A model generated the notes under the pieces. The model searched no databases and had not been told where the DNA came from. It saw nothing but the letters and a program-made list of their open reading frames with translations. Below, piece by piece: positions 1 through 27,939 of a DNA stretch of 27,939 nt. The translations under genes and the position numbers were made by a program. This DNA comes from a virus, in the IMG/VR virus record IMGVR_UViG_3300044643_001274, positions 1-27,939 of that record. One strand, given 5' to 3'. How positions within the stretch are numbered: the stretch's first letter is position 1; each line of letters opens with the position of its first letter.

Positions 1-142
1 TCGAGTCCTGGGCACGGGACCGGATGAACTCCCTCCATCGGGGGTCGTCCTTCACTCGCCAGTTCCTGACGGCGCGGACGGAGACGGAGTGAGCGGAGGC
101 GCACTCTTCGATGAGCGCGGACTCGTGACGGGAATTCCTCAT
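1..142 (-). CDS. Small terminase-like HTH protein, N-terminal 47 residues (runs off left edge)
   Basis: An open frame begins with ATG at 142 and leaves the window at position 1. The visible peptide starts MRNSRHESALIEECASAHSV and continues through a helix-turn-helix-like stretch (roughly residues 8-30, including SVSVRAVRNWRV) into a basic, Arg/Trp-rich segment. Small terminase subunits and Nu1-type packaging proteins begin with such a DNA-binding domain and act as the first component of the packaging motor by recognising cos or pac DNA. The position supports this: on a circular map the next gene in the reading direction would be the large terminase, whose C-terminus is at the other edge. A TTTGACA heptamer lies 13 nt upstream, and a GGAACGGAAG stretch could serve as a ribosome-binding site. 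It could instead be another HTH regulator, because the C-terminal half is not visible. Confidence 0.6.
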   Translation of the reverse strand, partial: MRNSRHESALIEECASAHSVSVRAVRNWRVKDDPRWREFIRSRAQDS

Positions 143-147
143 GGCTT

Positions 148-179
148 CCGTTCCGTGTCAAAGGAACAGAACGGAACGG
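148..179. promoter_or_regulatory. 9-bp inverted repeat at the start of the small-terminase-like gene
   Basis: CCGTTCCGT at 148-156 is the exact reverse complement of ACGGAACGG at 171-179, with a 14-nt spacer that contains the TTTGACA heptamer of the minus strand. Further GGAAC boxes lie at 163-167 and 193-197, and a GTTCC at about 215. Its place just upstream of the start codon suggests an operator, a packaging-protein site or an mRNA hairpin. Only the symmetry is seen; the role is inference. Confidence 0.45.
156..162 (-). promoter_or_regulatory. TTTGACA heptamer, leftmost of nine exact copies
   Basis: On the minus (coding) strand the heptamer TTTGACA occurs at 156-162, 10816-10822, 16102-16108, 20786-20792, 22337-22343, 23131-23137, 25314-25320, 26823-26829 and 27411-27417. 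Near copies (TTTGACT) lie at 12186-12192 and 2813-2819. Distance to the downstream start codon is 13, 16, 13, 17, 33, 14, 17, 13 and 13 nt for the exact copies, and 13 and 20 nt for the near copies. I saw none on the plus strand. It resembles a sigma-70 -35 box, but no -10 box follows and the start codon is too close. A translation-initiation or late-expression signal is an alternative. Confidence 0.6.
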
Positions 180-547
180 GCGCGGAAGGTCGGGAACTAA
201 TCGGCTTCCCTAACGTTCCAAGCTAATTCACGCAAAAACAACGCCAGTGCGCCCAACCGCTAGGAGTGAGAGATGGTAAAAGATTCCTTCCGGAGGGGGT
301 CGGCTAGGCCATTCAGACGCTCATCGTCGATTCCACCCAGTTTCTACTCGACCGACCGAGAGAAAAACTAGCTGGTAGGTCAAAAGACCATCGTTACCTT
401 CTATAGAAGATATGTAAGAAGCTATTGGTAAGTGCTTTGATAGGGCCGATGGTGGTGCGGAGAGACCATAGTAAGACCGACGCTGACCATCGGTAAAACA
501 CGCCGAATCATAAAAACCCGTCCCCTCCCTCCCGAGATCATTGGCCA
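180..547. other. Noncoding region with repeated ACCATCGGT boxes and palindromes
   Basis: No convincing gene is seen here. The stretch is richer in A+T than its surroundings. It carries ACCATCGTT (387-395), CCGATGGT (446-453, inverted) and ACCATCGGT (486-494), and further copies follow at 550-568. The 446-453 and 486-493 copies are inverted with respect to each other and could pair. CTTCTATAGAAG at 398-409 is a perfect 12-bp palindrome, and GGTC-AAAA-GACC at 378-389 is a short hairpin. The region separates the last early gene from the small terminase. A late promoter, a packaging site or a replication origin would all fit, and nothing in the sequence decides between them. Confidence 0.4.
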
Positions 548-751
548 CTACCGATGCTCACCATCGGTTTTCTTTGGCAATCCAAGGGCGCGGGACGGAC
601 GGTGGGATTGAGGCTGATCGGACTGACCCATCTCCCGGATTGCGTCCACCCTACCCATCATATAGGCGGCGAGAAGCAGCTTGGAATCTGGCGATTTAAT
701 GGAGGCACATCCTGTCAGGATGAGTGCCAGAAAAAGGAAAACCCTGCGCAT
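548..751 (-). CDS. Small lipoprotein
   Basis: The start is taken at the ATG at 751, giving 67 residues. The peptide begins MRRVFLFLALILTGC, a classic lipoprotein signal with a charged start, a hydrophobic core and lipobox LTGC, so Cys15 should be lipidated after signal peptidase II cleavage. The mature part (about 53 residues) is hydrophilic, with a short helix-prone segment and a Pro/Arg/Lys-rich tail. An upstream in-frame GTG at 769 would add MQGSPA and spoil the signal layout. It is the last gene of the early leftward cluster, 43 nt after the helicase gene. Small phage lipoproteins may act in superinfection exclusion or lysis; no specific function can be assigned. Confidence 0.65.
   Translation of the reverse strand: MRRVFLFLALILTGCASIKSPDSKLLLAAYMMGRVDAIREMGQSDQPQSHRPSRALGLPKKTDGEHR
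550..575 (+). terminator. Possible intrinsic terminator, rightward
   Basis: ACCGATG (550-556) pairs perfectly with CATCGGT (562-568) across a 5-nt loop and is followed by TTTTCTTT, ending at 575. This is the layout of a rho-independent terminator for plus-strand transcription, though the stem has only 7 bp. On the minus strand it covers the last codons of the lipoprotein gene and has no U-tract. The right arm is also a copy of the ACCATCGGT box, so the hairpin may be a by-product of a binding-site array. Confidence 0.35.
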
Positions 752-794
752 GGCCGGTGAGCCTTGCACAGGGTGGAATGTTCCGCCAGTTCCT

Positions 795-1898
795 TCAGCT
801 TACACGCCAGCGGCGATTGTCCTTCCCTCCCACGCGCTCGAGCTTCACCGTCCCAAGCTCCTCACCGAAGCGGAAGACCCGCCCATTGTAGCGCGCAAAG
901 AGCCGCGACATCTTTGCCCTGGCTGAGGTGTAGATCTCGAACTCCTTGGTCTCGCGATCCGTCTTCCCCTTGATCTGCTCCTCGAAGAGCCCCCGGTTGC
1001 GGCAGATCCAGATCACCTCGTCGAATGTGACGCCCTCACGGGTGCGGAGTTCAAGGCCATCTTGGAAGATCCCCTCGGCCATCGCCTGCACCAGATCGCG
1101 CATGTCGGCGGCGTCTGGATCGCCGAAGTCCTCGCTCTCGGGCTTTCGTAGCGGATCGCCGAAGCCCGCATTCTCCACGATCCCCCCGATCACCCGACTC
1201 CAGTCCTCAAAGCCCACCAACCGCGACGAGCAGGCAGGACGCCCGGCCTTGTCCCATGCCACGATGAGAGACCAGAGAGCCGAGAGAATGGCGAATCTCA
1301 CCTCCGGCCTCGCCAGATACTCAGCCCCCATCGGACGCTCGATCTTGCGGGCCTGCGGGTCTGCCTCCTTTTGGAAGAGATCGATGAAGATCGACCGCCG
1401 GGCGATGTCCGAGGAGACCTCCGCCTGATTGCTGGTGAACATGAGCATCGTCTGCTTCGCCACCTCATACTTGGCCGACGAGCCGAGCCGCCGAACCGAG
1501 ACCACCGAGGAAGTCGCGAACTGCTCCAGATAGGCGCTATCCAGCTTGTCCTTCACATTGTCGAAGATCACCGAGTCCGATCCCGCCAGCACCTCCGAGT
1601 CCAGCACCTTCTGCAGCTCCTCGCGTTCCTCCGGTAGGGCACGCATCGCGGCGAATCCCCTGACCGGCACCTCCACCACCATGGCTAGAAGAGACTTGCC
1701 TGCCGCTGGGCCGTTGGCATTCCAGATGACGAGCGGCACTTGTGCCTGCTCAGGCAGGAGCGAGACGGCAAAGCGCGTCATCATCGCCGCGATCTGGCAG
1801 GAGAGTGATCGCCCCCCATCATCGGCGAATGGGAACTCGTGCAGGAGATCCGTCAGGTAATCGACGGCAGCCTCGTTGGGCATCAGGTCGTATGTCAT
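795..1898 (-). CDS. Phage replication helicase, ATPase domain
   Basis: This 367-residue protein has the signature of the AAA+/SF3-like ATPase half of phage primase-helicases. A Walker A-like loop is at residues 60-70 (NANGPAAGKSL; the first Gly of the canonical GxxxxGK is Asn). A Walker B-like IFDN is at 111-114, a sensor-1-like TSN at 155-157, and paired arginines at 167-168 form a likely arginine finger. The N-terminal HEFPF (about 20-24) is also typical of this family. It would unwind the phage origin and fork. The start ATG overlaps the preceding stop by 4 nt and has a good AAAGGAG ribosome site. The family normally carries an N-terminal domain on the same chain. Here that domain seems to be encoded separately at 2313-2792, with two small genes between. 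Confidence 0.75.
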   Translation of the reverse strand: MTYDLMPNEAAVDYLTDLLHEFPFADDGGRSLSCQIAAMMTRFAVSLLPEQAQVPLVIWNANGPAAGKSLLAMVVEVPVRGFAAMRALPEEREELQKVLDSEVLAGSDSVIFDNVKDKLDSAYLEQFATSSVVSVRRLGSSAKYEVAKQTMLMFTSNQAEVSSDIARRSIFIDLFQKEADPQARKIERPMGAEYLARPEVRFAILSALWSLIVAWDKAGRPACSSRLVGFEDWSRVIGGIVENAGFGDPLRKPESEDFGDPDAADMRDLVQAMAEGIFQDGLELRTREGVTFDEVIWICRNRGLFEEQIKGKTDRETKEFEIYTSARAKMSRLFARYNGRVFRFGEELGTVKLERVGGKDNRRWRVS

Positions 1899-2149
1899 TT
1901 GGACTCCTTTAGCTTCTTGATCTCGTTTCGTAGTTCGTATGATTCGTTATAGCCGCCTTTTCGGAATCCTTCGATGATCCCTGCGTAATGGTGCAGTTGT
2001 TGAACTATCGCCTCGGCTTTCTCGGATCGCTCTTTCCAATGAGAGGCCATCATGTCGCCACGCCTTGCGGCATCCATGACCATTTCTTTAGATCTCTCAA
2101 GTTCATCACGGAGCCTTGCGACCTCGTTGTTGGTGTCTGGTTGGTTCAT
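1895..2149 (-). CDS. Small coiled-coil protein
   Basis: The gene encodes 84 residues, almost all helix-forming and charged (E, K, R), with heptad-like spacing at residues 9-60 (VARLRDELERSKEMVMDAAR and onward) and a Lys-rich end. There is no Cys, signal peptide or membrane segment. Its ATG overlaps the stop of the 48-residue gene upstream, and its stop overlaps the helicase start, both as ATGA junctions, so translation is probably coupled through the replication cluster. A helicase accessory or loader role is possible from position only. I do not recognise a family. Confidence 0.65.
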   Translation of the reverse strand: MNQPDTNNEVARLRDELERSKEMVMDAARRGDMMASHWKERSEKAEAIVQQLHHYAGIIEGFRKGGYNESYELRNEIKKLKESK

Positions 2150-2292
2150 TCGTGCGTGTTTTGTTTTGGTTTCTGTTCCTTCTTCTTCCAGTTGATCGCC
2201 TCATACCGGCTGCGATACTCCTTGGAGAAATTATTCCTGGGCGCATCGCCCTTGCCGTTCTCGGCAGTCTTTCGGTTTTCATCCTTCATCAT
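2146..2292 (-). CDS. Small basic protein, 48 residues
   Basis: A short frame starts at ATG 2292 (a second ATG follows immediately) and encodes a hydrophilic, Lys/Asn/Arg-rich peptide including NNFSKEYRSRYEAINWKKKE. The stop TGA overlaps the ATG of the next gene (ATGA). The ribosome-binding region is formed by tandem GGCTGAA units directly upstream, which supply AAGG. The junction geometry and codon flow match neighbouring small genes, so it is probably translated. No family is recognised. The strongly basic end suggests nucleic-acid contact, which is inference. Confidence 0.5.
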   Translation of the reverse strand: MMKDENRKTAENGKGDAPRNNFSKEYRSRYEAINWKKKEQKPKQNTHE

Positions 2293-2305
2293 TCAGCCTT
2301 CAGCC
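2292..2305 (-). repeat. Tandem GGCTGAA heptamers at gene junction
   Basis: Two exact GGCTGAA units are read on the minus strand in the 20-nt gap between the helicase N-domain gene and the 48-residue gene. They supply the purine-rich ribosome-binding stretch of the latter. Related arrays are at 2831-2858, 3774-3801 and 4087-4114. Confidence 0.7.
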
Positions 2306-2312
2306 TTTCGGC

Positions 2313-2792
2313 CTACGCCTCCTTGACTAGGATCTTGGTCTCGGCGTCATAGCCCGCCGACTGGAGAGTCAGTTCACCGGCACGGATGATCGGCACCGGG
2401 ATGCGCGAGATCCGGCGCAGAGGACGTTGCAGGGCGAGGAACTGGTGAGAGGTCAGGCACGCCTCCGCCTGCATCTTGTTCATCGAGTCGGGCCGCGCCT
2501 CATAGGCATCGGAGCCGTCCTCCTTCTTCCATGGCATCTTGACCAGCTTCACCGTGCGGAGATTCTTCTCAGCATAGGTGCGGAAGCAGGCCGGGGTCAG
2601 CGGCTGCATCCTGTCAGTCTTCGGCTCCAGCACCACGGGGAGACCGTCTTGGAGAAAGACCCCGTTCCGGCTCATCACCTCACCGATATCGTGGGCGAAC
2701 TCCGAGAGGATCCTCCCCACCCGGGGAAGCTCGATGTGCGGCAGACCCGGGTCAGTGCCTGGGGTGGGAGAGGGTTCATTGTTTTCAGTCAT
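2313..2792 (-). CDS. Phage helicase N-terminal domain-like protein (split gene)
   Basis: This gene encodes 159 residues. The motifs HIELPRVGRILSEFAHDIGE (about 19-38), the phrase LTSHQFLALQRPLRRISRIPVPI and the final SAGYDAETKI recall the region just ahead of the ATPase domain in phage primase-helicases, where the chain would continue into the FPF segment seen at the start of the 795-1898 product. Here the frame stops and two small genes intervene. A divided two-subunit helicase is therefore likely, but recognition is from pattern memory. Upstream, a TTTGACT near-copy of the late-gene heptamer lies 20 nt before the ATG, and no Shine-Dalgarno is seen. Confidence 0.5.
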   Translation of the reverse strand: MTENNEPSPTPGTDPGLPHIELPRVGRILSEFAHDIGEVMSRNGVFLQDGLPVVLEPKTDRMQPLTPACFRTYAEKNLRTVKLVKMPWKKEDGSDAYEARPDSMNKMQAEACLTSHQFLALQRPLRRISRIPVPIIRAGELTLQSAGYDAETKILVKEA

Positions 2793-2830
2793 GTGCGTGT
2801 GTTCGTTGAGTCAGTCAAATCTTGGTTTTC

Positions 2831-2858
2831 TTCAGCCTTCAGCCTTCAGTCTTCAGAC
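2831..2858 (-). repeat. Four tandem GGCTGAA-type heptamers
   Basis: On the plus strand the units are TTCAGCC, TTCAGCC, TTCAGTC and TTCAGAC, in perfect 7-nt register. They fill most of the gap between the primase stop (2871) and the start of the helicase N-domain gene. The same unit appears inside the primase gene and, inverted, in the zinc-ribbon gene. This looks like an expandable or dispersed micro-repeat and not like coding sequence. Confidence 0.75.
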
Positions 2859-2870
2859 CTGCTGCCACCC

Positions 2871-4070
2871 CTATCGGTGGTGGAGATCGGCCAGAACCCC
2901 CGCATCCCGTCGTAGCTCCGAGGCCATCGGTGAGAATTTCGCATTGCAGGGAGCGTAAAATTCCAGCCTCTCCGCGCAGGCCAGCATCGACTCGGCATCC
3001 TCACCCCACGCCGCAGCGCGAGCCGCCTCCACCGCATCCCGCAGCGCATCGCGGACGGGTGGCCGGTCCATGATCCGCTCGCCGAAGGGAGGCCACGGAT
3101 TCACATAGAGCAGCTTCTGGAGAGCAGCCTTCTCAGGGCGGTATTGCTGAGGCAGCCGGGTCAGCCTCACCGCAGTGAGAGCCTTCGGATCAGCCCCGAT
3201 CCGGGCGAGAGTTGCCTTCTGAGCGCGAGCCCAGGCATCCCACTCAGCCTTCGAGGTCGGGCCGGAGAGAGCCGACATCCCAGTGCCACTGCCCGGCACA
3301 CGGATCAGCGCATGGACAGACCGGCCACCGCTGGAATAGATCGCCGAGACAGGCAGCGTCGTTTTCGCCAGAGCCCCGAGCCAGATGCGCGGATCAGCCT
3401 CGTCAGATTCGAGGAGGGCGAACTTCCAGCGCGTCACCGACTCCTCAGAGCGGCGTGATGGCTTCCCCGTGCGCGGGTTCGGGTATTCACGGCCATCGAC
3501 CGGATTGGCCAGATACCACATCCCCCGGGCGCCGCAGGCCGGGATCGGCTCATCAGGCCACAGAGCCTGACCTTGCGACTTATCATCTGAGAAAATCAGC
3601 ACCTTCTCCCCCGCATAGAGGAGAGAGAGGAACCCTGCCGAGTCCAGCAGAGAGGGATCGGCATAGGATCGGGCCGCGAACCAGTCCAGCCTGGGGCGGA
3701 ACTCCCCAGCGAGAGCCGCCAGGGCCGCAGGGTCGAAGGCCACCGGCTCCGGCTTCGGCAGCGGCTTGTAGTCTTCAGCATTGAGCCTTCTTCCTTCAGC
3801 CTTTCCTTCCAGCAGATAGCCGGTGCCCTTCTTTGAGTGAGAGTTGGCCGCGCTGCGTAGCTTATAGGCCAGATCCCGTTCAGACCATGGAGGAGCGCAG
3901 CGCGAATTGTATTCCTGCATCAGGCTCATCGCCTCCGACTCACCCAGGGCGAACCCATGGACCAGAGCGCAGGCCACCGCGAAGGTCGCATCATGCCCAC
4001 CCGATCCGGCGACCGCCGCATCCATGCGCGAGATATAACGGGAAGCCCGCTCTTGGATCGAGACGCTCAT
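2871..4070 (-). CDS. DNA primase: PriCT-like domain plus AEP-type primase domain
   Basis: The product has 399 residues. Residues 1-85 resemble a PriCT-type helical domain, with GFALGESEAM and CAPPWSERDLAYKLRSA (58-74). A low-complexity linker (88-101) is encoded by the GGCTGAA repeat. Residues 110-330 look like an archaeo-eukaryotic primase: an acidic pair in LESDE (220-224), the Ser-x-His motif in SGGRSVHALIRV (247-258) and VRLTRLPQQYRPEK (301-314). It would make primers for phage replication. The PriCT-like domain lies at the N-terminus, whereas it commonly follows the primase domain, so the order is unusual. The ATG overlaps the preceding stop (ATGA). The exact family is uncertain; a primase role is fairly likely. 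Confidence 0.65.
   Translation of the reverse strand: MSVSIQERASRYISRMDAAVAGSGGHDATFAVACALVHGFALGESEAMSLMQEYNSRCAPPWSERDLAYKLRSAANSHSKKGTGYLLEGKAEGRRLNAEDYKPLPKPEPVAFDPAALAALAGEFRPRLDWFAARSYADPSLLDSAGFLSLLYAGEKVLIFSDDKSQGQALWPDEPIPACGARGMWYLANPVDGREYPNPRTGKPSRRSEESVTRWKFALLESDEADPRIWLGALAKTTLPVSAIYSSGGRSVHALIRVPGSGTGMSALSGPTSKAEWDAWARAQKATLARIGADPKALTAVRLTRLPQQYRPEKAALQKLLYVNPWPPFGERIMDRPPVRDALRDAVEAARAAAWGEDAESMLACAERLEFYAPCNAKFSPMASELRRDAGVLADLHHR
3774..3801 (-). repeat. In-frame GGCTGAA-type repeat inside the primase gene
   Basis: On the minus strand the heptamers GGCTGAA, GGAAGAA, GGCTCAA and TGCTGAA run in register. They encode the KAEGRRLNAED linker between the two primase domains. The first 18 bases match the inverted array at 4087-4114. 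Confidence 0.75.
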
Positions 4071-4285
4071 GCCGGGGAGGCTGTTAGGCTGAAGGCTGAA
4101 GGAAGAAGGCTTTTACCCAGACTCTCAGCACGGCGTTGGGCGCGCGCCCTTTCGATATGAAGAGCCTTCCTGTTTTGCCCTCTCACTCCAGTGCATGGAG
4201 AGAAAGGGGGCGCACCGCATTGAGGGCAGAATCCCTCGTCAACTTCTTCCTCATTTCCTGAGTTCCTGAGTTCCTTATTATTCAT
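4067..4285 (-). CDS. Small zinc-ribbon protein with repeat-derived tail
   Basis: The gene encodes 72 residues. Cys20, Cys23, Cys31 and His43 in FCPQCGAPPFSPCTG...H form a compact zinc-binding motif like those of small phage and actinobacterial zinc proteins (CPxCGAPPgsPC). The following HIERARAQRR is basic. The first ten codons come from a GGAACTCA-type tandem repeat (about 4253-4274), and the C-terminal LLPSAFSLTA is the translation of the GGCTGAA array read from the opposite strand. Both ends therefore look shaped by micro-repeat insertion, and only the core is likely ancestral. The stop overlaps the primase start. A nucleic-acid-binding role is inferred. Confidence 0.65.
   Translation of the reverse strand: MNNKELRNSGNEEEVDEGFCPQCGAPPFSPCTGVRGQNRKALHIERARAQRRAESLGKSLLPSAFSLTASPA
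4087..4114 (+). repeat. GGCTGAA array, inverted relative to the primase copy
   Basis: The plus-strand units GGCTGAA, GGCTGAA, GGAAGAA and GGCTTTT are in 7-nt register. The 20-mer AAGGCTGAAGGAAGAAGGCT is shared, in opposite orientation, with the array inside the primase gene about 300 bp away. Confidence 0.75.
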
Positions 4286-4288
4286 AGT

Positions 4289-4483
4289 TCACAGATCCAG
4301 ATTGGAAGGGGTTGAGCGCAGGCCGGGCACCTCGAGGGCATCGACTTTGACCCAGATCCCGACACCTCCGGTCGAGTCGGCAGGGATCACGCAGACCTCG
4401 CTCGTCTTCGCATGGACTTGGACCACCTTCATCAGACGGCCCGACGACTTCAGGCGCACCAGCTCAGAAATTTTCAAGTTCAT
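4289..4483 (-). CDS. Small SH3-like protein, DUF2158/YodC-like
   Basis: The gene encodes 64 residues starting MNLKISELVRLKSSGRLMKV. The opening resembles the DUF2158 pattern (GDxVxLKSGGpxMTV), and a second half with VCVIPADSTGG and IWVKVDALE would complete a small beta-barrel. These are common, poorly understood phage and enterobacterial proteins. The start is the second of two adjacent ATGs, directly behind AGGAGG, and lies within the end of the upstream gene (20-nt overlap). The longer in-frame extension to 4633 overlaps that gene and is not used. Confidence 0.6.
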   Translation of the reverse strand: MNLKISELVRLKSSGRLMKVVQVHAKTSEVCVIPADSTGGVGIWVKVDALEVPGLRSTPSNLDL

Positions 4484-4694
4484 CATCCTCCTGATTGACG
4501 TATTGGGCCTTGCGGCGGCGGACCGAGCCGAACGAGAAAGTCGAGACACGCTCCATCCCGCGACTTGCGAAGAAGGCATCACACTTCCGTTTGATTTCAG
4601 CCTGGGGGATCCTGCCGCACAGCCCGGCCTCATCTCCCGACTTGGAGAGACGCATCAGCTTCCCGTTCATCGTGGCCCAGCCGTCTGCATTCAT
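4464..4694 (-). CDS. Hypothetical small protein (76 aa)
   Basis: The product starts MNADGWATMNGKLMRLSKSG and has a basic middle (QAEIKRKCDAFFASRG) and an acidic end (NQEDDELENF). The ATG has a GGAGG site 10 nt upstream and overlaps the stop of the preceding gene by 4 nt, so it belongs to the coupled early chain. I recognise no family. The RMxRLSKSGDEAGL stretch may be a short amphipathic helix. Confidence 0.55.
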   Translation of the reverse strand: MNADGWATMNGKLMRLSKSGDEAGLCGRIPQAEIKRKCDAFFASRGMERVSTFSFGSVRRRKAQYVNQEDDELENF

Positions 4695-4915
4695 CGGCGC
4701 TTCCTCCGGGACTTCGGTGCATCGAGGGCCATCGACGGGGCGAATCGGTCCAGTTCGATCTGAAGCTTCCTGAGCGCCTTCCCGAACTCAGCCAGCTCCT
4801 CCTGATTGGAGAAGGAACTCTTGTCCAGCACATGGGAGGCAGCCGCCCGGATCCGACCGCACTCAGCCTTCAGAGCCGCCACCTGATCGCACAGATCCAT
4901 GACACCGGAGTCCAT
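4691..4915 (-). CDS. Hypothetical coiled-coil protein (74 aa)
   Basis: Starting at ATG 4915 the peptide is MDSGVMDLCDQVAALKAECG..., mainly helical with two leucine-rich heptad segments (about 5-30 and 42-58) and a basic tail (KSRRKRR). An alternative GTG at 4930 overlaps the upstream gene. The ATG is preferred because GGGGGA lies 8 nt ahead of it and the preceding stop is 2 nt away. It overlaps the next gene by 4 nt. No function is recognised. Confidence 0.5.
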   Translation of the reverse strand: MDSGVMDLCDQVAALKAECGRIRAAASHVLDKSSFSNQEELAEFGKALRKLQIELDRFAPSMALDAPKSRRKRR

Positions 4916-4917
4916 GA

Positions 4918-5130
4918 TTAGTTCCCCCACTCTAAGGGAGCCTCCGGTTCAGGCAGATGCGCCCAGTGCGTGATGTGAGAGTCGATGGGATCTCCGGTGT
5001 GGGCATTGACCCACTCACCTCCCTCGAAGATGGCAATGAAGTGAGCTTCCTGATCCCACGCCAAGACGCAGATCGGACGGTCAGGCTGGAACTCCGAGGG
5101 ATACCACTCGATGGGCTTCGGATTCTTCAT
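4918..5130 (-). CDS. DUF551-like small protein
   Basis: The gene encodes 70 residues beginning MKNPKPIEWYPSEFQPDRPI. The overall pattern is an N-terminal EWYP, then PICVLAWDQEAHFIAIFEGGEW, then a C-terminal ITHWAHLPEPEAP. It is that of DUF551, a short domain frequent in phage early regions (W...lP...vlv...a.y..g.W...thW..lPepP). Its biochemical role is not known to me. The ATG overlaps the preceding stop as TGATG, with GGAGG 7 nt upstream. Confidence 0.65.
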   Translation of the reverse strand: MKNPKPIEWYPSEFQPDRPICVLAWDQEAHFIAIFEGGEWVNAHTGDPIDSHITHWAHLPEPEAPLEWGN

Positions 5131-5570
5131 CAGATGGCCTCCGATTCCTTTGAGAGATACTCATTGATCTGGTTCCATTCCTCGACCATGGGCTTGAGGG
5201 CATCAGCGGCGCGCTTCAGGTATTCGACATTGCCCGTCTCGATGGCCACCTTCCATCGTTCCTTCAGGGCCGAGAAGACCTTCACGAGCCTGTCCGTGTC
5301 TGGGATGGGATCTGATTCCAGCGCGATCCGCTCCGAGACCTCGAAGCCCAGCTCCGTGATGATCTGGGCCTCGACGACCAGAGCCTTATGAAATCCCCAC
5401 TTCTTCTCGTAATGCTCCCTGGAAGCCCTCTTCGCCTTCCCTCCATATTTCTCAACGAAATAACCCCACTTCCAGACATCGATGACAACTTGCTCTGGAG
5501 TATTATCGGGGAAGCTAACCCCGGATGGAGTCAGTTGAACCCCATACTGATCATTAAGTGTTAGTTGCAT
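5130..5570 (-). CDS. Hypothetical early protein (146 aa)
   Basis: The start is the ATG at 5570, three nt after the upstream stop; a longer frame to 5672 lies inside the upstream gene. The peptide MQLTLNDQYGVQLTPSGVSF is followed by a charged helical body with YGGKAKRASREHYEKKWGFH (basic, near 42-61), a central acidic helix and a C-terminal helix ending LSKESEAI. No membrane segment or Cys is seen. The leader is A-rich (ACCAACAACAAAAACCAATA) with no Shine-Dalgarno, unlike its neighbours. A DNA-associated role is conceivable from the basic helix only. Confidence 0.6.
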   Translation of the reverse strand: MQLTLNDQYGVQLTPSGVSFPDNTPEQVVIDVWKWGYFVEKYGGKAKRASREHYEKKWGFHKALVVEAQIITELGFEVSERIALESDPIPDTDRLVKVFSALKERWKVAIETGNVEYLKRAADALKPMVEEWNQINEYLSKESEAI

Positions 5571-5572
5571 AT

Positions 5573-6151
5573 CTATTGGTTTTTGTTGTTGGTTTTCACT
5601 AATTTCATGAGCGCCTGTCGCCTTTCGCTCTCCGACAGCTTGTCGGGGTTTTTCTCCCTCCTGGTTGACCAACCTGCCTTGGCTGACGCCTTGTAGACCT
5701 TCGAGCTTTCCAGCATCTTCTGACCACGGGCGTGGATGCCGAACTCCTTCTCATTCTTCTTCACCCAGTGGCTCACATCGGCCTTTGTTTTGCCGATCTT
5801 CCTCCCGATCTCAGACAGGCTCATCCCACAGAGATCCCACTTCTGGCTCTGAAGCGCCCAGAGAAGCACGATCACCCGGACTCCAATGGCTTCGAGCGTC
5901 GCCGCTGACAGGCCAGAAGTCCCGGCAACCCCCTCCAGCATCCGCTTCAACTGGGAGGCCGCATCTGAGGAATGGATAGAATCAATATACTCCTCCAGAA
6001 ACTCCCGACTGTCTTCGGGCAGACTTTCCAAAATATGTCTCAGATCGATCTCCCTGATCGGGTCATAGGATGGATTGTATGGCTGACGAAGTGCCTCGAT
6101 GGAGTCATTGACCCATGCCCGGTCAGCAGCACATGGAGAAGCAGAGATCAT
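5573..6151 (-). CDS. HTH DNA-binding protein (192 aa)
   Basis: The start ATG at 6151 overlaps the preceding stop (ATGA). The N-terminal 100 residues are helical and acidic (HILESLPEDSREFLEEYIDS). A sigma-like or KorB-like helix-turn-helix sits near 110-132 (MSLSEIGRKIGKTKADVSHW). It is followed by a basic segment with KASAKAGWSTRREKNPDK. Such proteins bind specific DNA as regulators, origin-binding proteins or partition-like factors. Lying in the early cluster ahead of primase and helicase, an origin-binding or early regulatory role is plausible but not shown. Confidence 0.6.
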   Translation of the reverse strand: MISASPCAADRAWVNDSIEALRQPYNPSYDPIREIDLRHILESLPEDSREFLEEYIDSIHSSDAASQLKRMLEGVAGTSGLSAATLEAIGVRVIVLLWALQSQKWDLCGMSLSEIGRKIGKTKADVSHWVKKNEKEFGIHARGQKMLESSKVYKASAKAGWSTRREKNPDKLSESERRQALMKLVKTNNKNQ

Positions 6152-6435
6152 GGTTTTTTCAGGGCCTCCAGCTTCTTGAGTTGAGCGACCGCCGTCCGCG
6201 ACGCCTCCAAGCACCAAGAGATCTCATCGGGGGCGCAGATACCCGCAGCCACCGCCACATCCCCCTTCAGCAGATCCGAGGCCCCCAGCAGAGACTCCTG
6301 ACAGCAGTCACAGAGCTTCCACGGGTAGCTCTCCGAGCCGGTGGACTCATCGGTGACCGGCAGCCCGGCCACCCACTTCGCCGGGGCCGTGCAGAGGGGC
6401 ATCGTGCAGATGCCGAGCGAGTTGAGGTCATTCAT
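6148..6435 (-). CDS. Small Cys-rich, likely zinc-binding protein
   Basis: The gene encodes 95 residues. Cys10 and Cys15 (ICTMPLCTAPAKW) plus Cys42, Cys44 and Cys45 (WKLCDCCQ) give two knuckles able to bind zinc. The C-terminal half (about 48-95) is helical with an LKKLEALKKP end. The start overlaps the stop of the 25-residue membrane peptide gene (ATGA). No specific family is recognised; phage early zinc proteins often bind nucleic acid or host enzymes. Confidence 0.6.
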   Translation of the reverse strand: MNDLNSLGICTMPLCTAPAKWVAGLPVTDESTGSESYPWKLCDCCQESLLGASDLLKGDVAVAAGICAPDEISWCLEASRTAVAQLKKLEALKKP

Positions 6436-6509
6436 GATTTGGGCAGGATGAAGAGGGCCAGCAGGAGGAGGGCAGCCAAGGCGAGGGCACAGGTCGTGTC
6501 GGCGCTCAT
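6432..6509 (-). CDS. 25-residue single-span membrane peptide
   Basis: The peptide MSADTTCALALAALLLLALF continues to ILPKS and is almost entirely one hydrophobic helix. The ATG follows GGAGG by 8 nt and overlaps the upstream stop (ATGA), and its own stop overlaps the next ATG in the same way. Coupling on both sides and the coherent membrane character argue that it is translated. Function is unknown. Small phage membrane peptides often modulate host proteins or lysis. Confidence 0.55.
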   Translation of the reverse strand: MSADTTCALALAALLLLALFILPKS

Positions 6510-6691
6510 AGGTTTTCCTCCGGGTAAACTCGCTTGAGCCGCTTCAGGGCATATTCCGTAGCCTTCCACCCGACCTTCTCAGCGTCGGTCATCGGATATG
6601 CAATGCTGCGCTCCGGACGTCGGATGCCGCCGAGATTGTGGATGAAGGAGAGGGCGCGGACCGCCTCCTGGGATGCGAGGGCGTTGCTCAT
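6506..6691 (-). CDS. Hypothetical small protein (61 aa)
   Basis: The start is the ATG at 6691, with GGAGG upstream and the ATG overlapping the preceding stop (ATGA). The peptide starts MSNALASQEAVRALSFIHNL and continues into a basic segment with MTDAEKVGWKATEYALKRLK. It is soluble and helical. A much longer upstream extension would overlap the 58-residue gene and is rejected. No family is recognised. Confidence 0.55.
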   Translation of the reverse strand: MSNALASQEAVRALSFIHNLGGIRRPERSIAYPMTDAEKVGWKATEYALKRLKRVYPEENL

Positions 6692-6864
6692 TTGCCGTCC
6701 TCCTTCAGAAGGCGCAGGTATTCCCGCCAGAGCCGTTCGGTGACCACCTTCTCGTAGCCAGTCACCCGGCGATACCAACCCCAGATGCGGCCCAGCAGAG
6801 AGGTCGGCTTCTTCTGGAAGCTCCGGACATATTCCAGCGCGGCTTCGAGAGTCGGATCGCTCAT
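6688..6864 (-). CDS. Basic small protein (58 aa)
   Basis: The frame begins MSDPTLEAALEYVRSFQKKP and continues with an aromatic/basic centre (LLGRIWGWYRRVTGYEKVVT) and a basic end (LLKEDGK). The Trp/Arg cluster near 27-35 could touch a membrane or nucleic acid. GGGAGG lies 6 nt before the ATG, and the gene is coupled at both ends by 4-nt ATGA overlaps. It looks genuine from junction geometry. Function is unknown. Confidence 0.55.
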   Translation of the reverse strand: MSDPTLEAALEYVRSFQKKPTSLLGRIWGWYRRVTGYEKVVTERLWREYLRLLKEDGK

Positions 6865-6971
6865 CGGGAACCTCCCATGAAACGGGCAATCAGCCCGGCC
6901 AGAACCTCAGAAAACTCCCGACGGCCCACAAAGAGAACGACCGCCAGCATGGCAAAGATGAGGGCGATCAC
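6861..6971 (-). CDS. 36-residue membrane peptide, first gene of the early chain
   Basis: A GTG at 6971 is preceded by a strong GGAGG (6-nt spacing) formed by a GCTGAAGGAGG stretch. The peptide MIALIFAMLAVVLFVGRREF is a single transmembrane helix followed by a short amphipathic tail (EVLAGLIARFMGG). Its stop overlaps the next ATG (ATGA). As the first early gene downstream of the integrase-side regulatory region it should be among the first expressed. Confidence 0.55.
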   Translation of the reverse strand: MIALIFAMLAVVLFVGRREFSEVLAGLIARFMGGSR

Positions 6972-6996
6972 AGGGCACCTCCTTCAGCTTGCAAGA

Positions 6997-7019
6997 GCAG
7001 TGTGATTCCTGCACACTGC
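6997..7019. promoter_or_regulatory. 8-bp dyad upstream of the early operon
   Basis: GCAGTGTG (6997-7004) and CACACTGC (7012-7019) are perfect inverted copies separated by 7 nt, about 26 nt upstream of the first early start codon. The layout suits an operator for a dimeric repressor or a leader hairpin. The binding protein is unknown; the HTH and ribbon-helix-helix genes in this window are candidates. Confidence 0.45.
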
Positions 7020-7049
7020 CCCCTGAAATCGACGGACTGAACACTACGA

Positions 7050-7212
7050 ATTGTGGAACTCGTGTGGAACTGACCTCGATTTACTCTGTAAATAACTGCC
7101 CTGTGGTGTAACGGTAACTTCGGTTTCATGGGTTTTTGCGTTGGTTTTACTCTGTTAGGGTTGGACTGAATTGGAAAAAATCCTTCCTTCATGTGGAACT
7201 ATGTGGAACTGG
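7050..7212. other. Candidate attP region with integrase arm-type repeats
   Basis: Four direct TGTGGAACT boxes lie immediately upstream of integrase. One pair is at 7052-7060 and 7063-7071 and the other at 7192-7200 and 7202-7210. Within each pair the spacing is 10-11 bp, about one helical turn, and the pairs are roughly 140 bp apart. Between them TTTACTCTGT occurs twice (7080-7089, 7146-7155). Lambda-type integrases bind paired arm sites flanking a core, so this layout suggests P and P' arms around a core at roughly 7075-7190. The core and crossover cannot be defined without a host attB. Confidence 0.5.
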
Positions 7213-7219
7213 TTAAAGC

Positions 7220-8320
7220 ATGGCCTACCTCGTGAAGCATGCCCGGTCTCCGTTCTGGTTCCTGCGATTCCGTGATTTGGAGAGGCAACGCTGGAGGGAG
7301 GAGAACCTGAAGCTCCGAGTCGATTGCCCAAAGGATTCGGCCAAGGCCGTCAAGGAGGCGGCTAAGAGGTCGGGCCACGAGGCCATCGTGCGACCGAACA
7401 GGGGAGGGGATTTCGTCGAGTGGGTTCCCACCTACCTGACCGACCATTACAAGAACCCGCGCACGCTCCTTCGCTCCCGATACTTCTGGAGCACCGTCCA
7501 CGTCTTCCTGCACGAGCAGGGGATCAGGACACCGAGCGAGGTCACCTACAAGCATGCCCAAGCCTACCTCGACTGGAGGAAGGGGGCCGGTGGGGAGCAC
7601 GCCAGCCACAACACGGCCCGCGCCGAGTTGAAGTTCCTGAGCTTCCTCATGAGCGAGGCGATCAGGCGAGGACTGGCCGAGACGAACGGGCTTGCCCTGG
7701 CACGAGTCCCGATGACCCCTCCCAAGGAGAAGCGCGAGATCACCACCGCCGAGATCACCGCAGTCCGGAAGGCCCTGCGCGGCCAGCCGGGATGGATGGC
7801 CACCGCCTTCGAGCTTCAGCTTCACTTGGGCTGCCGCTTCTCCGAGACCCGCATCCCCATGGATCGGATCGACCTCAAGAAAAAGACCATCCAGATCCGC
7901 GATGCCAAGAGGCAGGAGGGAGATGCGAGGAAGTGGTTCAGCACCCCGATCAACGACCAGTTGGCGGTATTCCTGAAGGGCATCACCCCCCACGACGGAT
8001 ACACCCTGCCCGAGATCGAGCGCACGATGAACCGCGACTTCAACAGGGTTCTGGGCCGAGCTGCTGGAGGATTGACGAGTCATTGTTTGCGGGTCTCCTT
8101 TATTTCACGGCTCCATCGAGCCGGGCTCTCCGAGAGCGAAGCGATGCGGTTGGTGAATCACTCGACACGGATGGTCCACCGGCTTTACTCGAAGCTGAAC
8201 GTCGAGGACTCACGCCGCGCGATGAAGCGGGTGCCGCTGCCCCCGCCTCCGCCGCCAAAAAGGCGCGCACCCAGCGCAGGGTCGTCTTCTTCCCGAAAAA
8301 AGGGCAGCCTCGGCGCTTGA
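7220..8320 (+). CDS. int: Tyrosine-type phage integrase
   Basis: The product has 366 residues. The catalytic set is visible: Arg206 in GCRFSET, Lys230 or a nearby Lys in DAKRQEG, His288 and Arg291 in HCLR, His314 in VNHST, and nucleophile Tyr323 in RLYSKL. Residues 1-70 are basic and would bind arm sites, and 75-165 form the core-binding domain. The C-terminus carries a proline run and a basic Ser-rich tail. It would catalyse integration and excision between attP and attB. It is one of only three rightward genes. The four TGTGGAACT boxes end 10 nt before its ATG, so integrase binding may repress its own gene. No Shine-Dalgarno is seen. Its 3' end overlaps the gene at 8100-8417. Confidence 0.93.
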   Translation: MAYLVKHARSPFWFLRFRDLERQRWREENLKLRVDCPKDSAKAVKEAAKRSGHEAIVRPNRGGDFVEWVPTYLTDHYKNPRTLLRSRYFWSTVHVFLHEQGIRTPSEVTYKHAQAYLDWRKGAGGEHASHNTARAELKFLSFLMSEAIRRGLAETNGLALARVPMTPPKEKREITTAEITAVRKALRGQPGWMATAFELQLHLGCRFSETRIPMDRIDLKKKTIQIRDAKRQEGDARKWFSTPINDQLAVFLKGITPHDGYTLPEIERTMNRDFNRVLGRAAGGLTSHCLRVSFISRLHRAGLSESEAMRLVNHSTRMVHRLYSKLNVEDSRRAMKRVPLPPPPPPKRRAPSAGSSSSRKKGSLGA

Positions 8321-8417
8321 GGGAGGAGAGTTCCGTCGGGTTCATGCCGACTAGGGCGGCGATGGCCTTGGGGAACTCCAGCCGGTCGAGGTCGATCATG
8401 GGGTTGTTGGATGGCAT
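8100..8417 (-). CDS. HTH/excisionase-like protein, overlapping integrase 3' end
   Basis: The first 60 residues (MPSNNPMIDLDRLEFPKAIA, then GMNPTELSSLKRRGCPFFGK and WVRAFLAAE) look like a small winged-HTH or excisionase-type DNA-binding domain. The rest is Ser/Ala/Arg-rich low complexity and lies entirely antisense to the last 220 nt of integrase. It is therefore unclear whether the frame is used to its end. It starts 22 nt after the leftward ribbon-helix-helix gene, suggesting a two-gene operon. Being next to integrase fits a recombination directionality factor or a regulator. An alternative start is the Met at residue 7. Confidence 0.5.
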   Translation of the reverse strand: MPSNNPMIDLDRLEFPKAIAALVGMNPTELSSLKRRGCPFFGKKTTLRWVRAFLAAEAGAAAPASSRGVSPRRSASSKAGGPSVSSDSPTASLRSRRARLDGAVK

Positions 8418-8439
8418 GGCTGGGGGGGGTGAAAAAGGC

Positions 8440-8598
8440 TCAGGAAACTTTTTTCGGCGTGCCGTAGGTCTTGCGGATCGCGAGGCGAACCAAATCTGCT
8501 ACCTTGAGATCATGCGCTGCGGCCAGCTTGCGGAGGTGCATGAATACTGGCTGTGCGACCCGCACGTTCACTTGCTTGGTGAGTGTCATTCCGTTCAT
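8440..8598 (-). CDS. Ribbon-helix-helix regulator A (52 aa)
   Basis: The peptide starts MNGMTLTKQVNVRVAQPVFM and has the Arc/CopG pattern: an alternating beta strand (KQVNVRVAQ), helix 1 (VFMHLRKLAAAHDL), a short turn and helix 2 (VADLVRLAIRKTYG). Dimeric RHH proteins insert the strand into the major groove as repressors. It is transcribed leftward from a region shared with a second RHH gene reading rightward. The likely promoter is TTGCAA, 16 nt, TATACC, and the -10 lies inside an ATTGGTATACA box. The ATG at 8598 is used; a second Met follows three codons later. Confidence 0.7.
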   Translation of the reverse strand: MNGMTLTKQVNVRVAQPVFMHLRKLAAAHDLKVADLVRLAIRKTYGTPKKVS

Positions 8599-8698
8599 CT
8601 GGAGCATTGGTATACAAAAGGTAGTAATGCTTGCAACCTAATTATTCCGCTTACCGAAAAAAAGTTTTGCGTGGATCGTATTGGTATACATTGAACCC
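8599..8698. promoter_or_regulatory. Divergent promoter/operator region with two ATTGGTATACA boxes
   Basis: Exact 11-bp direct repeats ATTGGTATACA lie at 8606-8616 and 8680-8690, one beside each start codon of the two divergent RHH genes. GTATAC within the box is palindromic, so each copy can supply a -10 element: TATACC leftward and TATACA rightward. The leftward promoter has TTGCAA 16 nt upstream; the rightward -35 is weak. The region is A+T-rich with a run of seven A (8657-8663). Binding of an RHH dimer to either box would cover the promoter. Confidence 0.6.
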
Positions 8699-8956
8699 AT
8701 GAAGATGAATAAAGCAGTCCAGATCAGGATGCCCATCGAGATGTGGGATCATCTCTCCACGCTAGCCACCAAGCGGGCCCCAGGCACAAAGGTCACCCAC
8801 CTCATCCGCGAGGCGATCCAGAGGACGTTCTATTCAGAGGGCGAGGGTGGCTCTGGTATTACAATGCCCCCGGCGCCTCCGGTTGACCCCTATCGCCTAC
8901 AGGAAATCACCGCACTCCGGGCGGCTGAGGAACCGAAAAAATCAAGGATGCAGTGA
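8699..8956 (+). CDS. Ribbon-helix-helix regulator B (85 aa)
   Basis: From ATG 8699 the peptide MKMNKAVQIRMPIEMWDHLS shows the RHH strand (KAVQIRMP), helix 1 (EMWDHLSTLATKRA) and helix 2 (KVTHLIREAIQRTFY). A flexible, Pro-rich and then charged C-terminal tail of about 40 residues follows, absent from regulator A. It faces regulator A across the ATTGGTATACA region, as CI and Cro do in lambda, although those are HTH proteins. A repressor or antirepressor role in lysogeny is inferred from fold and place. An upstream in-frame ATG at 8681 would start inside the operator box. Confidence 0.7.
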   Translation: MKMNKAVQIRMPIEMWDHLSTLATKRAPGTKVTHLIREAIQRTFYSEGEGGSGITMPPAPPVDPYRLQEITALRAAEEPKKSRMQ

Positions 8957-9003
8957 TTTTAAGCTTCCCGCTCGGGCTACCTTTGTAGAACAAATGCCCT
9001 CTC

Positions 9004-9270
9004 ATGAATAGCGTATTCTTTCTGGCTGCATCGGATGGGGCACTGGCGGCCTTTGGGATCTTCGGCATTCTGGCCTCCGTGGTCATTGGGTTGCTCTATG
9101 CGCTCTTCCCCCTGATCGTCATGTGGCAGTTGGGAGGGGTGAAGCAGCGGATCGACCGGCAGAGGAGCGAGGAGTTGAAGGCGCTCAAGAGTGCCACCGA
9201 GGAGATCCGGACTCAGAATGCCCTGACCCGCCAGTTGCTCAGGGCCTACGGCCACGATCCGGAGGTCTAG
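9004..9270 (+). CDS. Membrane-anchored coiled-coil protein (88 aa)
   Basis: The peptide starts MNSVFFLAASDGALAAFGIF. Residues 16-42 form a long hydrophobic segment (one or two passes), followed by a charged helix (QRIDRQRSEELKALKSATEE) likely to be a cytoplasmic coiled coil. It lies rightward behind RHH regulator B and so may be expressed from the prophage. Its last 4 bases overlap the convergent metallopeptidase gene. Lysogenic-conversion membrane proteins such as superinfection-exclusion factors have this shape, but no family is recognised. Confidence 0.55.
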   Translation: MNSVFFLAASDGALAAFGIFGILASVVIGLLYALFPLIVMWQLGGVKQRIDRQRSEELKALKSATEEIRTQNALTRQLLRAYGHDPEV

Positions 9271-9518
9271 AACTCAATCCTCCTCCACCGATCCCTCCAC
9301 AGGAGGTCGCTGAGTCTGTTTGCCAGGGCGATGATTCGCACCTCTGGCTCCGAGGGAAGGAGCAGATGGAGTGCCTCATGGCAGACCGTGTCGAGCCTTT
9401 CGCGGCTGTTGTTCTTGGTCGGGTCGATCTCGATCAGGTCGGGCGCGATGGCCTGACCGAGGGCCTTCTCCTTGCCGAGCTTGCGGTCGCGGATCTTCAG
9501 CGTCCTGGGCAGCTTCAT
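9267..9518 (-). CDS. Small HExxH zinc metallopeptidase-like protein
   Basis: The gene encodes 83 residues. His47-Glu48-x-x-His51 in TVCHEALHLL is a zincin motif, preceded by IEIDPTKNNSRERLDT and followed by a helix (PEVRIIALANRLSDLLWRD). The layout matches short phage and prophage proteins related to the ImmA/IrrE and SprT-like groups, in which the third ligand comes from the helix after the motif (Glu or Asp). ImmA-type enzymes cleave repressors, but this chain is shorter and lies at the end of the late transcript. The start overlaps the preceding stop (ATGA). Confidence 0.65.
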   Translation of the reverse strand: MKLPRTLKIRDRKLGKEKALGQAIAPDLIEIDPTKNNSRERLDTVCHEALHLLLPSEPEVRIIALANRLSDLLWRDRWRRIEF

Positions 9519-9709
9519 TGCAGGCGTTCGTCAATCCGCTCCAAGATCATGGAATGGAAATCTGCCAATGCCTCCAGCATGTCCTCATGGTTGTCGGTGG
9601 CGAACCTCAACCTGAACGGCAGCTCGATCCCGTCGATGGCCACGTCGAGGCAAAGGCACCAGCGGATCTTCCCCTCTGGCATCTTTTCGCTCTCGGTGAC
9701 GACGCTCAT
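9515..9709 (-). CDS. Hypothetical small protein (64 aa)
   Basis: From ATG 9709 the peptide starts MSVVTESEKMPEGKIRWCLC. It alternates strand-like segments (IRWCLCLDVAID, ELPFRLRF) with a terminal helix (HEDMLEALADFHSMILERID), suggesting a small alpha/beta fold. Both junctions are 4-nt ATGA overlaps with the flanking genes. No family is recognised. Confidence 0.55.
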   Translation of the reverse strand: MSVVTESEKMPEGKIRWCLCLDVAIDGIELPFRLRFATDNHEDMLEALADFHSMILERIDERLQ

Positions 9710-10038
9710 TTTGCTGGGTGGTAGTGCCAAGTCAGCATGAGTTGGTGACCTGTCCAGACTCGGAATCTCTTCCTCTGGAGCCTATTCGATTCCACCAGTC
9801 GGGAGATGCGAACCCTCATGGCAGACTCGGAGACGTTACACTCCTTGCACATTTGCTTGAGGGTCAGCCAGCCCTCAGGGATGACATCGGGTGGGCCAGA
9901 CAGGACTCGCTCCGACATGATCTCGGCGAGCCAATCATTTCCTGTTTTTTCTGGCTTCTTGTATTTTGTTGGATTGCAAACAGAGCAATCGAAACCGCCG
10001 TAGCAACTGCACTTTTCGACTGGGGTCTTCTTTTTCAT
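9706..10038 (-). CDS. Zinc-knuckle plus HTH protein (110 aa)
   Basis: The N-terminus holds Cys10, Cys12, Cys18 and Cys21 (CSCYGGFDCSVC), a likely zinc knuckle. Residues 57-95 (LTLKQMCKECNVSESAMRVR and onward) form a helix-turn-helix with a basic wing (LQRKRFRVW). This suggests a DNA- or RNA-binding regulator encoded near the end of the late transcript. It starts 5 nt after the phosphoesterase stop, without a Shine-Dalgarno sequence. Confidence 0.6.
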   Translation of the reverse strand: MKKKTPVEKCSCYGGFDCSVCNPTKYKKPEKTGNDWLAEIMSERVLSGPPDVIPEGWLTLKQMCKECNVSESAMRVRISRLVESNRLQRKRFRVWTGHQLMLTWHYHPAK

Positions 10039-10043
10039 AGAGG

Positions 10044-10799
10044 CTAAAACGGCAGACGCCAGCCGTGGTCTTCACCCTCGCTGGGGCCTGTGAAGAGCCA
10101 GACTTGGGAAGCAGGCTTCTTCCCCTCGCGGATCTCTGCGGCGACAAGGCCCATGCCCCACCCCATGGTGGCCCGTCGGCAGGAGGCGTAGGTCATTTCC
10201 CTCTTCCGAGTCAGGGTGCCGACGCAGTAGCCGTGGGAAGCCTTCATCGTGCGCCCGGGGGCCTGCATGGCGCGGTGGGTATGGGCAAAGACCACCTTGC
10301 CGCCGTAAGCCTCGGCCATGTCACGGGCTGCCATCTCATTGTAAAACGTGCCGTGGGTGAAGAGGACATCCCCGATCATCAGGCGCTGATAAATTCCGTC
10401 ATAAGGGACGACTCGTGTTCCCATTTTGCGACACTCCTCTTCGATGTGGTAGAGGGCGCGTGATGCTGCATACGCAATCACGGCGTTCGGTGAATTGGAG
10501 AGGGAAGCGAGACGAGCTTCGTGATTTCCCAGAAGGAATGTGTCTGCCTTTAGCTCACGCAGGAACATCAGGCCCCCGTCGATGTCCGGGGCGACTGGTT
10601 CGGCTGAGTCGGCGTCGATGCCACGCGCCCCACTGCGGAAGGCTGATGTGTCCATCGCATCCCCGAGGTGCAGGATGCGGTCTGGCTTGAACTTGGCTTT
10701 GGCCTCCAGCACGGCGGCTTTGGCAGAGGGGCAGATGTGCTTCCCATGACTGCACCCAATGGCAAGCACCTTTGTCCAGCGCGAGGCGATGTTTGCCAT
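10044..10799 (-). CDS. Calcineurin-like metallophosphoesterase
   Basis: The product has 251 residues. The metallophosphoesterase blocks are in order: GCSHG (15-19), LGDAMD (45-50), GNHE (91-94), FTHG (147-150) and AHTH (172-175). The first block is normally D-x-H; here Asp is replaced by Cys16, which should change or remove one metal ligand. Phage relatives can act on nucleic acid ends or nucleotides. This one follows the endolysin gene, so its substrate is open. A TTTGACA heptamer lies 16 nt upstream of the ATG, and no good Shine-Dalgarno is present. Confidence 0.8.
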   Translation of the reverse strand: MANIASRWTKVLAIGCSHGKHICPSAKAAVLEAKAKFKPDRILHLGDAMDTSAFRSGARGIDADSAEPVAPDIDGGLMFLRELKADTFLLGNHEARLASLSNSPNAVIAYAASRALYHIEEECRKMGTRVVPYDGIYQRLMIGDVLFTHGTFYNEMAARDMAEAYGGKVVFAHTHRAMQAPGRTMKASHGYCVGTLTRKREMTYASCRRATMGWGMGLVAAEIREGKKPASQVWLFTGPSEGEDHGWRLPF

Positions 10800-10828
10800 A
10801 CACTCTCGGAGGCCGTGTCAAAGGTGGT

Positions 10829-11404
10829 TCACGCCACCAGATCCCGCTTGATCGCTTCGATGCGGTTCATCCAACCGTTCCTGAACTTCTCAAGCTTGGG
10901 ATTCCCCGCGATGATCGCCTCGTAGCGGCGGCGGGATTTCTGGAGGAAGGCCATTGCGAGGCCGTGGCTATCTGGCGACGCCATCGCTGATCTGCGGGTT
11001 TTCTCGCCCAGGATGCCGTCCACGGTCAGCCCGGCCCCGTAGTCGTTGATGGCGTTCTGAAGCATCCGGATCGCTGTCCGGGTGCCTTGGTTCACTCCCT
11101 GGACAAAGCAGACTTCCTGCACGGGTGAAGGAAGGCCAGCAAAGGGCATCCAGTCCATCTCGTAGTAATGCGCCGCGATGGCCCGGGCGGTCGGCTCGGC
11201 AGGCGGTGGGGCGATCCTGTCATGCTTCACCGTCAGCCCGGCGAAGGTCGCCCCTCCGGGGTCGTCGGGGTCGTTCTCCCACCTGATCGTCTCGCCGTCT
11301 GGTTCATAGACGCATTCCCAGCGGAGGACGAGGCCGAGGCTCTTGCGGAATCGGGAGGGGAGGCCAGCGTCTTCAGCGGCGTTGAGGATGTCGGAGCGTT
11401 TCAT
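10829..11404 (-). CDS. Endolysin, GH108-type muramidase
   Basis: The product has 191 residues. Residues 25-56 contain the GH108 pattern, with a likely catalytic Glu30 in LRWEC and the block DPDDPGGATFAG (45-56). The usual EGG after the glutamate is ECV here. The C-terminal part, from about 118 (ALNxY-like NAINDYGAGLTVDGILGEKT), matches the peptidoglycan-binding domain found with this family. It would cleave glycan strands of host peptidoglycan at lysis. No signal peptide is seen, so export should depend on a holin. The ATG overlaps the stop of a repeat-made micro-frame (ATGA). Confidence 0.85.
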   Translation of the reverse strand: MKRSDILNAAEDAGLPSRFRKSLGLVLRWECVYEPDGETIRWENDPDDPGGATFAGLTVKHDRIAPPPAEPTARAIAAHYYEMDWMPFAGLPSPVQEVCFVQGVNQGTRTAIRMLQNAINDYGAGLTVDGILGEKTRRSAMASPDSHGLAMAFLQKSRRRYEAIIAGNPKLEKFRNGWMNRIEAIKRDLVA

Positions 11405-11505
11405 GAGGAGAGGTGGAGAGAGTGAGGATTTACCATGGAGAGCATGAAGATCATGAAGTTGTTAAAGATTGGCGGTCGCCCTTCATGCCCCTTCATGTGC
11501 TTCAT
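11401..11505 (-). CDS. 34-residue micro-frame made of repeat sequence, doubtful gene
   Basis: The frame MKHMKGHEGRPPIFNNFMIF continues to an HLHLSS-like end. Its ATG overlaps the upstream holin-like stop and its own TGA overlaps the endolysin ATG, so ribosomes could pass through it. The nucleotide sequence is, however, mostly the CATGAAG inverted repeat, which explains the Met/His-rich composition. It may be a coupling spacer and not a functional protein. Confidence 0.3.
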   Translation of the reverse strand: MKHMKGHEGRPPIFNNFMIFMLSMVNPHSLHLSS

Positions 11506-11509
11506 GGTA
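11431..11509. repeat. Imperfect inverted repeat of CATGAAG units between holin-like and endolysin genes
   Basis: The left arm, starting TACCATGGAGAGCATGAAG at 11431, and the right arm, ending CTTCATGGTA at 11509, are imperfect reverse complements of about 28 nt around a 23-nt centre. Each arm is built from CATGAAG-like units. Related direct units (ATGGAGAAC) are at 12221-12245. The mRNA could fold into a long hairpin just ahead of the endolysin start and modulate its translation. Confidence 0.6.
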
Positions 11510-11726
11510 AGTTCTTCCCCTCGGCGAATTTCTGCACCACCTTGGCCCCGGCTGAGGTGGCGAGCGTGATTTCGAGGAGGGAGCCGACGCCGTGAGGGAT
11601 GTCCTGTCCGGTGACGAGCCATCGCCCGATCACCAGGACAACCAGGGAGAGGACGACCGCCAGCGAGAAGCGGGTCATCGAGGGGCTACCCGGTTCATCG
11701 CTGATCAGGCCGCGAAGGAAGGTCAT
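11502..11726 (-). CDS. Holin-like small membrane protein (74 aa)
   Basis: From ATG 11726 the peptide starts MTFLRGLISDEPGSPSMTRF. It has a strong membrane helix (about 20-38, FSLAVVLSLVVLVIGRWLV) and a weaker second hydrophobic stretch (47-64), ending in a charged tail. Size, position directly upstream of the endolysin and layout fit a phage holin or accessory membrane protein. GAGG lies 5 nt before the ATG, and the start overlaps the upstream stop by 4 nt. A longer frame to 11846 overlaps the lipoprotein gene and is rejected. Confidence 0.6.
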   Translation of the reverse strand: MTFLRGLISDEPGSPSMTRFSLAVVLSLVVLVIGRWLVTGQDIPHGVGSLLEITLATSAGAKVVQKFAEGKNLP

Positions 11727-12172
11727 AGGAACCTCGGGCGGTAGATGCGCCATGCCAGCCAGAGGCCCATGCAGGCGATCTCGATGATCACGACCATGCG
11801 CCAGAAGGCGACTTCCTTGAGAGCCTTCCTCTGTTTCGCCTTCCAAAGTTCGGCCTGCTCTTGGGATTGGACGAGCTTCACGCTCTGATCGTCAACCTTC
11901 GAGGCATAGTCAGTCAGCGCGGTGCTGGCTTGGTCGAGATGCTGGTTGAGTTGTTCGAGCGTCCGCAGTCCGAGCGGGGTGACATTGGCCCGGAGGAGAG
12001 AGGCGCTCTGCTTGGCGGCAGAGACGGATGAGACGACCGCTGCCGGTGAGGGTGTCAGCACTTGCTTGGGGGCTGAGGTGCATCCTGTCACGCCGAAGAG
12101 GGCAATGGTGGCGGCAAGCATGGCCGCGCAGAGTAGGAACAGCAGTTCGAGGGGGTCTTGGAATCGCCTCAT
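11723..12172 (-). CDS. Lipoprotein-like lysis protein with C-terminal membrane helix
   Basis: The product has 149 residues. The N-terminal hydrophobic helix (11-29) ends in FGVTGCTS, a lipobox with Cys31. A Ser/Ala-rich region and a helical coiled-coil-like body (LEQLNQHLDQASTALTDYAS) follow. A second hydrophobic helix is at about 124-142 (MVVIIEIACMGLWLAWRIY). A protein with an outer-membrane lipid anchor, a periplasmic coil and an inner-membrane anchor would resemble a unimolecular spanin; a holin accessory is the alternative. TTTGACT, one base from the late heptamer, lies 13 nt upstream of the start. Confidence 0.55.
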   Translation of the reverse strand: MRRFQDPLELLFLLCAAMLAATIALFGVTGCTSAPKQVLTPSPAAVVSSVSAAKQSASLLRANVTPLGLRTLEQLNQHLDQASTALTDYASKVDDQSVKLVQSQEQAELWKAKQRKALKEVAFWRMVVIIEIACMGLWLAWRIYRPRFL

Positions 12173-12217
12173 GCAAGAGGCGCGGAGTCAAAACGTGGCC
12201 TGTGCGGAGAGAGATTC

Positions 12218-12245
12218 ACCATGGAGAACATGGAGAACATGAAGG
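12218..12245 (+). repeat. Tandem ATGGAGAAC 9-mers
   Basis: After ACC come ATGGAGAAC, ATGGAGAAC and ATGAAGGGG on the plus strand, that is, two exact 9-mers and a degenerate third. The unit is related to the CATGAAG arms at 11431-11509. It appears to be a dispersed micro-repeat family of the host or phage. Confidence 0.65.
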
Positions 12246-12259
12246 GGGATCTTCATGCA

Positions 12260-12289
12260 GACCAATTTCGTGACGTCACGAAAAAGGTC
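12260..12289. promoter_or_regulatory. 18-bp perfect palindrome within a 30-bp dyad
   Basis: TTTCGTGACGTCACGAAA (12266-12283) is a perfect 18-bp palindrome. With outer GACC/GGTC arms it extends to 30 bp, interrupted by a 2x2 mismatch. There is no loop and no following U-tract in either direction, so it resembles an operator for a dimeric regulator more than a terminator. It sits between the holin-like coil gene and the lipoprotein gene. Confidence 0.6.
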
Positions 12290-12424
12290 GGGGGAGGATC
12301 AGGTCGCTCACACGTTGTCCATTGGGACTTTGTGCGCCCTCATTGCCTCCCCCGATTTATGCTGGAGCCGCCATAACGACCCCGCAACACTTCCCACGAA
12401 TGGTAGGTGTGAAATTCTTGGACG

Positions 12425-12667
12425 CTACTGCTTTTCCAGCGTTCGCAGCCGGGCTTCGTGGTCAGCCAGCAGGATGTCGTGACGCTTGTCTGTCTCGGCA
12501 TTGGCTTCCATCCGGATCAACACGGCCTCGATCTTTTCAATCCGGGTATTCGACGCCGTGAACTCCTCTTTCGTGACAAACTTGGTGCCGAGCAGGGCGA
12601 CAGCGAGGAGCGCCAGAGTTGTGGCGACTTTGAGGATCGTGTCGAAGTATTTGGCGATGTCATTCAT
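12425..12667 (-). CDS. Small membrane protein with coiled coil, holin/XhlA-like
   Basis: From ATG 12667 the peptide starts MNDIAKYFDTILKVATTLAL. A single membrane helix spans about 12-31, and a charged coil follows (TRIEKIEAVLIRMEANAETD and onward) to residue 80. The start is 2 nt after the receptor-binding gene stop. Small TM-plus-coil proteins at this place often help holins (XhlA and similar), although there the helix is usually C-terminal. A longer frame to 12730 overlaps the tail gene and is not used. Confidence 0.6.
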   Translation of the reverse strand: MNDIAKYFDTILKVATTLALLAVALLGTKFVTKEEFTASNTRIEKIEAVLIRMEANAETDKRHDILLADHEARLRTLEKQ

Positions 12668-12669
12668 GG

Positions 12670-14169
12670 TCAGGGCAGGCCGAGTCCGAGGCCGAGTGTC
12701 TGGCGGTAGAGGGCGTAGACTTGATCCCATGAGGAGCGGATGTCTCTTGTGAACATCGATGCGAATGGGATGGTGCAGTCTCCTGTTCCACCAGCCCCAT
12801 TGCGCCTACCAATCCACAACGGGTCTGTGTTGGTCAGGTTCCCAGTAAATGCCAATGCCGTGTCTGCGGATTCCGTCGATGGGAATCTCTTGAGCCGAGC
12901 ATTTGTTATGTTGGAGGCCACCGCGTAGCCGGAGAAGTTGGTGTCCTTTGAGTTTATAATGTTCAATAGTGTGCTTCCTCCCGCTTGCTGCACTACGCCT
13001 ATATCCCCAATCCCCCCGGCAATAGCCGTCGCTTCATTAGTTCTCAGGTTCATTCCGTTCTGCGATCCTCCGGTTGAGTTTCTGGCGATGAGGAGCTGCC
13101 CGGCGTTGATGACTGGCGTCCTAGAGACAGCAAATAGGCTTTGCTCGGCAAGCGTCAGGTTCCCAACTGTCGCAGAAATGCCCTGAGCAGATGCGAGAAG
13201 AAACGTCATTCCATTCGCACCCCGGCTAGGTGAGCCGACCAGCGTCCCGTCAAACCTGCCCAGCCCTCCAAGTGAAAAGGCTGTCGTGCCAGAGGCGGCG
13301 TTCTGACTGGATCTCAGGGGCCAGCAGACCATGGAGTTCCAGAGGCCAAGTCGGTCGATGCCCTGGGCGAAGTCGATGATGAGTTGGCGAGGGTCGGAGA
13401 GGGCCGTGACAACGGGGCCGATATTGGGCGCGGTGACGGTTCCGTTGTTCGTCAGGGTGTTCGTTCCGTGAGAATCGGCGGTGACGCTGTTCTGGTTCAA
13501 GGCCCACCATGAGATCAGGTTCGTCCGAAGTCCAGAGTCGAGCGATGCGTAGGTGCGGCCTGCGCCAGAGTTGAAGAGGGCCGTGACTTCGGAGGCGGTG
13601 AGTGCCTTCTTCCAGAAGCCGATAGAGGAGAGGGCTCCCAACCACTCTTCACCATAAGCCCCAGCATAACCAATATTAAAAGCATTCGTTCCAGAAGTTG
13701 TTATGGATGTTGATGCGGAGCCAATAGAAACACCATTCAAGTAGACAGTAATGTTGCTAGTTCCGTCATAGGCAAAAACAGCATGATTCCATGTGTTAAC
13801 TACAACGGGAGTGCTTGTGTTGAATGTAGTAACCCAGCTGGTTCCTGCATTCCCCAAATTGAATCTGGGGCACCCTGAATTATTCAATCCTATCTGATAT
13901 TCAAAATTGTTAAGCCCAATCTTGCTTATAAAAGTTTTGTTGCTGGAAGTGGTTCCAGAATTAAACCATACCGAAAAGCTGAACGCTTGACCTCCGCTTT
14001 GAAGCGTCGAGTTGCTTGCAACGCTTAAAAACTGGTTCGTGCCATTGAAACTCGCCGCATTGTCGTAAGCCGTCGGCGTCTGGGTGGCGCCGATGGGTGA
14101 GCCAGCCGCAGCACAGCGGTTGAAGTATTCCTGGCATCCGAGCAGGGCCGCGTTATTTCCGAGATACAT
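12670..14169 (-). CDS. LamG/concanavalin-fold tail protein, receptor-binding candidate
   Basis: The product has 499 residues. Residues 35-205 have the laminin-G-3 pattern: AASFNGTNQFLSVA, FSFSVWFNSG, WNHAVFAYDGTSNITVYLNG, then FNIGYAGAYGEEWLGALSSI and TASEVTALFNSG. Residues 255-490 look like a second, related beta-sandwich ending at SWDQVYALYRQTLGLGLG. Such domains bind glycans, and the last tail gene before lysis is the usual place for a receptor-binding protein. The DNA for the first domain (about 13640-14050) is clearly richer in A+T than its surroundings, suggesting domain exchange. There is no Shine-Dalgarno; the leader is CTAACCCATCCTACC. Confidence 0.75.
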   Translation of the reverse strand: MYLGNNAALLGCQEYFNRCAAAGSPIGATQTPTAYDNAASFNGTNQFLSVASNSTLQSGGQAFSFSVWFNSGTTSSNKTFISKIGLNNFEYQIGLNNSGCPRFNLGNAGTSWVTTFNTSTPVVVNTWNHAVFAYDGTSNITVYLNGVSIGSASTSITTSGTNAFNIGYAGAYGEEWLGALSSIGFWKKALTASEVTALFNSGAGRTYASLDSGLRTNLISWWALNQNSVTADSHGTNTLTNNGTVTAPNIGPVVTALSDPRQLIIDFAQGIDRLGLWNSMVCWPLRSSQNAASGTTAFSLGGLGRFDGTLVGSPSRGANGMTFLLASAQGISATVGNLTLAEQSLFAVSRTPVINAGQLLIARNSTGGSQNGMNLRTNEATAIAGGIGDIGVVQQAGGSTLLNIINSKDTNFSGYAVASNITNARLKRFPSTESADTALAFTGNLTNTDPLWIGRRNGAGGTGDCTIPFASMFTRDIRSSWDQVYALYRQTLGLGLGLP

Positions 14170-14180
14170 GGTAGGATGGG

Positions 14181-16088
14181 TTAGAGGACGGAGGCCTTGG
14201 TGGTTGTTTCGCAGAGGAGCTGCGCGATCTGGTCGATTCCCAAGGTGATGTTGGCCGCGCCACGGCAGACCAGCGTGGAGGCCCCATGGGTGATGGTGAG
14301 AGCGGCCCCCGTCTTGTTCTGGATCGTGTAGGAGGCTCCGACGATGCCCCCGGTGATCGTGGAGAAGGGGGATGTGCCTGTCAGTTGGATCACGTTCGCG
14401 CTGCTAGGCAGGGCCAGTGCATTGCTGACCAGTGCGACGGACACGACATCCTGCACGAAGAGCGATGAGCCGGAGGTGACGTAGTTGCCGCTCGTCAGCG
14501 ACCCCGTGATCGTGGCGTTAAGGGTCTGCCAGTTCGTCCCGTTGAAATACCGGATGACCTCGATCCTGCTCGGAGCAAATGCCACGCCGCCGATGGTGCA
14601 AGTCCCCGCGCCGACCATCACCTCGTAGTTGTCGCCAAGTGTCGCGGTGCCGGGATCGGTGATCGTCAGGGTCGCCGTCGTCATGTAGCGGACGCCTGTG
14701 GCTGCGGTGAAGTTGCTGGATCGGATGACTGCTGTGGCCCCCGTGCCGGGATCGCCCTTCGTGAATGAGCCGCTGCCCCATGAGCCTGCGGTCTTCGGCC
14801 CATAGAGTCGGTTGCCGAGCGTGTCGATGTAGAGGTCGCCATCCGAGCCAAGGCCAGCGGAGGGAACCGTTGTTCCAGAGAGGATCGTCCGCTTGTTGGC
14901 GAGGTCGGAGACTAGCCCGGTCACATCGCTTTGGGCGTGGGTGTGGATGCTCGCGGCCTTGCCAGCCAGTGCCGATGTTGTGGCGGCGGCGTCGGCCTTG
15001 GAGGCCAAGTCGCTGACAAGATTCGTCACCTCGCTCTGAGGATGGGTGTGGGCCGATGGCGTGAAGGTTGTCGGCCTGTTGGCAATCGCCGTCCACTCAG
15101 GCGTGATGTCACCCATCTCGATGTAGGAGGCCTCGATGACCTTTGAGCCTGTTCCCTTATAGAGCCAGCGGCGTCCGTCGGTCGTGGTAACGATCGCCCC
15201 CGTGATGATCTGGGCCTGCTGGGGGGCGGTCAGGTCGGCGATGGTTCCGGAGGAGACGACCTGCACTCCTGTGGAAAGAGAAGGAAGGCGATCCAGCGAG
15301 ATCGTGCCGCTGGTGATCAGCGAGGCATCATGGGCCAGAGGTGCCCGGGCATCGGAGAGGCGGGCGTCGGTCGTGGAGACGGCACCAAGCTCGGCAAGGG
15401 TCGGGATGCGGTGGACGTGATCAGCACGGGCCGCTGTCGCTGAGGAGCCGACAGCGGAGGTCGAGCCGAGATCGGCAGGGGCAGAGGTGGCAATGTTTGG
15501 CTTGCCGTCCAGCAGGCCGTCAGTCTCAGCCTGAGAGTAAACGGAGAGATTCCCACGGGCCGAGGGCACCGATCCCAGCCCGGCGAGGTTGCCCGATTTG
15601 GTCAGGACATCGGCGGCGAGCGGGTAAGCTGGATTGGCCTGAGCCAAGGCTCCCTCGTCGCCCCTGATGACATCGTTCGCGATGACAGCAGGAAGAGTCA
15701 CCGAGGAGGTGATCACGCTGCCGACTGTCCACTGCACCTCGAGCATAGCACGGAGGCTGGACCCTTCGGAGGCCGAAGTGAACAAGGCGTCGATCTCTGC
15801 GGTGTTGAGGGTTAGTGCAAACGTGTATTTTGCAGAAGTGCCGCTGCCCGATTTCACCCAGGACAAGGCCGAGGCGATGTAGCCCGAGGCATAGGCCCCG
15901 CTCCGCTTCAGCCCAAGGATGCCCGTGGCCCCGCTGCCGAGATCGGTGACCACGCCTGCATTCAGGAACTGCACCTCGACGGGCTCCGCATCACGACGCT
16001 TCAGGTCGAGCGACTCTATCAGCATCCCCCCGGCAGATGGGAGATCGTCCAGAAACGTGCGGTCGGTCAGGTCAACGAAGAGCTTCAC
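14181..16088 (-). CDS. Tail fibre/upper baseplate protein with HTH(P/A)Q repeats
   Basis: The product has 635 residues from a GTG start, with TTTGACA 13 nt upstream. Residues 1-145 resemble a BppU-like baseplate-anchoring domain. The middle contains fibre-type repeats: ADHVHRIPTLAELG, SAHTHPQSEVTNLVSDLASK and SIHTHAQSDVTGLVSDLANK, in which His residues commonly coordinate iron in trimeric phage fibres. A GxGSDGDLYIDTLGNRLYGP module follows, and then a beta-rich C-terminus with SYTIQNKTGAALTI. It would trimerise and project from the tail tip. It probably works with the LamG protein next to it. Confidence 0.8.
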   Translation of the reverse strand: MKLFVDLTDRTFLDDLPSAGGMLIESLDLKRRDAEPVEVQFLNAGVVTDLGSGATGILGLKRSGAYASGYIASALSWVKSGSGTSAKYTFALTLNTAEIDALFTSASEGSSLRAMLEVQWTVGSVITSSVTLPAVIANDVIRGDEGALAQANPAYPLAADVLTKSGNLAGLGSVPSARGNLSVYSQAETDGLLDGKPNIATSAPADLGSTSAVGSSATAARADHVHRIPTLAELGAVSTTDARLSDARAPLAHDASLITSGTISLDRLPSLSTGVQVVSSGTIADLTAPQQAQIITGAIVTTTDGRRWLYKGTGSKVIEASYIEMGDITPEWTAIANRPTTFTPSAHTHPQSEVTNLVSDLASKADAAATTSALAGKAASIHTHAQSDVTGLVSDLANKRTILSGTTVPSAGLGSDGDLYIDTLGNRLYGPKTAGSWGSGSFTKGDPGTGATAVIRSSNFTAATGVRYMTTATLTITDPGTATLGDNYEVMVGAGTCTIGGVAFAPSRIEVIRYFNGTNWQTLNATITGSLTSGNYVTSGSSLFVQDVVSVALVSNALALPSSANVIQLTGTSPFSTITGGIVGASYTIQNKTGAALTITHGASTLVCRGAANITLGIDQIAQLLCETTTKASVL

Positions 16089-16117
16089 AAGGTCGAGGGG
16101 ATGTCAAAGGGAGAAGG

Positions 16118-16342
16118 TCACCACTTGCCAAGCGGGCAAGTGCTTGTCGCCATCCTGAGCTTTGCCGACGTGGAACAGCCGCATTTCTGGCACCGTCCGG
16201 TTCCGAAGAATCCGGACTGATCCCACTCGGGGCAGGCGGCGCAGATGGAGTAGCGTTCCTCCAGCAACTGCTGGCTTGATAGCTTCAGCCCGGAGGATGC
16301 CCACCTTGCGGCATCGGCAGTCAGGCTTTTTATTCTGCTCAT
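16118..16342 (-). CDS. Small zinc-ribbon phage protein (74 aa)
   Basis: From ATG 16342 (ATGA overlap) the peptide starts MSRIKSLTADAARWASSGLK. Cys34 and Cys37 (SICAACPEW), Cys51, Cys54 and Cys56 (CQKCGCS) and Cys69 in the terminal CPLGKW form a zinc-ribbon layout. This short type with a CPxGKW end occurs often among phage tail genes and may be a structural or assembly factor. Its function is unknown to me. Confidence 0.65.
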   Translation of the reverse strand: MSRIKSLTADAARWASSGLKLSSQQLLEERYSICAACPEWDQSGFFGTGRCQKCGCSTSAKLRMATSTCPLGKW

Positions 16343-16932
16343 GAGACGGTGATCGTGTCCCACCGCCCCATGACATACGATCCGGTCGGGGTTCCTTGGG
16401 TAATGGGAATCCCGTCCACGTCGGTCTTGTATGAGGAAAAGGTTGTGCCCACCGGGCTGGACGGCACCACTCCAAACAACGTCCACCCCACATCTTCCGC
16501 GCCACAGCCTGAGAAGTTGATCAGGGAGAATGACCAGCTTTGCCCTCCAATAGTTGCGCCACCGCCCCAATCGCAGCCTACACGAGTCAAGGTCACCGTG
16601 GCACTGGGGTGCGTTCCGGTAGAGTCAACCAGGGAAAGCGTGTAGGTGTTGGCGAAATAGTCCGCGATGCTCGTCGAGTATAATGCTGGCTGGGTTGTCC
16701 TGGCACCGGACTGATAGACGGCCCAGACAGTCCCTTCGAGGATGACGCCATTTGTCGTGTTCCCGTAGGAGGTTCCGGACAAGGAGAGGCTGGTTCCGTT
16801 GAAATTAACCGCAGAAGGCAGATTCCCGCCGTCAACGATCCACGGCTGGTCGGCGGCGCAATACCACTGGCAACTTCCGCAGGGCAACGCTGAGGAACAA
16901 TCAACGCACGTCGATTTTATGTAGGTAGCCAC
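16339..16932 (-). CDS. Probable tail-tip structural protein (197 aa)
   Basis: The start is a GTG at 16932. A Cys-rich beginning (CVDCSSALPCGSCQWYCA, residues 9-26) precedes a Ser/Thr/Gly-rich beta body with SFSLINFSGCGAEDVGWTLF and an end TGSYVMGRWDTITVS. The composition suits a virion protein, and the six N-terminal cysteines could form disulfides or hold a metal. It lies between tail genes and is coupled to the zinc-ribbon gene. No family is recognised. Confidence 0.55.
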   Translation of the reverse strand: MATYIKSTCVDCSSALPCGSCQWYCAADQPWIVDGGNLPSAVNFNGTSLSLSGTSYGNTTNGVILEGTVWAVYQSGARTTQPALYSTSIADYFANTYTLSLVDSTGTHPSATVTLTRVGCDWGGGATIGGQSWSFSLINFSGCGAEDVGWTLFGVVPSSPVGTTFSSYKTDVDGIPITQGTPTGSYVMGRWDTITVS

Positions 16933-16937
16933 CGGGC

Positions 16938-17222
16938 TTAAGGAGTGAAAGGCTCAGTCCCCAGCACCCACATCTTTTTTGCCTCGCCGTTGTCGCAGAC
17001 ATCAATCAGCCGCCAGGTCACGGGGCGATTGGCCGCCGTGAATACGAGGCTTGAGCCGTTGTCAGGGTTGGTCTCGACTTTGTAGATACCGAACTTGTCG
17101 GGTGCTAATTGGCACTTTTGGAAGTTGTCGTCCAGATCCTTGGCCCGGATCGTCGCAGGCGGGGCCGTGGATTTGCCATCAGCCCGCTTGCTGAGATAGT
17201 CCTGAAAGCGGATCAGCTTCAT
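16938..17222 (-). CDS. Hypothetical tail-region protein (94 aa)
   Basis: The peptide starts MKLIRFQDYLSKRADGKSTA, with a basic helix and then strands including KFGIYKVETN and PVTWRLIDVCDNGEAKKMWV. The ATG overlaps the preceding stop (ATGA), and the stop is 5 nt before the next GTG. Its length and place suit a small tail-tip or assembly protein. No motif is identified. Confidence 0.55.
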   Translation of the reverse strand: MKLIRFQDYLSKRADGKSTAPPATIRAKDLDDNFQKCQLAPDKFGIYKVETNPDNGSSLVFTAANRPVTWRLIDVCDNGEAKKMWVLGTEPFTP

Positions 17223-17836
17223 GTAACGAGCTTGGTTCCGGTCACTTCGATGACGTAGTATGAGCCGTATTGCGTGGACGTCAGGTTAGTCATGACCCAC
17301 GCCGATGTCAGCGATGGAGGAGATGCGGCGACGCCGTTGGTGAAGCTTTGGACGACCTGAATGTTATAAGCGCTGGTCGGGGTGGAGGGCACAAATGCCG
17401 CCGTGGCTGAAACAAAGAACCTTGTCGTCGTGGGTGCGATGTAGCTCCCGGTGAGGAGATCGGTGACTGCAGTCGAGCCACTGCCTGTGGTAACGCTCTT
17501 GGAGTAACTCAGAAGGGCTGTTCCGTAGCGGGTTGCGAAGACGTTGGTTGTCAGGCCGACATAGCTCAGCGAGTAGGTCACGACGCCGTTAGTGACATCC
17601 TTCTGCGACGAGACGCATGTCAGGTTGTAGACCCCGGACGGCATGGTGTAGGTGCCGCTTGGGTAGGTGTAGGAGAGCGGCGCGGTATTGATTGCCAGCA
17701 GGCCGTCTGCCGTGGCCTCGTAGCTCTGAGCGCAGGAGTAGGTTCGCTGAAGCGTGGCCTTGCCCTCGTTGTCCTTGTTGAATGACTCCGAGACAAGGAT
17801 CAGGCCCGTCGTATTGCCGTGAAGTGTGATAGCCAT
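17219..17836 (-). CDS. Tail structural protein, beta-rich (205 aa)
   Basis: The peptide starts MAITLHGNTTGLILVSESFN. It is Ser/Thr/Tyr/Val-rich throughout with alternating strands (YTYPSGTYTMPSGVYNLTCV, VVTYSLSYVGLTTN) and no charged helices, typical of distal-tail or tail-tube-like proteins. It is the first gene after the tape measure, where siphophages usually encode a distal tail protein. Homology is not recognised by motif. Confidence 0.55.
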   Translation of the reverse strand: MAITLHGNTTGLILVSESFNKDNEGKATLQRTYSCAQSYEATADGLLAINTAPLSYTYPSGTYTMPSGVYNLTCVSSQKDVTNGVVTYSLSYVGLTTNVFATRYGTALLSYSKSVTTGSGSTAVTDLLTGSYIAPTTTRFFVSATAAFVPSTPTSAYNIQVVQSFTNGVAASPPSLTSAWVMTNLTSTQYGSYYVIEVTGTKLVT

Positions 17837-17839
17837 AGG

Positions 17840-19855
17840 TTAGGAGAGTGCGTAGACGGGGAGTTTGTTATCGTGAATCGCCTTCACGATTTTGAAGATT
17901 TCGGAGAGTGAGTTGCTCTGCTCCTCTTGGGGTGATTTCTTGGCCTTGCCTTCAGATCCGGGGCCAGTGCCGCCGGGGCCTTCACCCTTGGCATTCTTCA
18001 GCTTGTCATTCACAAGCTTGTTGAAGTCATCCTCTGCTCTCTTGCGGAGTTCTGCACGAGATCCAGAGACACCTTCCTTCACATACTTGCTGAAGAGGTC
18101 ATCGATTGACTGCTGCCTAGATGCTCTGCTGTCGCCCCCGGTGTATGAAGAAAGATCGGATTGGACGGACTGGCTTGCGCGGGTCTCCATGCGCTGCTGG
18201 ATCTGGTCCCAGCTACTGCGGTTCCCGGTTGTGGCCTGCACGTAGTCCTCAGGGCGCAGAAGGGTCTTCATGGCCTCAGCCATTGCCTGCTCAGAAGTTA
18301 GCGCCCTAGAACTGGATGTCCCGCCGCGAATGGGCTTGGTGCTGAATTGTTCAGGAGTGTCGATAGGCCCGAGTCCCGTGGCCTCAAAGTTCTTTGATGG
18401 CATCTTTAAGCCTGACATCTCGGCAAGGCTTCCAGACTCCCCACCCTTGGACTTGAAGGTCGCGAAACTCTCGCTGACACCAACGAGGCTCTCCTCGTAT
18501 TTCTTCCCATTGGCGGCGATTGTGGCCGTCAGCTTCGCCATGCTCTCATGCTCAGAGACGATGCGCTCGCTCATGGACTGCACCTTCTCCTGCTGGGTGG
18601 CGACATCGAAATATCCGTCTGCGGTCTTGTAGACTGCCACGCCGGCGTCCATTGCGTTGGCCCCAATTTCAGCCCATGACTGAGCTGTCTTGTATGATGC
18701 CTCGCTGAACTGGTTGTGAACTTCCTTGAGCTGGATCAACCCATTCAGCACTCCCGGGAGATCCATCTTCATGGCCGAAATGGCAAGGTTCACCCATGCA
18801 TTGGCGGCAGATCCTGCCTCTAAAAACGCGGCCTTGAATGTCTGCCCGATGAACTTGCCAGCGTCGAGGAACCCGTTGTAGATGGAAACCATGACGGGGC
18901 CTCCGGAAGCAAAGGTGCCGCCAGCAAACTCGGCGACAACGGTGAAGGATGCCTGAAGGATCTTGACTATTTCGTTCCCGATCTTCATGGCCTCAAGCTT
19001 CACAAGCTCTGTTGCCACGGAGAGTGCCTGCTTGAAGTTCCCATCCAACAAACTGTCAGCAACGGCCTTAAGCGGAGCAGCGATGTCCTTGGTGACCTTC
19101 TGCCCGAAGCCTGCGGCATCGAAGTTCTTCACCAGATCGACGAATTCTTTCAGTCCTCCTTGGATGTTCACCAAGGCCCCAGCCGCAAACTCCATAAGCT
19201 TCTGACCAATGGCGGTGATGCCGTCTCCGAGATAGTCGAACGCAGCGGCATTCTCATTCATCACATTGGCGAAGCCTCCGACCTCACCCTCTGCCTGATT
19301 GATCGCTCCGGGGAGATCGGCGAAGAGGGCCAGCAGCCTGCCACCTTTCTTCCCGAAGATCTCCATGGCCGTGGCAGCGCGATCAGCCGGGTCAGGGATC
19401 TCGCTGATAGTCTTGGCAATCTTGGCGAACTGCTCGTCAGGAGAAAGCTTGAGAAGGTCACTTGAGAAAAGGCCGAGGCGATGAAGCTTGTCGGCAGATT
19501 CGCTCCCGGCATCCCCCGCCTCGATCAGGAACTTCTGCATCTTGTTGATGACACCCCCTAGATCATCGGCCTTCATGCCGTTGTTCTCAAAGGCCCGTTC
19601 CAGCAGGACGAGCTTGCCCACGGCGATCCCTGTCTGCTCTGAGAAATCGGCAAGCTGACCTCCCTTCTCCATCGCACCATGAAACGCGCCGATGGTGGCG
19701 GTGATGCTGACATAGCCAGCAGCCAGCCCGGCGAGCTTCCCGGCAATGGAGCCGAAGGTCTCGCCCATCTTCTGGCCCGCGGACTCGACCGACTTTAGGT
19801 CTCCCAAGACCTGATCCTTTCCAGAGGTTGCCAGTGATACGGTTACGTCTGCCAT
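17840..19855 (-). CDS. Tail tape measure protein
   Basis: The product has 671 residues. The N-terminus KDQVLGDLKSVESAGQKMGE, the GKLAGLAAGYVSITATIGAF segment and long helical stretches (EQTGIAVGKLVLLERAFENN) match tape measure proteins, which set tail length and pass through the tail during DNA ejection. A central hydrophobic stretch (about 300-365) and a Gly/Ser/Glu/Lys-rich disordered region (590-640) follow. The length suggests a short tail, about 100 nm if the usual 1.5 angstrom per residue holds. It lies directly downstream of the basic structural gene. Confidence 0.88.
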   Translation of the reverse strand: MADVTVSLATSGKDQVLGDLKSVESAGQKMGETFGSIAGKLAGLAAGYVSITATIGAFHGAMEKGGQLADFSEQTGIAVGKLVLLERAFENNGMKADDLGGVINKMQKFLIEAGDAGSESADKLHRLGLFSSDLLKLSPDEQFAKIAKTISEIPDPADRAATAMEIFGKKGGRLLALFADLPGAINQAEGEVGGFANVMNENAAAFDYLGDGITAIGQKLMEFAAGALVNIQGGLKEFVDLVKNFDAAGFGQKVTKDIAAPLKAVADSLLDGNFKQALSVATELVKLEAMKIGNEIVKILQASFTVVAEFAGGTFASGGPVMVSIYNGFLDAGKFIGQTFKAAFLEAGSAANAWVNLAISAMKMDLPGVLNGLIQLKEVHNQFSEASYKTAQSWAEIGANAMDAGVAVYKTADGYFDVATQQEKVQSMSERIVSEHESMAKLTATIAANGKKYEESLVGVSESFATFKSKGGESGSLAEMSGLKMPSKNFEATGLGPIDTPEQFSTKPIRGGTSSSRALTSEQAMAEAMKTLLRPEDYVQATTGNRSSWDQIQQRMETRASQSVQSDLSSYTGGDSRASRQQSIDDLFSKYVKEGVSGSRAELRKRAEDDFNKLVNDKLKNAKGEGPGGTGPGSEGKAKKSPQEEQSNSLSEIFKIVKAIHDNKLPVYALS

Positions 19856-19859
19856 AAAA

Positions 19860-20768
19860 TTAAGCCTGTTGTGGAACGACTTGCTGAAGCTTCATGGCCT
19901 CGCGGATTTCCTTCTTCATGGAGTTGAAAAACTTCTGGCGGGAGATCCTGATCGCCTCGGCATGGGCTGTCTTCCGGAGTGCCTTGTCGGCCCAAGGGAT
20001 CTTGCTGACCAACTTGATGTCAGGGGAGGACGCCTCGGCGTGGTCATGCACGGCGGCAGGAACCTTTTCCACATGGCGCTTGACCCAGAGAGGAATGCCT
20101 CGAAGGGCATCCTTAACATCGGCATTCACCTGAATGGCGCAGGCCGCCCATGCCGCCTTGGAGAGGCCCACCAACTTCTGCTTCTCCTTGATGTATTTCT
20201 CAAGATCCTTGGACCTGTAGACGACGTTCCTTGTCTTCCAACCTTTCCTGACCCTTCCGTAGTTGTTGCGGGTCTGCCTGTGAACGGATTTGTCCAAAGT
20301 CTCGTCAACCTTCAGCATGCTGAACCCGGGGGCCTGAGCCAAGAGAACGCGGAGGTCGGCGAGACCAAGCGCACGTGACTTCTTGGTGATCCTCTTCTGG
20401 GGCTTTCTACGGTTTTTGATCCGGTTCGCCATATCGATGGCAGACAAAATGGCATCGCGAAGCTTGAAGTCCCTAACAATGACCCGCCTGACGACATCGC
20501 GCAGAGATTGCTTCTGCCTATCGTGCTTCGTGGCAATCGGCGCGGCGGGCATGTAGGCGCGGAGGATGTCATTCTGGACCGCAATTTCGCCCAGCTTTTG
20601 AGATTCTGAGTTCTTCCCGTAAGGGGGCGTGGAATAGGCAAGATTCACCGCCAGAAGCCGGGCACCACGACGCATGGTCGCGGCGATCTGTTTGCCAGTA
20701 ACCTCCTGATAAAGCTCCATCTTCTTCTGGAGCTTTTGGTTATCAATCTGGACTTTTGGGGTTGCCAT
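19860..20768 (-). CDS. Basic structural or tail-assembly protein (302 aa)
   Basis: The start at ATG 20768 is supported by TTTGACA 17 nt upstream, although the frame stays open to 20813. The protein is strongly basic (KIKNRRKPQKRITKKSRALG, near 115-140) and mainly helical. The N-terminus (KMELYQEVTGKQIAATMRRG, ARLLAVNLAYSTPPYGKNSE) recalls the opening of HK97-gp10-like or other minor tail proteins. Between the tail chaperone and the tape measure, a tail-assembly or tape-measure-associated role is likely. The motif support is weak. Confidence 0.5.
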   Translation of the reverse strand: MATPKVQIDNQKLQKKMELYQEVTGKQIAATMRRGARLLAVNLAYSTPPYGKNSESQKLGEIAVQNDILRAYMPAAPIATKHDRQKQSLRDVVRRVIVRDFKLRDAILSAIDMANRIKNRRKPQKRITKKSRALGLADLRVLLAQAPGFSMLKVDETLDKSVHRQTRNNYGRVRKGWKTRNVVYRSKDLEKYIKEKQKLVGLSKAAWAACAIQVNADVKDALRGIPLWVKRHVEKVPAAVHDHAEASSPDIKLVSKIPWADKALRKTAHAEAIRISRQKFFNSMKKEIREAMKLQQVVPQQA

Positions 20769-20787
20769 ATTCAACCACCGCTCTATG

Positions 20788-20985
20788 TCAAAAATCCAGA
20801 TCCAGAAGGTCATCTGCCCATCTCAGCGGCCTGCCCGGTGTAGTTCCGTCCCCGGTCCAGACATGGTAGTCCAGAATCCGCATCCCCTCCGTGAAGGGCA
20901 ACTCCCACAAAATGTAGTCGTGACCCCAGCTTGTCTTTTCGGCCAGTCGGGCGACGTAACTCGTCAGCCAGCCCGGCCGCCAGCT
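20788..20985 (-). CDS. Tail chaperone extension reached by -1 frameshift (gpGT-like)
   Basis: In the -1 frame, after the slippery site, an open stretch of 65 residues follows (SWRPGWLTSYVARLAEKTSW, then GHDYILWELPFTEGMRILDY, then WADDLLDLDF) and ends at TGA 20788-20790. It has no start codon of its own at the beginning and reads like real protein; HDYILWELP is typical of phage tail-assembly extensions. The fusion with the first 152 residues of the upstream gene would be 217 aa. In lambda the gpG/gpGT ratio controls tail assembly, and this appears to be the counterpart. Confidence 0.75.
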   Translation of the reverse strand, partial: SWRPGWLTSYVARLAEKTSWGHDYILWELPFTEGMRILDYHVWTGDGTTPGRPLRWADDLLDLDF

Positions 20986-21440
20986 TTTGGGTCGGTCTCT
21001 CCACCGCCTGATGCCTCACCCTTCACGGCGGTCTTGCTCTTGTTCATCCGCTCGACGAGTTCGAGGATGCGTGGCGTGGCCTCGGCAAAGACATCAGCTT
21101 CGTAGGCGTCGAGGAAGTCATAGACGGCGGCGCGGAACTCCTGCGGTTTCTCCGAGAGCCGACGGACTGTCTCCTTGGGGGATGACTGGGAGAAGAGGAT
21201 CGCACCGACATCGAAGGCCACGGAGTTCATCCGACCGATGACCAGCCCGACGCCGCACTCGATGAGCAGGGCGAGGTCTCCCGCTGAGATCCTGCGGAGT
21301 TTGATCCCGGCAATCTCCTCGCCGCTGCGGAGGATATCCCGGTCGAGTTCCCGATTGCGCTCGGTGGTGTCGATCTCGTTCAGGTCAGCACCGAAGTCGT
21401 TGATGACTTCCTTGTCGTTGTGTTCGTTTTTGCTGTTCAT
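20964..21440 (-). CDS. Tail assembly chaperone, short form (gpG-like)
   Basis: The product has 158 residues. A polar N-terminus (MNSKNEHNDKEVINDFGADL) leads to a conserved-looking middle (IAGIKLRRISAGDLALLIEC, AVYDFLDAYEADVFAEATPR) and a low-complexity end (KGEASGGGETDPKAGGRAG). Position upstream of the tape measure and downstream of the tail-tube-like gene is that of gpG. The last codons contain the frameshift site. It would bind the tape measure and bring tube subunits to it. No Shine-Dalgarno is present before ATG 21440. Confidence 0.7.
   Translation of the reverse strand: MNSKNEHNDKEVINDFGADLNEIDTTERNRELDRDILRSGEEIAGIKLRRISAGDLALLIECGVGLVIGRMNSVAFDVGAILFSQSSPKETVRRLSEKPQEFRAAVYDFLDAYEADVFAEATPRILELVERMNKSKTAVKGEASGGGETDPKAGGRAG
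20985..20991 (-). promoter_or_regulatory. Programmed -1 frameshift site C CCA AAA
   Basis: The heptamer CCCAAAA lies in the required X XXY YYZ register of the short-form frame, seven codons before its stop. After slippage the P and A sites re-pair as CCC and AAA. The GC-rich sequence that follows (GCTGGCGGCCGGGCTGG) can fold and may stimulate slippage. Confidence 0.75.
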
Positions 21441-21445
21441 AAAGA

Positions 21446-21877
21446 TTAGCTGGCAAGCTGGGCGAGCCGTTGGCGCTCCTCGCGTCCGAGCCTCGGGGTG
21501 ACGGCAAGGCGCTTGTCGCCACGGTTGTGGAGCTTCTGGTTGGGAACCTTGTGACTCTCAGAGATGATATGAGTCCTTGAGAACATGGCCTCTCGCGCCA
21601 GCAGGAAGCAGATCATGTTCGAGGGGCGCATGAGGTTCTCTCCCATCGGGTTTTCCCAAGCACGCAGGAAATCGCTGATTGCCTCGCCGTCGCCGTTGCT
21701 GGTCTCAAAGTGCCAGGTGAAACTCTCGCGGCCCTGCGCGTCGGTGATTCGGGTGCACTCTGCATTGGCCTTAAATGCGAACCCTGCGCAGTGCAGGGAG
21801 ATGGCGAGCTTCATGTCGCTGGTGGAAAACCAGCCACCTTGCGCGGCATCCTCTTCGGGGATCTGTGGCTTGTTCAT
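21446..21877 (-). CDS. Hypothetical tail-region protein (143 aa)
   Basis: The peptide starts MNKPQIPEEDAAQGGWFSTS. An alpha/beta first half (MKLAISLHCAGFAFKANAEC, ESFTWHFETSNGDGEAISDF) is followed by a basic C-terminus (HNRGDKRLAVTPRLGREERQ). It lies between the tail-tube-like gene and the chaperone, a position often held by a small tail-assembly protein. Cys30 and Cys41 are present without a metal motif. No family is recognised. Confidence 0.55.
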   Translation of the reverse strand: MNKPQIPEEDAAQGGWFSTSDMKLAISLHCAGFAFKANAECTRITDAQGRESFTWHFETSNGDGEAISDFLRAWENPMGENLMRPSNMICFLLAREAMFSRTHIISESHKVPNQKLHNRGDKRLAVTPRLGREERQRLAQLAS

Positions 21878-21928
21878 GTGTTATTCAGCCCCCTTTAAGC
21901 CGGGGGCAAGGGCTTTGGTTGGGGTGGA

Positions 21929-22303
21929 TTAGACTCCGGTGATCAGCGGGTAGCGGCTTGCGGAGATGGAGATCTGTTTGAAGCCATCTGGCGTCTTGGA
22001 GATCTCGACGCTGTCAACGATGACCTGACCAACGGAGACGCCGCCGACTGCCTCGATATTTGCGAGGGTGAGTGCTGTCGCCACCGTTGCGGCAACAACT
22101 CCGGTTGTCCCGGCAACCGTCCCGGCGACTGCAATCGTGGACTTCGGGTTGTAGTAGGCAACGAGGCGAACTTCGCCATTGTTGTCCTTGACCTCCTGCT
22201 TGTCCTGGGAGGTGGAGATGGAGAACGAGGAGATGAGGATTCCGGTTTCGGCGGTGCAGCCGAAGGAGGTGCCAGTGGATGATCCGAGTAGGGTGACGGC
22301 CAT
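21929..22303 (-). CDS. Major tail tube-like protein (124 aa)
   Basis: The peptide starts MAVTLLGSSTGTSFGCTAET. It is Gly/Ser/Thr/Val-rich, beta-structured and free of long helices, ending QISISASRYPLITGV, consistent with a small tail-tube subunit. It sits between head-completion genes and the tail chaperone, the expected place. Its leader carries CCCAACCACC, shared with the major capsid gene, and TTTGACA 33 nt upstream. There is no Shine-Dalgarno. Assignment is by position and composition. Confidence 0.6.
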   Translation of the reverse strand: MAVTLLGSSTGTSFGCTAETGILISSFSISTSQDKQEVKDNNGEVRLVAYYNPKSTIAVAGTVAGTTGVVAATVATALTLANIEAVGGVSVGQVIVDSVEISKTPDGFKQISISASRYPLITGV

Positions 22304-22382
22304 AAGTTTGGTGGTTGGGAGTTAGGAGTTGCGCGGTGTCAAATGACGTTGCGGCTTTGGCTGTTCAGGTCGGTGAAGGAGG

Positions 22383-22790
22383 TCAGTCCACGACGCCGAG
22401 CGTCAGTTGGATGTCGGCAGTCCATGAGTTCCCGTCTTGGGATGTGGAGATGCTCTGAATCGGTGAGGCCCCGGCTAGGTTGGGGGCGTCATTCGCAGGC
22501 CAGTTCGCGAAGAGATAAGCCTGCGTGAGTGCGGTCTTGAGCGTCTCCTGCGCGGCAGAGAATGAGGCGTAGGAGTCAGCACCGAGCAGCGCCGGTGAGT
22601 GGAGCTTCACCGCGATCGTCGCCGTGTAGGCTCCGACGCCGACCGAGTTGAGCGTGTCCGCTGAAACGATGAGGTTCAGCGTCTCGGGGCTGAGTTCCGC
22701 GAAACTCGTCCCGGTGCTGATTGCTGTGGTCGGGAAGGCTGAGGCTGATAGTGCGGCCTTAAGCGCGGATTCGATGGCGAGCGGGTTCAT
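22383..22790 (-). CDS. Head-tail joining/tail terminator-like protein (135 aa)
   Basis: The peptide starts MNPLAIESALKAALSASAFP. After an N-terminal helix, strands alternate with helices (TLNLIVSADTLNSVGVGAYT, DSYASFSAAQETLKTALTQA, then SWTADIQLTLGVVD). Size, fold pattern and place fit a tail terminator or neck protein that closes the tail and docks it to the head. The ATG overlaps the preceding stop by one base (TAATG). Confidence 0.5.
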   Translation of the reverse strand: MNPLAIESALKAALSASAFPTTAISTGTSFAELSPETLNLIVSADTLNSVGVGAYTATIAVKLHSPALLGADSYASFSAAQETLKTALTQAYLFANWPANDAPNLAGASPIQSISTSQDGNSWTADIQLTLGVVD

Positions 22791-23116
22791 TATTCGCGAA
22801 TGGCAGTGACTTGGATCTCGTTGCCCAGGGGAGATCCGGTGAGCGAGGTGGCCGTCTCGACCCGGAAGGTCAGCTTCTCAGCTACCAGCAGGACGGAGGT
22901 GCCGAGTGCTGGCTTCGGTGCGCGGCCCACGGGCCAGCGAAGTGTGATGGATCGGTCGGTATTGAAGCCTCCCGTCTCAAGTGACATGGTGGGCTTCGGC
23001 GTGCTGACATGGGCGTAGAAGGTCTTGCCCGAAATAGTGACCTGTGTGCCGAGACTGTCCGAAATGGACGGAAGTGTCTTATTTGAATGGAAATCAGCAA
23101 TCCGGGCGCGGTTCAC
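22790..23116 (-). CDS. Head completion/stopper-like protein (108 aa)
   Basis: The chosen start is a GTG at 23116, 14 nt behind TTTGACA. The frame stays open to 23170 but would then cross the terminator hairpin. The peptide (VNRARIADFHSNKTLPSISD, ISGKTFYAHVSTPKPTMSLE, ending EIQVTAIRE) is beta-rich and short, like head-stopper proteins that follow the capsid gene. No motif is decisive. Confidence 0.5.
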   Translation of the reverse strand: MNRARIADFHSNKTLPSISDSLGTQVTISGKTFYAHVSTPKPTMSLETGGFNTDRSITLRWPVGRAPKPALGTSVLLVAEKLTFRVETATSLTGSPLGNEIQVTAIRE

Positions 23117-23143
23117 GTTATCTGCCGGGGTGTCAAAGCCTCG

Positions 23144-23183
23144 AAAAGCAGAAGGCCGTCCCCCACGCACGAGGGACGGCCTT
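23144..23183 (-). terminator. Intrinsic terminator behind the major capsid gene
   Basis: On the minus strand AAGGCCGTCCC (23183-23173) pairs perfectly with GGGACGGCCTT (23162-23152) across a 10-nt loop, followed by CTGCTTTT. The hairpin begins 23 nt after the capsid stop. It would reduce read-through into the head-tail genes, so that capsid mRNA exceeds that of the downstream genes. The U-tract is interrupted, so termination is probably partial. Confidence 0.7.
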
Positions 23184-23205
23184 GCTTGTGTGCCTAGTGG
23201 AGGAC

Positions 23206-24063
23206 TTAGGCGGCGGTGACGATGAGGCCCATCGTTCCGGATGTGACTGCGGCTGCGGCACCGAACATCACCTCGGCGCTCGCTACGAGCGCACGGCTGG
23301 AAGGATCGCTCCAGACGTTGTAGTAGACGTTCAGGCCGAGTCCGTCGATGGAGACCACGTCACTGACCAGCATGCGGTCGCGGATGTGATCCATGCCGGG
23401 GGCTGCGGAGGCAATCGCGAGAGCCTCGGGGCTGCAAGCGAAACCAGCGAGACGGGTCTGACCCGAGAACTGGTTTGCGTAGTAGATGCCGTTGTCGAAG
23501 CCGTAGGCACCCTTGTCGAGTGTCAGGCCAGTCGTGGCAACCGGGATGATGCCGCTGTAGAGCGTCGGCGAGAGCACGAGGCCCTTGCTGTTGCTACGGC
23601 TCACGGAGGCCCAGAGGCGGGCGAGGTCACCAGCAGCGAAGTTCGCTGTGGCATTCGCCGGGGCCACGACAGTCGCGCCAAAGTTGGCGGTCGTGATCGG
23701 GGTCGTGACGGCCTGCCAGATCCGGTCGGCGAGGGCGTTCAGGTTAATCTTGACCAGACGCTCGAGCTTGATCGCGTTCTGGATGTCCACGTAGTCCAGG
23801 CCGAACGGCTGATACAGGTGGTCTAGAACGACTGTCGCCTTGGTCAGGGTCGAGTTGCCGGTCGAGTTGAACGAGGTCGGGTTGACGCTGGTCGAGCCAG
23901 CAGCGGAAGCGATGGGCACCTGAACGGTGTCCTTGGGCTTCTTGACTTCTGCTGAGAAGTCGGTAGAGAAAAGCGAAAGTGCAGCCAAGCGATTGGACAG
24001 CACGGTTTGCGCTTGCTCACTGATCGTGCTCGAAATGAGCGCGGAATCGATGGTGTTGGGCAT
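23206..24063 (-). CDS. Major capsid protein
   Basis: The product has 285 residues, without Cys near the start, and is Ala/Ser/Thr-rich. The N-terminal part (VKKPKDTVQVPIASAAGSTS) and DYVDIQNAIKLERLVKINLN resemble P22-like and related HK97-fold coat proteins. The C-terminus has SSRALVASAEVMFGAAAAVT. Place directly after the protease/scaffold gene supports the call. The leader AACCCAACCCAACCCAACCACC has no Shine-Dalgarno. A terminator follows the gene. Which HK97-fold subfamily it belongs to is uncertain. Confidence 0.8.
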   Translation of the reverse strand: MPNTIDSALISSTISEQAQTVLSNRLAALSLFSTDFSAEVKKPKDTVQVPIASAAGSTSVNPTSFNSTGNSTLTKATVVLDHLYQPFGLDYVDIQNAIKLERLVKINLNALADRIWQAVTTPITTANFGATVVAPANATANFAAGDLARLWASVSRSNSKGLVLSPTLYSGIIPVATTGLTLDKGAYGFDNGIYYANQFSGQTRLAGFACSPEALAIASAAPGMDHIRDRMLVSDVVSIDGLGLNVYYNVWSDPSSRALVASAEVMFGAAAAVTSGTMGLIVTAA

Positions 24064-24087
24064 GGTGGTTGGGTTGGGTTGGGTTTG
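24064..24087 (-). promoter_or_regulatory. AACCC-repeat leader of the major capsid gene
   Basis: Just before the capsid ATG the coding strand reads three AACCC units and then AACCACC, a C/A-only unstructured leader with no Shine-Dalgarno. Its last part, CCCAACCACC, recurs at 22310-22319 ahead of the tail-tube-like gene. Capsid and tube proteins are normally the two most abundant virion proteins, so a translation-enhancing role is possible. Confidence 0.45.
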
Positions 24088-24120
24088 CTTGGCTTTCCTG
24101 AGAGTTAATCCCTCATGAAA

Positions 24121-25296
24121 TTATTTGCGGCGGGCTGCGAAGATCGCGGCCTTGTGCGCCTTGAAAAGTTGGGCTGCGAGTGCCTTGTCGCCTGCCTCAA
24201 CGGCGGCGAAGTAAGCCTCGGCGGGATTGAATGGAGCGGCCTGAGCCTCGATCTCGATCTCGACATCAGAGGGGAGGAGACCAGCGGCCCGGAGGGCGAT
24301 GCGCTTGAGATCCTCAAGCTTGGCGATAGCCAGATCACGCTTCTCGACTTCAGCCTTCAGAGCGGAGAGATTCCGGTGAGCGGTCTCTAGATCGGCGCGG
24401 AGGTTAATGACCTCGGCCTTGGTGTTCTCGAAATTGAGAACAACGTCGGAGAGCTTGGAGGAGAGTTGCTCCTCGGGGAGTTCCTCAACGACCTCCTCGG
24501 CAGGTGCGGCAGGCTCTACCACTTCGGCGGCAGGAGCGGCATCCTCGGGGAGATTCTGTGTGCCTTCAGGGCCACGGACTTCTTTCGGCCCCTCGGGGTC
24601 GTGCTGTGTGCCCTTTGGGCCATCCACCTGAAGCTCGACTACGGCCTCGTCGGCCTTCTCCTCGATGGGCTGGGACTCGGTGACTTCCTCGACCTTCACT
24701 TCCTCAACGGGAGCGACAGGGGGAACCTCTTCGGGTTTGATGTTTTCTGGCATAACTTGAAAGAGGCCGGATGGATTCGCCGCGGGCTGATCGACGAGGT
24801 CGGCTGAGTAGATCTCCATGCAACGGGCGGCGCGGACGATCTCGACGGAACCACCAACTGACGGAGGAAGCTCCCCGCTGTTCGGCTCGACCTCCTCGGT
24901 GTCATCGGAAGGCACCTCGACATCCTCGCTCTCTCCCGAGAAGGAAATGGAAAGACCAAAAGAGCCGGGCATGTTCTCGGCCATCTCGAGGATCTTCTCG
25001 AAATCCTCGTGCGACTTGATGAGGTGGAGATCGGCGCGAAGCTGAATGCCGTCGATCTGGAAGTCACGGAGGACGCCGACCATCGCGTCGATCCCGGTGG
25101 CGTGATCCATCTTGACGCGCAGGCCGTCAACGTAGGTCTCGGCGCAGGCTTTGACCTGCTCAAGCGTCACGCTGTCCACGATCATGCCGTGACCCTTGGC
25201 CTCTCCCTCGGTGATGACGGAGACACCGCGCAGGACGCCAGCTTCACGGTCAACCCGTGATCCGGTCGCGGCGGCGAAAAGAGTCAGCTTCTGCAT
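24121..25296 (-). CDS. Prohead protease fused to scaffold
   Basis: From ATG 25296 the product has 391 residues; a frame extending to 25356 overlaps the portal. Residues 1-190 look like a phage head-maturation serine protease: likely His65 in VKMDHATG and Ser116 in FGLSISF, with EIYSADLVDQPAANPSG marking the domain end. Residues 195-285 are a Glu/Pro/Val-rich linker with a GPxGTQ repeat. Residues 290-345 form a coiled coil (ENTKAEVINLRADLETAHRN), typical of scaffolds, and the end is basic. It would direct capsid assembly and then cleave itself. TTTGACA, overlapping the portal stop, lies 17 nt upstream. Confidence 0.8.
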   Translation of the reverse strand: MQKLTLFAAATGSRVDREAGVLRGVSVITEGEAKGHGMIVDSVTLEQVKACAETYVDGLRVKMDHATGIDAMVGVLRDFQIDGIQLRADLHLIKSHEDFEKILEMAENMPGSFGLSISFSGESEDVEVPSDDTEEVEPNSGELPPSVGGSVEIVRAARCMEIYSADLVDQPAANPSGLFQVMPENIKPEEVPPVAPVEEVKVEEVTESQPIEEKADEAVVELQVDGPKGTQHDPEGPKEVRGPEGTQNLPEDAAPAAEVVEPAAPAEEVVEELPEEQLSSKLSDVVLNFENTKAEVINLRADLETAHRNLSALKAEVEKRDLAIAKLEDLKRIALRAAGLLPSDVEIEIEAQAAPFNPAEAYFAAVEAGDKALAAQLFKAHKAAIFAARRK

Positions 25297-25315
25297 ATTG
25301 AGGAAGCGCGGAGTG

Positions 25316-26809
25316 TCAAACGGCGGGGTCTGCCACTGGCTCCGCAGTGGGGACAACTGGCGAGCCGGGAGCAGGAGGGAATACCTCGTTCACGCTGATC
25401 TCGACGCCCTCTTCGGCGGCGATCTCGGCCACCCGCTTCTTGCGACGGACGGCGGCGCGGATCGTGTCGTCTAACACCTGATCGTGATCCTTGCCCCTCA
25501 TGTTATGAAATTCCTGCGGGGAGATCTGCCCGCGCTGAACCATGTCGCTGTAGAGGCGACCATCCCTGCCGATGTCCACGCTCACCTTCTGCGGAGCCGT
25601 AAACTCGCATCTCCACCAATCACTGCCGTCGTTCGGCATGGGCAGGCGTCCGCTCTGGATCTCCTGCCAAACCCAGAAGCGCCAGAAGGGGGCGGCGAAT
25701 GACTGGATGATGATCTCTTGGATACGGCCAATGGTCTTGGCGGCATCCTCCATCGCGAAGCGCATGGTCGCGCCCCCGGCCTCCTCGGGATCGAAGAGCA
25801 CCGAGGCAGGCATGTTGAAGCCATGCGCGATGTCGCGCCTGAGATACTTCAGGAAGGTATCGAGGTTCGCCGAGGGGTGGGCGTTGTTGAAACTCTCGAT
25901 CTTCTCTCCCGGCTTGAGCTGCGGGATGATCGACCCATCGGTCATGAGATCCTTCGTGACTGGCGTGCCAGATCCCGACTGGACCTTTTGAAGCGAGGAG
26001 CCGAGTCCGATCTGCCCGGCCTCCGGGGAGGTGATGACAAATGCCAAGGAGGAACCGAGCTTTGCGCTCATTTTCTCATAGCCGAGGATCTCGGTGATGT
26101 CTTGGAGGTGATCGGCTGCGCGGTGCAGCCACGGGCGGGATCTCACCTGACCGACGCGATCCACCTTCCCAACTCGGGTGAGGTCATCGGCAGAGATCTC
26201 GTTGTATTCGGCGTAGTTGCCGGGGGCCTTCAGAACCCGGTAGCGGGTGGGCGCGCCGAGCTTGCTGATCTTCACGCCGTCCACCCATCCGTTTGCCACA
26301 TCGCTGTGAGACGAGCCGACGTTCTCGCCGGGCACGATCCGGAACATGGCGCGGTCGCTGTTCGATGTCTGCTTCTGCCAGAAGACATCCCCAGCAAGGG
26401 CCATCTGCTTCACCAAAAGTTCCTGCGCGTCGTAGAAGTTGACGGACTTCGACACGTCGCAGCCGAAGGGGCTGTTCCCGCAGGCGTCCTCGAATGCCTG
26501 CTCGGCGAGGCGGTTCCATGACTCATCGGAGGTCTTGGCCTGCGGGATCAGAGGGCCGACGAACTTGGCAACGCCATCCACGGCCCGGGCGGCAAGGCCG
26601 ATATTCTCGTAGAGGAAAAACGACTTCTTGGTCTGCTCGATCCTTGCCGAGGGAGTGAGAGACTTGCTCGCGTCCAAGGTCGGCGTGTAAATCCACATCC
26701 GCTGCGGCGACGCAATGCCGTCAGCAGAGGAGAAGTTGGTTGCCTTCTTAGGGCGACCCGCTCCTGGTCGCGCACCACCACGGGTTGATAAGTTTGATTT
26801 CTTCGGCAT
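25316..26809 (-). CDS. Portal protein, lambda type
   Basis: The product has 497 residues. The body (SFFLYENIGLAARAVDGVAK, FWQKQTSNSDRAMFRIVPGE, then FLKYLRRDIAHGFNMPASVL and EEAGGATMRFAMEDAAKTIG) matches lambda gpB-type portals that form the dodecameric vertex for DNA entry and tail attachment. The N-terminus is basic (RGGARPGAGRPKKAT), an AT-hook-like stretch that may touch DNA and is not usual for the family. The start lies 13 nt behind TTTGACA, without a Shine-Dalgarno. It follows a 285-nt structured gap. Confidence 0.85.
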   Translation of the reverse strand: MPKKSNLSTRGGARPGAGRPKKATNFSSADGIASPQRMWIYTPTLDASKSLTPSARIEQTKKSFFLYENIGLAARAVDGVAKFVGPLIPQAKTSDESWNRLAEQAFEDACGNSPFGCDVSKSVNFYDAQELLVKQMALAGDVFWQKQTSNSDRAMFRIVPGENVGSSHSDVANGWVDGVKISKLGAPTRYRVLKAPGNYAEYNEISADDLTRVGKVDRVGQVRSRPWLHRAADHLQDITEILGYEKMSAKLGSSLAFVITSPEAGQIGLGSSLQKVQSGSGTPVTKDLMTDGSIIPQLKPGEKIESFNNAHPSANLDTFLKYLRRDIAHGFNMPASVLFDPEEAGGATMRFAMEDAAKTIGRIQEIIIQSFAAPFWRFWVWQEIQSGRLPMPNDGSDWWRCEFTAPQKVSVDIGRDGRLYSDMVQRGQISPQEFHNMRGKDHDQVLDDTIRAAVRRKKRVAEIAAEEGVEISVNEVFPPAPGSPVVPTAEPVADPAV

Positions 26810-26832
26810 TTCAAACGCACCCTGTCAAACAA

Positions 26833-26909
26833 GCCGGTGGGAACCGGCGCGTAAGATCACGCGAAGCGTGACCCGTAGGGCGGCACCGCTCGCCGGGAGG
26901 CGAGTGCCG
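26833..26909. other. Cluster of three hairpins ahead of the portal gene
   Basis: Three stems lie in 77 nt: GCCGGT/ACCGGC (26833-26848, loop GGGA on plus), TCACGC/GCGTGA (26857-26871, loop GAA), and CGGCA-CTCGCC/GGCGAG-TGCCG (26881-26909, loop GGGA, with a 3-nt bulge). On the minus strand the last hairpin before the portal is followed by TTGTTT, so it may act as a weak terminator. On the plus strand two loops fit the GNRA tetraloop pattern. It may be processing or attenuation structure of the head transcript, or a separate structured RNA. Confidence 0.5.
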
Positions 26910-26932
26910 TCCAAAATCAAACGGATTTCAAA

Positions 26933-27008
26933 TGGCACAGCCCCTCGGAATTGAACCGAGCCAGCAAGATTTGGAGTCTCGCTCGCCTACCTTGGAACAT
27001 TGGACTGC
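26933..27008 (-). tRNA. tRNA-Trp(CCA)-like sequence with odd D-arm
   Basis: The 76-nt sequence has an acceptor GCAGTCC/GGGCTGT (two wobbles), T-arm CTCGG-TTCAATT-CCGAG, discriminator G and encoded CCA. The anticodon arm CGAGA-CTCCAAA-TCTTG has anticodon CCA, with loop CTCCAAA as in bacterial tRNA-Trp. The D-region keeps GGTAGG but does not form a standard 4-bp stem, position 8 is A, and the variable loop is 4 nt. It may be a real phage tRNA with an unusual D-arm or a decaying one. It lies in the gap between the connector and portal genes, in the transcription direction. Confidence 0.55.
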
Positions 27009-27094
27009 TAAAATTGGTTCCCGGCTGGGCTGACCATATCAAGCCGCCGAAAAAGTCGAGCGGCACCGGGATCTCTCAGGCGTCCCCGAGAAAA

Positions 27095-27397
27095 TCAAAC
27101 GGACCAGCGGAGGTTGCTGAAGTCGGGACGGGTGCCAAGCTGGCGGGTCTGTATAGATGCGGTCGGGTCCAGAACGGCGATGCACTCCTCGATCGCATTC
27201 AGATAGACCCACTTCGGAAGGGTCACTTCTCCATTCGCAGATCCACCCTCGGCACTCGTCCCGGTGATGGTGACATCCTCAACCGCTTGGTTGAACACCT
27301 TCGTGGCGAGATCGCGCAGATCCTCCAGCGAGGAGTTCCGCAGAAGGTAGCTCTTGATGCCAGAAATCTTGGCATGGTCGGGAGTGTTCGAGGCCAT
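27095..27397 (-). CDS. Small head-tail connector-like protein (100 aa)
   Basis: The peptide starts MASNTPDHAKISGIKSYLLR. Helices (NSSLEDLRDLATKVFNQAVE) precede a Gly/Ser-rich loop and a terminal region with LPKWVYLNAIEECIAVLDPT. Between the large terminase and the portal, phages of this type encode gpW-like joining proteins of 70-110 residues, and the length fits. Motif support is limited. TTTGACA lies 13 nt upstream and there is no Shine-Dalgarno. Confidence 0.5.
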   Translation of the reverse strand: MASNTPDHAKISGIKSYLLRNSSLEDLRDLATKVFNQAVEDVTITGTSAEGGSANGEVTLPKWVYLNAIEECIAVLDPTASIQTRQLGTRPDFSNLRWSV

Positions 27398-27420
27398 GAA
27401 GGCCCCGTCATGTCAAAGGG

Positions 27421-27939
27421 TCAGGGGGCCTTTTCTTCCGAGGCTGGATCCCTTCGTCCCAGTTGGTTCCTCATGATCGCCCAGGCGACGCAGTGAAGCT
27501 TGGTGCAATCACCGAAGTGATCGGCTGTGACCTTCTTCCAGTAGAAGGGGGAGACCCGGCTGTTCTTGTTCTCCAGCATCTGCTGGCCGGTGTGCCCCTC
27601 GATGAAGTCTCGACCGACATCCTCAGGAAGGTGGAGGCGGGGCGGAAGCCGCTTCTTGATCCGCTCGAGATACAGGTGGGTCTTCCAGGCAAAATCTCCG
27701 TAGGTGTAGAGCAGGATATTCAGCCCCTTGATGGTGGTGACGGCGTAGTTCCCGAAGGTGCTCTCTGATCCCTTGGACGGGTAGTAGAGGCCCCCCGATT
27801 TCGCGCAGACAGAATAGACCCGCTCCGTCAGGAAGCCCGAGTCGATGAGCCCGGCCACCGGCGCGACGATCTCGTCGCTCCCGGGCAACTGGTAGCGGCG
27901 AGCCGCGAGGAACTCAGGCGAGATGAGATCCTCGACGGA
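27421..27939 (-). CDS. Large terminase subunit, C-terminal 172 residues (GpA type, runs off right edge)
   Basis: The frame enters at the right edge and ends at TGA 27421. The sequence PVAGLIDSGFLTERVYSVCA, then AVTTIKGLNILLYTYGDFAW and LYLERIKKRLPP matches the nuclease half of lambda gpA-type terminases, where the Asp of IDSGF lies in the metal site. The remaining C-terminus contains WKKVTADHFGDCTKLHCVAW, which positions the last acidic residue (HFGDC). The ATPase half lies outside the window. The enzyme would cut concatemers and power packaging through the portal encoded next. Confidence 0.85.
   Translation of the reverse strand, partial: SVEDLISPEFLAARRYQLPGSDEIVAPVAGLIDSGFLTERVYSVCAKSGGLYYPSKGSESTFGNYAVTTIKGLNILLYTYGDFAWKTHLYLERIKKRLPPRLHLPEDVGRDFIEGHTGQQMLENKNSRVSPFYWKKVTADHFGDCTKLHCVAWAIMRNQLGRRDPASEEKAP

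Follow-up and report, generated by a model that had tools for sequence, protein, structure and literature searches.

The sequence analysed here, which we call the window, is the whole stretch of 27,939 nucleotides, positions 1 to 27,939 of IMG/VR virus record IMGVR_UViG_3300044643_001274, and comes from an uncultivated phage. Its structural genes lie on the minus strand and comprise a terminase fragment, portal, head maturation protease, capsid protein, tail genes, tape measure and endolysin. The portal gene matches phrog_21 (E 4e-45), and a phage integrase gene is present on the plus strand. The locus of interest lies among the tail genes and contains the following features, in the direction of transcription:

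21929..22303, minus strand: candidate major tail (tube) protein, 124 aa, from its position and its conservation in 15/15 close relatives
21446..21877, minus strand: 143-aa conserved protein between the tail-tube candidate and G, with 59-100% identity among close relatives
20964..21440, minus strand: G, the 158-aa zero-frame product, a putative gpG-like tail assembly chaperone, from its open frame, homologues and conserved place
20985..20991, minus strand: slippery heptamer C_CCA_AAA, in register at G codons 151-152
20940..20979, minus strand: predicted stem-loop, candidate stimulator, starting 5 nt after the heptamer
20964..20966, minus strand: zero-frame stop TGA, six codons past the heptamer
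20788..20985, minus strand: T, a 65-codon extension in the -1 frame plus its stop, from selection in that frame and a conserved core
19860..20768, minus strand: 302-aa gene separating T from the tape measure, its start taken from aligned starts in relatives
17840..19855, minus strand: tape measure protein, 671 aa, matching PHROG tape-measure families (best E 2.7e-17)

The earlier note on this DNA had placed C CCA AAA in perfect register near the end of the 158-aa frame, followed by 65 sense codons in the -1 frame and giving a 217-aa fusion; these coordinates and counts proved exact, with the heptamer at 20991-20985 and the T stop (TGA) at 20790-20788 on the minus strand. The heptamer is the sole in-register X XXY YYZ within the 158-codon G frame. 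No ATG, GTG or TTG codon occurs in the T frame from the upstream stop at 21016 to at least T codon 22. Coding capacity and conservation support two co-N-terminal products, G and G-T.

All 15 close relatives retain the gene order of tail-tube candidate, 143-aa gene, G, T, a gene of ∼300 aa and tape measure, and a tape measure homologue was found in 12/12 relatives searched. G and T thus lie between the major tail protein gene, a candidate by position and conservation, and the tape measure. The claim that this is the placement of lambda gpG/gpGT upstream of the tape measure held for the order of the genes but not for direct adjacency, since the 302-aa gene intervenes. Likewise, T stops just before the next gene, as the note had claimed, if that gene begins at ATG 20768, 19 nt past the T stop, but not if it begins at the mechanically called ATG 20813, which lies inside T. 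From the aligned sequences the former is probably the true start, and the latter a likely mis-start. Family matches were found neither for the 124-aa tail-tube candidate nor for the 302-aa gene (searched as the longer ORF from 20813), and the 143-aa protein had no Pfam or PHROG match. The 143-aa protein is nevertheless conserved like structural genes, with the motif WFST..LKLA..L..AGF, and its counterparts in distant loci are ORFs of 131-153 aa that occupy the same place and have a similar start. In two relatives, L030 and L031 (5201-7150), the distance from the T stop to the tape measure is ∼1.95 kb compared with ∼0.9 kb usually, and an extra gene seems to have been inserted between them. Elsewhere in the window (5573-6217 and 5130-5672, minus strand) the upstream ORF carries an in-register AAACCCC 23 codons short of its end; the -1 frame past it runs on for 440 nt, which may be simply the next overlapping gene.

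Taken alone, the window gives a suggestive rather than a decisive argument. With its base composition, an open run of 65 codons in a given frame has a chance probability of p = 0.11, and several other window genes have -1 runs past their stops longer than 65 codons. Of 6,997 positions, 11 carry an in-register heptamer, which gives p ∼0.02 for one within the ∼14-codon overlap. The pattern becomes decisive only through its relatives, since all of the 100 other contigs compared keep a heptamer at the junction.

Fifteen IMG/VR contigs encode close relatives of both the G and T frames. CCCAAAA is retained in 11 of these and lengthened to CCCAAAAAAA in the other 4, and the spacing from the heptamer run to the zero-frame stop is exactly six codons in the window as in each of the 15. 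G homologues show 44-99% identity in 11 close loci, and the conservation of T equals or exceeds that of G. The suggestion that the extension is protein-like was borne out by its pN/pS ratio, which is 0.28 in the -1 frame; read in either remaining frame, the same nucleotides give 1.00 and 1.73 and contain stops. The T extension is therefore under purifying selection, in the -1 frame only. Conservation in this frame has a sharp boundary: nothing is conserved upstream of the heptamer, and KSWRP.W, from the second heptamer codon on, is nearly invariant. Several loci have -1-frame stops 7 to 8 codons upstream of the heptamer. Together with the zero-frame stop these confine the shift to ∼14 codons, within which T has no start codon.

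Distant relatives were identified first via the two genes that precede G, and afterwards via a profile of T. The earlier note had named a lack of homologues spanning both frames as grounds for refutation; such homologues were found, with an unchanged frame offset and with a slippery heptamer where the frames meet. An in-register X XXY YYZ was present at the G-T junction, inside the overlap, in 100/100 contigs besides the window (15 close and 85 distant), and in every distant relative with a junction the heptamer sits exactly at the first T residues. The distant relatives share the T core K..xP.W...Y....A..T.W....I...LP...G. At least six heptamers occur across the family, namely CCCAAAA, CCCAAAC, AAAAAAA, GGGAAAA, AAAAAAC and GGGAAAC, the last in 65 of the 97 loci analysed. 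That the motif varies while its position and the frame offset stay fixed is as predicted by tandem slippage at the P site and A site. Such a range of heptamers within one family of homologous junctions is somewhat unusual. As separate observations from this survey, the commonest slip site of the wider family, GGGAAAC, is immediately followed by the zero-frame stop, and one scan gave 140 contig stretches, confirmed by tblastn, of a large uncultivated-phage family (with loci L100-L116 and L117-L196) that shares the chaperone. No phage relatives of G, of T or of two distant versions of T were detected in 50,697 phage records. The only match in a bacterial genome, an Anaerolineaceae MAG (L020), was rejected as a chance match in another frame of a thioredoxin-like gene.

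We also examined the RNA on either side of the heptamer. A stem-loop is predicted at the same place in the relatives examined, 5-7 nt downstream of the heptamer, which is exactly where the mean folding energy is lowest. Folding nine close sequences gave 92.6% of cells paired compared with ≤47% in slid controls, and one stem pair is changed on both sides. Among family representatives, 23/24 fold more stably than synonymous recodings that preserve the overlap, with mean z of -0.90 and -2.71 in two heptamer classes and values as extreme as about -4.6 to -5.2 in several distant representatives. The stem-loop of the window by itself is no stronger than its synonymous recodings (z -0.2 to -0.4), since much of the stem is already dictated by the overlap, which is GC-rich and codes in two frames. 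A downstream RNA structure at a spacing of 5-9 nt is thus found for the family, and for the window alone it is predicted but not significant. A single RNAalifold consensus of all 14 sequences was discarded, being weak and of a different structure; the partners of the 5' arm differ between clades, and for this reason folding was done per clade.

Upstream of the heptamer, GGTGGAG or GGGGAG occurs at ∼7-12 nt and looked enriched relative to other gene positions. We rejected it as a Shine-Dalgarno-like stimulator of the dnaX type because synonymous recodings of the linker pair as much or more (mean z +0.25); the stretch is wholly explained by the glycine-rich linker. Separately, most minus-strand genes of the window have no Shine-Dalgarno before their start (mean anti-SD pairing -1.6 kcal/mol), which hints that the host depends little on Shine-Dalgarno sequences.

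With low-efficiency motifs that end in AAC, the zero-frame stop immediately follows the heptamer, and the stem-loops lie further beyond the coding expectation. The association of heptamer class with the hairpin was not significant for raw energies (p 0.08) and reached p 0.001 for z-scores, a value to be read in the light of a null that fixes more sequence in one class and of a split that is largely clade against clade. Because of this uneven null and clade split, we keep the relation as a hypothesis. The family might trade the slipperiness of its motif against the strength of its stimulator and so hold the G:GT ratio constant, although we consider this rather unlikely.

Frameshifting to -1 in tail chaperones is textbook knowledge, and the features of lambda G/GT have been reviewed (PMC5009743). 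The arrangement described here resembles lambda gpG/gpGT in having a short chaperone frame before the tape measure, an X XXY YYZ near its end and a C-terminal extension in the -1 frame. It differs in that T is only 65 aa long, in the 302-aa gene preceding the tape measure, in that family searches revealed no similarity to lambda proteins, and in the heptamer itself. The slip sequence C CCA AAA is, as had been noted, not lambda's G GGA AAG, but it belongs to the efficient class V_VV.A_AA.R and gives >0.10% frameshifting in E. coli even when no stimulator is present (PMC4066793). Insertion sequences also make use of G_GGA_AAC and A_AAA_AAC despite the low efficiency of these motifs (PMC4066793), and GGGAAAC and AAAAAAC are also found in the g-t genes of haloarchaeal viruses (PMC5009743).

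Other phages offer partial parallels. With P2 gpE/gpE+E', for which the P2 record annotates a -1 frameshift, the locus shares the position before the tape measure, and G shows a weak local match around the motif LRxIxAGDL. Mu gp41 shows a weak local match at the same motif, but the Mu record annotates a -2 frameshift, unlike the shift here. In HK97 the frameshift pair gp13/gp14 is likewise separated from the tape measure by another gene; no sequence similarity to HK97 gp13 was detected. Burkholderia phage KL1 also has a frameshift pair, gp18/gp19, and an intervening gene before the tape measure, and its predicted slip site, GGGAAAC (PMC3483164), is the commonest heptamer of the wider family described here. 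In Lactobacillus phage BH1, CCCAAAA has been reported as a slippery sequence of the major head protein gene (PMC6950654), where it yields a capsid protein variant rather than a tail chaperone, and phage A2 is said to require a -1 frameshift in its major head gene (PMC5009743). In the literature searched, which was not exhaustive, we found no report of CCCAAAA in a tail chaperone.

Assignment to a known chaperone family gave little beyond these hints. None of the 6 records searched matched PF10109 (Phage_TAC_7) over the curated cut-off; one of the 12 members of the sequence set A2 matched at E 0.069, below the cut-off. A weak match to phrog_103, the family to which P2 gpE belongs, was obtained for the window (E 0.004) and for one relative (E 1.4e-4), but it is confined to a short local region around LRxIxAGDL and was not significant by hhalign. 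G is predicted to consist of a beta-hairpin and helices. AlphaFold models of G and T, of moderate confidence (pLDDT 69 and 72), returned no significant PDB match, and the best viral structure match for G was an uncharacterised phage protein (E 0.014). That G/T works like a gpG/gpGT pair is nonetheless well supported, since position, two co-N-terminal products and frameshift match those of lambda, P2 and HK97.

Three other readings of the extra frame were weighed against ribosomal frameshifting. T could be a small gene in its own right, translated without any frameshift through re-initiation close to the zero-frame stop, and its nature as an independent conserved domain and the GTG or TTG codon found in the T frame of some distant loci would fit this. 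The window, however, offers no such codon between 21016 and at least T codon 22, the overlap has no conserved start codon, the conservation of T starts at the heptamer rather than at any start, and the heptamer is in register in every relative; we therefore judge re-initiation very unlikely. The extra frame could instead arise by transcriptional realignment, with the polymerase rather than the ribosome slipping on a run of A. This is conceivable for the runs of 7 to 9 A in four relatives (L018, L019, L032 and L068), but the A-run is only four long in the window and in 11 close relatives, and GGGAAAC, with three A, serves in 65/97 of the loci analysed. A-runs as short as three or four are not known to support transcriptional slippage. 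What all the motifs have in common is tandem re-pairing at the P and A sites, and we give polymerase slippage an even smaller chance than re-initiation.

Finally, the overlapping frame could be fortuitous, or an error of sequencing or assembly could have shifted the frame within what is really one gene. This would accord with the open run and the heptamer of the window, both unremarkable when taken alone. The reading is refuted by the comparison with relatives, where the same junction recurs in 100 other contigs and purifying selection on T is confined to the -1 frame, and its probability is negligible. With these readings set aside, we are highly confident, on sequence evidence, that the gene encodes a lambda-type G/GT tail-assembly chaperone with -1 programmed ribosomal frameshifting.

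From these comparisons we infer the slippage itself, the frequency at which it occurs and the chaperone role. Most ribosomes would continue in the zero frame to the TGA at 20966-20964 and produce the 158-aa G. A minority would slip at C_CCA_AAA, where the P-site tRNA on CCA and the A-site tRNA on AAA would each move back one base, onto CCC and AAA, probably aided by the stem-loop starting 5 nt downstream. Reading on through a further 65 codons, these ribosomes would complete the GT fusion of 217 aa. On the lambda model, G, present in both products, would coat the tape measure protein and T would recruit tail-tube subunits, in a G:GT ratio set by the slip frequency.

As to annotation, the 65-codon T lacks its own start codon and would be overlooked by automatic gene callers, which may also place the start of the next gene too far upstream. 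The mechanism is ordinary and the chaperone lineage is new: a lineage without detectable relatives among sequenced phage isolates joins a classic recoding system. Its natural series of at least six heptamers bears on how a fixed protein ratio may persist as the slip motif changes.
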